Source of the DNA: Pseudobutyrivibrio xylanivorans
GTDB lineage: Bacteria > Bacillota > Clostridia > Lachnospirales > Lachnospiraceae
Assembly: GCF_008935055.1 (NCBI RefSeq)
Contig: NZ_CP043028.1
Span: 2,386,501 to 2,450,500 of the forward strand
Direction of reading: 5' to 3'
DNA length: 64,000 nucleotides
Shown: piece after piece, positions 1-64,000 of the stretch
How positions within the stretch are numbered: position 1 is the stretch's first letter
Layout: every line of letters starts with the position of its first letter
Made by a program: the position numbers and the translations under genes
Notes under the pieces: model-generated
What the model saw: the letters and a program-made list of their open reading frames with translations, nothing else
Databases searched by the model: none
Told to the model about the DNA's origin: nothing

Positions 1-1
1 A

Positions 2-307
2 AAATCTATAACTACAAATGTAGGAAAATGGTGGGGGATGGGACATGATCGTATTCCAACGGATATTGATGTTGTTGTAATTGATGAAATTGGAAAGAAG
101 GCAATTCTTGGAGAGTGCAAGTTCAAAAATGAACAGATAGATAAGCCAGTTTATGAAGACCTGATGAACAGAAAGGGGCTCATTGATAGAAAATTCGAGG
201 AAGTTCAGTATATGTATTTTTCTTTGTCAGGTTTTTCTAAGTGGGTTGTTGAGAACGCTGATGCTGAGAAGGTATCATTGCTAACATTAGATGATTTGTA
301 CAGCTGA
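2..307 (+). CDS. C-terminal end of a DUF234-type (archaeal-like) P-loop ATPase, partial
   Basis: The reading frame is open from base 2 to a TGA at 305-307, so the gene starts outside the window. The visible part of about 100 residues contains KWWG near its start, then TDIDVVVID and AILGECKF. That spacing of an Asp and an E-x-K fits the PD-(D/E)XK-like C-terminal domain (DUF234) of a family of AAA-type ATPases that are common accessory genes in Clostridia. The ATPase core would lie upstream and cannot be seen. The molecular role of the family is poorly known, so the call rests on the tail motif only. Confidence 0.6.
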   Translation, partial: KSITTNVGKWWGMGHDRIPTDIDVVVIDEIGKKAILGECKFKNEQIDKPVYEDLMNRKGLIDRKFEEVQYMYFSLSGFSKWVVENADAEKVSLLTLDDLYS

Positions 308-440
308 ATGCGAAATCCCATTAGGTGATAGAGACTTTTTAGGGATTGCAAAAAGTGTCGTAGTTTTGCATAACAGCACAGGCAGCTATCGCTAATAAGT
401 AATTGGCGATAATTTGTAGAACTAACATAATTAGATTTTT

Positions 441-479
441 AATCCAGGTTTTCCGTTTTTGGAAGACCTGGATTTTTTT
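441..479 (+). terminator. Intrinsic terminator
   Basis: An AATCCAGGT arm pairs with ACCTGGATT, with an inner TTCC/GGAA pair, and is followed by seven T. A near copy of this hairpin and its upstream 40 bases lies at 21217-21257, so it belongs to a repeated segment. It would stop plus-strand transcription before the tandem array at 502. Confidence 0.85.
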
Positions 480-501
480 GTAGGGAGTATATTGTGTGTA
501 T

Positions 502-806
502 GGGCAGTGCTAGAAGAATTTTTGCATGTGGTACTGCCTGGGTGGAGAGTTTTGGGCAGTACTAGAAGAGATTTTGCATATGGTACTGCCTGGGTGGAGA
601 GTTTTGGGCAGTACTAGAAGAATTTTTGCATGTGGTACTGCCTGGGTGAAGAGTTTTGGGCAGTACTAGAAGAATTTTTGCATGTGGTACTGCCTGGGTG
701 GAGAGTTTTGGGCAGTACTAGAAGAGATTTTGCATGTGGTACTGCCTTGGTGAAGAGTTTTGGGCAGTACTAGGAAGAAAAATGCATCTAGAACTGCCTG
801 AGAGAG
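502..806. repeat. 52-bp tandem hairpin array (array A1)
   Basis: Units begin at 502, 554, 606, 658, 710 and 762, an exact 52-base period, and the last unit is degenerate. Each unit opens with GGGCAGTAC and, about 20 bases on, has GTACTGCC, so every unit is a hairpin with an 8-9 bp stem. The spacer between hairpins (GGGTGGAGAGTTTT or close variants) is also conserved. The loop varies at a few positions only. No open reading frame runs through it. It sits directly behind a plus-strand terminator, as do the other hairpin arrays in this window. Confidence 0.95.
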
Positions 807-905
807 TGTTGGTACTATCTGCTGAGATGTGGTCTTTTATGCATGAAATAGATTCGCTATAATTATAAAAGAAATAGATAATCTTTAGGATTGTGAGGGG
901 GGCGA

Positions 906-1064
906 ATGAAAATCATATATAAGAAGCTTACTGCTTCAGAATTAGATGTATTTATTGATATGAGAATTACACAGCTTACTGAGGAATATGTTTCATCAGG
1001 GCGAATTGTGCCAACTGATGTCGAACTGCAACCTGCATTGAAAGATTATTATAATAGACATTAA
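906..1064 (+). pseudogene. Truncated GNAT acetyltransferase, N-terminal fragment
   Basis: An ATG at 906 behind a G-rich ribosome binding site opens 52 codons ending in TAA. The peptide (starts MKIIYKKLTASEL, ends KDYYNRH) matches the first third of GNAT N-acetyltransferases of the LT-LDxFIxMRIxQL type. The acetyl-CoA binding motif A, expected about 60 residues further on, is absent because the frame stops, so this is a remnant rather than a functional enzyme. The family call is from memory of the N-terminal pattern. Confidence 0.6.
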
Positions 1065-1091
1065 AGACGCTGATTCATGAAATCGCTCACT

Positions 1092-1646
1092 CTACATTGC
1101 AGTGGTATTGATATTATGGCAGCAATTGAAGATAAGATTTGCCAATTCAGGTAGTGGCATATCAAAGTCAGTTTTTATCCATGAACGAAGCACACTCATG
1201 GAGCCTTGCATGATAAATGTAAAAATATAGCGATCGTGTGGTGTCTGTTCAATATCAGGAATAGATTCCATTACATGGGCTTCGACCTTTTTAATAATAG
1301 CATTTTGGAAATCTTCGGTGTCTGCCTGGCAGAATAATACGCCGAAAGTTTCTTTATTTGATTTAACATAGTTAAGGAAGGCTTCAATAGATTCAATTGT
1401 ATTGAAGTCGCTTCCTACATCTTTAAGAGCTTCAAATGATTTTTCTAAAACTTCATTTTCAATATCCTTTAATAACTCAAACTGATCTTGATAATGCAGG
1501 TAGAAGGTTGAGCGACTCATTTCTGAAATCTCACAGATTTCCTTTATAGATATCTTTGAAATAGGCTTTTCTTCCATCAATTGGAGAAGAGATTCCTTGA
1601 GAATTCTTTTGGTTACCAAAGTTCTTCGATTGTTTTTTACTGCCAT
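1092..1646 (-). CDS. TetR/AcrR-family transcriptional regulator
   Basis: About 184 residues. The N-terminal helix-turn-helix is typical of the family: TKRILKESLLQLM, then ISIKEICEISEMSRSTFYLHY at about residues 30-50. The C-terminal ligand domain is mostly helical. I place the start at the ATG complementary to 1644-1646, because AAGGAG lies seven bases upstream of it; an upstream ATG in frame would add nine residues without a comparable binding site. It is divergent from the SDR gene at 1871, and a dyad overlaps that promoter, so it probably represses the 1871-6278 operon. The inducer is unknown; an aglycone or another small hydrophobic molecule is a guess from the neighbours. Confidence 0.9.
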   Translation of the reverse strand: MAVKNNRRTLVTKRILKESLLQLMEEKPISKISIKEICEISEMSRSTFYLHYQDQFELLKDIENEVLEKSFEALKDVGSDFNTIESIEAFLNYVKSNKETFGVLFCQADTEDFQNAIIKKVEAHVMESIPDIEQTPHDRYIFTFIMQGSMSVLRSWIKTDFDMPLPELANLIFNCCHNINTTAM

Positions 1647-1775
1647 TTTATTTCTCCTTAAGACATTTAACAAATTTTTAAGATTTTAAACAATTCGCAT
1701 TTGGATACTTATGTTCTTAACACTACACATTATTCGAAAGTGTATTAAACAATACGTTCTAAAAAATATTGCAAG

Positions 1776-1816
1776 TTGTAAACCGTACACTGTGTCTATA
1801 TTATACGACATAGACA
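1776..1816 (+). promoter_or_regulatory. Promoter and dyad operator of the SDR/transporter operon
   Basis: TTGTAA at 1776-1781 and TATTAT at 1799-1804 are separated by 17 bases. An inverted repeat TGTCTAT (1793-1799) with ATAGACA (1810-1816) overlaps the -10 box, which is where a TetR-type repressor would block polymerase. The adjacent divergent TetR gene is the natural candidate. No binding data exist here. Confidence 0.6.
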
Positions 1817-1870
1817 GATAAATGAAAACAAAACTCTTGTGCAAGAATCAAATTATAAGGAGTTTACAAC

Positions 1871-3394
1871 ATGAGTAATAGAAAGAAAGTTTTATTAACA
1901 GGTGCCGCTGGAGGTATGGGCTTAGAGTCACTTAAACAGATGGTAGAGGATAATGGCAATTATGAGATTGTTGCACTTGATTTACCAAACAATAAGACAA
2001 AAGAGAAATTGTTACCTTTTAAAGCAAATGAGAGAGTGACAGTTATGATGGGAGACTTGACTGATTACGCGGTTGTAAAAAATGCGGTTAAGGGATGTGA
2101 CCTCATTATTCATATAGCAGCTTTCGTTTCACCAGCTGCAGATTATTTTCCAAAGAAGGCCATGGAAGTCAATTATGGCAGCACAAAGAATTTTATAAAT
2201 GCAATCTATGAGTTAGGTCAACAGGACACTACAAAGTATGTTTCAATTGGAACTGTTGCAGAAACTGGTGACAGAATGCCACCAATTCACTGGGGCCGCG
2301 TAGGTGATCCAATCAAACCTAGTATGTATGACTATTATGCAGTTTCAAAGGTCGCAGCAGAGAGACTTGTCGTAGAATCAGGCCTTAAGTATTGGGTGAG
2401 CCTTAGACAGACTGGAATTATTGGACCGGCAATGGCAAAAATTAGAGATGACATCCAGTTTCATAATTGTCTTGATAATGTACTTGAGTATGTTTCTGAT
2501 AGAGACAGTGGAAGAGCAATGAAAAATCTTGCAGCCTTTGATAGTAAGGGAAGCTTACCAGAGGATTTCTGGTGCCATATTTACAATATTGGCGGCGGTG
2601 AAGAATGTAGAGTTGCCACAATTGATATGTACAGAAAAATGTATGGTGAAATGGGATTTACTTCATTAGATACGGTTATCGAGCCAAAGTACAATGCCAC
2701 AAGAAATTTCCATGGGCAGTATTATTTGGATTCAGATAAGCTGGAAAGTTACTTACATTTTAGAAGCGATTCAATGCAGTATTTCTATGATGCATACTTA
2801 AAGGAGCTTGGCGCTGCAAAGCCATTTGCAAAAGCAATAAACAAGCTTCCTGGTGGACAGAAATTTATGGGCTGGATTATCAGAAAAACATTCATGAAAT
2901 ATCAGCTAGGTGAGCATGGAACTCGTCGCTGGATAAATGAAAATGATGAAGCTCACATCGATGCATACTGGGGTGGCAAGAAAGCCTGGGAAATGATTCC
3001 TGAAAAGATTAGTGATGTAAGTGGATTTAAAGACTGGTCATCAGTAGTACATATAGATCATGGATATGATGAGACAAAGCCAGAGGCGGAACTTACACTA
3101 GAAGATATGAAGTATGCAGCAGAATTTAGAGGAGGTACTTGTGATTCCGCTAGCATGACAACAGGAGATTGGAAAACTCCACTGCAATTTACTTGCCAGT
3201 TTGGACATTACTTTACAGGTAGCCCAAGGCTTATTCTCGAGGGCGGTCACTGGTGTGATGAATGTGAGCGCAAGTCATGGAATTATGGAAAACGTGCTAA
3301 AAAGGATAAGTTCTTTGCACAGGTATGGAATCCACTTCATGACGAGGATGAACTTAGGGAATATCCCAAAATTGTTAATGAATTAGAGGTGTAA
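1871..3394 (+). CDS. Extended SDR (NAD-dependent epimerase/dehydratase-like) with an extra C-terminal Cys/His domain
   Basis: 507 residues, longer than the usual 300-350 of extended SDRs. The N-terminus carries the nucleotide-binding TGAAGGMG at residues 10-17, and the catalytic pair appears as Y156-AVS-K160. The first 320 residues make a normal epimerase/dehydratase/reductase fold. The last 80 residues are extra and contain C442, H446, C462 and C465 in the order C-QFG-H ... WC-DE-C, which looks like a zinc ribbon or treble clef. It heads an operon with a second SDR (4 bp gap), a GPH transporter and a small membrane protein. Dihydroflavonol-reductase-like or 3-beta-hydroxysteroid-type chemistry on a plant aglycone is possible given the GH78 and GH3 neighbours, but the substrate is not visible in the sequence. 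Confidence 0.8.
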   Translation: MSNRKKVLLTGAAGGMGLESLKQMVEDNGNYEIVALDLPNNKTKEKLLPFKANERVTVMMGDLTDYAVVKNAVKGCDLIIHIAAFVSPAADYFPKKAMEVNYGSTKNFINAIYELGQQDTTKYVSIGTVAETGDRMPPIHWGRVGDPIKPSMYDYYAVSKVAAERLVVESGLKYWVSLRQTGIIGPAMAKIRDDIQFHNCLDNVLEYVSDRDSGRAMKNLAAFDSKGSLPEDFWCHIYNIGGGEECRVATIDMYRKMYGEMGFTSLDTVIEPKYNATRNFHGQYYLDSDKLESYLHFRSDSMQYFYDAYLKELGAAKPFAKAINKLPGGQKFMGWIIRKTFMKYQLGEHGTRRWINENDEAHIDAYWGGKKAWEMIPEKISDVSGFKDWSSVVHIDHGYDETKPEAELTLEDMKYAAEFRGGTCDSASMTTGDWKTPLQFTCQFGHYFTGSPRLILEGGHWCDECERKSWNYGKRAKKDKFFAQVWNPLHDEDELREYPKIVNELEV

Positions 3395-3398
3395 TGGA

Positions 3399-4412
3399 AT
3401 GAAAATATTTATGATTGGCGGTACAGGATTACTTGGTTCTGAGGCAGCAAGAGAATTGATTTCAAGAGGACATGAGGTATTGTCAGTGGCACTTCCTCCA
3501 CTTCCAGAGGGAGCAGTTCTTCCGCCAGAAATGAAAATTGAATATGGTAATTATCTTGAGATGACTGATGAGGAAATCGAAAAGTACATGACAGGTTGCG
3601 AAGGTTTTGTATTTGCAGCAGGTGTAGATGAAAGAGTAGAAGGTCCAGCGCCAATCTATGATTTGTACAAGAAGTACAACATCGATCCAATCAACAGATT
3701 GCTCGCTATTGCAAAACGAGTTGGAGTAAAGCATGTAGCTATTTGCGGTTCTTACTTTGCTTATTTTGCAAAGACTAGAAAAGAGTTAGATCTTACTAAG
3801 CATCATCCTTATATTCGTTCGAGAATCGATCAGGAAAATGCGGCTATGTCTTTTGCTGATGATAGCTTTGATGTTGCTGTACTTGAGCTTCCATATATTT
3901 TTGGAACTCAGCCAGGTAGAAAGCCAGTATGGATGTTTTTAGCTGAGCAGATTGAAGGCTCAAAGAATAGCATCCTTTACCCAAAGGGTGGTTCAACCAT
4001 GGTTACTGTAAAGCAGGTTGGTCAGGCAATTGCTGGAGCAATCGAGCTTAATAAGGGCGGTAACTGTTATCCAATTGGCTATTACAACAAAACTTGGATT
4101 GAGCTTCTTGGAATTGCAAGCAAAGCACTTGGTTATCCATACAAGAAGGTGACCACTATTCCAGATTTTCTTTACAAACTTGGTGGAGCACAGCTTATGA
4201 AGGAGCAAAAGAAAAATAATATTCAGGGGGGACTTCATATGGTGAAGTTTGCAGCACTTCAATGTAGTAACCTTTTTATAGATAAAGAAGAAGGCGCTGA
4301 AAAGCTTGGCGTTCAGCCAGATGATATTGAAGGCGCTATTGCTGATTCTATGAAACTTTGCAAAGACATCATGGATAAGAAAGTAAATTCTATTTCAATG
4401 CGAGGAGAATAA
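3399..4412 (+). CDS. NAD-dependent epimerase/dehydratase-family protein (second SDR)
   Basis: 337 residues. The Rossmann motif GGTGLLG is at residues 7-13, followed by a GHEV strand end typical of extended SDRs. The usual Y-x3-K is not obvious: the region after ICGSYFAYFAK gives Y followed by several K, so the catalytic assignment is uncertain. It starts four bases after the previous gene and is followed after three bases by the transporter, so the three genes are co-transcribed. The paired reductases and sugar-type transporter suggest uptake and modification of one compound. It could act on an aglycone or on a nucleotide sugar; the former seems likelier from context. Confidence 0.75.
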   Translation: MKIFMIGGTGLLGSEAARELISRGHEVLSVALPPLPEGAVLPPEMKIEYGNYLEMTDEEIEKYMTGCEGFVFAAGVDERVEGPAPIYDLYKKYNIDPINRLLAIAKRVGVKHVAICGSYFAYFAKTRKELDLTKHHPYIRSRIDQENAAMSFADDSFDVAVLELPYIFGTQPGRKPVWMFLAEQIEGSKNSILYPKGGSTMVTVKQVGQAIAGAIELNKGGNCYPIGYYNKTWIELLGIASKALGYPYKKVTTIPDFLYKLGGAQLMKEQKKNNIQGGLHMVKFAALQCSNLFIDKEEGAEKLGVQPDDIEGAIADSMKLCKDIMDKKVNSISMRGE

Positions 4413-4415
4413 TCT

Positions 4416-5900
4416 TTGGTTACTAAAGTAAATAAGATTTTTGACAGCCATTTTTTGGCTTCAAGAATTAGCTCGGAAGACACAACTAAAAAAGAAAAAT
4501 ATTTAGGCTATCTACTAGGCCCCACAGGAGCTCTGCTTCTGAATGGGGTCTTAGCCTCATATTTAAATGTATTTTATACGGATGTCCTAAATCTGACTGT
4601 GGTCGGGGCGGGTTTGTTTTTGGCGATTTTTCCAATTGTATCAAGAATGTTAGGCGCATTCATAAATATTGTAATTGGAAGATGGATTGATAAGACAAAG
4701 ACTAAAGAAGGGAAAGCCAGACCTTGGTTATTACTTTCGGCACCGCTGATAATGTTTAGCGGAATATTGCTTTGTATAGTACCAAGTAGCAACGTGACTG
4801 TTCAATCTGTATGGGTAGTAGTTTCCTTTAATCTGTTTTATGGGTTGGCATTTAATCTGTTTAATATGAGCCACAATCTTATGGTTCCATTATCTACTAG
4901 AAAAATTGAACAACGAGGGAACCTTTCAGTATTAAACAATATCGCCAACACTATGATGACAGGAATCTTAGGTGCATTATTTTTCCCAGCAGTGATACTT
5001 CCTGTCATTGGTGCTAATCAAAAGTTGTGGTTAATTACTATATCGACACTTTCGATTATCGCATTTCCGCTAATAGTTTTAGAGTACTACTTCACAAGAG
5101 AGAGAATTACTTTAGAGGATGCAGGAAAGGCAGAGGATTTAGAAAAGCAACAGCCTACAGGAAGACAGCAGTTAAAAGCAATCTTTTCAGATAAATACTG
5201 CCTTATTATTTTTGCCTATTTTGCGATAAATCTAGTTGCAGCTCAGTTGAAAAACACATCTCTCGTTTATTACTGCAATTATGTGCTTGGTACCTATAAC
5301 GATGGATATACTCAATCACTGGTATCGATTTTAGGGGGATTACCTATGGGAATCGGACTATTTGCTGTGTGGCCTATAGCAAAGAAGTTTGGTAAGAAGA
5401 ATACCACTGTGGCAGGCTTTATTCTTATGGCCTTTGGAAGTTTGATTTGTTTTATTGCACCAAAGAGTCTTCCTGTAGTCCTTGGAGGTCAGTTTATTAA
5501 GAACATTGGAGCATTGCCTTCAGCATATATCTTCATGGCTTTATTTGCAGATGTATTGGATCATTTGGAGTGGAAACATCACTTTAGATGTGATGGTATG
5601 GCCATGTCTGTATATTCAATTATTACGACTGTAGCAGCGGGAGTGGCTACGGGTGTTTTAAATCTTGGACTTAGTTTATCAGGGTATGTAGCACCAGTGT
5701 TTGATGTGGCTACTGGGGTAACTACAGGTGTGGTTCAGAGTGATGCAACACAAAACGTAATTACGATTTTTTTTGTAGGCCTTGAGGCAGTCACAGGTTT
5801 GGTTTGCGCTGTTTTATTACACTACCTTGATGTGGAAAAGGTAATTGAAAAGGAACAGGAAGAAATTCTTCAGCGAAAGAGCGCTGAAGCTGTTTGTTAG
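4416..5900 (+). CDS. GPH-family (MelB-like) cation symporter
   Basis: 494 residues with about twelve hydrophobic segments. [20 protein letters not shown] in the first cytoplasmic loop is the hallmark of the glycoside-pentoside-hexuronide:cation symporters (D-x-T-x-G-K-x-R-P-W). The start is a TTG at 4416, preceded by GAGGAG at 4402-4407; no in-frame ATG is nearby. It is part of the SDR operon and probably imports a glycoside or sugar with Na+ or H+. A second GPH transporter lies at 9925, so the two catabolic units each have their own importer. Confidence 0.88.
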
Positions 5901-5915
5901 AAATGAGGTTTTATT

Positions 5916-6278
5916 ATGTTATTAGGAAACATGTATATTTTGACTGGTATTGTAAGCATGATGATGGTGGACTGTCATTTTGGCAGAGGAAGCGAAGTCT
6001 TACTTGTTTTAATTGTGATGCTTACTGAAATTTTTGGAGCAATCTTCTATGCGCGAGAAGCTATGAAAAGAGGAGAGACTTTATCTATTCAGAATAAACT
6101 GATAGTAGTTTTAGGCGCTTTTTCTATTCTTGTAGGTTATCTTTTCTCATTAATTACAAGCAATATTTTAGGAATTATGTTTGGTGCAACAGTAGCAATC
6201 ATTGGTGCAATTATTAAAATGGAATTTTTACTTCCAATTATGCATGAAAAGATGGAAAGAAAGATAAGAAGAAAATAG
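5916..6278 (+). CDS. Small integral membrane protein, function unknown
   Basis: 120 residues with four predicted hydrophobic helices and a basic C-terminus ending in MERKIRRK. The ATG follows GAGG at normal spacing, 15 bases after the transporter stop, so it is the last gene of the TetR-controlled operon. I do not recognise the family. A role as an accessory subunit to the transporter is only a guess from position. Confidence 0.65.
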   Translation: MLLGNMYILTGIVSMMMVDCHFGRGSEVLLVLIVMLTEIFGAIFYAREAMKRGETLSIQNKLIVVLGAFSILVGYLFSLITSNILGIMFGATVAIIGAIIKMEFLLPIMHEKMERKIRRK

Positions 6279-6379
6279 TAGAACACATATATACAATATA
6301 TTTCACATATCTACAATAAGTCGTCTGTGACAAAAGGTAGAATTCATAGAAAAATGTATCTATAGAAGTGGAGAAGGTA

Positions 6380-8971
6380 ATGAAAGCAATTAACTTAAAA
6401 ACTGAATACTTAACAAATCCTATTGGGATTGATGTCACAGAACCAAGATTTAGTTGGAACTGTGAGGGTGGAATTAGACAGAGTGCTTACCAGATTATAG
6501 CTTATAATTCAGATGGAAATGAAGTGATGAACACAGGAAAGGTTACATCTAACCAGATGCATCTTATCCCGTGGAGCGGAAATAAGCTAAAAAGTCGTGA
6601 TTATATTCAGTGGCAGGTGCAGCTTTGGGATGAAAATGATGAGGCTGGTGAAGTAAGCGACTTAGCTACTTTTGAAATAGGATTACTTGATGCAGATGAC
6701 TGGAGAGCAGAGTGGATTACTGGCAATTATGAAGTAGATAAAAAGAAAAGATATCCAGTGGACTGCTTCAAAAAGTCATTTCTGATTCCAAGTGATAAAA
6801 AGGTAAAATCTGCAAGAGCATATATGACAGCCTGCGGTATTTATGAAGGTCAGATTAATGGAGAAAAGATAGGTGATTTCTGTCTTGCACCAGGAATTAC
6901 AGATTATAGAAAGAGAATTCAGTACCAGACCGTAGATATCACATCGCAAATACGTAGTGGTGAAAACCAGCTGAGCTTTATGTTAGCCGATGGTTGGTAT
7001 AGAGGCTCCGTAGGTGCATGGGGAATGAAGAACTATTATGGTTCTGAGACAAAGCTCATTGCACAGATAGAAATCAGATATACAGATGGAACAGTGGATT
7101 ATGTTGTGACCGATGACAACTGGCAGTGGACAAATGACGGCCCTATAAGATTTGCCGATAATAAAGATGGAGAAATTTACGATGCTAGATTGGAAGACTT
7201 CGTAAATGCGAATTGGGCATTTGCCAAGACTACAAATCATAATATAACACCTTCTGCGTCAAATAATTTTTCTCTTACAGAAAATGAGAGATTAACAAAT
7301 CCTAAGCTAATTAAGACACCATCAGGGAAAACAGTTCTTGATTTTGGTCAGAATATTGCAGGCTATATCGAATTTAATGTAACAGCCAAGGTGGGACAAC
7401 GTATCTTCTTGCGTTTTGGAGAGAAGTTAGATAGTGATGGCGAATTTACCCAGAAGAATATTCAATGCGCCAGAAAAGATTTGGTAACTCCTCTTCAGCA
7501 GGTAGAGTATTTTTGTAAAGATGGAGCAAATAATTACAAGACTCGTTTTGCAATCTTTGGATTTCAGTATGTGTTAGTAGAGGCTGATTTTGAAATTAAT
7601 CCTGAAGATTTCACTGCTATTGCAGTTTATTCTAATTTTGACAGAACCTTTAGTTTTGACAGTTCAAATGAATTGTTAAACAAATTTGTAGCTAATACAC
7701 TTTGGTCGCTTAAGAATAATTCAGCAGATCTTCCTACGGATTGCCCTACTAGGGAGCGTCATGGCTGGTCAGGAGATGCTCAGCTTTTTGCAAATACCGC
7801 AAGCTACATGGTTAATTATGCTCCATTCGCTTTGAAATATGAGAATGACTTATGCGATTGGCAGACAGAGGATGGATGCTTTCCACAGATTGCTCCAGAG
7901 GGAGGAACTGATTCGTATATGCGTGTTATGAATGGTTCTACAGGTTGGTCTGATGCCGGTATTATGATTCCATATCGTTTATGGAAAAAGTACGGAGATA
8001 AGCAGATTATTGAAAAGTACTATGAGAATATGAAAAAGTATGCTCATTATATGATTAGTAGAACCGGCAAAACCAAGTTTATGAATTCTGAAAAGGTGAA
8101 GCTTGGTAAAGAAGATAGAAAGTATCTCTACAATATTGGACAGCATTACGGTGAGTGGGCTGAGCCTGCAGAGGTTCATTCTATGAGTTGGAAGGATTTT
8201 ATTAAGTCTCAGCCTGAGGTTGCTACAGCTTATCTTTCTTATGTAATGTCTCTCATGGTGGAGATTGCAGAAGAGCTTGGAAGAGTAAATGATATTCCAA
8301 AATACAAGGAGTATCGTGATGGTGCAAAGCGCACATATCAAAAGTTGGTAGAAACAGAAGGCTTCAAACTTGATACTGAAAGACAGGCTAAGCTTGTACG
8401 CCCATTATATTTCAATCTTTTAAATGAGGATCAAAACGTATTTGCGAAGCATAGACTTATTAAAGCTCTCGAAAATTATAATTGGAGAGTTGGAACTGGA
8501 TTTTTATCAACTCCATTAATTCTTTACGTGCTTCAGCAGATTGATATTGAATATGCTTATAAGCTTCTTGAAAATGAGGAGAAGCCAGGCTGGTTATACA
8601 TGCCTAAAACTGGCGCTACCACAATCTGGGAGGACTGGGATGGTCCAACATCTGACAATGGTAAGGGTGGCGGAATAGCATCCCTTAACCACTACTCAAA
8701 GGGGGCCGTCTGTGAGTGGGTATTTGATGAAATGTGCGGAGTAAAGATTGCAGGTGAGAATCACTTTGTGATTGCACCACATCCAGGCGGAAGCTTTACA
8801 AATGCAAGCTTTAGTTATGACAGTATATATGGAACTGTAACCAGCAGCTGGAAAAAGAAGGAGGATGGCACATATGAGTACCACATAGAAATTCCTTCCA
8901 ATACCACAGCACAGGTTATTCTTCCAGGCAACGAGACTAAAGTTTTAGGATTTGGATCCTATGACCTATAA
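6380..8971 (+). CDS. Family GH78 alpha-L-rhamnosidase
   Basis: 863 residues without a signal peptide, so it probably acts in the cytoplasm on imported rhamnosides. The N-terminal beta domains begin with NPIGIDVTEPRFSW, typical of bacterial rhamnosidases. The (alpha/alpha)6 catalytic domain shows DCPTRERHGWSGD with D454, E459 and D466, matching the conserved acidic cluster of GH78, and TTIWEDWDG further on. I prefer the ATG at 6380, preceded by GGAG at good spacing, over an upstream GTG at 6368. The gene runs convergently into the AraC gene, and the stop codons overlap by six bases. Released L-rhamnose would feed the rhamnose operon at 51.8-55.7 kb. Confidence 0.92.
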   Translation: MKAINLKTEYLTNPIGIDVTEPRFSWNCEGGIRQSAYQIIAYNSDGNEVMNTGKVTSNQMHLIPWSGNKLKSRDYIQWQVQLWDENDEAGEVSDLATFEIGLLDADDWRAEWITGNYEVDKKKRYPVDCFKKSFLIPSDKKVKSARAYMTACGIYEGQINGEKIGDFCLAPGITDYRKRIQYQTVDITSQIRSGENQLSFMLADGWYRGSVGAWGMKNYYGSETKLIAQIEIRYTDGTVDYVVTDDNWQWTNDGPIRFADNKDGEIYDARLEDFVNANWAFAKTTNHNITPSASNNFSLTENERLTNPKLIKTPSGKTVLDFGQNIAGYIEFNVTAKVGQRIFLRFGEKLDSDGEFTQKNIQCARKDLVTPLQQVEYFCKDGANNYKTRFAIFGFQYVLVEADFEINPEDFTAIAVYSNFDRTFSFDSSNELLNKFVANTLWSLKNNSADLPTDCPTRERHGWSGDAQLFANTASYMVNYAPFALKYENDLCDWQTEDGCFPQIAPEGGTDSYMRVMNGSTGWSDAGIMIPYRLWKKYGDKQIIEKYYENMKKYAHYMISRTGKTKFMNSEKVKLGKEDRKYLYNIGQHYGEWAEPAEVHSMSWKDFIKSQPEVATAYLSYVMSLMVEIAEELGRVNDIPKYKEYRDGAKRTYQKLVETEGFKLDTERQAKLVRPLYFNLLNEDQNVFAKHRLIKALENYNWRVGTGFLSTPLILYVLQQIDIEYAYKLLENEEKPGWLYMPKTGATTIWEDWDGPTSDNGKGGGIASLNHYSKGAVCEWVFDEMCGVKIAGENHFVIAPHPGGSFTNASFSYDSIYGTVTSSWKKKEDGTYEYHIEIPSNTTAQVILPGNETKVLGFGSYDL

Positions 8972-9778
8972 AGGCTGATTGCGATAGTCCTTAGGAGTAA
9001 TGCCGTATTTTGCTTTAAATACATTTTGAAAATAGCTCTGTGATGAGAAGCAAAGATACTCACTGATTTCGCTGATAGTTTTGTCAGTGTAATGGAGGAG
9101 GCTCTTTGCTTCTTCTAATTTGCGGCGCATGATGTAGGTACTGATGTTAAAGCCAAGCTCACGCTTGAATTTTTTAGATAGAGTACTTCTGTCCACGTGA
9201 AGCTCTTCAGCTATTTGCTCTACAGTGATATTCGTATTTACGTGATTAGATATGTATTGAATAACAGAAAAGATTTCCTTTGACATCCCCATAGGAACCT
9301 TTGCTTCGGAAACACGTTTTGCGAAATCAATGATGCAGGTCATATTTAAAATATTAATGGCATTAACATCAGACATTTTCTCAGCTTCTAAGATATATGA
9401 GTCTGATAACTGGTAAGCTGTTTCTATGTCTAAACCACCGTCTATGGCACGTCTTGTGATAAGAGTAGTAGAGGCAATAAAAAGATTTTTAGCCTGACGA
9501 ACAGAATCTGTAGCAGTTCGCCCAACATTCATATTAGGAATCTTTTTAATGAATTCTTTTAATCCCTCTACATCACCTTTCTCAACATAGGAATAGTATT
9601 CCTGCTCGAAGTAGTAGGTGTCATGGTAAAGCTCATTTTCTTTATTTTCCATTAACTGGTCGGAATGATGTTTGCCAATTTTCTTTTCAGTTAATCTGTT
9701 GTGTTCTTCAAGATCACTAAGAATTTTATCAAGCATTCCGGCAATATTAAGTTCAATAATTGATGAATCCGATGCCAT
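8966..9778 (-). CDS. AraC-family regulator of the glycoside locus
   Basis: 270 residues. The last 100 carry the two helix-turn-helix motifs of the AraC domain, ending with the signature FSSQSYFQNVFKAKYGITPKDYR. The N-terminal 170 residues are a helical domain of no clear family rather than a cupin. The ATG follows GGAGGG. It is divergent from the GPH/GH3 pair at 9925-13743, which it probably activates. Its stop overlaps the GH78 stop. Confidence 0.88.
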   Translation of the reverse strand: MASDSSIIELNIAGMLDKILSDLEEHNRLTEKKIGKHHSDQLMENKENELYHDTYYFEQEYYSYVEKGDVEGLKEFIKKIPNMNVGRTATDSVRQAKNLFIASTTLITRRAIDGGLDIETAYQLSDSYILEAEKMSDVNAINILNMTCIIDFAKRVSEAKVPMGMSKEIFSVIQYISNHVNTNITVEQIAEELHVDRSTLSKKFKRELGFNISTYIMRRKLEEAKSLLHYTDKTISEISEYLCFSSQSYFQNVFKAKYGITPKDYRNQPL

Positions 9779-9924
9779 AGCGCCCTCCGGTTAAACATAG
9801 TATTACGACACGATATTACAACATTTTTCACGTGATTACAACAAAATAAGTCTGTCACTCTTTAAAATACAATTACAGTTTAGGGCTAGGGAGAAAAGCC
9901 TTGTATTTTAAGGAGGATGAAAAA

Positions 9925-11328
9925 ATGTCAAAGAAACCGTTGGGGAAGGACCATGATGGAGTCCAAAAGGTTATGAGAACGGGGGATTATTTTGCAGATT
10001 CCCTTGGCCAGTTTGCTCTTAATGCAATGTCTGGTCTTATTGCGCAGATTGCTTATTTTTACACAGATAAGGTTGGTGTAGCAGCGGCCACAGTAACAGC
10101 GGTATTGATGATTTGTAAGGTGATTGATGCTTTTACAGATATCATAATGGGAAACATAATTGATCACACAAAGCCAGGTAAAGAAAAGTACAGACCTTGG
10201 TTACTTAAGATGGCAATTCCAGCCGCTGTAGTAATTGTTGCGTTGTTTACAGTTCCGGCTAATGCCTCAGAAGGATTAAAGTTAGCATATATGCTTATCA
10301 CAAATATTCTTCTAACAGCTATCGTTTATACAGCAATTGCAATTCCTTATAGTTCACTGATGGTAGTTAGAACAAACAGCCAGCAGGAGCGTGGAATTAT
10401 GGGAACATGGAGAGCGGCTGCTGGATATGTTTCAGGAATGATAATTGCTATCGGCATTATCCCAATTACAAATGCTCTTGGTGGAAATCAGAGCGCATGG
10501 GTTAAATTTGGTTTTGGCTTCGCTTTGATGGTTATTCTTACACTTTTAATCTGCTATGCCCGTTCTAAGGAAACAGCAGTAGAATCTGGTAAAGAAGCAG
10601 ATGTAACTATCGTAGAAGATGATGAGGAAGCAGTTCCATTCAAAGAAGCCATTGGAAATCTTTTCAGAAATAAATACTGGGTTATGATTCTTGTTATGGG
10701 ATTCCTTTCACAGTTATCTTATGGAATCACAAGTGGTGCAGGAGCTTATTATTGCAAGTGGATTTATGGTGATGATAACCTTACAGCAATTCTTGGGGGT
10801 GTTGGTTTGATTCCAACAGTTATAGGATTTGCGCTTATTGGACCAATGATTAAAAAGCTCGGTGTTACAAATTCACTTAAGGTGTCATTCTTTATTGGTA
10901 TGGTAACTACAGCTCTTAGAATTATTAATCCTACAGATTTTGTTTATAACACAGCTCTTGGATGTTTTGCTACTTTTGCAAATATTCCAATGATGTGTTT
11001 GCTAGGCGTAATGACAGCCATGACAATTGATTATAACGAATATAAATATGGTAAGAGAATTGTGGCAACATCTCAGGCAGCTTCAAGCTTTGGAGGCAAA
11101 ATTGGCTCAGGTGTTGGTTCGTCAGTTATAGTATTTTGCCTTGCTCTTGCAAATTATGATGGATTTGCCACAGTGCTTACACCAGCCGTTAGACAGGCGA
11201 TTTATACCTTTAGTATCTATATTCCTTTAGTACTATTTATTATAATGTTTGTAATAACACTTAAGTTTGATCTAGAGGAAAAATTACCGGAGTATAGACA
11301 AGAAATAGAAAAAAGAAAGAGAGCATAA
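9925..11328 (+). CDS. GPH-family sugar symporter (second copy)
   Basis: 467 residues with about twelve membrane segments. The conserved loop reads MGNIIDHTKPGKEKYRPWLL (D-x-T-x-x-G-K-x-x-R-P-W). I place the start at the ATG at 9925 behind a strong AAGGAGG at 9910-9916, not at the TTG at 9901. The next gene starts after three bases, so transporter and GH3 enzyme form a two-gene operon. The likely cargo is a glucoside or short oligosaccharide that the GH3 enzyme cleaves. Confidence 0.88.
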   Translation: MSKKPLGKDHDGVQKVMRTGDYFADSLGQFALNAMSGLIAQIAYFYTDKVGVAAATVTAVLMICKVIDAFTDIIMGNIIDHTKPGKEKYRPWLLKMAIPAAVVIVALFTVPANASEGLKLAYMLITNILLTAIVYTAIAIPYSSLMVVRTNSQQERGIMGTWRAAAGYVSGMIIAIGIIPITNALGGNQSAWVKFGFGFALMVILTLLICYARSKETAVESGKEADVTIVEDDEEAVPFKEAIGNLFRNKYWVMILVMGFLSQLSYGITSGAGAYYCKWIYGDDNLTAILGGVGLIPTVIGFALIGPMIKKLGVTNSLKVSFFIGMVTTALRIINPTDFVYNTALGCFATFANIPMMCLLGVMTAMTIDYNEYKYGKRIVATSQAASSFGGKIGSGVGSSVIVFCLALANYDGFATVLTPAVRQAIYTFSIYIPLVLFIIMFVITLKFDLEEKLPEYRQEIEKRKRA

Positions 11329-11331
11329 ATT

Positions 11332-13743
11332 ATGCAACAGTATGAAAAGAACCATTTAGATTTTGTACTTAATAATGCAGCAGAATGTGCTGTACTTCTT
11401 AAGTCAAATGGAGATTTCCCAATTGACAAGCCAGGAAAGCTTGCAGCCTTTGGTGCAGGTCTTCGCTACACAATCAAGGGTGGTACAGGTTCTGGTGAGG
11501 TAAATTCCAGATTTACCTACACTATCGAGGAAGGACTTGAGCAGGAAGGTTTTGAGATTACATCCAAGGGCTGGCTTGACCAGTATGATGAAGTTCGCGC
11601 AAAAGCCAAAAAGGATTTCTATAAAAGAGTTCGTAAAGAATTAAAGGGCAATTTCCTTGCAATTATGGGAAAGACTATGAAAGAGCCTGAGCATAACCTT
11701 AAGCTTCAAGGGGATGGCGATATAGCAATCTATGTACTTAGTCGTAATTCTGGCGAAGGCTCAGACAGAGAAGTGGTAGAAGGAGAGGTAAAGCTTAACA
11801 ACTCTGAGATTCGAGATATTTTAGAGCTCAACAAGATATATCAGAAATTTATGCTTGTTCTTAATGTTGGCGGTGCTGTAGACCTTACACCAGTTATGGA
11901 TGTTGATAACATTCTTCTTATTTCACAGCTTGGTGTAAATATTGGCAAGGTTCTTGCTGATATTTTAGTAGGTAAGCAAAATCCATCTGGAAAGCTCACA
12001 ACTACTTGGGCTGCTTGGGACCAATACAGCAAGGAGGGAACCTTTGGAGCTTGGAATGAGACAAAATATAACGAGGGTATCTATGTAGGATATCGTTACT
12101 TCGATACTTTTGGTAAGAAAGCGCTTTTCCCATTTGGATATGGTCTTTCTTATACTAATTTTGAAGTTGGCGAGACAAAAGTTCAGGCAAAGGCTTCAGA
12201 GATTATCGTAAATACGGTAGTAAAGAATACTGGCGCATGTGCTGGCAAAGAAGTAGTTCAGGTTTATTTATCTAAGCCAACGGACAAGCTTGACCAGCCA
12301 TATCAGGAGCTTGTTGCTTTTGCAAAGACTAATAATCTTGCAGCAGGTGAGGAGCAGGAGCTTCAGCTCACCTTTGATTTACAGGATGTTGCTTCTTATG
12401 ATGAGGAGACAGCCAGCTACATTCTTGAAGTAGGCGATTATTTAGTTCGCGTAGGCAATAGTTCAGTAGCTACAAAGATTGCTGCTGTAGTATCACTTGA
12501 TGCTACTGTTACATGTCTTAAGGCAAAGAACTGCCTTGGAAATCCAGGCTTTAAGGATATTAAGGCACCAGCAAGAAACGCTGAAGCTGTTCCAGCTGAG
12601 GCTGCCAGACTTCAGATTCTTGCGGCAGAGCTTCAGAGCCAGTCAGTAAGCTATGACAGTAAATACGATATCGCAGATCAGGCAAAGAAGATGACTGATG
12701 AGGAGCTTATCTATATGGGCATCGGTGCTTTCAATCCAGATGCTAAAATGTTTTCAGCAGTTGGAAATGCAGGCTCTCATGTGGCAGGTGCTGCAGGTGA
12801 AACTACATCTCAGGTAAAGGGAGTAAAGCCAATGATTATGGCTGATGGACCTGCAGGTCTTCGTCTTTGCAGAACTTATTTTGAGGATGAAAAGGGAGCT
12901 CACGACGCATCAGGAAAGGGTAGCATGCCAGAAAGCATTACTGATGCCATGGGACCTGTTGTTAGATTCATTGCAAATCTTGTGGTTGGAAAGACAAAGG
13001 TGCCAAAGGATGCTGTAATTAAAGAGCAGTCATGCACAATGATTCCTATCGGTACAGCCATTGCCCAGAGCTTTAACTATGATTTGGCAAAGAAGTTTGG
13101 CGATATTGTTGGAACAGAGATGGAAATGTTTGGAGTTCATTTATGGCTTGCACCAGCTCTTAACATTCATAGAAGCATTCTTTGCGGTCGTAACTTTGAG
13201 TATTATTCAGAAGATCCATTTGTTTCAGGCATGATTGCATCTGCCATTACTGAAGGAGTGCAGAAGCACAAGGGGTGTGGTACAACTATCAAGCATTATG
13301 CGGCCAACAATGCAGAGACAAACAGATACAACAACGACAGTCAGGTTAGTGAGCGCGCCATGAGAGAAATCTATTTAAGAGGTTTCGGGCTTTGTGTTAG
13401 AAAGACACAGCCAAAGGCAATCATGACAAGTTACAACCTATTAAATGGTGTTCACACAGCTGAACACAGAGGCTTAATAGAGGATATCTTGAGATGCGAG
13501 TATGGCTTTAAGGGTATCGTAATGACTGATTGGGTTCTTGAAATTATGAAGGACAAGAATTCTATTAATAGAATTGCCCTTTCAAACGAGGTTGCAAAAG
13601 CAGGTGGCGATTTATTTATGCCAGGCTGCAAGGGAGACTTCAATAGGATGAAGGCCGCTCTTGAAGATGGCTCACTTTCAAGAGAGCAGCTTCAGATTAA
13701 CGCAACTAGAGTACTTAGAATGATTGATACCTTAGTTGGCTAA
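11332..13743 (+). CDS. GH3 beta-glucosidase with reversed domain order
   Basis: 803 residues, no signal peptide. The domain order is inverted relative to standard GH3. The alpha/beta sandwich (GH3_C) and fibronectin-like domain come first: NPSGKLTTTW and LFPFGYGLSYTNFE lie in the first 280 residues. The TIM barrel follows, with MADGPAGLR near residue 503, TIKHYAANN and the nucleophile region IVMTDWV near residue 730. This permuted order has been described for beta-glucosidases of Ruminococcus albus and Butyrivibrio fibrisolvens, which supports the proposed lineage. It is translationally close to the GPH transporter. The substrate may be a beta-glucoside left after rhamnose removal. Confidence 0.9.
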   Translation: MQQYEKNHLDFVLNNAAECAVLLKSNGDFPIDKPGKLAAFGAGLRYTIKGGTGSGEVNSRFTYTIEEGLEQEGFEITSKGWLDQYDEVRAKAKKDFYKRVRKELKGNFLAIMGKTMKEPEHNLKLQGDGDIAIYVLSRNSGEGSDREVVEGEVKLNNSEIRDILELNKIYQKFMLVLNVGGAVDLTPVMDVDNILLISQLGVNIGKVLADILVGKQNPSGKLTTTWAAWDQYSKEGTFGAWNETKYNEGIYVGYRYFDTFGKKALFPFGYGLSYTNFEVGETKVQAKASEIIVNTVVKNTGACAGKEVVQVYLSKPTDKLDQPYQELVAFAKTNNLAAGEEQELQLTFDLQDVASYDEETASYILEVGDYLVRVGNSSVATKIAAVVSLDATVTCLKAKNCLGNPGFKDIKAPARNAEAVPAEAARLQILAAELQSQSVSYDSKYDIADQAKKMTDEELIYMGIGAFNPDAKMFSAVGNAGSHVAGAAGETTSQVKGVKPMIMADGPAGLRLCRTYFEDEKGAHDASGKGSMPESITDAMGPVVRFIANLVVGKTKVPKDAVIKEQSCTMIPIGTAIAQSFNYDLAKKFGDIVGTEMEMFGVHLWLAPALNIHRSILCGRNFEYYSEDPFVSGMIASAITEGVQKHKGCGTTIKHYAANNAETNRYNNDSQVSERAMREIYLRGFGLCVRKTQPKAIMTSYNLLNGVHTAEHRGLIEDILRCEYGFKGIVMTDWVLEIMKDKNSINRIALSNEVAKAGGDLFMPGCKGDFNRMKAALEDGSLSREQLQINATRVLRMIDTLVG

Positions 13744-13865
13744 TCTATAATCTCTAGGAGACATGCCATAGGATTCCTTGAATTTGCGGTAGAAGTAACT
13801 ACTGTTATCGTACCCAATGTAGGTATAAATATCTTCAATGGTAAGAGTGGTGTGGCTTAGGAGGT
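13732..13865 (-). pseudogene. C-terminal fragment of an AraC-family regulator
   Basis: The minus strand encodes the last 40 or so residues of an AraC DNA-binding domain, reading LLSHTTLTIEDIYTYIGYDN and later KESYGMSPRDYRLAN before TAA. It is nearly identical to the end of the intact AraC gene at 50759-51727. Its stop overlaps the end of the GH3 gene, just as the intact AraC stop overlaps the esterase gene. The rest of the gene is missing; homology stops at about 13865, where recombinase sequence begins. A mobile element probably truncated it. Confidence 0.85.
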
Positions 13866-13869
13866 TTAT

Positions 13870-14781
13870 GTTGAGGAAAATCATGAGCCTATTATTACTC
13901 CAGAGATGTACGATGAAGCTCAGCGAATGAGATCTTTGAATTCATTTGAAAAGAAGGATGCCAAAGGAAATATAAAGATGAACGGCTAGTCTCCTTGCAA
14001 GAATGTCTGGGGAAGAAAATGCAAATGTAAATGTGGACACGCTTTAAATAGAAGAATGGCACATATGTCCAAGACTGGGGATACTTCATTTGTATTTCAA
14101 TGTTATGATCAGCTTCATACTGGTACTCCTCGTTTTAGAAAGAAAAAGGGACTTGATATAGAGGGCATTTGCGACAATGATACATTTAAGGAATGGAAAC
14201 TTGTCGTTCAAGCGGATTTTCTATTTAAGAAATTGGTATCTAACAGACAAGCGGTTTATGATGAAGCGATATCTATGGCTGCAGATTTACTTGATGTAAA
14301 ATCAAATGGAACAAATGTTAAGGAAATGGTTGACAATAACATCAAACAAATTGATAAGCTAAAGAGTCAGATATCAGTACTTGTAGATATGTGCACTTTG
14401 GGAGATATTTCCAGAGAAATGTATCAAAGGAAGAAGAAAAAGATAGAAAAGCAGATATCAAATCTTGAGAAATCTAATGAAGAATGTCAGCAGGAGATAC
14501 TCGAATCGGAAAATGATATTCTTAAGCAGGAGAGAATTAAGAGCCTTACTGCATTTATTAATATGGAAGCTTTTGATCTTAGAGCCAAGATTCCTGATAG
14601 AATAATTGATGGATTCGTAGAGCGAATCATTTATGATAAGGGAGAATTTATTTGGTATCTGAATCCGAAGGTTGGAAACGCAATATTTGAGGTAGATACA
14701 ACAGACTGGAAGAAGAAGATGTTTAAGGCTAATAAAATGGTGTATCCCAGTTTAAGCGGCACAGGTAAGCATAGCTTCTAA
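13870..14781 (+). pseudogene. Large serine recombinase, C-terminal remnant with an in-frame TAG
   Basis: One frame encodes EENHEPIITPEMYDEAQ at its start, typical of the recombinase domain of large serine integrases. It then has a TAG at 13987-13989, then a zinc ribbon (CKCKCGHAL ... FQCY), a long coiled coil (IKQIDKLKSQISVLVDMC and on) and a conserved C-terminal tail. The catalytic resolvase domain is missing and a nonsense codon interrupts the rest, so it is inactive. It starts exactly where the AraC fragment ends, suggesting it is one end of a former conjugative or phage-like element. An ATG at 14056 could still give a 241-residue C-terminal protein. Confidence 0.8.
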
Positions 14782-14915
14782 GTAGGATGTTCACAGTGCC
14801 CTGGCTTAGATTATGAGCTTTGTGTACAATAATAATTGAATTGTTAGAGCCTACCCTTGTGATATGTACCCTCTTTACTGGACAAAGTAAATGTCCTGTA
14901 AGGAGGGTTATTTTT

Positions 14916-15473
14916 ATGCGTTATAGTATGGAATTTATATTAGAGTGTATTGATTTGTATCGTTCTGGCAAGTGGCCTGAAACTCCAGAAGGCATAAAGA
15001 ATCCGCAAAATTTTCATAAAATGATAAGACGCTGGAGTCGCAGAGAAGAAGCTTTAGGTTCGGAAGCCTTTTGCAATAAGAAAAAACTGCGTACTCCTGA
15101 AGAAAAATACGCATTAGTTTCTCGTGTTATTGCAGGTGAGTCTATTCAATCTGTTTCTTTCGAGCAAGGAATGCATCAAGGGACCTTATATAAGTGGGTA
15201 CAAGATTACAAAACTCAGGGGTATAATGGATTAGTAAAAAACAAAGGAAGGCCTTCAAAGGATTATTCTATGAAAAAAAATACTAACCCACGCCCTCTTA
15301 CAGAGTCAGAATTAGAAGAACTTATCAGGCTTAGAGCTGAAAACGAATATTTAAAAGCAGAAAATGAAGTAATAAAAAAAAGGATTGCCTTGAGGCAAGA
15401 AAAGTGGGCTGCGCAACTCAAGGCGAAAAAGCAGCAATCATCAAAAACCTCAGAGAAGAAGGATTCCAATTAA
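14916..15473 (+). CDS. IS3-family transposase OrfA (helix-turn-helix subunit)
   Basis: 185 residues from the ATG at 14916, which follows AAGGAGGG. An N-terminal helix-turn-helix (LVSRVIAGESIQSVSFEQG, then TLYKWVQDY) would bind the IS ends. The C-terminus is a leucine-rich coiled coil (RLRAENEYLKAENEVIKK) that mediates multimer formation. A run of eight A at 15374-15381 followed by G is a good -1 slippage site for producing the OrfAB fusion. The frame upstream of 14916 is open but has no binding site and would start outside the IS. Confidence 0.9.
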   Translation: MRYSMEFILECIDLYRSGKWPETPEGIKNPQNFHKMIRRWSRREEALGSEAFCNKKKLRTPEEKYALVSRVIAGESIQSVSFEQGMHQGTLYKWVQDYKTQGYNGLVKNKGRPSKDYSMKKNTNPRPLTESELEELIRLRAENEYLKAENEVIKKRIALRQEKWAAQLKAKKQQSSKTSEKKDSN

Positions 15474-16291
15474 AACATCTTCTTAAAGCTTTTCACATGG
15501 CTAAATCAACATACTATTTTGAGATTAGCAAGAAAGATGTTGTTGCTGAACGCAATCAAGAAATACTTGAAGAAATTAAAAGTATTTTTGAATCTAACAA
15601 GCGTAGGTATGGTGTTAGACGTGTTCATCAGGAGTTGATAAATCGTGGGTATATAGTTAATCATAAGCGCGTTCAGCGTCTTATGCATGAAGCTGGATTA
15701 TTAGGGAAACGTCCTAAGGAAAAATATCATTCTTATAAGGGCGAAGTTGGAAAGATTGCTGATAACATAATAGATAGAAACTTCAGTACAACTGCGCCTT
15801 TGCAGAAATGGACAACAGATGTGTCCCAGTTTAATTTTACATGGGGAAAGTGTTACCTATCGCCAGTTCTAGATATGAATACGAATGAAATCATTTCATA
15901 TGACTTATCTAAAAGCCCTAATCTTGAGCAAATAGAAAGAATGTTAAATAAAGCATTTGATAAATTTCCATCAGTGGAAGGTCTTATATTTCATTCTGAT
16001 CAAGGATGGCAATATCAGCATGCTCTCTATAGAAACACTTTACAAGAGCATGGAATTATCCAATCCATGTCTCGAAAAGGTAATTGCTATGATAATTGCA
16101 TTATGGAAACTTTCTTTGGCAGATTGAAAAATGAAATGTACTATGGTTATGAGAAAGATTTTTCTTCTTATGAAGAATTCGCAAAAGCGATTGATGAATA
16201 TATAGATTATTATAATAACAAAAGAATTCAGGCAAAAACAAAATGGATGCCACCTGTACAATACAGGATAGCATCCATGTGTTCAGCCTAG
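15404..16291 (+). CDS. IS3-family transposase OrfB (DDE integrase), made by -1 frameshift
   Basis: The reading frame is open from the slippery A run near 15374 and in frame -1 to OrfA; an internal GTG at 15404 is the first start codon. The HTH_21 region (RRYGVRRVHQELINRGY) precedes the rve catalytic core. The three catalytic acids are visible: D in WTTDVSQF, D in FHSDQGWQY, and E in IMETFFGRLK. No inactivating change is seen, so the element may be mobile. Most product is probably the frameshifted OrfAB fusion. Confidence 0.92.
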   Translation: MGCATQGEKAAIIKNLREEGFQLKHLLKAFHMAKSTYYFEISKKDVVAERNQEILEEIKSIFESNKRRYGVRRVHQELINRGYIVNHKRVQRLMHEAGLLGKRPKEKYHSYKGEVGKIADNIIDRNFSTTAPLQKWTTDVSQFNFTWGKCYLSPVLDMNTNEIISYDLSKSPNLEQIERMLNKAFDKFPSVEGLIFHSDQGWQYQHALYRNTLQEHGIIQSMSRKGNCYDNCIMETFFGRLKNEMYYGYEKDFSSYEEFAKAIDEYIDYYNNKRIQAKTKWMPPVQYRIASMCSA

Positions 16292-16352
16292 TTCATAAAT
16301 ATGTGTCCAGGATTCTGGGTACATATCATTGTGGTGGGCTCTTTTTTCTGTG

Positions 16353-16767
16353 AAGGTATAATCATGGGCTGATATAGGAGGTGGTTATACCTTTTATAAT
16401 TTATGAGGGATTAATATGAAGGCAAAAAAGGTATAACTGGCTTGGGAATTTATGGAGGGTTATACCTTTTAGTGGGCAATGAGACATTATATTGAAGTCG
16501 ATAAGGTATAACTAGAGTGGAAAATTACTGGAGGTTATACCTTTTTGCGGGCAATGAGACATTATATTGAAGTCGATAAGGTATAACCAGAGTGAAAAAT
16601 TACTGGAGGTTATACCTTTTTGCGGGCTATGAGACATTATATTGAGGTCAAAAAGGTATAACCAGAGTGGAAATTTACGTGAGGTTATACCTTTTGGTGG
16701 ACAACAAGACATTATATTGAAATCAAAAAGGTATAACTAAGAGAAAAAATATAGGTGGTTATACCTT
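16353..16767. repeat. 75-bp tandem hairpin array (array A2), adjoining a nuclease gene
   Basis: Six units start at 16353, 16428, 16503, 16578, 16653 and 16728, an exact 75-base period. Each unit has AAGGTATAAC and about 20 bases later GTTATACCTT, forming a 10-bp stem. Spacers share GACATTATATTGAAGTC. The first unit is the most divergent. The last hairpin overlaps the 3' end of the minus-strand nuclease gene: its arm encodes the final DKKV and the TAA stop. A terminator facing the other way (now split by an IS) shields the array from plus-strand transcription. Array A4 at 36478 is a second copy of the same family. Confidence 0.95.
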
Positions 16768-17559
16768 TTTGTCCAGCAAGTAAGCTTCAATAGTTCTCTT
16801 AATAATATCTTCTGTAAGCGGTGAATTAATAGTCTCAAAGGTACATATCAGATTATGGCCTGGGACATAGCCTTTATTGATATAACTATTAAGTTTGTTC
16901 ATTGCATTGAATCGATATTCTGTATTGTCCATCATTCCAAAGTGTTCCCAGATTAATTCAATGTCTTCAGAAGCTTTATATATTGTAAAATCTGGGAAAT
17001 ATATAGTTCCATTAATATCGAGCCCACATTCATATTTGAATGGAATATTATAATCTGATAATCCACGAACTATAAGAGTTTCTGATTTAGATCTGACGGT
17101 GATTCCAACAGATGTTTTAAATCGAAGTGTTTCCTGGTGTTTATCATTATGTATATAAGGCTGTGATAGCCATTTCTGTTGTTTTATGTAATTGGGATTT
17201 AGCAAGGTTTGAAGAAGATTACTATAGCCTGGAACGTTATAGAGTAGATCTTTAGATGTGATTTTGGGAGTTCTATCTAATTTTAGTTTAATAGAAGCTA
17301 TCTCATTTTCGATTTCTTTTTTGCGAACCTTGTTAAATCGCTTCTTGGCAAGGGCGGTTGCTAATGCAATATTTTCTTTTTTGATGTAAGTTCTTTTTAC
17401 ATTTCCCTGGGTCTTTTCTATTTGAAAATATTTGAAACCATTTGAAGTTTTCACGGCATTAAGTGACCCATTAGGAGCTTTAGAAAGTTCCTTGGTAATC
17501 TTAGTTAGCTCAGAATTTAAAGAGGCAATTTTGTGCTCTAGTGATGAAGATTTGTTCAT
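16759..17559 (-). CDS. PD-(D/E)XK-like nuclease protein whose stop codon lies in the hairpin array
   Basis: 266 residues. The N-terminal 95 residues are a lysine-rich coiled coil (LEHKIASLNSELTKITKEL). The C-terminal domain has SKSE (E160), YE (E177), YFPDF (D190) and IWEHFG (E205), the pattern of a PD-(D/E)XK-type nuclease seen in many phage and helicase-linked proteins, although the usual final K is replaced. The ATG follows AAAGGA. Transcription runs straight into the 75-bp array, and the last four codons plus stop are made by the first array hairpin, so array and gene form one transcription unit. Catalytic activity and target are not known. Confidence 0.7.
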   Translation of the reverse strand: MNKSSSLEHKIASLNSELTKITKELSKAPNGSLNAVKTSNGFKYFQIEKTQGNVKRTYIKKENIALATALAKKRFNKVRKKEIENEIASIKLKLDRTPKITSKDLLYNVPGYSNLLQTLLNPNYIKQQKWLSQPYIHNDKHQETLRFKTSVGITVRSKSETLIVRGLSDYNIPFKYECGLDINGTIYFPDFTIYKASEDIELIWEHFGMMDNTEYRFNAMNKLNSYINKGYVPGHNLICTFETINSPLTEDIIKRTIEAYLLDKKV

Positions 17560-17757
17560 TAATATCCTTTCTAAATTAATAGTAAAATTCGGGGGTTATC
17601 ACTCGAATGAGCATTTGGAAAACAGTAGAAATATATAACAAAATTAACGCTTAATCAAGACCAAATAATAATATGTGTGGATTATTTTAATTTGGCCTTA
17701 GGTTCGGTATACTAAAAAGGGTATTATATTGTAGGTTAATTGATGGGGGATATAAAA

Positions 17758-18555
17758 ATGCAGAAAAATGGATGTGTGAAGGTTGGTAATACAGACATGT
17801 ATTATGTGACCTTCGGAGAAGGAAAAAAGAATCTTGTAGTTTTGCCAGGATTGTCAGATGGTTTGTGGACGGTAAAGGGAAAGGCCATGCTTCTGGCAGG
17901 TTCCTACAAAAGGTTTTTCAAGGATTATACTGTTTACATGTTCAGCAGGAAGAATGAGATTCCAGAGGGGTATTCTATAGAAGATATGGCAGATGATCAG
18001 GCAATAGCTATGAGGAATCTTGGGATAGATAGGGCAATGGTTATGGGGGTATCTCAGGGAGGGATGATTTCTCAATATCTGGCGGCGAAGCATCCTGAGT
18101 TAGTTGAGAAATTGATTCTCGTGGTCGCTGCACCATACGCCAACGAAACAATTAAAAACGTAGTTACGAAATGGATAGAAATGACCCGAAATGCTACTCA
18201 TACAGAGCTAATGCTAGATACTGCGGAGAAAGTTTATACGAAGGAATTCAACGAAAAGAACAAAAAGTATTTACCATTTCTGGCTAGATTTACAAAGCCT
18301 AAGAATTATGACAGGTTTTGCAAAAACGCATATGCGATATTAAATTTCGACGCACGACCAGTTTTATCAAAAATAAAATGCAGTACATATATTATGTCGG
18401 GAGACAGTGACAATACAGTTGGAAATGATGCTCCTTATGAGTTAAAGGCTGCAATTGAGAACAGTGAGATGCTTATCTTCAAAGGATTGGGCCACGGATT
18501 GTTTGAAGAGGATAAGGATTTTTACAATAAAGTATATGAGTTTTGCGAAAGATAA
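17758..18555 (+). CDS. Alpha/beta-hydrolase fold protein
   Basis: About 265 residues. The nucleophile elbow is GVSQGG (Ser near residue 104), with the acid in SGDSDNTV and the catalytic His in LGHGLFEED. The oxyanion strand VVLPGLSDG is near residue 30. I chose the ATG at 17758 behind GGGGGA rather than the TTG 18 bases earlier. Substrate is unknown; it resembles small cytoplasmic esterases or peptidase-like hydrolases. A GNAT gene follows 25 bases later and may be co-transcribed. Confidence 0.85.
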   Translation: MQKNGCVKVGNTDMYYVTFGEGKKNLVVLPGLSDGLWTVKGKAMLLAGSYKRFFKDYTVYMFSRKNEIPEGYSIEDMADDQAIAMRNLGIDRAMVMGVSQGGMISQYLAAKHPELVEKLILVVAAPYANETIKNVVTKWIEMTRNATHTELMLDTAEKVYTKEFNEKNKKYLPFLARFTKPKNYDRFCKNAYAILNFDARPVLSKIKCSTYIMSGDSDNTVGNDAPYELKAAIENSEMLIFKGLGHGLFEEDKDFYNKVYEFCER

Positions 18556-18580
18556 ATTCGGGTAAATGCGGGGATACGTG

Positions 18581-19093
18581 ATGAGAATTGAAACAGAACG
18601 ATTGGAAATAACTGAAATGACCTTGGATATGGCCATGGATGTTCATAAGAATTCTTTGGATGAGGATATTCGGAGATTTGTGCCGGATGAAGTGTTTGAA
18701 ACGGTTGATGATGCCAGGGAGACTATTGAGTTTATCATATCACAGTATGGTTCTACAGATGGTCCATTGATTTATGCTGTTATAGCTAAAGCAGAAAATC
18801 GGAATATCGGCTATGTGCAGTTGGTGCCAATCGGCGATGGAAAGTGGGAAATTGGCTATCATATTGCAAAAGCCTATACCAGAAATGGATATGCGACGGA
18901 AGCGGTAAAGGCATTTCTTCCGGTGATATCAGATTATGTTGGCGTGACAGAAGTATATGGTATTCGTCTTCAGGAGAATATTGCATCTGGACGTGTGCTG
19001 GAAAAGTGTGGATTTGAAATCTTTTTCACAGGTGAGGGACCTTACCATGACGGTGTATTTGCAATTACTAAAAGTATTTGGAAGAAATTTTGA
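18581..19093 (+). CDS. GNAT acetyltransferase, RimJ/RimL-like
   Basis: 170 residues beginning MRIETERLEITEM, the classic RimJ/RimL start. Motif A is YHIAKAYTRNGYATEAV, then IRLQENIASGRVLEKCGFE with the conserved N-x-A-S-x-x-V-x-x-x-x-GF signature. It could also start at an ATG 15 bases upstream. The enzyme probably transfers acetyl from acetyl-CoA to an amine such as a protein N-terminus or small molecule. The IS1182-like element begins about 70 bases after the stop. Confidence 0.88.
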   Translation: MRIETERLEITEMTLDMAMDVHKNSLDEDIRRFVPDEVFETVDDARETIEFIISQYGSTDGPLIYAVIAKAENRNIGYVQLVPIGDGKWEIGYHIAKAYTRNGYATEAVKAFLPVISDYVGVTEVYGIRLQENIASGRVLEKCGFEIFFTGEGPYHDGVFAITKSIWKKF

Positions 19094-19291
19094 AGCAGGA
19101 ACTTCCAAAACTAAATTATTGGAAAAGATAAGCTGGTGTTTGCAGCAGGCAATGATTTACAAGGGGCTGTGAAAAAATGAGATAATCATTTTTTCCAGCT
19201 CCCTTTTTATATCATTTTTTGTGAGGTATGCTGTTTCTGGCAAAAATAGAGTATAATGCCCCTTTCCCCAAAAAACTACAAACTTTTTTGA

Positions 19292-20866
19292 TTAGGCAGC
19301 TTCTTGGAGACGCATCTTTTTATTGTGATATTTATATAAGTTATGACCTATTGAAACCAAAAGAACCTCAAGTTTTACGGATTCTATTCCTTTTCGGACT
19401 ATTCTTTTATACCAACGATCATTTTTTATGATTCCGAAAGTACCTTCCGCTTGAATGGATCTGTTCATTCTAAGGAGTGCTCCCTGGATGCTTTCAAGAT
19501 TATTTATAACCTCCTGATGCATAGCGGTCAGTTCTTCGTTTATTCTTACGGTTTTGTTTTTATCTGTTTTCTTACACTTCGATGCATAGGGACAACCACT
19601 GCAGTCTTCACACTGATAGACTTCTTCTTGCCGGCCATACTGGTTTCCTTTTACATGCTGCCTGTATAGAAAGTTGAAGCTCCTCCCATTAGGACAACGC
19701 ATTTTCCCATCATCACCGATCTCAAAATTAACAGCTCTGAATGGATCGTTGTGATATTTCTTATCGGTCGTCTCCTTTTTAAACATTGTGAACTTCATGT
19801 ACTTTTTCATGCCTTTTTGCTCGCAAAAGATATAATTATTGAACGAGCCATATCCAGCATCAGCCACAGGATATTTTGGATAAAAGCCATATGTTTCATA
19901 ATACTTATTCATCAACGGTATGAAGCAGTCCATGTCAGCTCTTTATTGATTAACATCAACAACTGCTATGTATTCATCAGCTACTCCAATCTGAACGTTG
20001 TATGCGGGAAGAAGCTGGTCGTTTCCCATGTAGTCGGTCTTTATTCTCATGAATGTAGCGGAAGGATCTGTCTTTGAATAGCTGTTCCTGTTTTCTCCAC
20101 AGATGCTGATTTTTGTGACATATTCATTGAGCTTTGTTGTGTACTCTACAAGCTTTTCGTACTGTCTCTGCTGGACGGTTTTCCTATGTCCTTTTCCTGA
20201 AACAAAAGTTGAAGTATCAAGCTTCCATATCTCAGAAAACCGTTCTGTTATCTGGCGCATATATTCAGGCATGTACTCTGTATTAGTCTCAATCTTGATT
20301 CCGCTCCACTGAAGATCGCTGTTGATTTCTTGCAGTAATTTAGTAATCTTTTCAAAAAGACGGTAACGGGATTTTTCCGTGGCCTTCTTCCATACCCAAG
20401 TATATTTGTTAGCATTAGCTTCAAACTTCGAACCATCAATATAAAGATGATTCAGGTCAACTTTATGCCTGCTGAATATTTCCTGATTAATATCATTGAA
20501 AATATCCTCTATTGAATCCTTTAACACATCGTTTATGAAATAGCTGAAGGTTCTGTAAGAAGGAGTTTCCCTGTCCATAAGATACATAAATCGAATGTTA
20601 ACCCTACAGTTTTCTTGAAGTCCTCTTAGTGAAATATATCCTTCACTCATAAAACCGAATAGTACGGTTTTCAACATTTTGACTGGATTATATCTGATTC
20701 TGCCAAGCTTATGCTCTGGCACATTTTTCAGATACTTCTCAAGATTCATACCTCCCACGAGTTCGTCAAAAGTAAAAACCGGATCACAGATATCCAAGCA
20801 ATCTGAAATAAAAAATGGTAAAACGCCCTGATTTAGAGTATTATAAGAATTGGTTTGATTGATCAT
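19292..20866 (-). pseudogene. IS1182-family DDE transposase with one in-frame nonsense codon
   Basis: The 5' part of 307 residues begins MINQTNSYNTLNQG and ends in VVDVNQ followed by TAA at 19943-19945. The same frame resumes at once as RADMDCFIPLMNKYYE and continues 213 residues to the end near 19292. The TAA probably arose from CAA, since DVxQxRADMDCF is the expected run. Conserved features are DGSKFEANANKYTW, YNVQIGVAD, DAGYGS, a Cys cluster (CEDCSGCPYASKC) and ERTFG-like AEGTFGIIKND. Apart from the stop the gene is intact. Confidence 0.9.
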
Positions 20867-20883
20867 GGTAATATTTTACCATG

Positions 20884-20930
20884 AAAAAAGAGAAGTAATC
20901 GGCTGTTTCCAGCTATTACTTCTCTTTTTT
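20884..20930. terminator. Bidirectional hairpin terminator at the IS right end
   Basis: AAAAAAGAGAAGTAAT pairs with ATTACTTCTCTTTTTT around a CGGCTG/CAGCT-containing loop. On the minus strand it lies just upstream of the transposase start, so it would block read-in from neighbouring promoters. IS elements often carry such protection. Confidence 0.85.
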
Positions 20931-21058
20931 TCATGAGCTGATTATTTCACAGCCCCTTTTTATATTACAAGTTCAACGACAAAACGAGGAGGATGATAGA
21001 TAATAAATCATAATAATATAGAGGAGACTAGCCATGATAGTGAAACTATACACAGCTT

Positions 21059-21178
21059 ATGGGGTTAAGCATAAAGGGGATTTTATGCAGTATACGCTCT
21101 AACTATGTAGTGTTCTTAATGTTGTTAATATTATTTGTGACGCTAGCTGCGGCACAAGCAAGCATTGCGAATAAGTAA
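21059..21178 (+). CDS. Possible 39-residue membrane peptide
   Basis: An ATG at 21059 opens 39 codons ending TAA at 21176. The peptide has a short basic start, one strongly hydrophobic segment (VVFLMLLILFVTLAAA) and the tail AQASIANK. The same tail with synonymous codons occurs at 376-402 (AQAAIANK, TAA) and at 47820-47843 (QAAIANK, TAA), each time just upstream of a terminator. No strong ribosome binding site is visible for this ATG. It may be a real small protein or a remnant of a larger gene end. Confidence 0.35.
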   Translation: MGLSIKGILCSIRSNYVVFLMLLILFVTLAAAQASIANK

Positions 21179-21216
21179 TTGGCGATAATTTGTAGAACTA
21201 ACATAATTAGATTTTT

Positions 21217-21257
21217 AAATCCAAGTTTTCCGGTATCGGAAGACCTGGATTTTTTTG
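21217..21257 (+). terminator. Intrinsic terminator, copy of the one at 441
   Basis: AAATCCAAG and a TTCCG/CGGAA inner stem pair with CCTGGATT, and a T-run follows. About 75 bases here, from AATAAGTAATTGGCG through the T-run, repeat the segment at 393-479. Confidence 0.8.
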
Positions 21258-21259
21258 TA

Positions 21260-21600
21260 GGGATGGGAGGCTATTTTTGTGTTCGAATTTGTTATAAAAG
21301 TGATGAGTTGGACAGTGCTAGAGAAGATGTTGTGTGGCGGTTCTTGAACGCCAGATTGAAGACTTACAGTTATTATTTAATAAATACATTTTTTAACTGT
21401 ATGGAAATGCCTAGTTGAAATAGTTTTGAAAGCATTATGACGATATGACAGATTGTTGCTACTCATAATTAATATTCTGTATAGCAATTTTGTGGAAATA
21501 ATACACACTAGGAGAGATTTTTTGAGACGGATACAGTTTTTTTCTGAAAGAATACAAATATAACTGTATGATTGATAAAAATATAGCAACAGGACTGCTT
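21260..21600. other. Intergenic stretch with no recognised gene
   Basis: No open frame with a convincing start or family match was found on either strand. AT-rich spacer sequence, probably decayed. The regulatory repeat at 21601 begins at its right edge. Confidence 0.5.
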
Positions 21601-21687
21601 AAATATCAGGAATATCGATTTGATATTCCGTGACGACTAAGGATTCTGTATAATTAAAGGCAGTGAAATTAACAAAATCGGAGTTTG
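21601..21687 (+). promoter_or_regulatory. Duplicated promoter-like segment with dyad (copy A)
   Basis: About 85 bases nearly identical to 26475-26560. It contains a perfect dyad GGAATATC-gattt-GATATTCC (21609-21629) and, downstream, TATAAT within GGATTCTGTATAATTAAAGG. The dyad sits where a -35 box would be, so it looks like an operator or activator site of a shared regulator. It lies about 45 bases upstream of the lipoprotein gene; copy B precedes the chromate-transporter pair. Confidence 0.65.
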
Positions 21688-21730
21688 AATATGAAAAGCA
21701 GAGAAGAAATATTTGAAAGGAGAAAATACT

Positions 21731-22483
21731 ATGAAAAAAAATAAGAAGATAATATTAATTATAACAATACTTGTAGCGCTTATTTTACTAGGTGGATGTG
21801 CTACATGGTATGTTCTTAATAACAATGCATCAGATAATGGTAAAAACAATATTAGTTCTGTTGAACAAACGGATAATGAATCAGCACAGGATGTAAATGT
21901 ATCTACTTCAGATACTGAAAATAATCTAGAAACAGATGAGCAAAAAGACTTCAACGATATGTCACCTGAGGAATTATTTCAGGCATTTTGTGATGGTAAA
22001 ATCACTGCCGAGGCACGTTCATATTATGACGATACTACTTGGACTATGGATAACACTAGTTTTCAGTTTGAAGAAACTACACCAGAAGAGGAATTTGATG
22101 CTAGCTTAGCAGTCACTAAAGTTGATCCAGTAGATTTAGACAATGATGGAGAGGTTGAATTTATACTTGAAAATGCAATGTATGGCGATATGTGCTTTGA
22201 TTGCAAAGATGGCAAAGTAATATGTTTTGCTCAAGGTGAAGGAACAGCAGCAATGTGTTCTTTCACTCAGTATGATGGAGCATATTGGATTGTTCACAGT
22301 GATACAACTCACGTTGGAAGATGTACATATACATTAACCAAGTTTAATGGCAATTTAGAGGTTGTAGACTCATTCAAATTTGGATGGGAGGACTGGGAAG
22401 ATGATGGAATAAAAACTTATTATTTAGATGATAATGAGATAACAGAGGCTGACTATAAAGACTTGTATGACAAGGTATTTTAA
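21731..22483 (+). CDS. Predicted lipoprotein, function unknown
   Basis: 250 residues. A lysine-rich start and hydrophobic core end in LLGGC at about residues 20-24, a good lipobox. A low-complexity linker rich in N, S, D and E follows, then a globular part with PVDLDNDGEVEFILEN, an EF-hand-like D-x-D-x-D loop that may bind Ca2+. The C-terminal region is aromatic and acidic. It would be anchored on the outer face of the membrane. I do not recognise a named family. It is a single gene behind the duplicated promoter segment. Confidence 0.75.
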   Translation: MKKNKKIILIITILVALILLGGCATWYVLNNNASDNGKNNISSVEQTDNESAQDVNVSTSDTENNLETDEQKDFNDMSPEELFQAFCDGKITAEARSYYDDTTWTMDNTSFQFEETTPEEEFDASLAVTKVDPVDLDNDGEVEFILENAMYGDMCFDCKDGKVICFAQGEGTAAMCSFTQYDGAYWIVHSDTTHVGRCTYTLTKFNGNLEVVDSFKFGWEDWEDDGIKTYYLDDNEITEADYKDLYDKVF

Positions 22484-22583
22484 ATCATCAATCAACTTCA
22501 AATTTGTCTGGGGGATATGTTGACACGTTATATCGGAATATATTCCAGTTTTATGTAAGACGAAATTCTTGCTAAAAAGTATA

Positions 22584-22614
22584 TTGACTCTCACATTATG
22601 TGAGGGATTATCGT
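22584..22614 (+). promoter_or_regulatory. MerR-type promoter with long spacer and dyad
   Basis: TTGACT (22584-22589) and TATCGT (22609-22614) are 19 bases apart. A perfect dyad CTCACATTATGTGAG (22590-22604) fills the spacer. A 19-base spacer with a central dyad is the hallmark of MerR-activated promoters, and this dyad is close to the known site type of drug-sensing MerR proteins such as TipA. The MerR gene at 22657 is almost certainly autoregulated here. Confidence 0.8.
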
Positions 22615-22656
22615 TGTAGTGAGCTCAAGAGAAAAACATCCATGGAGGTAGGATAA

Positions 22657-23460
22657 ATGCTTAAAATAGGCGAATTTTCAAAACTATCCAGAGTAAGTAT
22701 CAGGATGTTACGCCACTATGATGATATCGGACTTTTGAAACCGGCTGAAATCGATAATTTTACCGGGTACCGCTATTATCGTGAGGAACAGCTTTTTACC
22801 ATCGGTAGGATCACATCACTCAAGGATATGGGCTTTGCCCTTGCAGATATTATCAAGATTCTTGACAGCTATGATGATAAAGAAAAGATGGATGCCTTTC
22901 TGTCAGAGAGGCAGAAGGAGCTCTCAAAGCTTTCCAAAGAAACGGAGTACAAACTGATGCTTCTGGAAACAGCCAGAAAGAGGCTGAGGAAGGAGCAGAA
23001 TATGAGTTTTGATGTAACTGTAAAAACAATACCGGAGAGATATGCTGCCTCGGTTCAGATGGTGGTTCCTCACTATGAGGATGAAGGAATGCTCTGGAAT
23101 ACAATGATGAGCGAATGCAAGAATCTTGTGCCGGCAGACCCGTGTCTTGCGGCGGCTGAGTTTCTTGACCCCGAGTACAAGGAAGAAAATGTTGAGATCA
23201 TTGCGTGGATGACCGTGAGTGGATCTTATAACGATACAGAACATGTGAAGTTTAAAACTCTTCCTGAAGTAAAAGTCGCAAGTTGTATTATTAAAGGCAG
23301 TTACGATCAGATGGGTGAGGCATATGCAACTGTGGTGTCATGGATCAAAGCTAATGGATATAAAATGAATGGTCCTATGTTTAATATCTATCATGTGAGT
23401 CCTGCACAGACACAGAATCCTGATGAGTATGTAACGGAAGCTTGTTTCCCTATTGAGTAA
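22657..23460 (+). CDS. MerR-family regulator with GyrI-like effector domain
   Basis: 267 residues. The N-terminus is a full MerR DNA-binding domain (GEFSKLSRVSIRMLRHYDDIGLL, residues 4-26), then a coiled-coil dimer helix (residues 75-115) and a C-terminal GyrI-like ligand domain beginning near residue 118. The ATG follows GGAGG. BmrR/BltR-like proteins of this type sense cationic drugs or hydrophobic compounds. The target includes its own promoter and probably the following acetyltransferase gene. Confidence 0.9.
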   Translation: MLKIGEFSKLSRVSIRMLRHYDDIGLLKPAEIDNFTGYRYYREEQLFTIGRITSLKDMGFALADIIKILDSYDDKEKMDAFLSERQKELSKLSKETEYKLMLLETARKRLRKEQNMSFDVTVKTIPERYAASVQMVVPHYEDEGMLWNTMMSECKNLVPADPCLAAAEFLDPEYKEENVEIIAWMTVSGSYNDTEHVKFKTLPEVKVASCIIKGSYDQMGEAYATVVSWIKANGYKMNGPMFNIYHVSPAQTQNPDEYVTEACFPIE

Positions 23461-23470
23461 ATACTATCTA

Positions 23471-23498
23471 TGCCAAGGAGCTTAAGTGTTCCTTGGCA
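23471..23498 (+). other. Hairpin between the MerR gene and the YoaP-like gene
   Basis: TGCCAAGGA pairs with TCCTTGGCA, a 9-bp perfect stem, 20 bases before the next start. There is no T-run, so it is more likely to tune mRNA stability or translation than to terminate. Confidence 0.5.
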
Positions 23499-23518
23499 AA
23501 TTATTGAAAGGAGCGGTC

Positions 23519-24265
23519 ATGGAATTTGTTCATGTAACAAAAGATAACCTCGAAGAGGAGCATATTTGCTGCGCGATATCAAATAATAAGGATGTTCAGG
23601 TTTCTTCTAAGAAGGCATGGCTTTCGGAGAGGTTTGATGAAGGGCTTGTTTTCCTAAAGAGCGTAGAGCGCGGAAAGTGCTTTATCGAATATATCCCGGC
23701 GGAAAACGCATGGATTCCGATAGAGGCAGATGGATATATGTACATTGACTGTCTTTGGGTGTCCGGGGCTTTCAAAGGACATGGATATTCTAATGATCTA
23801 CTTACTGCCTGCATCGAGGATAGTAATGAAAAGGGAAAAAAAGGGCTTTGTATTCTTTGCGCTTCAAAGAAGAAACCGTTTCTGGCTGATCCTAAGTTTC
23901 TGAAGTACAAAGGATTTGTCGTGAGCGATGAAGCTGATAATGGTATTCAGCTTTGGTATATGCCATTCGATAAAAATGCAAAAGCTCCGGTGTTTAAGGA
24001 ATGTGCAAAACATCCGCATATAGAAGAGCAGGGATATGTTCTGTACTATACGAATCAGTGCCCGTTCAATGCAAAATATGTCCCGGTTTTGGAGCAGACG
24101 GCAAAAGAAAATGGTATTGCATTCAAGGCAATACATCTTGAAAGCAAAGAAGAAGCACAGAATGCACCGACACCGATCACGAATTATGCGTTATTCCATG
24201 ATGGGGAGTATGTTACAAACGAGCAAATGAACGATAAGAAATTCTTAAAACTTGCAGGAAAGTGA
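23519..24265 (+). CDS. YoaP-like GNAT acetyltransferase
   Basis: 248 residues from the ATG at 23519, behind GAAAGGAG. The first 150 residues form a GNAT domain (MYIDCLWVSGAFKGHGYS with the acetyl-CoA loop, then PKFLKYKGFVV). The last 90 residues are the YoaP-type domain with LYYTNQCPFNAKYV, containing a single Cys in a thioredoxin-like setting. It follows the MerR gene by 58 bases and is probably controlled by the same MerR promoter, suggesting a drug- or toxin-modifying role. The substrate is unknown. Confidence 0.82.
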   Translation: MEFVHVTKDNLEEEHICCAISNNKDVQVSSKKAWLSERFDEGLVFLKSVERGKCFIEYIPAENAWIPIEADGYMYIDCLWVSGAFKGHGYSNDLLTACIEDSNEKGKKGLCILCASKKKPFLADPKFLKYKGFVVSDEADNGIQLWYMPFDKNAKAPVFKECAKHPHIEEQGYVLYYTNQCPFNAKYVPVLEQTAKENGIAFKAIHLESKEEAQNAPTPITNYALFHDGEYVTNEQMNDKKFLKLAGK

Positions 24266-24326
24266 TATTCGTATTAACCGGAATACAATGTAGACCGCCA
24301 AATCGGCAGTTTGAAAGGAGAATAAA

Positions 24327-25016
24327 ATGAAAATAATATTTATTGGAAATAGCCATACCTATATGAATGACATGCCACAGCTTCTTAGTGAGATGGTAGA
24401 GAATGTAACTAGCGAATCCTGTGAAGTTTTCATGCTTGCATATTCTGGTAGATCCTTAAAATGGCATATGGATGAGGAATATTTCTCTGAGAGATTTAAC
24501 ATATTACATGGTAATTATGACTATTGTGTTATTCAGGAACAGGCCCACCCGATGCCAGAGGAGGCTGATACTTTTACCTATGCTTCAAAGATAATTGAGC
24601 TTTGTAAAATGGCTAAGACAGTTCCTATAATATTTGAGACATGGGCAGAAAAAGCAAAGCCTGAAAATCAGCTAGAAATGAATAATAGATACAGAAAGCT
24701 AGCTAAGGAGCAGGATGTATTGCTCGCACCAGTAGGTGAGGTTTGGAGTGCAGCAAGAGAAGAATTAGAGGCCAAATATGATACAGATTTATATTATGTG
24801 GACGGCGCTCATGCATCAGCAATAGGTGATTATCTTGTTGCTACTGTTCTTACAAAGGTAATAACAGGAAAATTACCATCTAATGATTTTGTTAAAATCT
24901 ATGATTTTAGTTTGCCAAACGATGACTGGAATTCTGTTAAAGAAAATGTGGATGAGGAAATAATGTCAGTGCCACTTGATGTGGCAGCTACAATCAGGAA
25001 ATATGTTTTTGAATAA
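24327..25016 (+). CDS. SGNH-hydrolase-fold protein
   Basis: 229 residues without signal peptide. The block I motif is GNSHTYMND (Ser near residue 8), with the block V pair as DGAHAS (D and H). Block III is represented by VIQEQ. The variant with GNSHT and VIQEQ is typical of DUF4886-like SGNH hydrolases. An esterase or acetylhydrolase role is likely, but the substrate is unknown. The ATG follows GAAAGGAG. Confidence 0.8.
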   Translation: MKIIFIGNSHTYMNDMPQLLSEMVENVTSESCEVFMLAYSGRSLKWHMDEEYFSERFNILHGNYDYCVIQEQAHPMPEEADTFTYASKIIELCKMAKTVPIIFETWAEKAKPENQLEMNNRYRKLAKEQDVLLAPVGEVWSAAREELEAKYDTDLYYVDGAHASAIGDYLVATVLTKVITGKLPSNDFVKIYDFSLPNDDWNSVKENVDEEIMSVPLDVAATIRKYVFE

Positions 25017-25037
25017 ATGAAAATATAGTAATTCGTA

Positions 25038-25074
25038 ATATGTCTAGGCACTGTGTCTAGGCATATTTTTTTCT
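25038..25074 (+). terminator. Intrinsic terminator after the SGNH gene
   Basis: ATATGTCTAG pairs with CTAGGCATAT (one G-U pair), followed by a T-run. The stem ends the 22.6-25.0 kb gene group. Confidence 0.8.
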
Positions 25075-25120
25075 TTCTTTATCTTTATTTATATATTGAA
25101 AACAAGTAAAATAAAAACGT

Positions 25121-25172
25121 TACCAAACCCCGTAAAATGGGGCAAAAATGGTATGTAAAAGGGTTTTTACAT
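25121..25172 (+). other. Two adjacent hairpins upstream of the XRE gene
   Basis: The first pairs TACCA with TGGTA and inner CCCC with GGGG; the second pairs ATGTAAAA with TTTTACAT. They lie about 85 bases before the start at 25256 and could be operator dyads or a structured leader. No known riboswitch was recognised. Confidence 0.4.
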
Positions 25173-25255
25173 CCGTATTTTTGGCTAATGTAAAAGCCTT
25201 TTGATGGAAGAAGCATCGCCCTTTGGGTAGTATTTAGACAACAAGGAGAAAGCAA

Positions 25256-25846
25256 ATGGAACTTGGAAAAAGAATAAAGGATTTAAGAAGCGCACACAAT
25301 TGGAATCAGGATGAGTTAGCTGAGAAGATGTTCGTATCTAGACAAACAATTTCTAATTGGGAAAACGAGAAAAGCTATCCTGATATTCAAAGTATTCTTT
25401 TACTAAGTAATCTTTTTGAGATTTCTCTAGATCAACTAGTCAAAGGAGATGTAGAACAAATGCAAGAGATTATTAATGATCAAGATGTAAAACAAATGAA
25501 GTTTTACGGAAAAATGATGCTAGCTTGTTTGGCTATTATGATTGTAACATTCGGTCCATTATATTTAGTTACTGGATTATGGGGACTAATTCCTGAAGGT
25601 ATTTTTGCTATAGCGATGTTTTATTTCGCAACAAAGCTTAATGGCATTCAAAAAGAGAATGACCTTGTTACTTATAAGGAAATTGTTACTTTCATGAATG
25701 GAAAGAATCTTGATGAAATCAGCAAGCAGCGAGAAATCGGAAAGCGCAATTATCAAGTTGTAGCTGTAATGATACTTGCTGGATTAATTTCCGGAGTATT
25801 GAGTTTCACAGTAGTATTTATTTTTAAAAGAGTAATTGGTTTATAA
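25256..25846 (+). CDS. XRE-family regulator with membrane-spanning C-terminus
   Basis: 196 residues. Residues 3-60 are a Cro/C1-type helix-turn-helix (LRSAHNWNQDELAEKMFVSRQTISNWE). After a linker there are two hydrophobic pairs (about residues 85-125 and 165-195) that should anchor it in the membrane. Such proteins are common in Firmicutes and may sense membrane stress. The small membrane protein at 25998 follows, separated by a run of four hairpins. Confidence 0.85.
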   Translation: MELGKRIKDLRSAHNWNQDELAEKMFVSRQTISNWENEKSYPDIQSILLLSNLFEISLDQLVKGDVEQMQEIINDQDVKQMKFYGKMMLACLAIMIVTFGPLYLVTGLWGLIPEGIFAIAMFYFATKLNGIQKENDLVTYKEIVTFMNGKNLDEISKQREIGKRNYQVVAVMILAGLISGVLSFTVVFIFKRVIGL

Positions 25847-25856
25847 AGTATGACTT

Positions 25857-25967
25857 CTTGTGGGCTACTTAAGGAAAAAGCCCACAAGAACTTGGCTTTG
25901 CCAAGCAATATTTTCTTTCAGAAAATATTGGTCCATGTCCGGCTCTTGATTTTCTGAGGAAAATCAA
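25857..25967 (+). other. Run of four perfect hairpins between two genes
   Basis: In 111 bases there are four consecutive stems: CTTGTGGGCT/AGCCCACAAG (25857-25888), CTTGGC/GCCAAG (25891-25905), CAATATTTTC/GAAAATATTG (25906-25930) and TTGATTTTC/GAAAATCAA (25946-25967). None has a proper T-run directly after it, though the first ends the XRE transcript region. The leader ends 30 bases before the small membrane protein gene. This may be a regulatory or processing RNA. Confidence 0.65.
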
Positions 25968-25997
25968 AAAACTTTACAAAATAGGAGGATAATGATT

Positions 25998-26345
25998 ATG
26001 TTAAGTCAGAATTTTTTAGCAGTAATGGGTGTTGTAGCAGGAGTTTTAGTTTTAGCATGGGCAATTTGGATGATATATATTGGAGTAAAATATAGAGCTA
26101 ATCAAGATGCTGAAATCAAATTAATAATCACAAAGGCAAAGGCTTGTTCATCAAATGTTTTGTGGTTTATGGTTGTTGTGTGGGGGTTAGTTTCTTCATA
26201 TATAGGAGCACAAACTACTCTTACTGTAGGTCAGGTTCAATTTTTCATTATGCTTTTATTAGGTATACAGTGCGTTATAGAAATGTTTGCATTCTTTTAT
26301 TACAAAGACGAATTGAAGAAAAAGACAGAAACAATAGTAGAATAA
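25998..26345 (+). CDS. Small membrane protein, function unknown
   Basis: 115 residues with three hydrophobic helices and a charged tail (KDELKKKTETIVE). AGGAGG at 25983 favours the ATG at 25998 over one six bases earlier. It probably belongs with the membrane-anchored XRE regulator. I do not recognise the family. Confidence 0.65.
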   Translation: MLSQNFLAVMGVVAGVLVLAWAIWMIYIGVKYRANQDAEIKLIITKAKACSSNVLWFMVVVWGLVSSYIGAQTTLTVGQVQFFIMLLLGIQCVIEMFAFFYYKDELKKKTETIVE

Positions 26346-26355
26346 GTTCTGTTTT

Positions 26356-26472
26356 TTAATCTGTTAATCTGCCAGCATACATAATTGAAAGTTCTCCACG
26401 AACTTTGCCCCAATTTCTGATTGGCATTATCAATTTCTTGGTAAGTCCGTCTTCATTAATTCCTAGAACAAC
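26356..26472 (-). pseudogene. Internally deleted remnant of a mutator-type (IS256-like) transposase
   Basis: The minus strand reads VVLGINEDGLTKKL, typical of the catalytic region of IS256 transposases, and then jumps to IRNWGKVRGELSIMY and RLT, typical of their C-terminus, with about 200 residues missing in between. No start or ends were found. It abuts the duplicated regulatory segment at 26475. Confidence 0.55.
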
Positions 26473-26474
26473 AT

Positions 26475-26560
26475 AAATATCAGGAATATCGATTTGGTAT
26501 TCCGTGACAACTAAGGATTCTGTATAATTAAAGGCAGTGAAATTAACAAATCGAGGTTTG
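26475..26560 (+). promoter_or_regulatory. Duplicated promoter-like segment with dyad (copy B)
   Basis: Nearly identical to 21601-21687, with dyad GGAATATC-gattt-GGTATTCC (26483-26503) and the same TATAAT region. It drives the chromate-transporter pair. One arm base differs from copy A and weakens the dyad slightly. Confidence 0.6.
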
Positions 26561-26612
26561 TCGGGATAATAGGTTATATCGGAAGATGAAGAACATCACT
26601 GTGGAGGCCATT

Positions 26613-27182
26613 ATGCTAATTGATCTGTTTTTAACATTTGCAAAGATTGGGGTATTTACATTCGGCGGTGGGTATGCAATGATCTCACTTATCGAAAATG
26701 CCTGCGTGGATAATAAAAGATGGATAACTCATGATGAAATGATGAACATTATTGTGATAGCAGAATCCACGCCTGGTCCCATAGCAATCAACTGTGCAAC
26801 TTATGTCGGATATAAAAAGGGGAAACTTCCCGGAGCGATTATAGTTACTCTTGGGATGATACTTCCGTCTTTTGCTATTATATATGCTGTCTCAAGATTT
26901 CTGAATGGTTTTCTTGAAATAACTTGGGTCTCAAATGCATTTCGCGGAATAAAAATCGCTGTTGGGATTCTTATTGTTGATGCTGCGATAAAAATGCTGA
27001 AGAAAATGAAGCAAAAACCTATGCAGATAAGCATAGTTATATGTTCTGGGCTTACGATGTTCCTTATAAACGTATTTGCCGTTAATATATCATCCATGAT
27101 ACTTATGCTTGCAGCTGCATTTATCGGTATCATTGTTTTCGTTATAAAGAATAATATGGAAAAGAGGCGGGAAGAGAAATGA
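26613..27182 (+). CDS. Chromate transporter family protein, first half (ChrA N-domain)
   Basis: 189 residues, six or so membrane segments. It carries the family signature FTFGGGYAMISLIE and ESTPGPIAINCATYVGY. I chose the ATG at 26613, behind GGAGG, over one at 26586. The next gene overlaps by four bases (ATGA), so the two half-size proteins are translationally coupled and form the heteromeric type of CHR transporter. Family members export chromate or related anions; the natural substrate in an anaerobe is uncertain. Confidence 0.88.
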   Translation: MLIDLFLTFAKIGVFTFGGGYAMISLIENACVDNKRWITHDEMMNIIVIAESTPGPIAINCATYVGYKKGKLPGAIIVTLGMILPSFAIIYAVSRFLNGFLEITWVSNAFRGIKIAVGILIVDAAIKMLKKMKQKPMQISIVICSGLTMFLINVFAVNISSMILMLAAAFIGIIVFVIKNNMEKRREEK

Positions 27183-27739
27183 TATATATTGATCTGTTAA
27201 TCGGATTTTTTGAGGTCGGCCTTTTTTCTTTCGGTGGAGCTTATGCGGCAATACCTTTGATCAGGGATGTTGTCAGGGCTCACGATTGGTTGGATGATGA
27301 AATGCTCGCATACATAATTGCTATCAGCGAAAGTACTCCTGGACCGATTATGGTAAATATGGCCACATATGTCGGAAGTGAAAAGGGAGGATTACTTGGT
27401 GCGATAATTGCTACCACAGCGGTTGTATTACCTGCTTTTTTTATCATTTTGCTTATAATGGCAGCAATGAAGAAATTTCTTCAAAACCGCTTAGTCAAGG
27501 CTGCTTTATCTGGGTTACAGCCATGTATTATAGGAATCATCTTGGCAACAGGTATATTTATGATTATAAAAAACTGCGGTTTTGTTTTCAGTGGCAGCCC
27601 TGATTATCTTACGGCAGGTCTTACTTGTGTTATCGCATTGATATATTTTGGTTCGAGAAAAATCATAAAAAAAGGATTAAGCCCCATCACGCTTATTTGC
27701 TTTTCAGCATTTGTGGGAGCAATGGCTTACATGCTATAA
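27179..27739 (+). CDS. Chromate transporter family protein, second half
   Basis: 186 residues with the paralogous motifs FSFGGAYAAIPLI and ESTPGPIMVNMATYVG. It overlaps the first half-gene by four bases. The pair arose by duplication, as is normal for short-chain CHR proteins. A terminator follows at 27781. Confidence 0.88.
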   Translation: MIYIDLLIGFFEVGLFSFGGAYAAIPLIRDVVRAHDWLDDEMLAYIIAISESTPGPIMVNMATYVGSEKGGLLGAIIATTAVVLPAFFIILLIMAAMKKFLQNRLVKAALSGLQPCIIGIILATGIFMIIKNCGFVFSGSPDYLTAGLTCVIALIYFGSRKIIKKGLSPITLICFSAFVGAMAYML

Positions 27740-27780
27740 AATCCAAGACTAAACGCAATACCTATATACCCTGTTTTTAC

Positions 27781-27814
27781 AAAGGTTACTACAAAAAATG
27801 TGGTAGCCTTTTTT
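27781..27814 (+). terminator. Intrinsic terminator after the chromate transporter pair
   Basis: AAGGTTACTAC pairs with GTGGTAGCCTT with G-U pairs, then a T-run. The same terminator with small changes occurs alone at 35486-35518. Confidence 0.85.
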
Positions 27815-27824
27815 AGTTGAAAAT

Positions 27825-27883
27825 GTGGTAATTAAAGCTTTAATTAGATAGTCAAATCAACTAGAATAAAGACATTGATAAAT
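27825..27883 (+). promoter_or_regulatory. 59-bp repeated upstream element, copy 1
   Basis: Shared with 31929-31987 and 35769-35827. It contains the perfect palindrome AATTAAAGCTTTAATT, then TAGTC ... CAACTAGAATAAAGACATT. Each copy sits upstream of a short cargo gene (GNAT, Nudix, GNAT), 21-71 bases before the start. TAGAAT could be a -10 box, but no standard -35 is at the right distance, so an activator or alternative sigma factor is possible. Confidence 0.6.
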
Positions 27884-27953
27884 CGGCATTTGAGGAGATG
27901 CGATTGTGCTTGAATGGTGCAGTTTGTTTTGTGAATAACGTAGGGGGATAAAA

Positions 27954-28409
27954 ATGGTTGAAATAAAAATAGCAAAACAAGATGATATTGAACGTTTGAT
28001 GAGCATTCGCCTTGAAATGCTTAAGGTTGTTAATAGTCTTCCAGAAGATTATGAGTACTCAGATGAAATTAAAAATGAAAGCCGAGATTACTTTTTGAAT
28101 GGAGACCAGATGACTGTCCTTGCTTGTGATGGAGATGCTGTCGTTGGTTGTGCATCCATGAGCTTTATAAGGATAATGCCAACATTTGGTCACCCGACCG
28201 GAAAACGAGCCCATCTTATGAATGTATATACGAAAAATGAATATCGCCGACAGGGTATTGCTCAAAAGATGGTCGAATTGCTAATAGAGAAAACTTGGGA
28301 AAAAGGTGCCACAGAAATCAGTCTTGATGCAACCACAATGGGAAGAACCCTCTATGAAAAATTAGGGTTTACGGATTCGACAGAATGTATGGTTCTAACA
28401 AATTATTAG
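27954..28409 (+). CDS. GNAT acetyltransferase
   Basis: 151 residues starting MVEIKIAKQDDIERLMSIR. Motif A is NVYTKNEYRRQGIAQKMVELL, followed by the typical LYEKLGFTDS. The ATG follows GGGGGA. It is followed after ten bases by a second GNAT gene. Its promoter region is the 59-bp repeated element. Substrate unknown. Confidence 0.88.
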   Translation: MVEIKIAKQDDIERLMSIRLEMLKVVNSLPEDYEYSDEIKNESRDYFLNGDQMTVLACDGDAVVGCASMSFIRIMPTFGHPTGKRAHLMNVYTKNEYRRQGIAQKMVELLIEKTWEKGATEISLDATTMGRTLYEKLGFTDSTECMVLTNY

Positions 28410-28419
28410 GAGAAAGACC

Positions 28420-28857
28420 ATGAGAGAAATAACGCCGAGCGAGGTAAGCAAACTGTATGACTGTATTCAGGAGTTATCAGAATATCACAATACGACATCT
28501 GAGAATTTCAAAGGATGTTATCCTATAAATCCATATGAAAAGACGCTGGATTCTTTTGAAGCGGCACTAAGAAATAAAGAATCTTACATAGCAGTCTCAG
28601 AATTTGAAAACCAGATTATTGGTTTTTGCAAAGTAGATATAAGTGGAGAAAACGGTAAACTGGACTATTTGCTGATAAAGGAAGAATTCCGAGGAAGAGG
28701 CTTTGGTAAAGAACTCATGGACTGGGCAATGCTTATGTTTGTCAAAAATAATGCTATGCACATTGAAGTAAAAGTGGTTGATGGTAACCCTACGATTCAT
28801 TTGTATGAAAAATATGGATTCAAAATGAAATCGCACATATTAGGGATTGAGCGTTAA
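28420..28857 (+). CDS. GNAT acetyltransferase
   Basis: 145 residues. Motif A reads IKEEFRGRGFGKELMDWA (R-G-x-G-x-G/K), and the C-terminal NPTIHLYEKYGFKMK is typical. It follows the previous GNAT gene after ten bases with its own GGAGA site, so the two are probably co-transcribed. Substrate unknown. Confidence 0.87.
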   Translation: MREITPSEVSKLYDCIQELSEYHNTTSENFKGCYPINPYEKTLDSFEAALRNKESYIAVSEFENQIIGFCKVDISGENGKLDYLLIKEEFRGRGFGKELMDWAMLMFVKNNAMHIEVKVVDGNPTIHLYEKYGFKMKSHILGIER

Positions 28858-28951
28858 ATCCGAGTCAGGTAAAAGAAGAGTAGTACACCCAACTGTTTTA
28901 AAAGGCTGGGTCATTATAAATATAAAGGTATCAGAGGGAGGTTAATACGCT

Positions 28952-29398
28952 ATGAGTACATTAGTAACTTATTTTAGTGCTGAAGGCACAACAGCTAAGG
29001 TTGCAAAGGAATTTGCAGAGATGATTGGTGCCGATATATTCGAGATTGTTCCTGTAGAGCCATATACAAAAGCCGATATCAAATGGACTAATCCACTTGC
29101 CAGGTGTAATAAAGAGCAGTTTGGTAAGAAAGATGTTCCCGTACAGGGAAAGATAGAAAACTTTGAACAGTATGATACTATATATATTGGCTTCCCAATA
29201 TGGTATGGAGCAGCACCTAGGGTCGTCAACACATTTTGCCAAGGCTATAACTGGACCGGTAAAAAAGTCATGGCGTTTGCAACATCTGGTGGAAGTAAGA
29301 TTGGTAAAACTGCAGAAAAACTCCAGCCTTATGTTACTGGTGCAGCTTCTATAGATGCTAAACTTGTAAGTAATTCTTATGAAGTAAAGGACTGGTAA
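28952..29398 (+). CDS. Flavodoxin-like FMN protein
   Basis: 148 residues starting MSTLVTYFSAEGTTAKVAKE, where SAEGTT is the FMN phosphate loop, followed by IGFPIWYGAAPR and FATSGGSKIGKT for the isoalloxazine contacts. This is the short flavodoxin type (Flavodoxin_4) used as a low-potential electron carrier or quinone reductase. The ATG follows GGAGG at a somewhat long distance. Confidence 0.9.
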   Translation: MSTLVTYFSAEGTTAKVAKEFAEMIGADIFEIVPVEPYTKADIKWTNPLARCNKEQFGKKDVPVQGKIENFEQYDTIYIGFPIWYGAAPRVVNTFCQGYNWTGKKVMAFATSGGSKIGKTAEKLQPYVTGAASIDAKLVSNSYEVKDW

Positions 29399-29443
29399 AA
29401 CAATAAATTTTATTGAACTATTTGGGATTCATCATGGATGATT

Positions 29444-29596
29444 ATGTTAAATCACGACAACGGATGCACTCCCTGCATAGCAAAAAATCTAGCACAACGA
29501 GAAATTCCAAGCTGCTTTTTTAAGAAAGCTGGTGGCGAAAAGCCAACCAAAGACTGGTATTTTGAAGATTTTGCGGCATTAATAAACAATATATGA
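29444..29596 (+). CDS. Possible 50-residue Cys-containing protein or gene remnant
   Basis: An ATG at 29444 opens 50 codons: NGCTPCIAKNLAQREIPSC in the first half and KPTKDWYFEDFAALINNI at the end. The C-x-x-C resembles a thioredoxin-like site but the protein is too short for that fold. No clear ribosome binding site. It may be the end of a decayed gene between the flavodoxin and VOC genes. Confidence 0.3.
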   Translation: MLNHDNGCTPCIAKNLAQREIPSCFFKKAGGEKPTKDWYFEDFAALINNI

Positions 29597-29642
29597 AAAC
29601 ACCTTACAATATACAATTTTAAAGAAAGAAAGGAATTAATAC

Positions 29643-30026
29643 ATGAATCTATCTACTATTCATCACATCGCCATCATCGTGTCTAACTACGAGAAATCAA
29701 AAGATTTTTATGTTAATAAGCTCGGTTTTACAGTGATTCGTGAAAATTACAGACCTCAAAAGAATGACTGGAAACTTGATCTCAAAATAGATAATACAAC
29801 AGAGCTTGAGATTTTCGCTCCAAAGAATCCGCCAAAGAGACCTTCATTTCCAGAAGCTTGTGGTCTTAGGCATCTGGCTTTTAAAGTAAATGAAATCGAG
29901 AGAGTAGTAGCTGAACTGAATAAACTTGGTATCGAATGCGAGCCAATACGGACAGATGAATTTACAAATAAGAAAATGACTTTCTTTTTTGATCCAGATG
30001 GATTACCTTTAGAGCTTCATGAATAA
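29643..30026 (+). CDS. VOC-family protein, YaeR/SMU1112c type
   Basis: 127 residues beginning with IHHIAIIVSNYEKSKDFY, with GLRHLAFKV in the middle and FFDPDGLPLELHE at the end. The H and E of these motifs are the usual metal ligands of glyoxalase-like VOC enzymes. The exact reaction of this subgroup is not established; it is often annotated as a glyoxalase-like protein. Confidence 0.88.
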   Translation: MNLSTIHHIAIIVSNYEKSKDFYVNKLGFTVIRENYRPQKNDWKLDLKIDNTTELEIFAPKNPPKRPSFPEACGLRHLAFKVNEIERVVAELNKLGIECEPIRTDEFTNKKMTFFFDPDGLPLELHE

Positions 30027-30036
30027 AAAATGCCAA

Positions 30037-30127
30037 AAGAGAAAAACTCTACCAAGAACATATGATAATTGACTTTCCAAAGGATGAATTAAAGCCATTA
30101 AACATGATTCTAAAAGCAGTAGAATAA
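30037..30127 (+). pseudogene. C-terminal fragment of an unidentified gene
   Basis: A frame open to TAA at 30125 reads EKLYQEHMIIDFPKDELKPL followed by NMILKAVE. It has a convincing amino-acid composition but no start or upstream domain. The tail resembles the end of small acetyltransferase-type proteins, but I cannot place it with confidence. Confidence 0.35.
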
Positions 30128-30152
30128 TCTAACACCATCACAATGGGGCGCC

Positions 30153-30932
30153 TCAAAAATGTGTTATGTTTAGATTTACCTTTTCTTTTAAAATATTATA
30201 TTGATCTTCATCGGAGATATCAGAGTCTGTGATAATAGTATTAAAGTCTTTGATATCTCCGAACTTTTTCATGATATGTTGCCCAAATTTAGAGTGGTCA
30301 ACGAGAAGAATATTTCGCTCCGAGTTTCTCATGACAACCTGTTTTATTGAACAATCCATTTCAGTGCTGGTTACGCCATAGACTGTATCAATATAGCCTG
30401 TTCCTAGAAAGGCAGCGTTAAAATGAAAATTTGAAAGATAAGTCAAAGTATCCATATCCATAGGACCGCCGTTTGAGTCCTGATATTTACCAGGAGCTAT
30501 GTATAATGTTATATATGGATTATGAGAACACTCCTGCATTACAGCCAATGAGCTTGTCACAACGGTGTGATGCAAAGATGGAAGATATCGGGTCATAAGC
30601 AATACTGTGGTGCTTGGATCTAAATAAATAACATCATTTTCTTTAACAAATTCTGCAGCTCGGCGAGCAATTGCAGCTTTAGCCTCGTAGAAGCTTTCTT
30701 TTCGCATGTCAAAAGCATGTATGCCTGAGTTTGGATGCCTGATAGTAGCTCCGCCATAATGAGTGACAAGTATTCCCTGTTCTTCCATTATGTGTAAATC
30801 TCTTCTGATTGTCATATCAGATACGCCAAATTTTTGTGATAAATTCTTTACATTTACTGTAGTCTGTTTTTTTAATAATTCGTAGATAGATTCACGGCGG
30901 CCTATTCCATTATTTTCATTTATCTGTTTCAT
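30153..30932 (-). CDS. DeoR-family regulator
   Basis: 259 residues. The N-terminal helix-turn-helix is typical (RRESIYELLKKQTTVNVKNLSQKFGVSDMTIRRDL, residues 12-46), followed by the HYGGAT hinge and a DeoRC sugar-phosphate sensor domain (IYLDPSTT, LGTGYI, LLVDHSKFG). I chose the ATG with GAAGGAG six bases upstream; an in-frame ATG 39 bases earlier is less likely. It is divergent from the HAD phosphatase gene at 31084, which it probably controls in response to a phosphorylated sugar. Confidence 0.9.
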   Translation of the reverse strand: MKQINENNGIGRRESIYELLKKQTTVNVKNLSQKFGVSDMTIRRDLHIMEEQGILVTHYGGATIRHPNSGIHAFDMRKESFYEAKAAIARRAAEFVKENDVIYLDPSTTVLLMTRYLPSLHHTVVTSSLAVMQECSHNPYITLYIAPGKYQDSNGGPMDMDTLTYLSNFHFNAAFLGTGYIDTVYGVTSTEMDCSIKQVVMRNSERNILLVDHSKFGQHIMKKFGDIKDFNTIITDSDISDEDQYNILKEKVNLNITHF

Positions 30933-31083
30933 AGAAAACTCCTTCAGAGGTATAAATGTTTCATTAAACATAATTATACCACGAAAATTTACAAATCAAA
31001 CAATAACAAACATTAATTAGTGTTAATATGTGTGCTATTATCTTTTTGCAATCGGAAATATAAAATATTGTTAGGAGATAGCA

Positions 31084-31875
31084 ATGTGTAAGAAAAAGTA
31101 TTTGTTTTTTGATATCGATGGCACACTTGCCGCAGGAGGATATGAAAATTTCTATATTCCTGACTCAACTGTTTTAGCGCTGCAAAAGCTTAAAAAGGCT
31201 GGTCATTTTCTATGTATTGCAACAGGCAGAGCTCAGGCTCTTGCAGTTGATATAATGAATGAGTTAGGTTTTGAAAATATGGTAAGTGATGGAGGTTATG
31301 GTATTACCATTAATAAAGCTCTATTAGGAATCAAGCCACTTCCAAAAGAAAACGTGGTTGCTTTAATAAGAGAATGTCAGGAAAAAGGATATCCATGGGG
31401 GATTCAGCCTGAAAATTCAGCTGTAAGATATGTGCCAGATGAGCGATTTAATGAAATCGCAAAGGATACATATATGAAACAAAAGATAGTTAGGGGATTG
31501 AATCCTGAAGATTATGAACATATATATAAAGCATACGTAGCCTGCAGAGCAGAAGATGAGAAAAATCTCAAAGCACTGGATAATCTTCCTTGTTGCAGAT
31601 TTCATGAACGTTATTTGTTTATTGAGCCAAGCTACAAGTTTGTAGGCATAAAAAAGGTTATGGATTATTTTCATGCTGATTATAATGATGCTGTTGTTTT
31701 TGGTGATTCTGGCAATGATATTTCAATGTTTACAGATGATTGGACAAAGGTTGCCATGGGAAATGCTATTCCTGAATTGAAGAAGCTTGCAGACTATGTG
31801 ACTTCCGACGTTGATAAAGATGGAATTTACAATGCCTGCGAGAAGCTGGGATTATTTGATACTGTTGCTTGTTAA
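31084..31875 (+). CDS. Cof-type HAD-IIB hydrolase (sugar phosphatase-like)
   Basis: 263 residues. Motif I is FFDIDGTLAAGG (nucleophile D near residue 10), motif II ATGRAQ, motif IV VVFGDSGNDISMF. The cap is the large C2B type. It is divergent from the DeoR gene, with GGAGAT before the ATG. Members dephosphorylate sugar phosphates or flavin precursors; the DeoR partner argues for a sugar phosphate. Confidence 0.9.
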   Translation: MCKKKYLFFDIDGTLAAGGYENFYIPDSTVLALQKLKKAGHFLCIATGRAQALAVDIMNELGFENMVSDGGYGITINKALLGIKPLPKENVVALIRECQEKGYPWGIQPENSAVRYVPDERFNEIAKDTYMKQKIVRGLNPEDYEHIYKAYVACRAEDEKNLKALDNLPCCRFHERYLFIEPSYKFVGIKKVMDYFHADYNDAVVFGDSGNDISMFTDDWTKVAMGNAIPELKKLADYVTSDVDKDGIYNACEKLGLFDTVAC

Positions 31876-31928
31876 TACCTTTCAGCGTGATCTCGATAGG
31901 GAGCGTTATGAAAGGTGTTAATATAATA

Positions 31929-31987
31929 TGGTAATTAAAGCTTTAATTAGGTAGTCTAGTCAACTAGAATAAAGACATTAATAAATC
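31929..31987 (+). promoter_or_regulatory. 59-bp repeated upstream element, copy 2
   Basis: Contains the same AATTAAAGCTTTAATT palindrome and CAACTAGAATAAAGACATT as 27825 and 35769. It lies 71 bases before the Nudix gene. Confidence 0.6.
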
Positions 31988-32058
31988 AGGATATATAGAA
32001 GGCAAAATGATTGAGTATAAACAAACGGGGGAAAATAATAATTTGAGGAGACAGAAAT

Positions 32059-32517
32059 ATGATATTTGAAAAATCTTGTGGGGCAATAGTATATACAGTT
32101 GACAACGGTGTCATAAAGTACCTGCTAGTTGAAGAAAATAGTGGATTTCACAGTTTTCCAAAAGGACGTATGGAAAACGAAGAAACAGAAGAACAGACAG
32201 CAATTCGTGAGATTAAAGAAGAGACAGATCTTGAAGTTGAACTCATTACTGATTTTAAGGTATGTGAACAATACAATCCTGCGGAAAAGCCGGGTTTTAC
32301 AAAACAAGTTGTATATTTTTTAGCTCATTATTCAGATGCAAAACCCAGAGTGACAAGACCTAATGAGGTCAAGTCGTTAAAAAGCTTGAGTCTTGAAGAT
32401 TCACTCATAACTATAGAGCATGAAAATAAAAAAGAATTGCTTAAGCTAGCAGATGAGTATATAAAACATAAAATTGTGTCTACTGAACTGGATGTCCATT
32501 TCGTGCGAGAGAAATAA
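32059..32517 (+). CDS. Nudix hydrolase, diadenosine tetraphosphatase-like
   Basis: 152 residues. The Nudix box starts at GRMENEE and continues TAIREIKEETDLEVEL, with all conserved acids (G-x5-E-x7-REUxEE-x-GU, where the late G is D). SFPKGRM before it is typical of the Ap4A hydrolase group. It cleaves a nucleoside diphosphate linked to another moiety. The stop codon overlaps the next start by one base, coupling it to the NUMOD1 protein. Confidence 0.88.
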   Translation: MIFEKSCGAIVYTVDNGVIKYLLVEENSGFHSFPKGRMENEETEEQTAIREIKEETDLEVELITDFKVCEQYNPAEKPGFTKQVVYFLAHYSDAKPRVTRPNEVKSLKSLSLEDSLITIEHENKKELLKLADEYIKHKIVSTELDVHFVREK

Positions 32518-32699
32518 TGAGCGAGAAAGCTAGTAAACCTATTGACCAGTTGACATTAGAGAGTGAATTTATAAGAACTTTTAAAAGTGCTAAATCTGCT
32601 GGAGCTGAATTGGGAATTAATAGTTCAGGTATTGGTAATGCCATTAGAAAAGGTACTACTTCAGGAGGATATCGCTGGCGACAACATATAGAAAAATAG
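32517..32699 (+). CDS. Standalone NUMOD1-like DNA-binding peptide
   Basis: 60 residues. The core (EFIRTFKSAKSAGAELGI, then IGNAIRKGTTSGGYRWR) matches the NUMOD1 repeat, a small helix-turn-helix usually found at the C-terminus of homing endonucleases. Here it stands alone, its ATG overlapping the Nudix stop by one base. A GIY-YIG protein lies 170 bases downstream across a terminator, so the two may be pieces of a split homing endonuclease. Confidence 0.7.
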   Translation: MSEKASKPIDQLTLESEFIRTFKSAKSAGAELGINSSGIGNAIRKGTTSGGYRWRQHIEK

Positions 32700-32726
32700 C
32701 GTAGATTAAATATGGTATTAAAGCAA

Positions 32727-32760
32727 GAGAGTTTTCAGTTTTTGTGAAAACTCTCTTTTT
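32727..32760 (+). terminator. Intrinsic terminator
   Basis: GAGAGTTTTCA pairs perfectly with TGAAAACTCTC around a 7-base loop, then five T. It ends the Nudix/NUMOD1 unit. Confidence 0.9.
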
Positions 32761-32869
32761 ATAAAACAAACGAGACATCAAGCTTTGTTTTTTGTTAAGC
32801 TAAACGTATTTCTGTCATATATTTATGATATATAGGATGAAGGAGCCTAACTTCATGGAGGATTGTAGT

Positions 32870-33718
32870 ATGCGTTTTATCGGTACTATTTTGCAATTTG
32901 ATGCAGATGATCATTTAATAGGTGAATATACAGGCGAGTTAAAATGCATTCTCGATAATATTGAAAACGGTGAGACATTTTATTACAGATTTCCCTGTTT
33001 CTCAGATATAGGTAGTAAGAAAAAGATTAGATATACTCATTTTGGTCTAAAAGGAATAAATACAAGTTGTAATGAGTATAGTGCAGAGGAATTGATTACC
33101 TATTATTTGAATTATGAGATACAAGCGTATTATAGACGTAAGAAGAAAGGAAAGAAATTTCATTGTAGAGGATTTGAGAATATCGAATTTATCTATGCAA
33201 TTCAATTGCAAGAAGCTGATAGATTAAACAGAAATACAGCAGAAGATTTTAATAAACGGTTAGATTCATTCTTAAAGAGGCATTCAGAATTCAAGCCAGT
33301 GGTTGATTTAAACGACTATCGAGGGATGTGTGGAATTTATCTGCTTGTATTGGATAAGTACAATGTTTGTTATATAGGGCAAACGCAGACTGCTCTGAGA
33401 GTACGTATAAAACAACATTGGACAAGAAGCGATTACTTTCTGCGAGGAATTGATAGATTTAAAGCAATGGATACAACAAGAATATATGTATATCCCATTC
33501 AGGATACCGAAAGTATTAATCTAGCAGAGTATTCCTTAATACCTGATTTCCCAGAACAATATACTCTTAATTGTGGAAGTTCCGGAGGGGATGTATATTT
33601 TATGAAATCCCACGGAGAATTGCCAAATATAGAGCCAGATAAGCATTATAACAAGAGTAGTTTAAAAGACTATTTGGATCAAGCGGAGAAGATATTAGGG
33701 ATTAGAAAAGAGTTATAA
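32870..33718 (+). CDS. GIY-YIG nuclease-domain protein
   Basis: 282 residues. The C-terminal third holds the GIY-YIG fold: GIYLLVLDKYNVCYIGQT and then R-x-R-x-x-QH. A conserved E in NLAEYSLI could be the catalytic acid. The N-terminal 165 residues are of unknown type. I place the start at the ATG at 32870, eight bases after GGAGG; an ATG at 32855 is an alternative. No NUMOD repeat is attached. It may be a homing endonuclease relative or a defence-type nuclease. Confidence 0.8.
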   Translation: MRFIGTILQFDADDHLIGEYTGELKCILDNIENGETFYYRFPCFSDIGSKKKIRYTHFGLKGINTSCNEYSAEELITYYLNYEIQAYYRRKKKGKKFHCRGFENIEFIYAIQLQEADRLNRNTAEDFNKRLDSFLKRHSEFKPVVDLNDYRGMCGIYLLVLDKYNVCYIGQTQTALRVRIKQHWTRSDYFLRGIDRFKAMDTTRIYVYPIQDTESINLAEYSLIPDFPEQYTLNCGSSGGDVYFMKSHGELPNIEPDKHYNKSSLKDYLDQAEKILGIRKEL

Positions 33719-33844
33719 AAGATTTGTTTAGTTATCATTAGGTTGATACACCCCTAAAAATACACATATTAGTTGTATCATACACGTACGAGGTATTGAA
33801 ATATGAACTGATGCAATATTTTCTAATCTATGGGAGGATAGCAA

Positions 33845-34303
33845 ATGAGCAGATTAAAAACACTTCGTGAATACGTAGATAAAGAACTAAGTCTATTGGA
33901 AGAAGAGAAGCGTACAAGTGCAACTGCACATTTATATGGCGTATCTCTTGCAGCCACAATTCTAGCAAAGAAACGTGGTCTAAATGAAGAGCTTGCAGCT
34001 ATGGCAGCTATGCTTCATGACATGCACGCATATAAGAGTGGCTCATATGATAATCACGCTCATTTAGGAGCTGATTTAGCTAGAAAGATTCTTGATGATT
34101 TAGCTATAACTTCTGCAGAAGAAACTGATACCATTTGCTCTGCAATATATCATCATGATGACAAATTAGTGGTTGATTCCCCTATGGATGAACTACTAAA
34201 GGATGCAGATGTAATTGATCATTGCTTCAAAGATTCTTCTAAACCTATCAAGGAAAAAGAGCAAAAGCGATACGAAAATCTTTGTAAAGAATTAGGTTTG
34301 TAG
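33845..34303 (+). CDS. HD-domain phosphohydrolase
   Basis: 152 residues. The metal ligands are visible: an early H in ATAHLYGVS, the HD pair in MLHDMH, further H in YDNHAHLGAD and IYHHDDK, and the final D in LLKDADVIDH. This is the small HD family acting on nucleotides or phosphoesters. The ATG follows GGGAGGA. A terminator follows at 34323. Confidence 0.87.
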   Translation: MSRLKTLREYVDKELSLLEEEKRTSATAHLYGVSLAATILAKKRGLNEELAAMAAMLHDMHAYKSGSYDNHAHLGADLARKILDDLAITSAEETDTICSAIYHHDDKLVVDSPMDELLKDADVIDHCFKDSSKPIKEKEQKRYENLCKELGL

Positions 34304-34322
34304 AAACGATATTGGGGAGGTC

Positions 34323-34347
34323 TAACACGTGGTGTGTTAATTTTTTT
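34323..34347 (+). terminator. Intrinsic terminator after the HD gene
   Basis: TAACAC pairs with GTGTTA, followed by seven T. Confidence 0.8.
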
Positions 34348-34417
34348 ATTTTTCAGTTAGACATAACTAACTTTTAGCGATATAATAAATATAGAGATAG
34401 AAGAGGAGGTGTTTACT

Positions 34418-34504
34418 ATGACACTTATTCAGATTCTTTCGATTATATTTATTGTTGGAGCTTTAATTTGGCAGCAATATTATTTACACAAACATAAACA
34501 TTAA
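34418..34504 (+). CDS. 28-residue single-pass membrane peptide
   Basis: A strong GAGGAGG precedes an ATG at 34418 that opens 28 codons: a hydrophobic helix (LIQILSIIFIVGALIW) and a His/Lys tail (YYLHKHKH). The good binding site and composition support translation. A broken heavy-metal-binding (HMA) gene follows 19 bases downstream, and the His-rich tail suggests a metal link, but this is inference. Confidence 0.6.
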   Translation: MTLIQILSIIFIVGALIWQQYYLHKHKH

Positions 34505-34523
34505 AGAAATTGAGGAAATACCA

Positions 34524-34684
34524 ATGACAAAAACAATATTGAAAATTGATGGAATGATGTGCGGTATGTCACAGAACAAACACCTGACGAGAAAAAACTT
34601 ATAGCTGCTATTGGAGAAACGGGCTACACAGTACAATCAGTAAGTTCAGAGCCATATAAAAAGAAATTCTTGGGATTGTTCTAA
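34524..34684 (+). pseudogene. HMA-domain (copper-chaperone-like) protein with internal deletion and frameshift
   Basis: Starts MTKTILKIDGMMCGMS, which is the first strand and metal loop of an HMA domain (normally GM-x-C-x-x-C; the second Cys is lost at the break). The other frame then gives TPDEKKLIAAIGETGYTVQS and ends KKKFLGLF. About 25 central residues are missing and the two parts are out of frame, so the gene is dead. Confidence 0.75.
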
Positions 34685-34707
34685 AACTATCTGGGGGGGA
34701 TATTAGT

Positions 34708-35388
34708 ATGAATAACCTTACATCACGCCAGAAGATTATGTTTGGCGTATATTCGATGATTTTAGCTATGATAGGTGATTATCTGCTGGGTTACAAAACA
34801 TTTAGTACCTCCAGCTCGCCTGAAGCATATATGGGAATCACTTGGAATGTAGTACCTGATTGGAGATATGCAACATCTTCTATATTAGGCTTTATGTGTG
34901 CTGCACTATTTGCCGTAGGTGCTGTGGAAGTAATCAGCGTATTAGATAAAAAATACAAACTAGGAAATTCAAAACTATTTAAACTCTTCAAAATAGCAAA
35001 TTGGGCCGGTATTCTCTACTTCGCATTTGTTCATATAGGAATATGTATGCTTCCCGTTGTATTCAACGCTGGAATGGAAGTAACTGGAGATGTTCAAACC
35101 TCTGTAAATATGGTTTTCAGAGTATTAAAAAGTATTGCGGTACCATTAGCTGTAGGTTTTATAGTATGTGATGTATTCGTAACTATAGCCTGGATTGGAA
35201 TGATTCTAAAAAAGATGATTCCAGTTAAAATAATTGGAATCATTTGTTGCCCTATAATTACTGCACTTTTGGGTCAGCTTATGAATTACATTTCTGAAGG
35301 ATCCGATTCAGGATTTGAATCATTCGGATGGTTACTTATGTACTTGATTTGTGCGTTTTCTTTAGTTAATAAAGAGGAGAGAGTATAA
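34708..35388 (+). CDS. Polytopic membrane protein (DUF6796-like)
   Basis: 226 residues with six or seven hydrophobic segments. It starts MNNLTSRQKIMFGVYSMIL and includes GDYLLGYKTF near residue 25. I associate this pattern with an uncharacterised family frequent in Lachnospiraceae, but no function is known. The ATG follows GGGGGGA. Confidence 0.65.
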   Translation: MNNLTSRQKIMFGVYSMILAMIGDYLLGYKTFSTSSSPEAYMGITWNVVPDWRYATSSILGFMCAALFAVGAVEVISVLDKKYKLGNSKLFKLFKIANWAGILYFAFVHIGICMLPVVFNAGMEVTGDVQTSVNMVFRVLKSIAVPLAVGFIVCDVFVTIAWIGMILKKMIPVKIIGIICCPIITALLGQLMNYISEGSDSGFESFGWLLMYLICAFSLVNKEERV

Positions 35389-35485
35389 CTATCGATAAAA
35401 TAATAAACGCTCAAAGTGGAGGAAATATATCAATTCGTCACTTCCAGAGGTAAATGCAAAAAAATCTATAATCCCTGATTTTACA

Positions 35486-35518
35486 AAGGTTACTGCAAAA
35501 AATGTTGTAGCCTTTTTT
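35486..35518 (+). terminator. Orphan intrinsic terminator, copy of 27781
   Basis: AAGGTTACTGC pairs with TGTTGTAGCCTT (imperfect) before a T-run. Its flank CCCTGATTTTAC also matches 27770. No gene end lies just upstream, so it came with a duplicated segment. Confidence 0.75.
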
Positions 35519-35615
35519 AGTTGACAGGAACGGAAAAATAGTATCTAAGAGACTTATTTTCTAGTATTTACGTATGTCAAAAAGGTATTTAACATAAGCT
35601 TTCCAGAACTTAATG

Positions 35616-35735
35616 CTAAATGCCTGGGTAGAATCCATATATTGCATTAAGTTCTGCTAACAGATTATTCAGAGCCTTTATTACTGTTACAGTAGTCATC
35701 ATCGCAACCGCTGCAAGACATATGCAGAACAGCAT
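35616..35735 (-). CDS. Possible 39-residue membrane peptide or gene end
   Basis: Minus-strand ATG at 35733-35735, TAG at 35616. The peptide (FCICLAAVAMMTTVTVIKAL, then an aromatic tail) has one hydrophobic helix. No ribosome binding site was seen, so it may be the tail of a lost membrane protein. Confidence 0.3.
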   Translation of the reverse strand: MLFCICLAAVAMMTTVTVIKALNNLLAELNAIYGFYPGI

Positions 35736-35768
35736 AAGTATAATTCTATTAAACAAATTTTGGAAATA

Positions 35769-35827
35769 TGGTAATTAAAGCTTTAATTAGATAGTCATAT
35801 CAACTAGAATAGAAACATTAATAAATC
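35769..35827 (+). promoter_or_regulatory. 59-bp repeated upstream element, copy 3
   Basis: The same element as at 27825 and 31929, here only 21 bases from the start of a GNAT gene, with CAACTAGAATAGAAACATT in place of AATAAAGACATT. Confidence 0.6.
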
Positions 35828-35848
35828 TCGCAGTTTGTGGAGGAAAGC

Positions 35849-36361
35849 ATGACGAATAGAAAGACTAACATTGTTCCTTTTGAAATGAAGTATTTGAATG
35901 AGTATTATGATGGCTTTAATACTGAGATTACAAAATACCAATGGCCTGATCCTTTTCGTACAGTTGATGATGCAAAAGAGTTATTACAAGAATTATTGGA
36001 TGAAATGAAAAAGGATGAAACACTTTTATTTGCGGTTGTTGATTCAGAAGAAAGATTTGTTGGAAGTGTTGAGATGCATGGACTTTCAGAGGATTGTCCG
36101 GAAGTGGGAGTATGGATTTGTGAGCCTGAGCAGGAAAAGGGGTACGCATATGAAGCCCTTTCTTATATATTGCATTTCGCGCAGGATAAATATGGTAAAA
36201 AGAATTTCTTTTACGAGGCTGATGTTCGAAATATCGGTAGTACTAAATTACTGAATAAGTTTTCGAATCTATACGAAATCAATACGCTTGGCGTAGAAGA
36301 TTTTGTAACGGATTCGGGAAAAGAGCTTAAATTGCAGGGGTCAGTAATGAAAGTTAAATAA
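35849..36361 (+). CDS. GNAT acetyltransferase, RimJ/RimL-like
   Basis: 170 residues from the ATG at 35849, behind GGAGGAA. Motif A reads VGVWICEPEQEKGYAYEAL; the usual R-x-x-G-x-G is replaced by QEKGYAYEA. The end of the motif, RNIGSTKLLNKF, is normal. Regulated through the 59-bp element. Substrate unknown. Confidence 0.82.
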   Translation: MTNRKTNIVPFEMKYLNEYYDGFNTEITKYQWPDPFRTVDDAKELLQELLDEMKKDETLLFAVVDSEERFVGSVEMHGLSEDCPEVGVWICEPEQEKGYAYEALSYILHFAQDKYGKKNFFYEADVRNIGSTKLLNKFSNLYEINTLGVEDFVTDSGKELKLQGSVMKVK

Positions 36362-36442
36362 CAAATTCCAGCTTGTTGGGCATTTTAAAAGAAAAAGAAC
36401 TCGAGAACCTCCAGTTTGAAGAATTAAATAATTGAATTGTTA

Positions 36443-36472
36443 GAGCCTGCCCTTGTGGCGGGCTCCTTTTTT
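36443..36472 (+). terminator. Intrinsic terminator in front of array A4
   Basis: GAGCC-T-GCC pairs with GGC-GGGCTC around CTTGT, with a T-run after it. The same sequence in front of array A2 is split by the IS3-family element. It faces the array on the plus strand, so plus-strand transcripts stop before entering. Confidence 0.88.
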
Positions 36473-36477
36473 CTGTG

Positions 36478-36818
36478 CAGGTATAATCTTGGGCTGATAT
36501 GGGAGGTGGTTATACCTTTTATAATATATGAGGAGATTAATATGAAGCCAAAAAGGTATAACTGGCTTGGAAATTTATGTCAGGTTATACCTTTTGGTGG
36601 GCATTGAGACATTATATTGAAGTCAAAAAGGTATAACTAGCGAGGGAAATTATGGAAGGTTATACCCTTTTAGTGGGCATTGAGACATTATATTGAAGTC
36701 AAAAAGGTATAACTAGCGAGGGAAATTATAGAAGGTTATACCTTTTAGTGAGCTATGGAACATTATATTGAATCTAAAAAGGTATAACTAAATGCAATAA
36801 TTATAGATGGTTATACCT
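36478..36818. repeat. 75-bp tandem hairpin array (array A4), second copy
   Basis: Five units start at 36478, 36553, 36628, 36704 and 36779 (75-76 base period). Stems are AAGGTATAAC/GTTATACCTT as in array A2, and the first two units and the preceding terminator match A2 closely. No nuclease gene follows. The 25 bases after the last unit weakly resemble the 3' end of the nuclease gene at A2, which hints at a deletion. Confidence 0.93.
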
Positions 36819-37030
36819 ATTTATTCAGCAATTAGAGCCTGTGAAATTTTTACTGTAAATATGGAACTTCTATGATAATTTAGATTTATGATGGATGTAG
36901 TTGGATTGATTGGTTACAATGGAAGAAAACGAGGATGTTGATTAATTAAAGAGACTTTACATAGGACAGTTACTTCGAAAGAGATAGCTGTTCTTTTAGT
37001 ACCTCAAATTAAAAATTCACAATTAAAGTA
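36819..37030. other. Intergenic stretch without recognised features
   Basis: AT-rich spacer between array A4 and the MerR-type promoter. No open frame with a start and binding site was seen on either strand. Confidence 0.5.
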
Positions 37031-37061
37031 TTGACTTGGAGTTAACTCCAAGGTGTATAGT
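37031..37061 (+). promoter_or_regulatory. MerR-type promoter with 19-base spacer
   Basis: TTGACT (37031-37036) and TATAGT (37056-37061) are 19 bases apart, with the perfect dyad CTTGGAG-TTAA-CTCCAAG (37035-37052) in the spacer. This is a classic MerR operator. The MerR gene it should control is truncated. Confidence 0.85.
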
Positions 37062-37127
37062 GAACATATCAAAGGTACAAATGATAGCTTGAAATGCAGT
37101 AAATATGCTATATGGAGGGCATATGTC

Positions 37128-37238
37128 ATGACAATTAAGGAAGTATGTGAGAAATATGATATCGCTCTCGAAAAACTAGAGTATAAAATTGGAAGATATG
37201 AGATTGCCGAAAAAACAGGCAAACTGACATGGGAATAG
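37128..37238 (+). pseudogene. Truncated MerR-family regulator
   Basis: The ATG at 37128 follows GGAGGG. The first 12 residues MTIKEVCEKYDI match MerR N-termini, but the following residues diverge and the frame stops at 36 residues, without the recognition helix and effector domain. The intact MerR operator upstream supports the identity. Confidence 0.6.
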
Positions 37239-37251
37239 GAGGTATATTTCC

Positions 37252-37619
37252 ATGATGAAAACAGAAGAACTTAAGTTGGTAACTGAGTGGGATAAGGTAT
37301 TTCCACAGGATGATAGAGTAGAACATAAGAAAGTAACATTTGTAAACTAAACTCAAATGGTGGTTGGGCAGTGCAGGCTGGCACATCTTTATTAAATATG
37401 CGCCAGTTCACATATGCAGATGAGATTGACAGCGCAGTACTTATGGTTCATGGCGAGAAAGCTCATTCTTGCTATTTCAGCAAAGATGCTTTCAAGCTTT
37501 TAAAGGGAGACAATAAGGAACTAATGATTATCCCAGGCGCAAGTCACATAGATTTATATGACAATATGGATGTGATTCCTTTTGACCATATTGAGGAGTT
37601 TGTAAGGAAAAATATATGA
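37252..37619 (+). pseudogene. Alpha/beta-hydrolase gene with internal deletion
   Basis: The first part starts at 37252 behind GGAGG and reads LVTEWDKVFPQDDRVEHKKV to a TAA at 37348. The last part, in another frame from about 37350 to 37619, reads FTYADEIDSAVLMVHGEKAH and PGASHIDLYDN, which contains the catalytic Asp/His end of a dienelactone-hydrolase-like enzyme. The nucleophile region is gone. The pair MerR plus hydrolase is a common arrangement; both are broken here. Confidence 0.8.
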
Positions 37620-38116
37620 AGATAAGGATAGCATTTACAATAGTCATATTAGTGTCTATTATGCTGGGAATAACAGCGTGTGGCTCGAATACAAATGATA
37701 ATGCGGCAACAGAGACATCAACTTTAAGGGAAGAGCCTAAGGTAAATGAAGCGGAGGTGAATGACACGAAAAGCATGGTGATGAAAATCGGAGAAATACC
37801 TGTAGATATTACCTGGGAAGATAATGCTTCCGTCGAAGAACTTAAGAGTCTTGCAGATTCGGGACTGACAATACCGATGTCGATGTATGGCGGATTTGAG
37901 CAGGTGGGACCTATCGGAACGAGTATTACAAGAGATGATAAACAAACGACCACATCAGCGGGAGATGTTGTTTTGTATTCCGGGAATCAGCTGGTAGTCT
38001 TTTACGGCTCCAATTCCTGGGCATATACAAGGCTTGGGAAAATCAACTTGTCGGAAAAAGATTTAATAGAATTGCTGAGCAACGGTGATGTCACAATCAC
38101 GCTGCATGTGGAATAA
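37616..38116 (+). CDS. Cyclophilin-like-fold lipoprotein
   Basis: 166 residues. A signal peptide ends in the lipobox GITAC (Cys near residue 22). The mature part includes PVDITWEDNASVEELKSLA, GFEQVGPIG, GDVVLYSGNQLVVFYG and SWAYTRLGKI, the conserved blocks of the cyclophilin-like family. It overlaps the broken hydrolase by four bases (ATGA). The family's role is unclear; it is usually found next to reductases or hydrolases. Confidence 0.87.
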   Translation: MKIRIAFTIVILVSIMLGITACGSNTNDNAATETSTLREEPKVNEAEVNDTKSMVMKIGEIPVDITWEDNASVEELKSLADSGLTIPMSMYGGFEQVGPIGTSITRDDKQTTTSAGDVVLYSGNQLVVFYGSNSWAYTRLGKINLSEKDLIELLSNGDVTITLHVE

Positions 38117-38127
38117 GGAGCAAGAAG

Positions 38128-38155
38128 CAGCTTCTGAGTAACTACTCGGAAGCTG
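38128..38155. other. Hairpin between convergent genes
   Basis: CAGCTTC-t-GAGT pairs with ACTC-g-GAAGCTG. It overlaps the end of the minus-strand LacI gene and lies just after the lipoprotein stop. Without a T-run on either side it is at best a weak bidirectional terminator. Confidence 0.5.
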
Positions 38156-39197
38156 TTGATTCTCTGTAAATAATATCTGTTTCTATATAAGTTCTTTTAT
38201 AAGGCATGGCAGGATTTGCGATTCTTGCAAGAAGCAAATCTGCTGCTATATAGCCCATAGAGCTGGAATGGATTTTGATGGTGGTAAGGCTAGGCTCCAT
38301 CAGGCTTGCCTCTGGGGCATCATCGAATCCGCATATACGAATATCCTTTGGGACCTTCTTCCCTAACAATTTCAATGCTTTGATTGTAGACATAGCTAAA
38401 AAGTCGTTGGCACAGAAAAATAAATCAGGGAGCTGCTTCAGGGAGGCAATCTGTTGGCTAAGCCAGGTTGTGTCAGAGTAGGGATTGCTGTCGTCTGCAA
38501 GTATGCAGCTATCCATATCTATTGCAATGCCTCTGTCAGTAAGGACTGAAACGTAAGCCTGCCATCTTTCATAGAAGGACTGGCAGTGGAATCTATCGCC
38601 GATAAATGAAATCCTTTTGCAGCCGCTGTCAATCATGGTATCAAGCATGTGGTGAACGCTTGAAAGATTTTCCATATATATAACATCTGCCTTAATAGGG
38701 CATCTTTGGCTAAGTGGAGTATCCACAAATAGCATCGGGATATTCTGCTTGCAAAGAAATTCGCAGTAGCTTTCTGAAAACAGCTCCATGCAAAGTATTG
38801 CGGCAACATTTTCGATATCAATGTTGGTTGGAAAGCACATGTTGTTGATTTCATAATCGCGAATGATGTTTATAGAAAGCTTGTAGCCCAGCGCATCTAT
38901 CTTGTGCTGAAAGGCCTCTAAAAGCTTTGTTCCAGAGTGAGAGTTGCCAGGGAAAGCCTGGGTGAATAAAGCAATTTCTGTTTTATCAGTGGGAGCCATT
39001 GCTTCTCCTGGCATTGCAGCAGGCTGAGTGAACCCTGCCATATTGAACTGCTTGTAGCCCATGGACATAGCGGTCTGGCATATTTTATTTCTGGTTTCTG
39101 CTGATACATTTCCTGTATTGTTAAGTGCTCTTGAAACAGTGTTTCTAGAAAGTCCCAAGGCATCTGCTATCTCTTGTAAAGTAACTCTATTTCCCAT
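38142..39197 (-). CDS. LacI-family regulator of the GH32 locus
   Basis: 351 residues. The N-terminal helix-turn-helix is VTLQEIADALGLSRNTVSRAL (residues 5-25), followed by the hinge and a periplasmic-binding-protein-like core (ISFIGDRFHCQS, FFCANDFLA, ICGFDDAPEA). It is divergent from the GH32 gene and likely represses it in the absence of a sugar ligand such as a fructo-oligosaccharide or sucrose. Confidence 0.92.
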   Translation of the reverse strand: MGNRVTLQEIADALGLSRNTVSRALNNTGNVSAETRNKICQTAMSMGYKQFNMAGFTQPAAMPGEAMAPTDKTEIALFTQAFPGNSHSGTKLLEAFQHKIDALGYKLSINIIRDYEINNMCFPTNIDIENVAAILCMELFSESYCEFLCKQNIPMLFVDTPLSQRCPIKADVIYMENLSSVHHMLDTMIDSGCKRISFIGDRFHCQSFYERWQAYVSVLTDRGIAIDMDSCILADDSNPYSDTTWLSQQIASLKQLPDLFFCANDFLAMSTIKALKLLGKKVPKDIRICGFDDAPEASLMEPSLTTIKIHSSSMGYIAADLLLARIANPAMPYKRTYIETDIIYRESTASE

Positions 39198-39336
39198 AAT
39201 TTTCTCCTGCGTAAAATCTAATAATAATGATACTGAAAATGCGCCAATGTGTCAAATGTAACATTGTAAAGTTACACTCGTTGTAATTTTCACCAAAAGA
39301 AAACCCTTAATTAATCACATATTTCACAAAAATGAT

Positions 39337-39413
39337 GTGCAAATGCATTAGAATATTGCTTTAAATGTAACATGAATGTACACTGTATGTAACAATTAGT
39401 AGTGCAAATGCAC
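39337..39413 (+). promoter_or_regulatory. GH32 promoter with two LacI-type operators
   Basis: TTGCTT (39356-39361) and TACACT (39379-39384) are 17 bases apart. Two near-identical dyads, GTGCAAATGCAT at 39337-39348 and GTGCAAATGCAC at 39402-39413, flank the promoter 65 bases apart, suitable for repression by looping. Another dyad, TGTAAC ... GTTACA, lies closer to the LacI start near 39260-39280 and may serve autoregulation. Confidence 0.7.
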
Positions 39414-39427
39414 CTATAGGAGGGAAT

Positions 39428-40930
39428 ATGAAGAAGGTTGTTTTGATGCTTCTGCTAGCTGCTATGTGCGTAAATGCGGTAGGCTGTGGCGCAGGTTCTA
39501 ATGCGGAAGTCACAGATGAGGAAAAGTACATAGGAGAGGAGTGGAGTAATTACGTGTTTTACCCAGCTTCAATAGAAGGCTTTGTTGGTGACACAATGCC
39601 ATTTTATGATGATGGAAAATTCAATGTTTTCTATCTGGCTGACCAAAGAAATGGCAAACAGGGATATCATCCTTGGGGCTTAATTCAGACAGAGGATTTT
39701 TCCAGTTTTGATGATAAGGGAGTAGTTATAAATTACGGTGAAACAGTTGAGAGTCAGGATATTGCTCTTGGTACAGGAAGTGTAATCAAGGATAAGGATG
39801 GAATCTATCATGCTTTTTACACAGGACACAATGATACCTATTCGCCAAAGGAAGCAGTGATGCATGCCACAAGTAAGGACATGGAAAACTGGGATAAGAT
39901 TCCAGAGGATACCTTTACAGGAAGCGGCAATTATTCACAGGACGATTTTAGAGATCCTTACGTAATGTATTCAGAGGAAGATAAATGCTATCTCATGTTT
40001 ATCACAACAAGAGCTAACAACAATGGTGTAATAGCAAAGTATTCTTCTAATGATTTAAAGACATGGAAGGATGAGGGTGTCTTCTTTGAAAACGATATGG
40101 GCAACGATTCCAACATGGAATGTCCTACAGTTTTAAAGTATAAGGATAAGTGGTATCTATCATTTTCAGACCAGTGGCCAAACAGGCAGGTTCATTATCG
40201 TATATCCGATAGTTTAAATGGAACCTTTGAAAAGCCAGCTAATGATGTATTTGACTGTAACGGTTTTTATGCAGGCCGCTTAGAGACAGATGGAGATAAT
40301 CTTTATGTAGTTGGTTGGTGCGGAACAAAGAAGAATCACCAGGATGCTGATGAGTATGACTGGGGCGGAAATATGGTCACTCACTTACTTAATCAAAATA
40401 GCGATGGAACACTTAATCCTGTATTAAATCCTAGCATCAAGAGTACCTTGAAAAATGAATGCAAGCTTTCACCGGTGAAGATGACAGAATCAGTTAAGGA
40501 AAAGGCTGGAAACTATTCATTTAGCGGCAATGATTATGAGGTAGTTGGTTTTAAAAATATTATGGGAAGCTACCTACTTGAAACTACAGTTTCGGATTTT
40601 GATGAAAATGGTATGTTTGGACTTTGCTTTAATACAAATGATGAAAGCGTTGGAAATCTTAACATTGTGTTTAATGCAGCTACAAATAAAATCGAGTTTT
40701 ATAACACAAGCAACATCGTGCAAACAGCAGCACAGTCTAGTTTAGACTATGATATAAAAAATGCAGGGGAGCTTAATATAAAGGCTGTTATTGCCGGTGG
40801 TGTGGTTGTTTGTTATGTAAATGACGAGGTGGCATTTACATCGAGAATGTATCTTTCACAGGGAGGCCAATGGGGATTATTTAGCATCAAATCCCCAGTG
40901 ACCTTCAAGGATACAAAGCTATATAAGTAG
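39428..40930 (+). CDS. GH32-family glycosidase lipoprotein
   Basis: 500 residues with a signal peptide ending VGC at residue 20, so it is a surface lipoprotein. The five-bladed propeller shows GDTMPF (D55, nucleophile position), DFRDPY (R175-D176-P177, the RDP motif) and MECP (E231-C232-P233, acid/base in the EC motif). A C-terminal beta-sandwich begins near residue 360. GH32 enzymes cleave beta-fructosides such as inulin, levan or sucrose; the first motif GDTMP in place of NDPNG marks a divergent subgroup. It is the first gene of a two-gene operon with the modular protein. Confidence 0.82.
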   Translation: MKKVVLMLLLAAMCVNAVGCGAGSNAEVTDEEKYIGEEWSNYVFYPASIEGFVGDTMPFYDDGKFNVFYLADQRNGKQGYHPWGLIQTEDFSSFDDKGVVINYGETVESQDIALGTGSVIKDKDGIYHAFYTGHNDTYSPKEAVMHATSKDMENWDKIPEDTFTGSGNYSQDDFRDPYVMYSEEDKCYLMFITTRANNNGVIAKYSSNDLKTWKDEGVFFENDMGNDSNMECPTVLKYKDKWYLSFSDQWPNRQVHYRISDSLNGTFEKPANDVFDCNGFYAGRLETDGDNLYVVGWCGTKKNHQDADEYDWGGNMVTHLLNQNSDGTLNPVLNPSIKSTLKNECKLSPVKMTESVKEKAGNYSFSGNDYEVVGFKNIMGSYLLETTVSDFDENGMFGLCFNTNDESVGNLNIVFNAATNKIEFYNTSNIVQTAAQSSLDYDIKNAGELNIKAVIAGGVVVCYVNDEVAFTSRMYLSQGGQWGLFSIKSPVTFKDTKLYK

Positions 40931-40949
40931 GTAGTATAGGAGGGAGAAT

Positions 40950-43900
40950 ATGTTTAAGAAATTGTTGGGTGCTAGTCTTAAGGCCAAGCTACTTGCCACA
41001 GGTGGTGTGGTAGTAGTTGCAGCAGCAGGCCTTGCGGGCACTATGGCACTGGGGTCAGGTAATGATGAAATTACTATCAAGGATGAAATCGTTGCCTTGG
41101 CAGGCGGCTGGCCACAGTCTTTTATGGCAGACGATTATGTGGAGCCAGAATTTGTAGACGACAAAGACCGTACAAACAATGCCTTCAATGTGGCTGACTT
41201 TGGAGAGCAGGGAAACAACGGTTGGTTCTATAGATACGGTACAGCAAAAAATCCTGCAGCATCAAGAAGAATGGAAAAGTATGATGGAGAAAAGTATTTC
41301 CAGGTTGGTAAGACTGGTATGGAAATCAAATCAAACTTTATCCACACTGCAGAAGGCACAGCACCAATCCTTGAATGGCGCGCTGCTAAAAAGGGTGATA
41401 TAAATGTCAGCCTTACTTATGTAAAGAATGTAAATATGGATAAAAATCCATCTTATCCAGATGGTGTCACATTATATGTGTACAAGGGTGATGAGGCCAT
41501 CGGTAGATATGAGGTAGATGTTAAAACTGATGGGGAAACTGTTGTTGAAAAGGAGCTTAGCAACCTATCAGTAGACGAGCTTGAAAGCCTTTACTTCATC
41601 GTTGATCCTAACATGAACAATGCCTACGATGGTGGTTCATTATATGTAGCCATCAATGATGTAGATGCCAAGAGGCCATCAGCCATCAATGATGTGGCAA
41701 GAAAAGATAACAATGCAAATTCCATTGAGGACTTTGGCGCCCAGGGGCAGAACGGATGGACTTATCGCTTCGGAAAATCAGGCAAGGATTCAAAGCTTGT
41801 TTCCACAGACAACAATGGAGAGTTTATGAATGTAACATCTCCAAACCTTGTCCTTAGCCACTATTTCATTCATCCTGCTATCAACGACAATGCGATTTTG
41901 GCTTGGAAGCCTGCTGTTGATGGGGCTGTAGAGGTAAGAGGAAAGTACAAGAAGTTTGAGCAGAACGATGGAAATCCTGACTGGCCAGATGGCGTTATCG
42001 TATCTGTTTACAAGAACGATGAAAAGCTCTTTAGCAAAAAGGTAGCTGCACCAAGAAAAGGTGAAAATGAAATTTCATTCAGAGAGAAGCACCTTGATGT
42101 TTTAACAACTGATGAGCTTTACTTTGTGGTAGATGCAGGTGGCAATTCATCTTATGATGGTGGTTGCTTCGATATCGACATTGTAGATAGAACAGGGGCC
42201 AAGACTGAGGCTGATGTGGCTATCGATGAGACAGAAACCAGACAAAACTTCGCTGATACAAAATATGATTTTGGTGAGCAGGGTAAAAACGGCTGGTTCT
42301 ATCAGGATGGATTTGCAAGCGAAGCTACAAATTCTTACAACATGATGAATTTTGAAAAAGAAGAAGAAAGATATTTTGATTCCAGCTATTTGGAAATCAA
42401 AAGAGATTTCGTAAATCCAGGTAAGGGCAAATCAGCAGTTATTAAATGGAAGGTTGCGCAGGACGGCAAGGTAAAGGTTGACGCCGCTTATACCAAGTTT
42501 AAAAACGAGGACAAGAATCCAAGCTGGCCAGATGGAACAATCGTTACAATCTTCCATAACGATACCCCCCTTGTAACTGAAGATTTTGCCCCAGACAGAT
42601 TAAGAGAAATTACAAAGCGCCTGGATGTGGCATCAGTAGATGTTAAAAAGGGCGATTTCATCACAATGGTTGTAGATCCAAAATCTAACAATGCTTATGA
42701 TGCTGGAAAGTATGAATTTTCAATTAAGGGAATCACTCCTATGGTTGGAAAGACCGAAAAGGATGTAACCTATTTCGGTGGTCAGCGTACAAACAATGCT
42801 TCCACCCAGGAAGATTTCGGCAACCAGGGTGTTAATGGATACTGCTATCAGTCGGGCTATTACCTGAATCCTAACTATGCAGTAAATCTTGAAACTTATA
42901 AGAAGAATGATAAGTACACAACTATCGATGGTGTAGAAATCAAGCGTGACTACATCATGCCAGGAAACAAGGGCCGCTCAGCCATAGTTAAATGGGTGGC
43001 AAATGAGGAAGGCTCTGTAGATGTGCTTGCAGATTATACTAAGCACAAGAACGAGGACAAAAATCCAGATTGGCCAGATGGTGTAGATGTTTACATCTTC
43101 AAGAATGACAAACAAATTAAAAAGGAAAGCTTTGCACCAGTTGTAGGCCGCGAGGTTACAAAGGATTTATCAGTAAACGGCCTTATGGTCAAGCCAGGAG
43201 ATTGCATTTCTCTATTGGTTGATGGCAAAGACAATACAGCCTATGATGGTGGAAACTTTAAATTTGTAGTTGAGGATGCCGAGCTTAAGACTATTCCTAT
43301 GGTAAATGAGAGCGGTAAAAATATCGCAAACCTTGCTCTGGATTTTGGTGCACAGGGAAGCAACGGCTGGTACTACTGCGAAGGCCGTGGCATTGAAAAG
43401 TTTGAGATTCTTCAGAAGAAGACCGAGGACGGTTCAGGCTACATTTCAAGAAAGCAAAAGAACCTTGAGATTAAGAAGGATTTTGTGCAGCCTAGACTTA
43501 ATGCAAATGCAATGTATAAATGGGTAGCTGCAGCAAACGGTCAGATCGATATTACAGGAGATTACACAAAGTTTGGTAATGAAGATCCAAATATGGATTG
43601 GCCAGATGGTACTAGAATCGGCGTTTACATCAATCGCCACAATATCATCGATGAAACAGTAACCTGCCCAAGAGGCGAGGACAAGCAAAATACAAAGGCA
43701 ATAAATATTAAAAAGCTAGATGTGCATGCTGGAGATGTTATCACCTTCGAAGTAACCTGCAACAAAAACAATGCATGGGACGGTGGACGCTTCAACATCG
43801 ACATCGCAGATTCAAACGAGATAAAGGTTGTTGTAGGTGATGAAGAGCGCACAAACAATACAGTTCTTGGAGCACTTACATCAATGGCACAGGGCACCGA

Positions 43901-45554
43901 TGGCTGGTGGTTCCTTGAAGGCAAAACACCTGCCGATGCCAAGGTACTTACATATCTCAACGCTGATGGCACAGCCTATATGTCTACTAAAAACGAAGGT
44001 CTCGAGATGAAGAAGGACTACGTTCATCCAGGCAAGGATAAGCCAGCTATGTATCAGTGGGTTGCTTATGAGGATGGAAAAATCGATATCATTGCTGAAT
44101 ATGTTAAGTTTGGTCAGAACGATTCAAATCCAAATTATCCTGATGGCGTAAAGGTTAGCGTTTATAAGAATAATGACATTTTGTTAGAGCAGGATGTTGA
44201 GGCATTTAGAGGCGATGGCAACGACAACAAGCTTGAAATCATGCTTACAAAGCTTGACGTTGTACGAGGTGACAAGATTTCATTTGTAATCGATGCTAAA
44301 ACAAATAATGCATGGGATGCAGGAAGACTTTCAGCTAGCATTTATGCAGCAAAGGAAAAGACACCAGAGGAAGAAGCTAGAGAGAACAACACAAATCTTA
44401 GCAGCGCATTCGGCGAGCAGGGTTCTGACGGCTGGTACTACGGCATGTGCGACTGGGACGGTAAGAACTTTGAAAGACTTACCTATGATGCTGAGATGGG
44501 CAGATACTTTAATAATGGCAAGCCAGAGCTTAAGGCTGACTTTGTAGAGCCAGGTAATGGCAGAAATGCAGCATACCAGTGGGTTGTTGCAAAGACTGGC
44601 AGAATCAACATCAAGGGAAGCTACACTAAGTTTGCAAACAATGCAGATCCAGCAGCAAACGGCGTATGCATGCGAATCTTCATCAACGGTGAAGAAAAGA
44701 AGTGGATTGGTGGAGATATCCAGGGCAATTTTGCAGCAGATATTGTAAAGGCAATTGATGAGGCATATCTTGTTCACGAAGGTGATGTGGTAATGTTTGC
44801 TATCGATTCAGATGGCAATGACAGCTACGACGGCGGAAAGCTTGATATTACAATCAAGGATGCTGACGAAGAAGAGCCAGAAGAGCTAGAAGAGCCAGAA
44901 GAGCCTGTAGTAGATGAAGACAGAACCAACAAGACAACATTGGCAGAAGGCTTTGGCGCTCAGGGTGAAAACGGCTGGTTCTACGGTACATGTGATTGGG
45001 ATGGCAAGAATTTTGAAAAGCTTCCATACGATGCCGAGAACAATAGATACTTTAATGGAGGCAAGCCAGAGCTTAAGTCAGATTTTGTAGAGCCAGGTAA
45101 TGGCAGAAATGCTGCTTATAAATGGGTAGTTGCAGAAGATGGCCGCATCCGAGTTCAGGGAAGCTACACTAAGTTTGCCAATAGCGCAGACCCAAATGCA
45201 AACGGAACCTGCATGAGAATCTTCTTAAACGGAGTTGAAAAGAAGTGGCTTGGCGGTACAACACAGGGCAACTTCTCGGATGATAAAACAGTCACATTCG
45301 ACGAGCACTATGAAGTAAAGAAGAACGACGAAATCACCTTCGCCATCGACCCAGATGGAAACGACGCCTGGGACGGCGGTAGATTAGAGGTTAACATCTC
45401 GGATGAGTCTGAGGATGAAGATGATGACGATGCTTCTGATGATAGCGATTCTGAGGATGAAGATGATGCTTCTGATGATAGCGATTCTGAGGATGACAAG
45501 TCAGAGGATGCAGAGACTGAGGAAGCTGAAGAGGATTCTAAGGAAACTGAATAG
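40950..45554 (+). CDS. Large exported protein with eight tandem unrecognised modules
   Basis: 1534 residues. The N-terminus (two lysines, then VVVVAAAGLAGTMALG) is a signal peptide or membrane anchor. From about residue 73 there are eight repeats of 150-180 residues. Each opens with DFGEQG-x-NGW and has a middle xDFVxPG and A-x-x-x-W, a loop NPxWPDGVxVxVYKND, an L-D-V-x-x-GD strand and a closing NNAYDGG. Repeats 7 and 8 form a separate subtype, close to each other, with DWDGKNFE and ADPxANG in place of NPxWPDG. The last 47 residues are almost all D, E and S. It follows the GH32 gene by 19 bases behind AGGAGGG. The aromatic, Asp/Asn-rich beta modules look carbohydrate-binding; no catalytic domain or sortase motif is visible. 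Confidence 0.8.
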   Translation: MFKKLLGASLKAKLLATGGVVVVAAAGLAGTMALGSGNDEITIKDEIVALAGGWPQSFMADDYVEPEFVDDKDRTNNAFNVADFGEQGNNGWFYRYGTAKNPAASRRMEKYDGEKYFQVGKTGMEIKSNFIHTAEGTAPILEWRAAKKGDINVSLTYVKNVNMDKNPSYPDGVTLYVYKGDEAIGRYEVDVKTDGETVVEKELSNLSVDELESLYFIVDPNMNNAYDGGSLYVAINDVDAKRPSAINDVARKDNNANSIEDFGAQGQNGWTYRFGKSGKDSKLVSTDNNGEFMNVTSPNLVLSHYFIHPAINDNAILAWKPAVDGAVEVRGKYKKFEQNDGNPDWPDGVIVSVYKNDEKLFSKKVAAPRKGENEISFREKHLDVLTTDELYFVVDAGGNSSYDGGCFDIDIVDRTGAKTEADVAIDETETRQNFADTKYDFGEQGKNGWFYQDGFASEATNSYNMMNFEKEEERYFDSSYLEIKRDFVNPGKGKSAVIKWKVAQDGKVKVDAAYTKFKNEDKNPSWPDGTIVTIFHNDTPLVTEDFAPDRLREITKRLDVASVDVKKGDFITMVVDPKSNNAYDAGKYEFSIKGITPMVGKTEKDVTYFGGQRTNNASTQEDFGNQGVNGYCYQSGYYLNPNYAVNLETYKKNDKYTTIDGVEIKRDYIMPGNKGRSAIVKWVANEEGSVDVLADYTKHKNEDKNPDWPDGVDVYIFKNDKQIKKESFAPVVGREVTKDLSVNGLMVKPGDCISLLVDGKDNTAYDGGNFKFVVEDAELKTIPMVNESGKNIANLALDFGAQGSNGWYYCEGRGIEKFEILQKKTEDGSGYISRKQKNLEIKKDFVQPRLNANAMYKWVAAANGQIDITGDYTKFGNEDPNMDWPDGTRIGVYINRHNIIDETVTCPRGEDKQNTKAINIKKLDVHAGDVITFEVTCNKNNAWDGGRFNIDIADSNEIKVVVGDEERTNNTVLGALTSMAQGTDGWWFLEGKTPADAKVLTYLNADGTAYMSTKNEGLEMKKDYVHPGKDKPAMYQWVAYEDGKIDIIAEYVKFGQNDSNPNYPDGVKVSVYKNNDILLEQDVEAFRGDGNDNKLEIMLTKLDVVRGDKISFVIDAKTNNAWDAGRLSASIYAAKEKTPEEEARENNTNLSSAFGEQGSDGWYYGMCDWDGKNFERLTYDAEMGRYFNNGKPELKADFVEPGNGRNAAYQWVVAKTGRINIKGSYTKFANNADPAANGVCMRIFINGEEKKWIGGDIQGNFAADIVKAIDEAYLVHEGDVVMFAIDSDGNDSYDGGKLDITIKDADEEEPEELEEPEEPVVDEDRTNKTTLAEGFGAQGENGWFYGTCDWDGKNFEKLPYDAENNRYFNGGKPELKSDFVEPGNGRNAAYKWVVAEDGRIRVQGSYTKFANSADPNANGTCMRIFLNGVEKKWLGGTTQGNFSDDKTVTFDEHYEVKKNDEITFAIDPDGNDAWDGGRLEVNISDESEDEDDDDASDDSDSEDEDDASDDSDSEDDKSEDAETEEAEEDSKETE

Positions 45555-45576
45555 AGTGAGATTATAGGAAGTATAG

Positions 45577-45610
45577 GAGGCCAGCTGATGAGCTGGCCTC
45601 TTATTTGTTT
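45577..45610 (+). terminator. Intrinsic terminator after the modular protein
   Basis: GAGGCCAGCT pairs with AGCTGGCCTC around GATG, followed by TTATTTGTTT. Confidence 0.88.
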
Positions 45611-46194
45611 GCGCATCTTAAGCGTGGAGGTCTCACAGAGGTTTCATTAGCCTAGTAACAACGAACTGTGAGAAGTCAGCCGAGCCCATAGTAGTGAAGA
45701 AATTTCTGTAATGGAGATGGAGCAAAGGGGTGAACAATCAATAAGTTTGAGTATGTCTCGTGTTGCAGAAATGACAACATCTGCCGTAATCAATCGGGAA
45801 AAGGGTGGTCAAATCAAGCGAGGCGGAAAGGAAAGCGCCATTAACTCACTGCCTTTGGCTGGGTATATGGTAATCAAGCAGGTTTGAAAGTGGGGGTGTG
45901 GCGGCCGCCACGTGTCTGCAGGGGGATTTTGGGGTGTTTCGGGGGCACTGTGGCATAAAAAAATATAGTGGGTTTCGGAAATTACGGGTTATTACGGGGA
46001 AACTCGGATTTGCACTGTAAATTTCTTGGTTGAGAAGGAGAATGGGCTTGATGGTGCTGCTTTTATATACTCGCATTGTCATAGCTGTCCTTTAGGCAAC
46101 AAAGATAATACACACTAAGGACGATTTACAAAAATTTTTACCGTTCAAATCATGAAAATCGCAAAATAACCCGTAAAGAAAGCAAACTAAAGAG
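45611..46194. other. Gene-poor debris stretch, possibly with a group II intron fragment
   Basis: The first 150 bases (GAAGTCAGCCGAGCCCATAG and a following GGAGATGGAGCAAAGGGG) resemble the region just before or at the start of group II intron reverse-transcriptase frames, but no intact frame follows. Further on there are GC-rich pieces, including the palindrome GTGGCGGCCGCCAC near 45900. The motif ATGGTAATCAAGC recurs near 48022. No gene could be supported. Confidence 0.3.
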
Positions 46195-46258
46195 TTTTAA
46201 GATTTTTCTTGAAAAGAATTTTTAATTAACTTAGCATTTTATTAGGACGTCCAAATCT
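46195..46258 (+). repeat. 64-bp intergenic repeat, copy 1
   Basis: Shares TTCTTGAAAAGAATTTTTAAT and TTTTATTAGGACGTCC with 48385-48448; one block is written here in two parts because of its length. The core contains TTCTT-GAAA-AGAA and the palindrome GGACGTCC. Copy 1 lies exactly where the MptD-like gene is truncated, which suggests the repeat is the end of a lost mobile element or a recombination point. Confidence 0.7.
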
Positions 46259-46268
46259 TTTCGCGTTT

Positions 46269-46700
46269 GTGTATCTATATGTGTGTGCAAAGATGAAGTG
46301 TTTTGGAGCTGCGGCATTTTTGAATGCATATGTGCTAATCATTGGAACTCTTGTAGGCGAAGGTAATCTTGCATTCTACATCATAATGGTTATTGTGGCA
46401 GCGGTTGCTGAGCTGGTTCGAAAGGTATTTGGTTATGATACCAAGAAAGGTGTCAGATTCAGCTTTATTCCTTTTGCATATTCATTCTATGCATATTCTG
46501 CGCATTGGTGGGCAAATACAGAGGATTCTCTTCAAGCGGCCGTAGATGAAATGCCAGAAGGATATGCAGAGATGATGGAACCTGTTATAGCAAATATTCC
46601 AGCACTTGTGATTGCGCTTATATTGGTAATTCCTGTGGCACTTCTTGGACTGTGGATTGCTGAGGAAGTGATGAAAAAACAGGCGGAGTCGTTTAGTTAA
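46269..46700 (+). pseudogene. 5'-truncated MptD-type ECF transporter S component
   Basis: The 143-codon frame reads like the C-terminal three quarters of a MptD-family membrane protein: FSFIPFAYSFYAYSAHWW in the middle and IAEEVMKKQ at the end, with four hydrophobic helices. The N-terminal first helices, usually about 60 residues, are missing and the repeat at 46195 takes their place. No good ribosome binding site precedes the possible starts. Confidence 0.7.
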
Positions 46701-46730
46701 TGCATAAGAGGAGAACCGGAGGCGGCAGAT

Positions 46731-46877
46731 ATGACAGACAGAGAAACAGAAATAAAAGGTGCTTATAAGAGTTTGGGTAAAGCACATAGTTTTTATGATG
46801 GAATGATGACTTGTAGCACGGTATATTTCAATAAGATTGACGAACTCCATAAATTAATATATTATCATAGCAACTAA
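46731..46877 (+). pseudogene. N-terminal fragment of a methyltransferase-like protein
   Basis: 48 codons from the ATG at 46731. The sequence YKSLGKAHSFYDGMMTCST resembles the start of class I SAM methyltransferases common in Clostridia (FYDGMMT), but the SAM-binding region is lost and the frame ends in an unrelated tail. Confidence 0.5.
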
Positions 46878-46884
46878 ATCAAAC

Positions 46885-46958
46885 AGACGCCCATTGCTAC
46901 CGAGTAGTGGGATTAACGTCATTCCTTTACCGTTAGGTCATCGCAGGTGAAGGAATGG
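46885..46958 (+). promoter_or_regulatory. Probable guanidine riboswitch upstream of the SugE-type exporter
   Basis: Two hairpins stand 26 bases before the start. The first pairs CCCATTGCT with AGTAGTGGG around ACCG and is enclosed by GACG/CGTC. The second pairs CATTCCTT with AAGGAATG and contains TACCGTTAGGTCATCGCAGG. The recurring ACCG and the gene downstream suggest a guanidine aptamer; my recollection of class IV (mepA type) fits best, but I cannot confirm the class from sequence alone. Confidence 0.5.
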
Positions 46959-46983
46959 CGTATTTTATTATACGGAGGTTTTT

Positions 46984-47304
46984 ATGAAGTGGATTTATTT
47001 ATTGATTGCTGGTGTACTTGAAATTACATGGGCTGTGGCGATGAAAATGTCAAATGGGTTTACAGTACTTATTCCATCTATTATCACAGGAATAGGCTAT
47101 ATAGCCAGCGCAGTGTTTTTAGCGATAGCTATAAAGCAGCTTCCATTGGGGACTGCATATGCAATGTGGACTGGTATGGGAATATTAGGAACGACACTTT
47201 TAGGTGTTTTTCTTTTTAATGAAAAACTGTCAGTTCCACAGGTGGTTTGTGTTATTCTGATTGTAATTGGAATAACCGGGCTTAAGATTTTAGCGAAAGA
47301 ATGA
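46984..47304 (+). CDS. SMR-family exporter, SugE/Gdx type
   Basis: 106 residues, four membrane helices. It has the invariant E near residue 13 (AGVLEITWAVAMK), PLGTAYAMWTGMG and the C-terminal VILIVIGITGLKIL. The GVLEITWAVAMK form with W is typical of the guanidinium exporters rather than the broad drug exporters of the family. It works as an antiparallel dimer, exchanging protons for guanidinium. The probable riboswitch fits this role. Confidence 0.88.
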   Translation: MKWIYLLIAGVLEITWAVAMKMSNGFTVLIPSIITGIGYIASAVFLAIAIKQLPLGTAYAMWTGMGILGTTLLGVFLFNEKLSVPQVVCVILIVIGITGLKILAKE

Positions 47305-47314
47305 GGTGTTTGAG

Positions 47315-47791
47315 ATGTTTAGGGAAATGCGTAGATTTAAGCAGCAGGTGTCAGATGCGGAGTGTATTGATATTTTGAAAAACACTAAGCGTGGTGTCTT
47401 ATCTGTAATTGGTGATGATGGTTATCCATATGGTATCCCAATTAACCATTATTATTGTGAAGAGGATGGTAAGCTTTATTTCCATGGAGCAAAGGCAGGA
47501 CACAAGATTGATGCTATCAAGGCTTGCGATAAAGCTAGCTATTGTGTTCATAACGATGGCTTTTGTAAGGAAGGAGATTGGGCGCTGAATATCACTAGTG
47601 TAATAACATTTGGTAGAATCCATCTAGTTGAAGATGAAGAGGTGGCTCTTAAGATTTGTTCAGAGCTTACTAAGAAGTTTACCGATGATCAGGCTTATCT
47701 AGAAAAGGAGATTAAGAACTCATTTAAAAATGTCCAATGTATAGAACTAGTGCCAGAACATATGACAGGAAAGCTTGTGAATGAGTCGTAA
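47315..47791 (+). CDS. Pyridoxamine 5'-phosphate oxidase-like FMN protein
   Basis: 158 residues from the ATG at 47315. The split-barrel motifs are RGVLSVIGDDGYPYGIPINHYY, given here in parts as RGVLSVIGD and YPYGIPINHYY, then LYFHGAKAGHKIDAI and VITFGRIHLV. This is the small family often annotated as nitroimidazole resistance (NimA-like) proteins. It probably binds FMN or heme. It follows the SMR gene by ten bases and may be co-transcribed. Confidence 0.85.
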   Translation: MFREMRRFKQQVSDAECIDILKNTKRGVLSVIGDDGYPYGIPINHYYCEEDGKLYFHGAKAGHKIDAIKACDKASYCVHNDGFCKEGDWALNITSVITFGRIHLVEDEEVALKICSELTKKFTDDQAYLEKEIKNSFKNVQCIELVPEHMTGKLVNES

Positions 47792-47874
47792 AAAAGTGTC
47801 GTAGGATAGCACGCCACCACAGGCAGCTATAGCAAACAAGTAATTTACCATTTGTTAAGTCAATGACATAAATG

Positions 47875-47916
47875 AAAAGCTCAGATTCCTGTTCGCAGGG
47901 ATTCTGAGCTTTTTTG
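47875..47916 (+). terminator. Intrinsic terminator
   Basis: AAAAGCTCAGA pairs with TCTGAGCTTTT with an inner TCCTG/CAGGGA stem and a TTCG loop, followed by T. It stands in front of a long inverted repeat and array A3. Confidence 0.9.
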
Positions 47917-47949
47917 CTATTCTTCATCCAGCTTTCTACATTGTATATG

Positions 47950-48012
47950 GCTCTACCACTGGTCAAGAGCAAGCCCTTCGGGAGTTTCGCTCTCTTGAGT
48001 TAGTGGTAGAGC
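47950..48012. repeat. Long inverted repeat
   Basis: GCTCTACCACT at 47950-47960 is the exact complement of AGTGGTAGAGC at 48002-48012, and inside it TCAAGAG pairs with CTCTTGA. A short GC-rich stem with TTCG is at the tip. It resembles a MITE remnant or a large RNA hairpin. The arm GGTAGAGC looks like a tRNA D-arm, but no cloverleaf can be made. Confidence 0.75.
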
Positions 48013-48118
48013 ATTATAAATGGTAATCAAGCCGGCTGAAGAAGGGGATTGTGGCTAGGCCACAGCTCATTTAATGGCATGGGGCTAGTTTGGTTCAAAA
48101 TTACGTAAATCATGGATG

Positions 48119-48375
48119 TTACAGTGTTTTTTTATAAAAATAGAAATAACACTGTAAGAGAAAATGTTTGGTTACAGTGTTTTTTAGAATAATGCTAGAA
48201 ACACTGTAAAAATGAGGCTTTCATGATAGATTTTAATATGAAAATGGATTGTGATTGTGAAAATGTAGCTGAAATTACAGTGTTATTTGCAAAAATGCAA
48301 AAAAACACTGTAGGTTGTCTGAACTGAAAATTTTTGATTACAGTGTTTTTGAAGAAAACCTAAATAACACTGTAA
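48119..48375. repeat. Hairpin array with 10-bp stems (array A3)
   Basis: Four hairpins, TTACAGTGTT paired with AACACTGTAA, lie at 48119-48157, 48172-48209, 48275-48313 and 48338-48375. Start spacing is 53, 103 and 63 bases, so one unit seems lost or decayed. Loops are A/T-rich and vary. The stem sequence is unrelated to arrays A1 and A2/A4, but the hairpin size is about the same. Confidence 0.9.
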
Positions 48376-48384
48376 TAATAAAAT

Positions 48385-48448
48385 TTTTAAGATTATTCTT
48401 GAAAAGAATTTTTAATCATATTAGCCTTTTATTAGGACGTCCCAATCT
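48385..48448 (+). repeat. 64-bp intergenic repeat, copy 2
   Basis: Second copy of the element at 46195. It is followed by AGAGGAGG and an ATG at 48466 that opens only 22 codons, the start of some lost gene. The two copies are 2.2 kb apart in the same orientation and could mark a deletion or duplication. Confidence 0.7.
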
Positions 48449-48593
48449 GTGTTAAGAGGAGGCATATGACTATGAACAAAGAACAGTTACATAGGTACAT
48501 TTCTCAGAGCACTGGCAATGAGAGTAACATATAAGTCAAAAAATGGATGGCACACGATGAGATGGTGAAAGCCAAGTCATAGGGGAAGACAAT

Positions 48594-48637
48594 AGCCTTA
48601 TAAAGTATTGAAAAATACTGCTATAGGGCTTTTTTTA
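48594..48637 (+). terminator. Intrinsic terminator
   Basis: AGCC-t-TATA-a-AGTATT pairs with AATACT-gc-TATA-g-GGCT, then seven T. It insulates the TraX gene from upstream debris. Confidence 0.82.
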
Positions 48638-48687
48638 TCCACAAAAATGAGATATAGTAGATGAAAACGGCTTTGGAGGAAATCACA

Positions 48688-49545
48688 ATGAAAAACTTAC
48701 TTGAAAAAGGCCTAACAGGATTTGACCTGAAATATCTGGCACTTGTATTTATGGTGTTAGACCACATTCACTACTTTTTTGAATTCACAGGCAGGATACC
48801 AATATGGTTTTCATGGCTCGGAAGATTGGCAGCGCCTTTATTTTTATTTTGCCTCATAGAAGGCTTCATCCACACTCATGACAGAAAACGCTATTTTCTA
48901 AAAATCTACGTTATCTCAATTATTATGGGCCTGATACAATTTGGCTTCTATAATGTACTTGACTTTGCAGTTAGAGGCGATGGCTTCTTCCCTGTAAACG
49001 CCATGCTTTCAAGCTTTTCGATACTTCTAGTAGTACTTATGGGAATTGAGTGGATTAGACAAAAGAAATACTTAATTGGAATCCTGGCGGTGGTAATCCC
49101 AGTTATTATACTGCCAAATATCTTTGTACGCTTTGTATATTCAAATCCAGATAACCACATAGTTAATATACTTGCAAGCCTTATCAACTTCACAGTCCTT
49201 CCACTTCACAATATGATTCAAGATGGCGGGACGCTAACACTTTATGAAGGAGTGATTCTATATCTATTTAGTTTTTGCAAGAACAAGAACATAAGAATCT
49301 ACGCATACATTATCTTTAAGCTCTTAATTGGAGTAGGACTTGTGACACTTACTATGGGAACATTTAATGTCCACGCCCTTATATTTGAATCCTTTGAATG
49401 GATGTCTGCCTTTTCAGCTATATTCATGCTTTGTTATAATGGAGAGCGTGGAAATGGAAATTCAAGGTTCTTTTATTTCTTCTACCCAGCACACATATAC
49501 GTGCTATATGGCATGTCTTTTATTACCTATTCTTTATTTAGATAA
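48688..49545 (+). CDS. TraX-family membrane acyltransferase-like protein
   Basis: 285 residues from the ATG at 48688, behind GGAGGA. Eight or nine membrane helices. Motifs LKYLALVFMVLDHIHYF and WLGRLAAPLFLFCLIEG, both near the N-terminus, and FYPAHIYVLYG at the end are typical of TraX, first known as a pilin N-acetylase but widespread as chromosomal genes in Firmicutes. The substrate is probably a cell-surface component. Confidence 0.88.
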   Translation: MKNLLEKGLTGFDLKYLALVFMVLDHIHYFFEFTGRIPIWFSWLGRLAAPLFLFCLIEGFIHTHDRKRYFLKIYVISIIMGLIQFGFYNVLDFAVRGDGFFPVNAMLSSFSILLVVLMGIEWIRQKKYLIGILAVVIPVIILPNIFVRFVYSNPDNHIVNILASLINFTVLPLHNMIQDGGTLTLYEGVILYLFSFCKNKNIRIYAYIIFKLLIGVGLVTLTMGTFNVHALIFESFEWMSAFSAIFMLCYNGERGNGNSRFFYFFYPAHIYVLYGMSFITYSLFR

Positions 49546-49558
49546 AAACTAACTATTA

Positions 49559-49648
49559 TAGTGCCTGACTACACTGATATGTACCCTCTTTACTGGACAA
49601 CCAGTAAGGAGGGTACATATCACACTAAGTCAGGCGCTAATATTTTTC
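49559..49648 (+). terminator. Intrinsic terminator of the TraX gene, split by a miniature IS
   Basis: TAGTGCCTGACT (49559-49570) pairs perfectly (two G-U) with AGTCAGGCGCTA (49628-49639), and a T-run follows. Between them sits the 48-bp element with its 3-bp duplication. Since the insert is itself a palindrome, the combined hairpin can still fold as one long stem. Confidence 0.82.
49575..49622. mobile_element. 48-bp palindromic miniature of the IS3-family element
   Basis: Two 22-base arms, TGATATGTACCCTC plus TTTACTGG and the complement (one mismatch), enclose ACAA. The first 14 bases are identical to the left end of the IS at 14860. A 3-bp target duplication CAC flanks it (49572-49574 and 49623-49625). 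No coding capacity. It could be moved in trans by the full IS. Confidence 0.88.
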
Positions 49649-49792
49649 GGCAATATAGAAAATGGTTAATGAAAAAATAGTGTAAAATATAGTGTAATTT
49701 TAGTGGAATAATATTACACTATTTGTTAGAAAACATTTCTTGAAGCCAGACCTCATTGTGGTCAGGTAACTATAATTTACAGAAAGATTATT

Positions 49793-49870
49793 ATGAATAA
49801 GGAAGACAATAGAATATATACACTTAGTGAAGAGGTGCCTGCGAAAGCGGTAGTTAAGATGGAGGAGTAA
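49793..49870 (+). pseudogene. N-terminal fragment of a MATE-type transporter
   Basis: 25 codons: MNKEDNRIYTLSEEVPAKAV and then VKMEE before TAA. The pattern (L/M-x-EE-x-P-x-KA-V-x-KM) is the conserved N-terminus of MATE efflux proteins, normally followed by the first membrane helix. Here the frame stops, its last codons forming the GGAGGAG site of the esterase gene. Confidence 0.55.
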
Positions 49871-49874
49871 TGTT

Positions 49875-50771
49875 ATGTCATTTCAGACTTTTATGTTTAA
49901 ATATCTTGCAGGGAAGAATGATAAGAAGCGTGATGCCAAGCTGGTGGTGCCAGAGAATATCACCATGGAGCGGGATATAAATTATCTTGGAAATAACGAT
50001 CCGGACAATTTGTTGGATATCTATTATGAGAAGCATACCGAGAGGCTTCAGCCAACCATTATCAGCATTCACGGTGGTGGATATATTTATGGCTCCAAGG
50101 AGATTTACAAGCATTACTGCGCATATCTGGCAAGCCTTGGATTTACGGTTGTTAATTTTAATTATCATCTTGCACCGAAGGCAAAATTTCCATCGCAGCT
50201 TACAGAAATTAATCAGGTGATGGAGTGGATTGCTGCCAATGCAGAGGAGCATTTCATTGATATTAATAACGTATTTCTTGTGGGTGATTCGGCAGGAGCC
50301 CAGATGTGTAGTCATTATGCAGCGATTTTCACTAATCCAGAGTTTGAGAAGTTGTTTGATTTCAAGACACCTCAGTCCATCAAGATTAGGGCGATTGCAT
50401 TGAACTGTGGAATTTACGAGTTTACTGAGCCGAGTCAGAATGACCAGATGGGAAAGCTTACAAAGGACTTACATGATATTTATCTGGGTAAGCACTCAGA
50501 AAGATGGGATGATCATGTGAATGTGCTTGGTCACATTACTGAAAACTTCCCACCTAGTTATGTGATGACAGCTTATTATGATTTCCTTCGTGGCAATGCG
50601 GAGCCTATGCACAATTTCCTTAAGAAAAAGGGCGTGGACACAGAGTTCAAGTGCTATGGTAAGGAAGGCCAGACATACATGGAGCATGTATGCCATGTGA
50701 ATATGAACTTAGATGAGGCAAAGCAAATCAACCAGGACGAGGTCGAATTCTTTAAGCGCTACATCGTGTGA
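49875..50771 (+). CDS. Esterase/lipase of the alpha/beta-hydrolase fold
   Basis: 298 residues, no signal peptide. The oxyanion motif is SIHGGGYIYG, the nucleophile elbow GDSAGAQ, typical of the hormone-sensitive lipase/carboxylesterase group; the final His is probably in EHVCHVN. It ends convergently inside the AraC gene (13 bp overlap). Its position next to the rhamnose operon suggests removal of acetyl or other acyl groups from rhamnose-rich plant glycans or glycosides. Confidence 0.88.
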   Translation: MSFQTFMFKYLAGKNDKKRDAKLVVPENITMERDINYLGNNDPDNLLDIYYEKHTERLQPTIISIHGGGYIYGSKEIYKHYCAYLASLGFTVVNFNYHLAPKAKFPSQLTEINQVMEWIAANAEEHFIDINNVFLVGDSAGAQMCSHYAAIFTNPEFEKLFDFKTPQSIKIRAIALNCGIYEFTEPSQNDQMGKLTKDLHDIYLGKHSERWDDHVNVLGHITENFPPSYVMTAYYDFLRGNAEPMHNFLKKKGVDTEFKCYGKEGQTYMEHVCHVNMNLDEAKQINQDEVEFFKRYIV

Positions 50772-51727
50772 AGCCTGAAGTCTCGCGGAGACATACCGTA
50801 GGTTTCCTTGAATTTGCGGTAGAAGTAGCTACTGTTATCGTAGCCGATATAGGTATAGATGTCTTCGATGGTAAGGGTGGTGTGGCTGAGCAGGTAGGCT
50901 GCCTGCTGCAAGCGTCTTGCCAGAAGATGTTCTTTAAAATTTTTACCAGTATGTTTTTTCAGCAGTCTGCTTATGTAATAGGTAGGCTGCTTTGTTTTTT
51001 CTGCAATTGCTTCTAAGCTTCCATGCTTGTAATGAGAGTCGATATATTTCAGGGCAGTCAGAAGCAGATTCTGCTCGTACTGGGATGGAGTCTGCTCATT
51101 AACTCGACCAACATAGACAGATAAGGTCTGCAGAAGAAGACCCATTGTGGAACGGTTGATGGTGTTTATGATAGTTTCTGATTCCTGATTTGTAATGGTG
51201 TAAATCATATTTTCCATGAGATTTTGCACAGGAAGAATATCTGCAGTTGGAAAGTGCAGATAGGTCAGGAAGGAAGATTCTGGTGACAGTGTAGAAATCA
51301 AAAAGTCTCGGAGCAAGTCGCCTTCAGGAACCATTTGAAGTGCCTCATCAAAGAATTCTGGTAGTAATATGAAATTGACTGCAATATCATTTTCTGTTGC
51401 AGGCATTATTTCTTGGGTGGCATTTTGATTCAGGAAAAGAAGCTCGCCAGCCTTTAAAGTAAGCTCATCCTTTCCATTTAAGATGTGGTGAGTCTCGCCG
51501 GAAACCATGTAAACCAGTTCTACATAGTTATGGCTGTGCTTCGGAAAATGCACAAAACGGGTATGAGGACGTATCTCTATGAGACGTCCTTTTTTTAATA
51601 GCTTATCGCTATCGATGACAAAGGCATTGCCCGCTGAATAGCGGGAGCGGTCGATGTCTTTTCCCTTTAAAATCTCTTGTTCTTCCTCTGTGAGCTTGCT
51701 TAGCTCCTTCAATAAAATCTCATTCAT
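50759..51727 (-). CDS. AraC-family regulator of the rhamnose operon
   Basis: 322 residues. The N-terminal half has a cupin sugar-sensing domain (HSHNYVELVYMVSGETHH). The C-terminal 100 residues are the AraC DNA-binding domain, ending with YDNSSYFYRKFKETYGMSPR. The ATG is at 51725-51727; an earlier ATG exists 30 bases upstream, and no strong binding site favours either. It is divergent from the rhamnulokinase gene and is the likely rhamnose-responsive activator. A 40-residue end of a close homologue lies next to the GH3 gene at 13732. Confidence 0.9.
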   Translation of the reverse strand: MNEILLKELSKLTEEEQEILKGKDIDRSRYSAGNAFVIDSDKLLKKGRLIEIRPHTRFVHFPKHSHNYVELVYMVSGETHHILNGKDELTLKAGELLFLNQNATQEIMPATENDIAVNFILLPEFFDEALQMVPEGDLLRDFLISTLSPESSFLTYLHFPTADILPVQNLMENMIYTITNQESETIINTINRSTMGLLLQTLSVYVGRVNEQTPSQYEQNLLLTALKYIDSHYKHGSLEAIAEKTKQPTYYISRLLKKHTGKNFKEHLLARRLQQAAYLLSHTTLTIEDIYTYIGYDNSSYFYRKFKETYGMSPRDFRLHTM

Positions 51728-51847
51728 AATGCAATTATAAAATGAATATAACTGCAAATAAAGTCCTATTTTTTATTTTTTGCCGACCTTAAATAGTGGA
51801 TTGCCTGGGCCTATAATAGCATCATCAAATAAAAACGAGGGAAAGTT

Positions 51848-53260
51848 ATGGGCGAGTTTTATTTAGCCGTGGACATAGGCGCGTCAAGCGGACGCCACAT
51901 GCTATTTACAATTGAAGACGGTAAGATTTTGATGGATGAAATCTATCGCTTTGAAAATGGCATGAAGTCGGTGGACGGAAAGCTCCTATGGGACACAAAG
52001 TCTCTTTTTGAAGAGATTAAAAATGGTATGAAGAAATGTAGTGAGATGGGCAGGATTCCAGTTTCTATGTCTATTGATACCTGGGGTGTGGATTATGTTC
52101 TTTTGGATGAGGACGGAAATCTCACTGGCGATACATTTGGTTACCGAGATCATAGAACAAACGGCATGGATGCTGAGGTTTATAAGGTTATTCCTGAGGA
52201 TGAGCTTTATAAGCGCATTGGAATTCAGAAGGCAATCTTCAATACAATTTATCAGTTGACAGCAGACAGGATTCAAAGACCAGAAGCACTTGCAAATGCT
52301 AAGACACTTCTGATGATTCCTGATTATTTGAACTTCCTTTTAACTGGAAACAAGGCATCGGAGTATACCAATGCCACAACCACAGGACTTGTAAATCCAG
52401 CTACAAAGCAGTGGGATTATGAGCTTATCGAAATGCTTGGATTTCCAAAGGAAATATTCTTAGAGCTGAAGCTTCCTGGTAATGAGGTTGGACAGCTTTC
52501 TAATCAGGTGACCGAAGAAGTTGGCTTTAGCTGTAAGGTACTTCAGTGTGCAAGTCACGACACAGCATCAGCTGTAATGTCAATGCCTCACCTTGGCGAT
52601 GAGGGACTTTATATCAGCTCAGGTACCTGGTCACTGATGGGTGTTGAAAATAAGAATGTGCTTTCTAGAGACTGTGACCGTCAGGGCAATTTCACAAACG
52701 AGGGTGGCTATGACTACAGATATCGTTATCTGAAGAATATCATGGGACTTTGGATGATTCAGCAGGTGAGACATGAGGCAAATGATGCACTAAGTTTTGC
52801 TGAGTATGCAGAGCTTGCATCTAGAGCTAAAAGCTTCCCATCACTTGTTGATGCCAATGATGAGAGGTTCCTTTCGCCAAGGAACATGACAGAGGAGATA
52901 AAGAAGGCCTGCGAGGAGTCGAGACAGCAGGTGCCTGGCACCTCAGGAGAGTTGGCAGCTGTAATTTATAAGAGTCTTGCAAAGTGCTACGGAAATACGA
53001 TAACGGAAATACGAAGCAACACAGGCAGAGACTACGAGGCACTCCACATCATTGGAGGTGGCTGCAAGAATGCGTATCTCAATCAGCTGACAGCAGACGC
53101 CACAGGACTTGTGGTATTGGCTGGTCCATCAGAGGCAACAGCAATAGGAAATGCAATGGTTCAGATGATTGAGGCAGGCGAACTTGCCGACCTCGTATCG
53201 GCTCGAGAGTGTGTGCGAGAGTCGTTTAATATTGAGATATTCAATCCACAGAATAATTAA
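51848..53260 (+). CDS. rhaB: Rhamnulokinase
   Basis: 470 residues, FGGY kinase family. The N-terminus LAVDIGASSGRHML is the phosphate-1 motif in the form typical of rhamnulokinases (D-x-GASSGR). Further motifs are SIDTWGVDYVLLD, GYRDHR, the hinge SSGTWSLMG, and IIGGG near the C-terminus. It phosphorylates L-rhamnulose with ATP. It begins the operon with the isomerase and aldolase genes, each of the following gaps holding the duplicated RNA element. Confidence 0.92.
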   Translation: MGEFYLAVDIGASSGRHMLFTIEDGKILMDEIYRFENGMKSVDGKLLWDTKSLFEEIKNGMKKCSEMGRIPVSMSIDTWGVDYVLLDEDGNLTGDTFGYRDHRTNGMDAEVYKVIPEDELYKRIGIQKAIFNTIYQLTADRIQRPEALANAKTLLMIPDYLNFLLTGNKASEYTNATTTGLVNPATKQWDYELIEMLGFPKEIFLELKLPGNEVGQLSNQVTEEVGFSCKVLQCASHDTASAVMSMPHLGDEGLYISSGTWSLMGVENKNVLSRDCDRQGNFTNEGGYDYRYRYLKNIMGLWMIQQVRHEANDALSFAEYAELASRAKSFPSLVDANDERFLSPRNMTEEIKKACEESRQQVPGTSGELAAVIYKSLAKCYGNTITEIRSNTGRDYEALHIIGGGCKNAYLNQLTADATGLVVLAGPSEATAIGNAMVQMIEAGELADLVSARECVRESFNIEIFNPQNN

Positions 53261-53270
53261 TTATTTATAT

Positions 53271-53365
53271 GAGGCTGTAACTATCAAGCTCTAATATTTC
53301 TGAAGGAGACATGTAATCGACGGAAGAAATCATTAGGCTTGAGAGTGTAACAGCCGGACTATAGG
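53271..53365 (+). ncRNA. Duplicated structured RNA element, copy 1 (upstream of the isomerase gene)
   Basis: P1 pairs GGCTGT (53273-53278) with ACAGCC (53350-53355). P2 pairs CAAGC (53285-53289) with GCTTG (53337-53341), CTAAT with ATTAG, and ATTTCT with AGAAAT, with one bulged C at 53331. The 23-base loop holds AAGGAGACATGTAATCGACG, in which ATG is directly followed by TAA. GGACTATA follows P1 and runs into the ribosome binding site GGAGG. Copy 2 is at 54812. The base pairs covary between copies. Confidence 0.75.
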
Positions 53366-53374
53366 AGGAATAAG

Positions 53375-54796
53375 ATGTTAGTTAATACAAAGGCTAAAGT
53401 GGGAGTTTTTTCAATAGCTCTGGGTGCTTACTTACCACAGTTCCCAAGCTTGGTACCAGAGTTCAATAAGCAATTCGAGGATTTCAAAGCGTCAATCCCT
53501 GACACAGTTGAAATCATCGATGGTGGTGTGGTAACCACAAAGGAGCAGTCACAGGCAGCAGGTGATTTATTTAGAGCAGCAGATGTAGATTTGGTTTTCA
53601 TGCAGCTTCTTACATATGCAACAAGCTACAATATGCTTCCAGCAGTAAAGGATCTTGATGTTCCTGTTGTTCTTGTAAATCTTCAGAAGCTTAAGGCTCT
53701 TGATTATGATACAGCAGGCACAGCAGAGTGGCTTGGAGAGGCATACGCTTGTGGTGCTGTAGGCGAAATGGTTGCAGATTTAAATCGTTACGGCAAGCGT
53801 TCAGCTGTAATTACAGGTGTAGTTGAAGGCGGTGATGCAGCGGTAGCTAAGGAGATTGACCAGTGGTGTAGAGCTGCTCAGTGTCGTAGAAGATTTAGAG
53901 AGACAAATCTTGCACAGATTGGCCGTCCATACCCAGGTATGATGGACCTTTACATTGATGAGTCAAATCTTTACAGAAGAATGCACGTATATACGAAGCA
54001 GTTCGATTGGGAAAAGATTTGGGCTATTGCAGATGATATTACAGACGAGGCTGCTATCAAGGCAAAGGCTGATGATATCCTTGATACCTTTGAGGTAGTT
54101 GGCGGTGTTGATGAGGAGAAGCTCCACGAGATGGCAAAATACGTTGTTGCCTTCGAACAGTGGGTTAAGGACGAGAAGCTTGGATTTGTTGCATCTCACT
54201 ATGATGGATTTGCAAAGGGACAGGCTGGTGTAGTTGATAGTCTTCTTATTCCAGCATTCTCAATGCTTATTAAGCAGGGAACAGCCTGCGCAGTAGAAGG
54301 CGATATCAAGGTTGCCATGGCAATGAGTATCTTAAAGACAATCGCTGGTTCTGGTCAGCTTTCAGAGATGTACACAATCGACTTCAATGATGGTGTAACT
54401 CTCATCGGTCACAGTGGTTCAGGTGATGCTGACTTCTCTCAGGCAAAGAAGCCTACTATGAAGATTGTAGATGTGTTCCACGGAAAGACTGGCGGCGGAT
54501 ATCTTACACAGTTTTATCCACCAGAGGGCGACATTACATACCTTGCAATAACACAGGATGGTGAAGGACACTTCAAATTCGTATGTGCAGAGGGTGTAAA
54601 TGTACCAGGAAAGATTCTTCAGAATGGTGACACAATGATGCGTACAGAATTTGCAATCTCACCAGCTGAATTCGTAACAAAGTGGAGCGAGGCTGGTCCA
54701 ACCCATCACTTCGCAGCAGCAATTGGTCGTCATATTGATACAATCCTCAAGGTAGCTAAAGTATTTGACGTACCAGTAGAAATCATTACACGATAA
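53375..54796 (+). CDS. L-fucose/L-arabinose isomerase-family protein, probable rhamnose isomerase
   Basis: 473 residues. It shows the fold of the fucose/arabinose isomerase superfamily (FMQLLTYATSYNMLPAV; GGVVTTKEQS; the C-terminal TDPH-like region is AGPTHHFAAAIGRH). Metal ligands are expected among the conserved E and H residues, including the late H in PTHHF. The gene sits between rhamnulokinase and rhamnulose-1-phosphate aldolase, and no classical RhaA is present, so this protein is probably the L-rhamnose to L-rhamnulose isomerase of the pathway. The isomerised sugar is an inference. Confidence 0.8.
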   Translation: MLVNTKAKVGVFSIALGAYLPQFPSLVPEFNKQFEDFKASIPDTVEIIDGGVVTTKEQSQAAGDLFRAADVDLVFMQLLTYATSYNMLPAVKDLDVPVVLVNLQKLKALDYDTAGTAEWLGEAYACGAVGEMVADLNRYGKRSAVITGVVEGGDAAVAKEIDQWCRAAQCRRRFRETNLAQIGRPYPGMMDLYIDESNLYRRMHVYTKQFDWEKIWAIADDITDEAAIKAKADDILDTFEVVGGVDEEKLHEMAKYVVAFEQWVKDEKLGFVASHYDGFAKGQAGVVDSLLIPAFSMLIKQGTACAVEGDIKVAMAMSILKTIAGSGQLSEMYTIDFNDGVTLIGHSGSGDADFSQAKKPTMKIVDVFHGKTGGGYLTQFYPPEGDITYLAITQDGEGHFKFVCAEGVNVPGKILQNGDTMMRTEFAISPAEFVTKWSEAGPTHHFAAAIGRHIDTILKVAKVFDVPVEIITR

Positions 54797-54811
54797 TTAA
54801 AGTTTATAAAT

Positions 54812-54905
54812 GAGGCTGTAGTTCACAAGCTATTATAATTCTGAAGGAGACATGTAGTCGACGTAAGAATTCATAATGCTTGTGGACGTAACAGCCGGAC
54901 TATAG
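54812..54905 (+). ncRNA. Duplicated structured RNA element, copy 2 (upstream of the aldolase gene)
   Basis: P1 pairs GGCTGT (54814-54819) with ACAGCC (54891-54896). P2 pairs ACAAGC with GCTTGT, ATTAT with ATAAT, and AATTCT with AGAATT, with the same bulged C (54872). The loop holds AAGGAGACATGTAGTCGACG, where ATG is directly followed by TAG. Compared with copy 1, three stem pairs change in a compensatory way, while the loop changes at only two positions, one of which turns TAA into TAG. Confidence 0.75.
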
Positions 54906-54919
54906 TAAGGAGTTTTATT

Positions 54920-55747
54920 ATGAGTATTTTAGATGTTAAGTTTGTAGAAGGATTTATTAGAATGGCCAACGACGGCTGGGAGCAGGGCTGGCATGAGCGT
55001 AACGGCGGTAACCTTTCTTATCGTATGAAGGATGAAGATGTTGCAGCTGTTAAGGAATACCTTAAGGAAGATGGCGAGTGGAAGGAAATCGGCACAGAGG
55101 TTCCTGGTCTTGCAAATGAGTACTTCATGGTAACAGGTAGTGGAAAGTACTTCCGTAACGTTATCATCGATCCAGAGGATTCAATTGGTATCATCAAGGT
55201 AGATGAGACTGGCACAAAGTATCAGATTCAGTGGGGCTTCGTAAACGGCGGCAGACCAACTTCAGAGCTTCCATCACACCTTATGAATCTTGAAGTAAAG
55301 AAGCGTGTGACAAATGGTAAGTACAGAGTTGTTTACCATGCTCACACTACAAATACAATCGCTCTTACATTTGTACTTCCTCTTTCAGATGAAGTATTTA
55401 CAAGAGAGCTTTGGGAAATGGCTACAGAGTGTCCAGTTGTATTCCCATCTGGTATTGGCGTTGTAGACTGGATGGTTCCAGGCGGAAAGGATATTGCAGT
55501 TGCAACTTCAAAGCTTATGGAGCAGTATGACGTAGCTATCTGGGCTCACCACGGTATGTTCGCATCAGGTGAGGATTTCGACCTTACATTTGGTCTAATG
55601 CATACAGTTGAGAAGGCAGCAGAGATTCTTGTAAAGGTTCTTTCAATTACACCAAACAAGCTTCAGACAATTACTCCTGATCAGTTCAGACATCTTGCAA
55701 ATGATTTCAAGGTAGAACTTCCAGAGAAGTTCCTTTTTGAAAAATAA
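54920..55747 (+). CDS. rhaD: Rhamnulose-1-phosphate aldolase
   Basis: 275 residues, class II (zinc) aldolase family. The N-terminal NGWEQGWHERNGGNLSYR pattern (written here in part as WHERNGGNLSYR), TGSGKYFRN, the zinc ligands in VVYHAHTTNTIAL and the third His in WAHHGMF are as expected for RhaD. It cleaves L-rhamnulose-1-phosphate to dihydroxyacetone phosphate and L-lactaldehyde. Last gene of the operon; a terminator follows at 55761. Confidence 0.92.
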   Translation: MSILDVKFVEGFIRMANDGWEQGWHERNGGNLSYRMKDEDVAAVKEYLKEDGEWKEIGTEVPGLANEYFMVTGSGKYFRNVIIDPEDSIGIIKVDETGTKYQIQWGFVNGGRPTSELPSHLMNLEVKKRVTNGKYRVVYHAHTTNTIALTFVLPLSDEVFTRELWEMATECPVVFPSGIGVVDWMVPGGKDIAVATSKLMEQYDVAIWAHHGMFASGEDFDLTFGLMHTVEKAAEILVKVLSITPNKLQTITPDQFRHLANDFKVELPEKFLFEK

Positions 55748-55760
55748 TCCCTATATTCTT

Positions 55761-55797
55761 AAAAATCTCAGGTCATTTTTGTGGCCTGAGATTTTTG
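55761..55797 (+). terminator. Intrinsic terminator of the rhamnose operon
   Basis: AAAATCTCAGGTCA pairs with TGGCCTGAGATTTT around TTTTTG, followed by T-rich sequence. Confidence 0.9.
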
Positions 55798-55823
55798 TTT
55801 AACACTTTAATGTGAAAAAGTGC

Positions 55824-55852
55824 TTGCAATATTATAGAAATAATTGTATATT
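55824..55852 (+). promoter_or_regulatory. gltB promoter
   Basis: TTGCAA (55824-55829) and TATATT (55847-55852) with a 17-base spacer. Transcription would start near 55859, immediately before the leader hairpins. Confidence 0.8.
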
Positions 55853-55858
55853 ATTTCA

Positions 55859-55915
55859 AAGACAAAGGCGTCTAAACAAACACCCGAAGTGGGTGTCTGT
55901 TTAGGCGCTTTTTTT
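55859..55915 (+). promoter_or_regulatory. gltB leader: hexaloop hairpin overlapping a terminator
   Basis: AGAC-AAAGGC-GTCT (55860-55873) is a small hairpin with a six-base loop having A at position 1 and G at position 4, the rule for ANTAR-protein targets. The 3' side of this hairpin (GCGTCTAAACA from 55868) is also the 5' arm of a strong terminator that pairs with TGTTTAGGCGC (55898-55908) and ends in a T-run. The two structures exclude each other, so binding of a protein to the hexaloop would favour readthrough into gltB. The same arrangement recurs at 63944-63996. Confidence 0.7.
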
Positions 55916-55942
55916 TCGTATGTAAGTGGAAGGAGTAGAAAG

Positions 55943-58900
55943 ATGGAAAATCATCAGATGGGCTTGTACAGTCCCGAGTTTGAGCATGACAACTGTGGTA
56001 TAGGAGCTGTGGTTTCCATTAAGGGAATCAAGACACACCAGACAGTGTCAGATGCTCTTAAAATTGTAGAAAACCTGGAACACAGAGCAGGAAAGGATGC
56101 TGATGGAGAGACTGGAGACGGTGTTGGAATTCTTCTTCAGATTTCTCATAAATTCTTTTCTAAAGTCGCAAAAGAGATTGGGATTAACATCGGTGATGAA
56201 AGAGATTATGGCGTAGGTATGTTTTTCTTTCCAGCTGAGGAGCTGAAGAGAAAGCAGGCCATGAAGATGTTTGAGATAATTGTGGCAAAGGAAAATCTAG
56301 AATTCCTTGGCTGGCGTGCAGTTCCAACTAAGCCTGAGATTTTAGGAAAGACAGCATTAGACTGCATGCCTACAATTTATCAGGCGTTTATTAAGAGACC
56401 AGAGGATTGCCCTAAGGGACTTGATTTCGACAGAAGACTTTATGTTGCAAGACGTGTCTTTGAGCAGACTGCAGAGGATACTTATGTTGCATCACTTTCA
56501 AGCAGAACAATTGTCTATAAGGGAATGTTTCTTGTAAATCAGCTTAGACTTTTCTTCGAAGATTTGCTTGATGAGGACTATGAGTCTGCTATCTGTACAG
56601 TACACTCACGTTTCTCTACCAATACAAATCCATCATGGGAACGTGCCCATCCAAACCGTTTCATCGTTCATAATGGTGAGATTAACACAATCAAGGGTAA
56701 TGCGGACAAGATGCTTTCACGAGAGGAGACCATGGTTTCTCAGGTTCTTGAGCCAGAGATGACAAAGATTACTCCAGTGTGCAATCAGGCAGGCTCGGAT
56801 TCTGCCATGCTTGATAACGCCCTCGAGTTCCTTGTAATGAATGGCATGCCACTTCCTCTTGCAGTTATGATTACTATTCCAGAGCCATGGGTAAAGAACA
56901 AGGCAATGGATCAGGCGCGCCGTGACTTCTATCAGTACTACTCAACAATGATGGAGCCATGGGATGGTCCTGCTTCAATTCTTTTCTCTGATGGTGACAT
57001 TATGGGTGCCGTTCTTGATAGAAATGGACTTCGCCCATCACGTTACTATATTACAAATGATGATTACCTTATCCTTTCTTCTGAGGTTGGCGTGCTTCCA
57101 ATCGCAGAAGAGAGAATTCGACTTAAGGATAGATTAAAGCCAGGCAAGATGCTTCTGGTTGATACTGTTAAGGGAAGACTGATTGATGATGATGAGCTTA
57201 AGGCAACTTATGCTGCGCGTCAGCCTTATGGTCAGTGGCTGGATTCAAACCTTGCACATCTTGCAGAGATTAAGATTCCAAACGAGCCAGTGCCTCGCTA
57301 CACAAAGGAAGAGCGCGACAGACTCCAGAAGGCCTTTGGCTATTCTTATGAGGAAATTAAGGAGTCAATCCTTCCAATGGCTCTTAATGGCGCAGAAAAC
57401 ACAGGCGCAATGGGTATCGACGTACCACTTGCTGTGCTCTCAGATCACCATCAGCCACTATTCAATTATTTCAAGCAGCTGTTTGCACAGGTAACAAATC
57501 CACCTATCGATTCAATTCGTGAGGAGATTGTTACAGCCACAACTATTTACCTTGGAACAGCTGGAAACGTGCTTGAGGAGAAGGAAGAAAACTGCAACAT
57601 GCTGCAGATTAACAACCCAATCCTTACAGTTACAGATTTGATGAAGATTAAATCTATGAAGGTGCCAGGCCTTCGCGCTGAAACTGTGCCTATCACCTAT
57701 TACAAGAATACTTCCCTTGAGAAGGCTATTGAGCATCTTTATGTGGAGGTTGACAGAGTAAATCGAGAGGGTGCAAATATCATCATCCTTTCAGACAGAG
57801 GTGTGGACGAGAACCATGTGGCTATTCCATCACTTCTTGCAGTTGCTGCAGTTCAGCATCATTTGGTTCAGACAAAGAAGCGTACCAGCCTTTCAGTTAT
57901 TCTGGAGTCTGGTGAGCCAAGAGAGGTGCATCATTTTGCAACAATTTTGGGTTATGGTGCTTCTGCAATTAATCCTTATCTTGCACAGGAAACAATTGCT
58001 GAGCTTATTGAAAAGGGACAGCTAAAGAAGGATGTTCATGCGGCAATTGATTCTTATAACGAGGCTGTTATCACAGGTATCATCAAGATTGCATCTAAGA
58101 TGGGTATCTCAACTGTTCAGTCTTATCAGGGCGCAAAGATTTTTGAGGCTATCGGTATCAGCTCAGATGTTATCGATAAATATTTCACTGGCACAATAAG
58201 CCGTATCGGTGGAATCACTTTGACAGATATTCAGGCAGATGTGGAGATGCAGCACTCAAAGGCTTTCGATCCACTTGGACTTTCTGTGGACGAAACTCTC
58301 GATTCAAGAGGTCAACATAAGATGCGCTCAGGAGCAGAGGAGCATCTTTACAATCCTGCAACAATTCATCTCCTTCAGCTTTCTACAAGAACAGGAGATT
58401 ACAATACCTTCAAGGAGTACACCTCACTGGTTAACAAGGAGGATGCAGTTAGAAATCTTCGCGGTTTGATTGATTTCAAATATCCAAAGAAGGGTATTAG
58501 CATTGATGAGGTTGAGTCTGTTGATTCAATCGTTAAGAGATTTAAAACTGGTGCAATGAGTTACGGCTCAATTTCTAAGGAAGCCCACGAGACAATGGCT
58601 ATCGCCATGAATATGCTTCATGGTAAGTCAAACTCTGGTGAAGGTGGAGAGGAAGAGGAGCGTTACACAGTTGGTCCAGATGGTCTCAACCGCTGCTCAG
58701 CAATTAAGCAGGTGGCATCAGGTCGATTTGGTGTTACCAGCAAATATCTTGTTTCTGCAAAGGAAATTCAGATTAAGATGGCTCAGGGTGCAAAGCCAGG
58801 TGAAGGCGGTCATCTTCCAGGAAAGAAGGTTTATCCTTGGATTGCAAAAACCAGACTTTCGACACCAGGTGTGGCGCTGATTTCGCCACCACCTCATCAT

Positions 58901-60469
58901 GATATTTACTCAATCGAGGATTTGGCTGAGCTGATTTATGATTTGAAGAATGCAAATAAGGATGCAAGAATTTCTGTTAAGCTGGTTTCTGAGGCAGGTG
59001 TTGGAACAATTGCTTCAGGTGTTGCAAAGGCTGGCGCACAGGTAATTCTTATTTCAGGCTATGACGGTGGAACAGGTGCTGCTCCAAAGTCATCAATCCA
59101 TAATGCTGGACTTCCATGGGAGCTTGGTCTTGCTGAGGCACACCAGACTCTTGAGATGAATGGCCTTAGAAACAAGGTTGTCATCGAGACAGATGGAAAG
59201 CTTATGAGTGGACGTGACGTTGCCATTGCCTGTGCACTTGGTGCAGAGGAGTTTGGCTTTGCAACAGCTCCACTTGTAACAATGGGCTGTGTAATGATGC
59301 GTGTATGTAATCTTGATACATGTCCTGTTGGTGTGGCTACACAGAATCCTGAGCTTAGAAAGAGATTTTCAGGAAAGCCTGAGTACGTGGTGAACTTTAT
59401 GCGCTTCATCGCACAGGAGCTTCGTGAGTACATGGCAGAACTTGGTTGCAAGACTGTTGACGATCTTTGTGGTCGCTACGATTTGCTGAAGCTTAAGGAT
59501 GTTCAATCTAAGCCACGTTTGGCAAAGGTTGATTTGTCTGCTGTAGTTACTAATCCAAATCCTTACGAGAAGATTAGCTACGGCAAGAAGAACGTATTTA
59601 ACTTTGAGCTTGAAAAGACTGTAGATGAAAAGATTCTCCTAAAGAAGCTTGCACTTGCTATCGAAAGTGAATCTGATGGAGAGGTTGATGTTGAGGTTTC
59701 AAACGTTAACCGCTCACTTGGAACCTTGCTTGGAGCAGAGCTTACCCGTCGATTTGGCGAGACTCTTAATGAGGATAGCTACAAAGTTAATTGCCATGGT
59801 GCAGGTGGTCAGTCCTTCGGTGCATTTATTCCTAAGGGACTTACACTTCGTCTTGAGGGCGATTCAAATGATTATTTTGGCAAGGGACTTTCAGGTGGAA
59901 AGCTTGTTGTTTATCCATCTAAGGAGGCAACCTACAAGCAGGATGAGAATATCATCATCGGAAACGTTGCCCTTTACGGTGCAACCTCTGGTAAGGCATT
60001 TATCAATGGTGTTGCCGGTGAGCGTTTTGCTGTAAGAAATTCAGGTGCAACTGCTGTCGTTGAGGGCTGTGGTGATCATGGTTGCGAGTACATGACAGGT
60101 GGTCGAGTTGTTGTTCTTGGTACAACAGGAAAGAACTTCGCTGCTGGTATGTCTGGTGGTATTGCCTATGTTTTAGACGAGGATGCTACACTTTACAAGC
60201 GTTTGAACAAGAGCATGGTTAGTCTTGAGACTGTCACAGATAAATATGACGTCCTTGAGCTGAAGGAGATTATTGCTGAGCACGTTGCTGCAACTGGCTC
60301 TAAGAAGGGCAAGGAAATCTATGATAATTTCAGCGAGTACCTGCCTAAGTTCAAGCGAATCGTACCATTTGATTACAAGAAGATGATGCAGACCATTGTT
60401 CAGATGGAGGAAAAGGGATTATCTTCAGAACAGGCTCAGATAGAAGCATTCAATGCACTTTGTAAGTAG
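55943..60469 (+). CDS. gltB: Glutamate synthase large subunit
   Basis: 1508 residues, the normal length. The start is the ATG at 55943, behind GGAAGGAG; the frame upstream runs through the leader terminator and is not used. The pro-peptide ends before Cys18 (HDN-CGIG), the glutaminase nucleophile. The central and FMN/synthase domains follow, with the 3Fe-4S motif CVMMRVCNLDTC and GTGAAP near residue 1040. The C-terminal GxGxG beta-helix ends the protein. It makes glutamate from 2-oxoglutarate and glutamine-derived ammonia, together with GltD. Confidence 0.96.
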   Translation: MENHQMGLYSPEFEHDNCGIGAVVSIKGIKTHQTVSDALKIVENLEHRAGKDADGETGDGVGILLQISHKFFSKVAKEIGINIGDERDYGVGMFFFPAEELKRKQAMKMFEIIVAKENLEFLGWRAVPTKPEILGKTALDCMPTIYQAFIKRPEDCPKGLDFDRRLYVARRVFEQTAEDTYVASLSSRTIVYKGMFLVNQLRLFFEDLLDEDYESAICTVHSRFSTNTNPSWERAHPNRFIVHNGEINTIKGNADKMLSREETMVSQVLEPEMTKITPVCNQAGSDSAMLDNALEFLVMNGMPLPLAVMITIPEPWVKNKAMDQARRDFYQYYSTMMEPWDGPASILFSDGDIMGAVLDRNGLRPSRYYITNDDYLILSSEVGVLPIAEERIRLKDRLKPGKMLLVDTVKGRLIDDDELKATYAARQPYGQWLDSNLAHLAEIKIPNEPVPRYTKEERDRLQKAFGYSYEEIKESILPMALNGAENTGAMGIDVPLAVLSDHHQPLFNYFKQLFAQVTNPPIDSIREEIVTATTIYLGTAGNVLEEKEENCNMLQINNPILTVTDLMKIKSMKVPGLRAETVPITYYKNTSLEKAIEHLYVEVDRVNREGANIIILSDRGVDENHVAIPSLLAVAAVQHHLVQTKKRTSLSVILESGEPREVHHFATILGYGASAINPYLAQETIAELIEKGQLKKDVHAAIDSYNEAVITGIIKIASKMGISTVQSYQGAKIFEAIGISSDVIDKYFTGTISRIGGITLTDIQADVEMQHSKAFDPLGLSVDETLDSRGQHKMRSGAEEHLYNPATIHLLQLSTRTGDYNTFKEYTSLVNKEDAVRNLRGLIDFKYPKKGISIDEVESVDSIVKRFKTGAMSYGSISKEAHETMAIAMNMLHGKSNSGEGGEEEERYTVGPDGLNRCSAIKQVASGRFGVTSKYLVSAKEIQIKMAQGAKPGEGGHLPGKKVYPWIAKTRLSTPGVALISPPPHHDIYSIEDLAELIYDLKNANKDARISVKLVSEAGVGTIASGVAKAGAQVILISGYDGGTGAAPKSSIHNAGLPWELGLAEAHQTLEMNGLRNKVVIETDGKLMSGRDVAIACALGAEEFGFATAPLVTMGCVMMRVCNLDTCPVGVATQNPELRKRFSGKPEYVVNFMRFIAQELREYMAELGCKTVDDLCGRYDLLKLKDVQSKPRLAKVDLSAVVTNPNPYEKISYGKKNVFNFELEKTVDEKILLKKLALAIESESDGEVDVEVSNVNRSLGTLLGAELTRRFGETLNEDSYKVNCHGAGGQSFGAFIPKGLTLRLEGDSNDYFGKGLSGGKLVVYPSKEATYKQDENIIIGNVALYGATSGKAFINGVAGERFAVRNSGATAVVEGCGDHGCEYMTGGRVVVLGTTGKNFAAGMSGGIAYVLDEDATLYKRLNKSMVSLETVTDKYDVLELKEIIAEHVAATGSKKGKEIYDNFSEYLPKFKRIVPFDYKKMMQTIVQMEEKGLSSEQAQIEAFNALCK

Positions 60470-60482
60470 GAGGATTAATTAG

Positions 60483-61979
60483 ATGGGAAAGCCAACTGGA
60501 TTTTTAGATTATAATAGAGTTGAGGCTGCCGCAGTTAAGCCTCTTGAAAGAATAAAGAATTTTAACGAGTTTCACGAGCCACTTTCAAAGGAAGAGCAGC
60601 AGAGACAAGGTGCTCGCTGCATGGATTGTGGCGTACCCTTTTGCCAGTCAGGTATGACAATTAAGGGGATGACCTCAGGCTGTCCTCTTAACAACCTCAT
60701 CCCTGAGTGGAACGAGCTGGTTTATCAGGGCAACTATGAGATGGCCTACAAGAGATTGCACAAGACCAGCAATTTCCCTGAGTTTACCTGCAAGGTTTGT
60801 CCAGGTCTTTGCGAAAAGGCATGTACTTGTGGCTTGAATGGTGATGCTGTTTCCACAAAGGAAAATGAGAAGGCAATCATTGAATTCGCATATGCGAATG
60901 GACTTGCTGATGCTAAACCACCACAGGTTCGTACAGGAAAGAGTGTAGCGGTAATTGGTTCAGGTCCTTCAGGACTTGCTGTTGCTGACCAGCTCAACAA
61001 ACGTGGTCATAAGGTAACTGTTTATGAGCGTAATGACAACGTGGGTGGACTTCTTCGTTATGGAATTCCTAACATGAAGCTTGAAAAACAGGTTATTGAC
61101 CGCAAGGTGAAAATTATGGAAGAGGAGGGCATCAGTTTTATCGTAAATGCGAATGTTGGTGCTGATATCAAGGCAAAGGATTTGACATCAAAATATGATG
61201 CGGTTGTTCTTTGCTGCGGTTCTTCAAATCCTCGTGATATTGATGCAGTAGGTCGCAAGGATGCAAAGGGAATCTACTTTGCTTTAGACTTTTTGACTTC
61301 AACTACAAAATGTCTCTGGGCTAACAATATGAAGCTGGTAGAGGGCCAGTACATTTCTGCAAAGGATAAGGATGTGGTTATCATCGGTGGTGGTGACACA
61401 GGAAATGACTGCGTGGGTACTTCAATTCGTCACGGTTGTAAGTCTGTGACTCAGCTTGAGATGATGCCAAAGGCACCAGATGTACGAGCAGAGTCGAACC
61501 CTTGGCCTCAGTGGCCACTTGTCTGCAAGACAGACTACGGTCAGGAGGAGGCTATTGCAAAGTTCGGACACGACCCACGAATTTACACAACAACTGTAAA
61601 GGAATTTAAGACAGACAAAAATGGAAATCTTAAGTCATTGATTTTAGTGTCACTTGAGTCCAAGGTTGATAAGAAATCTGGAAGAAGAATGATGGTTCCA
61701 GTTGAGGGCACAGAGAAGGAAATTCCTTGTCAGCTTTGTCTTATTGCCGCAGGCTTCTTAGGCTCTGAAAAATATGTTACAGATGCCTTCAAGGTGGAGG
61801 TTGATGCACGTACTAATGTGGCAGCTTCAAAGCCAAATGGCTTTGCCACAAGTGTAAAGAAGGTATTCACAGCAGGCGATATGCATACAGGTCAGTCTCT
61901 TGTTGTAAAGGCAATCCGTCAGGGCAGAGACTGCGCAAGAGAGGTTGACGAATATTTAATGGGCTACACTAATCTGTAG
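60483..61979 (+). CDS. gltD: Glutamate synthase small subunit
   Basis: 498 residues. The N-terminal Fe-S region has CMDCGVPFC and CKVCPGLCEKAC. The FAD motif is GSGPSGLAVADQL, and the NADPH motif GGGDTGNDC. It passes electrons from NAD(P)H to GltB. It starts 13 bases after gltB, behind AGGAGG, in the same operon. Confidence 0.96.
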   Translation: MGKPTGFLDYNRVEAAAVKPLERIKNFNEFHEPLSKEEQQRQGARCMDCGVPFCQSGMTIKGMTSGCPLNNLIPEWNELVYQGNYEMAYKRLHKTSNFPEFTCKVCPGLCEKACTCGLNGDAVSTKENEKAIIEFAYANGLADAKPPQVRTGKSVAVIGSGPSGLAVADQLNKRGHKVTVYERNDNVGGLLRYGIPNMKLEKQVIDRKVKIMEEEGISFIVNANVGADIKAKDLTSKYDAVVLCCGSSNPRDIDAVGRKDAKGIYFALDFLTSTTKCLWANNMKLVEGQYISAKDKDVVIIGGGDTGNDCVGTSIRHGCKSVTQLEMMPKAPDVRAESNPWPQWPLVCKTDYGQEEAIAKFGHDPRIYTTTVKEFKTDKNGNLKSLILVSLESKVDKKSGRRMMVPVEGTEKEIPCQLCLIAAGFLGSEKYVTDAFKVEVDARTNVAASKPNGFATSVKKVFTAGDMHTGQSLVVKAIRQGRDCAREVDEYLMGYTNL

Positions 61980-62037
61980 TTCTTTACCATGATGCCCAAT
62001 TAGGGTAAAATTTAAAGAAAAATCTGGAGGAGATATT

Positions 62038-63285
62038 ATGTCTCATTTATCTATTGAGGACATCATAGAATTTGTGGAGGAGAACGACGTTAAATTCATC
62101 AGACTTGCCTTCTGCGATTTGTATGGTACCCAGAAAAATATTTCTATCATGCCACAGGAGTTGAAGACTGCATTCGAGGATGGAATTAACTTCGATTCAT
62201 TTTTGATTTTAGGTTATTCAAATGTGGAAAAGGATTTGTTCCTAAAGCCTGATCCAGATACCCTGCACGTTCTGCCATGGCGTCCACAGTCTGGTCGTGT
62301 AATCAGATTTTATTGTGATGTGGTTTATGCTGACGGCACACCATTTTCACTTGATTACAGACACTTCCTCAAGGACACCTTAAAGGAGTGTGAGGAGATG
62401 GGCTTCACTACAAGAATGGGACTTAAGTCAGAATTTTATCTCTTCAAAACTGATGAGAACGGCAATCCTACCAGGGAGCCGTTTGATAATGGTGGATATC
62501 TTGATGTCGCGCCAAATGATAAGGGTGAAAATATTCGTAGAGAAATCTGTCTTACACTTGAGGAGATGGGAATCAGTCCACAGTCTTCACATCACGAACG
62601 TGGTCCTGGACAAAATGAGATTGATTTTGAGTCTGCAGATGTTTTGACTACTGCCGATAACCTTGTTACCTACAAGAATGTTGTTGAAAATATTGCTGCC
62701 AGAAATGGTGCCTATGCATGCTTTGAACCAAAGCCAATTGAGGGTGCACCAGGAAATGGTCTTCACATTCGTATGGCAAACTACAAGGGTGAGACAAATC
62801 TCGTAACAGAGGATAAGGATTTCTCTGAGAGCTTCATGGCGGGCATTATCAACAGAATGAGGGATATCACACTGTTCCTTAACTGCCGAGCTGACTCCTA
62901 TAATCGCTTTGGACAGCAGGAAGCACCAAAGTATATTACCTGGTCACAGCAGAATAACTCACGTCTTTTTAGAGTGCCTGAGATTAACGGAAAGAGAAAG
63001 CATTTTATTCTACGTTCGCCTGATTCTTGCATTAATCCATATTTGGCTAGTGCAATTATTCTTCAGGCAGGTATGGCAGGAGTGCGTGGAAAGGAAAAGC
63101 TTCCACCAGCACTTGAGATTAATTCCAGACTTTTGACAGATGACAACCAGTCTGCATATTTAGAGATGCTGCCTCAGACCATCGAGGAGGCAATTGAGTG
63201 CGCATCAAATAGTGAGTTTATCAAGCAGTCATCCTTCGCAGATATTGCGAAGAACTATATTGAAACCATCACGGCATCTATTTAG
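62038..63285 (+). CDS. glnA: Glutamine synthetase, short type I
   Basis: 415 residues, shorter than typical GlnA of about 445. The N-terminal beta-grasp includes VKFIRLAFCDLYGTQKNISI. The metal and substrate residues are in KSEFYLF, SHHERGPGQNEIDF (the HHE-GPGQ-E core), GNGLHIRM and FRVPEI. The usual NPTVNSYKRL loop is altered to NCRADSYNRFG. No Tyr adenylylation site is expected in this group. It follows gltD by 58 bases without a terminator. Confidence 0.94.
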   Translation: MSHLSIEDIIEFVEENDVKFIRLAFCDLYGTQKNISIMPQELKTAFEDGINFDSFLILGYSNVEKDLFLKPDPDTLHVLPWRPQSGRVIRFYCDVVYADGTPFSLDYRHFLKDTLKECEEMGFTTRMGLKSEFYLFKTDENGNPTREPFDNGGYLDVAPNDKGENIRREICLTLEEMGISPQSSHHERGPGQNEIDFESADVLTTADNLVTYKNVVENIAARNGAYACFEPKPIEGAPGNGLHIRMANYKGETNLVTEDKDFSESFMAGIINRMRDITLFLNCRADSYNRFGQQEAPKYITWSQQNNSRLFRVPEINGKRKHFILRSPDSCINPYLASAIILQAGMAGVRGKEKLPPALEINSRLLTDDNQSAYLEMLPQTIEEAIECASNSEFIKQSSFADIAKNYIETITASI

Positions 63286-63304
63286 CCTTGTGAAGGAGTA
63301 GACT

Positions 63305-63874
63305 ATGGAACGAGCATTAATTGTCTGCGATAACGACAAGGGAACAGCCTTCTATAAATCCTTTCTCAAGGAAAATGGTTTTATAGACATGATGACAGTG
63401 GAAAGTATGCCCACTGCCAAACGAACTATTTTGGATTACGACTTTGATATCTGCCTGATTAATTTGCCTATCTGCGGAAGCAATTCCACAGAGCATGTTA
63501 TCGATATTGCGGAGAAGAATGTCTGCCAGATTATTCTTTTGGTGAAGGCGGACTACTTTGAAGAGATAACAGATCAGGTGGCTGATTATGGCATTATCAC
63601 TGTCTCAAAGCCAATCAACAAGCAACTGTTTTGGCAGGCTCTTAAAGCGGCTATGGCTGCGCAGCGTCGTATTGGCATGGCCCACAAGGAAAGTGTCAAG
63701 CTTGAGAAAAAGTTGGAGGAGCTGAAAACTGTCTCAAGGGCGAAGCTTCTTTTGATTGTAAATGATGGTATGACAGAGGAAGAGGCACACAAATATCTTG
63801 AGAGAAATGCCATGGATTTAAGGATTTCCAGGTATCAGATGGCACTTGGCGTCATCGAAAAATATGAAAAATAA
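63305..63874 (+). CDS. ANTAR-domain antitermination regulator with a degenerate receiver
   Basis: 189 residues. The N-terminal 120 residues are a receiver-like domain: acidic pocket CDND present, but the phospho-acceptor position reads LINLP (N53 in place of D), so it is probably not phosphorylated. A coiled coil leads into the C-terminal ANTAR domain with VSRAKLLLIVNDGMTEEEAH and RNAMDLRISRYQMAL, including the conserved AK and AM residues. ANTAR proteins bind paired or single hexaloop RNA hairpins to prevent termination. It lies between glnA and a second hexaloop/terminator leader, so it likely controls gltB and the gene right of the window. Confidence 0.9.
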   Translation: MERALIVCDNDKGTAFYKSFLKENGFIDMMTVESMPTAKRTILDYDFDICLINLPICGSNSTEHVIDIAEKNVCQIILLVKADYFEEITDQVADYGIITVSKPINKQLFWQALKAAMAAQRRIGMAHKESVKLEKKLEELKTVSRAKLLLIVNDGMTEEEAHKYLERNAMDLRISRYQMALGVIEKYEK

Positions 63875-63894
63875 ATTTTTTTGTAAAAAAGTTG

Positions 63895-63923
63895 TTGACA
63901 TCGTATTTATGAAGTCGTATTAT
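63895..63923 (+). promoter_or_regulatory. Promoter of the gene beyond the window end
   Basis: TTGACA (63895-63900) and TATTAT (63918-63923) with a 17-base spacer, a near-consensus promoter. Its transcript would begin near 63930 and enter the leader below. Confidence 0.85.
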
Positions 63924-63929
63924 ATCAAA

Positions 63930-63996
63930 CAAATAAAACGAATCGACAAAGGCGTCGTAGAAAACACTTACAGTGTTCTCTGCGGCGCCTTTTTTT
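63930..63996 (+). promoter_or_regulatory. Second hexaloop/terminator leader
   Basis: CGAC-AAAGGC-GTCG (63944-63957) has the same six-base loop as the gltB leader, with the outer pair changed from A-T to C-G. The terminator pairs GGCGTCGTAGA (from 63951) with TCTGCGGCGCC (63979-63989) and ends in TTTTTTT. The overlap between the hexaloop hairpin and the terminator arm is preserved. The downstream gene is outside the window; a nitrogen gene such as an ammonium transporter is a guess. Confidence 0.7.
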
Positions 63997-64000
63997 GTAG

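Follow-up and report, generated by a model that had tools for sequence, protein, structure and literature searches.

Comparison of nuclease loci and their flanks shows that each type of a PD-(D/E)XK-like nuclease family of gut and rumen bacteria is linked to one type of palindromic repeat, and we judge it probable that such a nuclease, itself sessile, recognises its own palindrome and spreads arrays of it in trans, in the manner of the REPIN/RAYT systems and with an unrelated enzyme. The 64,000-nucleotide stretch of Pseudobutyrivibrio xylanivorans contig NZ_CP043028.1, positions 2386501-2450500, that was analysed (the window, below) contains one such gene, the array that adjoins it (A2), and orphan arrays that lie elsewhere; the coordinates of these and other features are collected in Table 1.

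Table 1. Features of the window and of one further array at other loci (coordinates are those of the window unless a locus is named)
Feature	Position	Strand	Basis or remark
Orphan array GGCAGTAC...GTACTGCC, palindromic, 52-bp period	501..797		no nuclease gene beside it; cognate nuclease elsewhere
Element taken to be IS3-type, beside the A2 terminal unit	14820-16291		HTH ORF and rve transposase ORF
Flank of the terminal unit: hairpin remnant and T-run	16292..16352		window sequence compared with relative L008; terminator scan
Array A2, six palindromic units, 75 bp	16353..16770		sequence inspection, Tandem Repeats Finder, genome pattern search
Nuclease gene, 266 residues, PD-(D/E)XK-like	16759..17559	-	ORF list, alignment and predicted fold
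Conserved 5' part of the gene-bearing unit	17560..17720	-	comparison of relatives
Orphan array A3, same units as A2, five including the terminal unit	36478..36820		no adjacent nuclease gene
Array TTTACCACTG...CAGTGGTAAA	L162 1676-1876; L175; L173; L178; L179		41-bp dyad length, same as the window hairpin

The nuclease gene and the array that adjoins it

The stop codon of the nuclease gene occupies positions 16759-16761, where the gene strand ends GAC AAA AAG GTA TAA CC, and the arm AAAAAGGTATAAC of the first A2 unit encodes the terminal K-K-V and the stop; the gene thus ends within the first hairpin of the array, as a preliminary description of this DNA had read it. Each unit consists of AAGGTATAAC, a 21 bp spacer (once 20) and GTTATACCTT. 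The same description counted six perfectly spaced hairpins, and six units are indeed present, but successive unit starts are 74, 75, 75, 75 and 75 bp apart and the sixth, nearest 16353, differs from the others as an imperfect, conserved terminal unit (...ATATCAGCCCAWGATTATACCTT). Tandem Repeats Finder reports a period of 75, 4.7 copies and a score of 454 for A2. The A2 arms exceed chance occurrence: the exact pattern AAGGTATAACN{10,35}GTTATACCTT has 7 matches in the 3.58 Mb genome, all within two arrays, and the reversed-pattern control has 0.

A terminator on the far side of the array, which had been thought to block transcription from the opposite direction, was not recovered near 16340 by the terminator scan of the window. 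At the same far-side place the relative L008 has a GAACCC...GGGTTC hairpin with a T-run, and in the window an insertion that is presumably of the IS3 family (its transposase ORF, 15404-16291, matches Pfam rve and HTH_21) appears to have replaced one arm of an L008-like hairpin. The promoter and terminator scans are uninformative here; they gave 8 promoter-like sites where 7.7 were expected and 1 terminator-like site (at 17159) where 0.7 were expected. Elsewhere in the window, two neighbouring minus-strand ORFs at 19292-20866 look by eye like two halves of one transposase gene, and tandem repeats of 9, 18 and 36 bp at 44870-45496, rich in GAT/GAA codons, probably encode a low-complexity acidic protein region.

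The fold predicted for the nuclease is PD-(D/E)XK-like, with an N-terminal half that is basic and of coiled-coil/beta character. RSKSE, E177, PD190 and E205-H206 are invariant, and an alignment of 68 proteins shows no variation at the putative catalytic residues. The predicted likenesses of the N-terminal half are mostly to prefoldin-like and other coiled coils, with no named DNA-binding fold among the predicted-fold matches, and a resemblance to AP2 domains or integrase arms is only a guess. Pfam searches found no family for the nuclease at E 0.001 and no matching transposase family; up to E 10 the window protein has one match, at chance level. Our comparative analysis shows the gene to be under purifying selection. 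Homology among relatives upstream of the gene stops near the sequence GTATAC, at ~17710.

Linkage and co-inheritance of nucleases and repeats

The window's own genome has seven copies of the nuclease, one of them broken and reported as two pieces, and all seven have their own, differing palindromic repeat in the adjacent kilobase, with repeat words AAGGTATAAC, TATTGATAAA, GGTACCAC, ACTACGTG, TTTACTATC, GGCAGTAC and AAACACTGTA. The nuclease is present in 28 of 29 genomes of the genus, most of them drafts, from which 136 distinct copies, a subset of those existing, were fetched; in 123 of these a palindromic 8-mer occurs four or more times beside the gene. When only genus loci with full flanks are counted the figure is 118 of 126 (85 with 6 or more copies), against 7 of 42 control loci, none of which exceeds 4 copies and a few of which (such as L206, L208 and L213) were fetched through array matches rather than through the control gene. 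The preliminary description had proposed that gene and array form one unit and that homologues be searched for adjacent arrays, and the 118 of 126 loci uphold that proposal. In the best 80 of 414 nuclease-matching stretches, a count of at least 8 inverted 9-mer pairs is reached by 39 of the 79 downstream flanks and by 22 of the 80 upstream ones, compared with 9 of 304 control windows. Crude clustering divides the repeat words into 111 groups for 188 distinct nuclease proteins, 163 of which have such words; 27 of 208 loci, some with short flanks, have none.

Hairpins do not always lie 3' of the gene, a point that the preliminary description had proposed to check, and a stop codon inside the hairpin is not what defines the system. 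Of 163 loci, 85 have most of their repeats upstream of the gene, 35 have most of them downstream and 43 have them on both sides. The repeat word overlaps the nuclease stop in only 7, six of which come from one ortholog group; the overlap is therefore a peculiarity of a subfamily. At one locus, L049, a strong inverted-repeat cluster (TTGGGTAA) lies upstream of the nuclease, and windows away from the gene there reach a count of 8.

The comparisons further show that repeat and nuclease are inherited together and diversify together. Protein pairs share a repeat word the more often the more alike they are, from 5/8407 (below 30%), 18/5521 (30-40%) and 34/1583 (40-50%) to 63/569 (50-60%), 38/112 (60-70%), 32/56 (70-85%) and 40/42 (above 85%). 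Of the 85 pairs at 55-85% identity that share a word, 58 have homologous outer flanks, and much of the co-inheritance in that range therefore stems from vertical inheritance of the locus. Six of the 29 genomes contain the AAGGTATAAC hairpin, with 7, 2, 24, 3, 10 and 2 exact matches (control 0 in all), and these six are exactly the genomes whose best nuclease match is E 6.3e-93 or better, so that hairpin and close nuclease coincide in 6/6 against 0/23 genomes, although odds calculated from this ignore a possible close kinship of the six.

The pairing of repeat and nuclease is not perfect. In the window's own genome (G000) the GGCAGTAC repeat lies beside a gene at 870 kb and in arrays at 1323, 1327 and 2387 kb, of which the array at 2387 kb is the one at window positions 501-797, and in G026 the hairpin lies beside a nuclease copy on contig C45 and an array is on C35; G009 and G010 each have a single GGCAGTAC match and no assigned nuclease, and in G001, where exact matches are absent, one nuclease (L311) bears a related word. 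Eight genomes contain strict TTTACCACTG hairpins, and 11 have, among the fetched copies, a nuclease with an adjoining half-site; 6 genomes are in both sets. In G008, which has 9 nuclease matches, the half-site adjoins 0 of 7 fetched nuclease copies, and in G018 the best nuclease is a 61% relative that bears another word.

Dispersed arrays and their sites

Comparison of array sites shows that repeat units with recurrent ends are present at many places away from the gene. The first and terminal units of A3 are the same as those of A2. AAGGTATAAC arrays occupy nine places in G008, which has one close gene, four in G024 and two in G000, and the cognate of the GGCAGTAC array at the left of the window is a paralogous nuclease 1.5 Mb away (G000:C1:870599-871381). 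By eye, the GGCAGTAC arrays at 1323 and 1327 kb are similar at both ends.

All 12 orphan arrays found by the AAGGTATAAC pattern, which degenerate arrays would escape, were inspected. The terminal unit is kept in 8 of the 12 and is gone in L161, L164, L167 and L169. Three (L159, L160 and L168) retain 60-67 bp of the 3' end of the nuclease gene before the array, and in L168 as much as 39 bp of the gene-bearing unit's 5' part is joined on; these three are shown to be internal-deletion derivatives of that unit. Among the 136 fetched copies, 0 of 366 within-genome nuclease pairs are above 70% identity (the maximum is 63%), and the corresponding number between genomes is 104 of 8814. These values show the nuclease gene as one copy per type, with the reservation that draft assemblies may collapse identical copies and so hide multi-copy nucleases.

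Comparison of L162, L163 and A3 with relatives gave only partial empty sites, and no clean one with a target duplication. In G006, 726 bp of L162 are missing and 25 other bp are in their place, and for L163 and A3 a single junction is comparable with an array-less relative. The partial sites found are all sites of arrays, none being an empty site of the gene-bearing unit; recurrent ends are seen, and neither terminal inverted repeats nor target duplications were established. G006, G008 and G027 have the TTTACCACTG...CAGTGGTAAA array near the L162 site, whereas G011 and G024 lack it there. A short palindrome, AACAAATTCCAATTTGT, lies at the uninterrupted junctions of G028 and G004, and in an imperfect form in G014, and may be the insertion target of the arrays; at the L203 and L334 junctions it stands where array-bearing relatives have the array. 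A left-end sequence of about 80 bp (GATTTGTTAATTTAACTG..., L162 ~1923-2015) is scattered in many genus genomes without the AAGGTATAAC array and is perhaps a separate small element.

A probable trans-acting nuclease, its alternatives and known systems

The preliminary description suggested that the nuclease could mobilise the array, and this is the inference we favour. The nuclease would dimerise through its coiled-coil N-terminal half, and the dimer would bind the dyad in double-stranded DNA. We infer duplex binding because the half-site spacing is constant inside loci (on average 85% modal), the N-terminus is basic, arm changes are mostly uncompensated (392 one-sided pairs against 18 compensatory) and wobble bias is absent (gene-sense strand mismatches G-T:A-C are 46:40 downstream and 67:78 upstream). 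The PD-(D/E)XK domain would then cut DNA, and the cutting would lead to arrays being copied in trans to new intergenic sites. Arrays would perhaps also expand in place through the nuclease, and the gene itself would no longer move, as with RAYT transposases. Helical phasing of the half-sites was considered and is not claimed, since spacings peak at 31 and 41-42, yet 25-29 is also common and the result depends on word choice.

It is unlikely that the protein serves chiefly as a DNA-binding (auto)regulator whose operators are the arrays, scattered arrays having arisen by recombination and been kept as regulatory sites. The basic N-terminal half and the position of the repeats beside the gene, most often upstream, would suit such a role, but the putative catalytic residues are invariant, repeats lie downstream too, and orphan arrays retain their own ends and in some cases remnants of the nuclease gene, which operators do not need. 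The several divergent copies per genome could point to defence or self/non-self discrimination, in which foreign DNA would be the target of the nuclease and the arrays would be decoys or self marks that restrain it. The nuclease domain is also homologous to the C-terminal domain of PDC-S68, a PADLOC candidate (the window protein matches model positions 1090-1218 of 1221, with E 5e-24). That match is confined to the nuclease domain, however, and the long remainder is unmatched: PDC-S68 models exceed 1200 residues, of which only ~120 at the C-terminus match, and the 266-residue window protein is not a long protein with a C-terminal nuclease domain. Decoys, moreover, need neither spread to many sites nor gene remnants, and we regard a defence role as improbable.

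MITEs with an autonomous partner are a known type with which these arrays can be compared. The internal-deletion derivatives among the orphan arrays (3 of 12) are a point of likeness, but the arrays here are multi-unit and palindromic, no transposase was matched, and terminal inverted repeats and target duplications were not established. Arrays that were independent MITEs moved by another transposase, with the nuclease gene merely inside one of them, would accord with the ~80 bp left-end sequence found also in genomes lacking the AAGGTATAAC array and with a protein that matched no transposase family; the 6/6 against 0/23 co-occurrence and the pairing of motifs over many repeat types would, however, then each need a cause, and we consider this quite unlikely. 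In type III toxin-antitoxin systems the toxin gene is preceded by repeats that are transcribed with it and give structured RNA. Although the window array directly follows the stop codon and tandem structured repeats adjoin the gene, it is very unlikely that the array is co-transcribed with the gene to give hairpin RNAs that regulate, guide or neutralise the nuclease in a similar way, and the earlier idea of a processed or guide RNA fares no better, given the predominance of upstream over downstream repeats, the near equality of G-T and A-C mismatches, the excess of one-sided over compensatory changes, and the three weak Rfam matches, all far below gathering scores.

The favoured reading, a sessile nuclease acting in trans, is closest to the REPIN-RAYT systems. 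RAYTs are distinctive single-copy genes, each beside its own REPIN cluster, with dispersed inverted pairs and co-diversification of enzyme and repeat (PMC3116915, PMC8049555). The nucleases share with them distinctive single-copy genes that each adjoin their own palindromic repeat, inverted pairs, tandem clusters, dispersed non-autonomous units, and co-diversification (PMC3116915, PMC8049555). The cognate repeat flanks the gene, inverted pairs are dispersed in trans and the distinctive copy is single, much as the preliminary description supposed when it compared the logic with REP/REPIN-RAYT and noted a different fold; linkage, dispersal and the PD-(D/E)XK-like enzyme all bear that comparison out. 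RAYT, in contrast, is an IS200-like tyrosine transposase, and the nuclease here, PD-(D/E)XK-like and with a coiled-coil N-terminus, lies outside the tyrosine transposases of the RAYT/IS200 group; the regular tandem arrays, whose periods in the window are 52 and 75 bp, are a further difference. The system thus works like REPIN/RAYT yet is not a member, because the defining RAYT enzyme is absent; its enzyme is unrelated to RAYT, and the logic is shared. We lean towards regarding it as a second class of enzyme-driven replicating palindromes, independent of RAYT, with many nuclease-palindrome pairs, several per genome, arrays that spread in trans and a gene that stays. The EDxHD homing endonuclease I-Bth0305I and Vsr-like nucleases differ in that here no intron or intein host was seen, repeats are dispersed at non-allelic sites, and no sequence relation to any solved structure was detectable at E 1. 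Searches of the open PMC library, judged by titles and abstract openings, yielded no description of such a nuclease-repeat pair.

The nuclease profile matches 16 of 398 genomes across the phylum. Five of these, which all belong to the same family as the window's organism, match over nearly its whole length; the other eleven match over the nuclease part only, mostly in long ORFs. The best 80 of 414 loci are mostly from Lachnospiraceae or genera taken as such, with one Treponema MAG (L067) whose locus also has repeat words. Carriage by phages and plasmids was considered and set aside: with one peptide pattern no relative was confirmed in viral contigs, and the plasmid matches, in four AAA ATPases, cover only 41-56% of the query.

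If the favoured reading is true, the REPIN/RAYT lifestyle, in which a fixed gene for an enzyme keeps a population of palindromes, would have arisen at least twice with unrelated enzymes, and the question of why cells keep enzyme-palindrome pairs would become testable by comparison. The large natural set of proteins and palindromes would then allow a DNA-recognition code to be read, and the intergenic hairpin arrays of Lachnospiraceae genomes would be explained.
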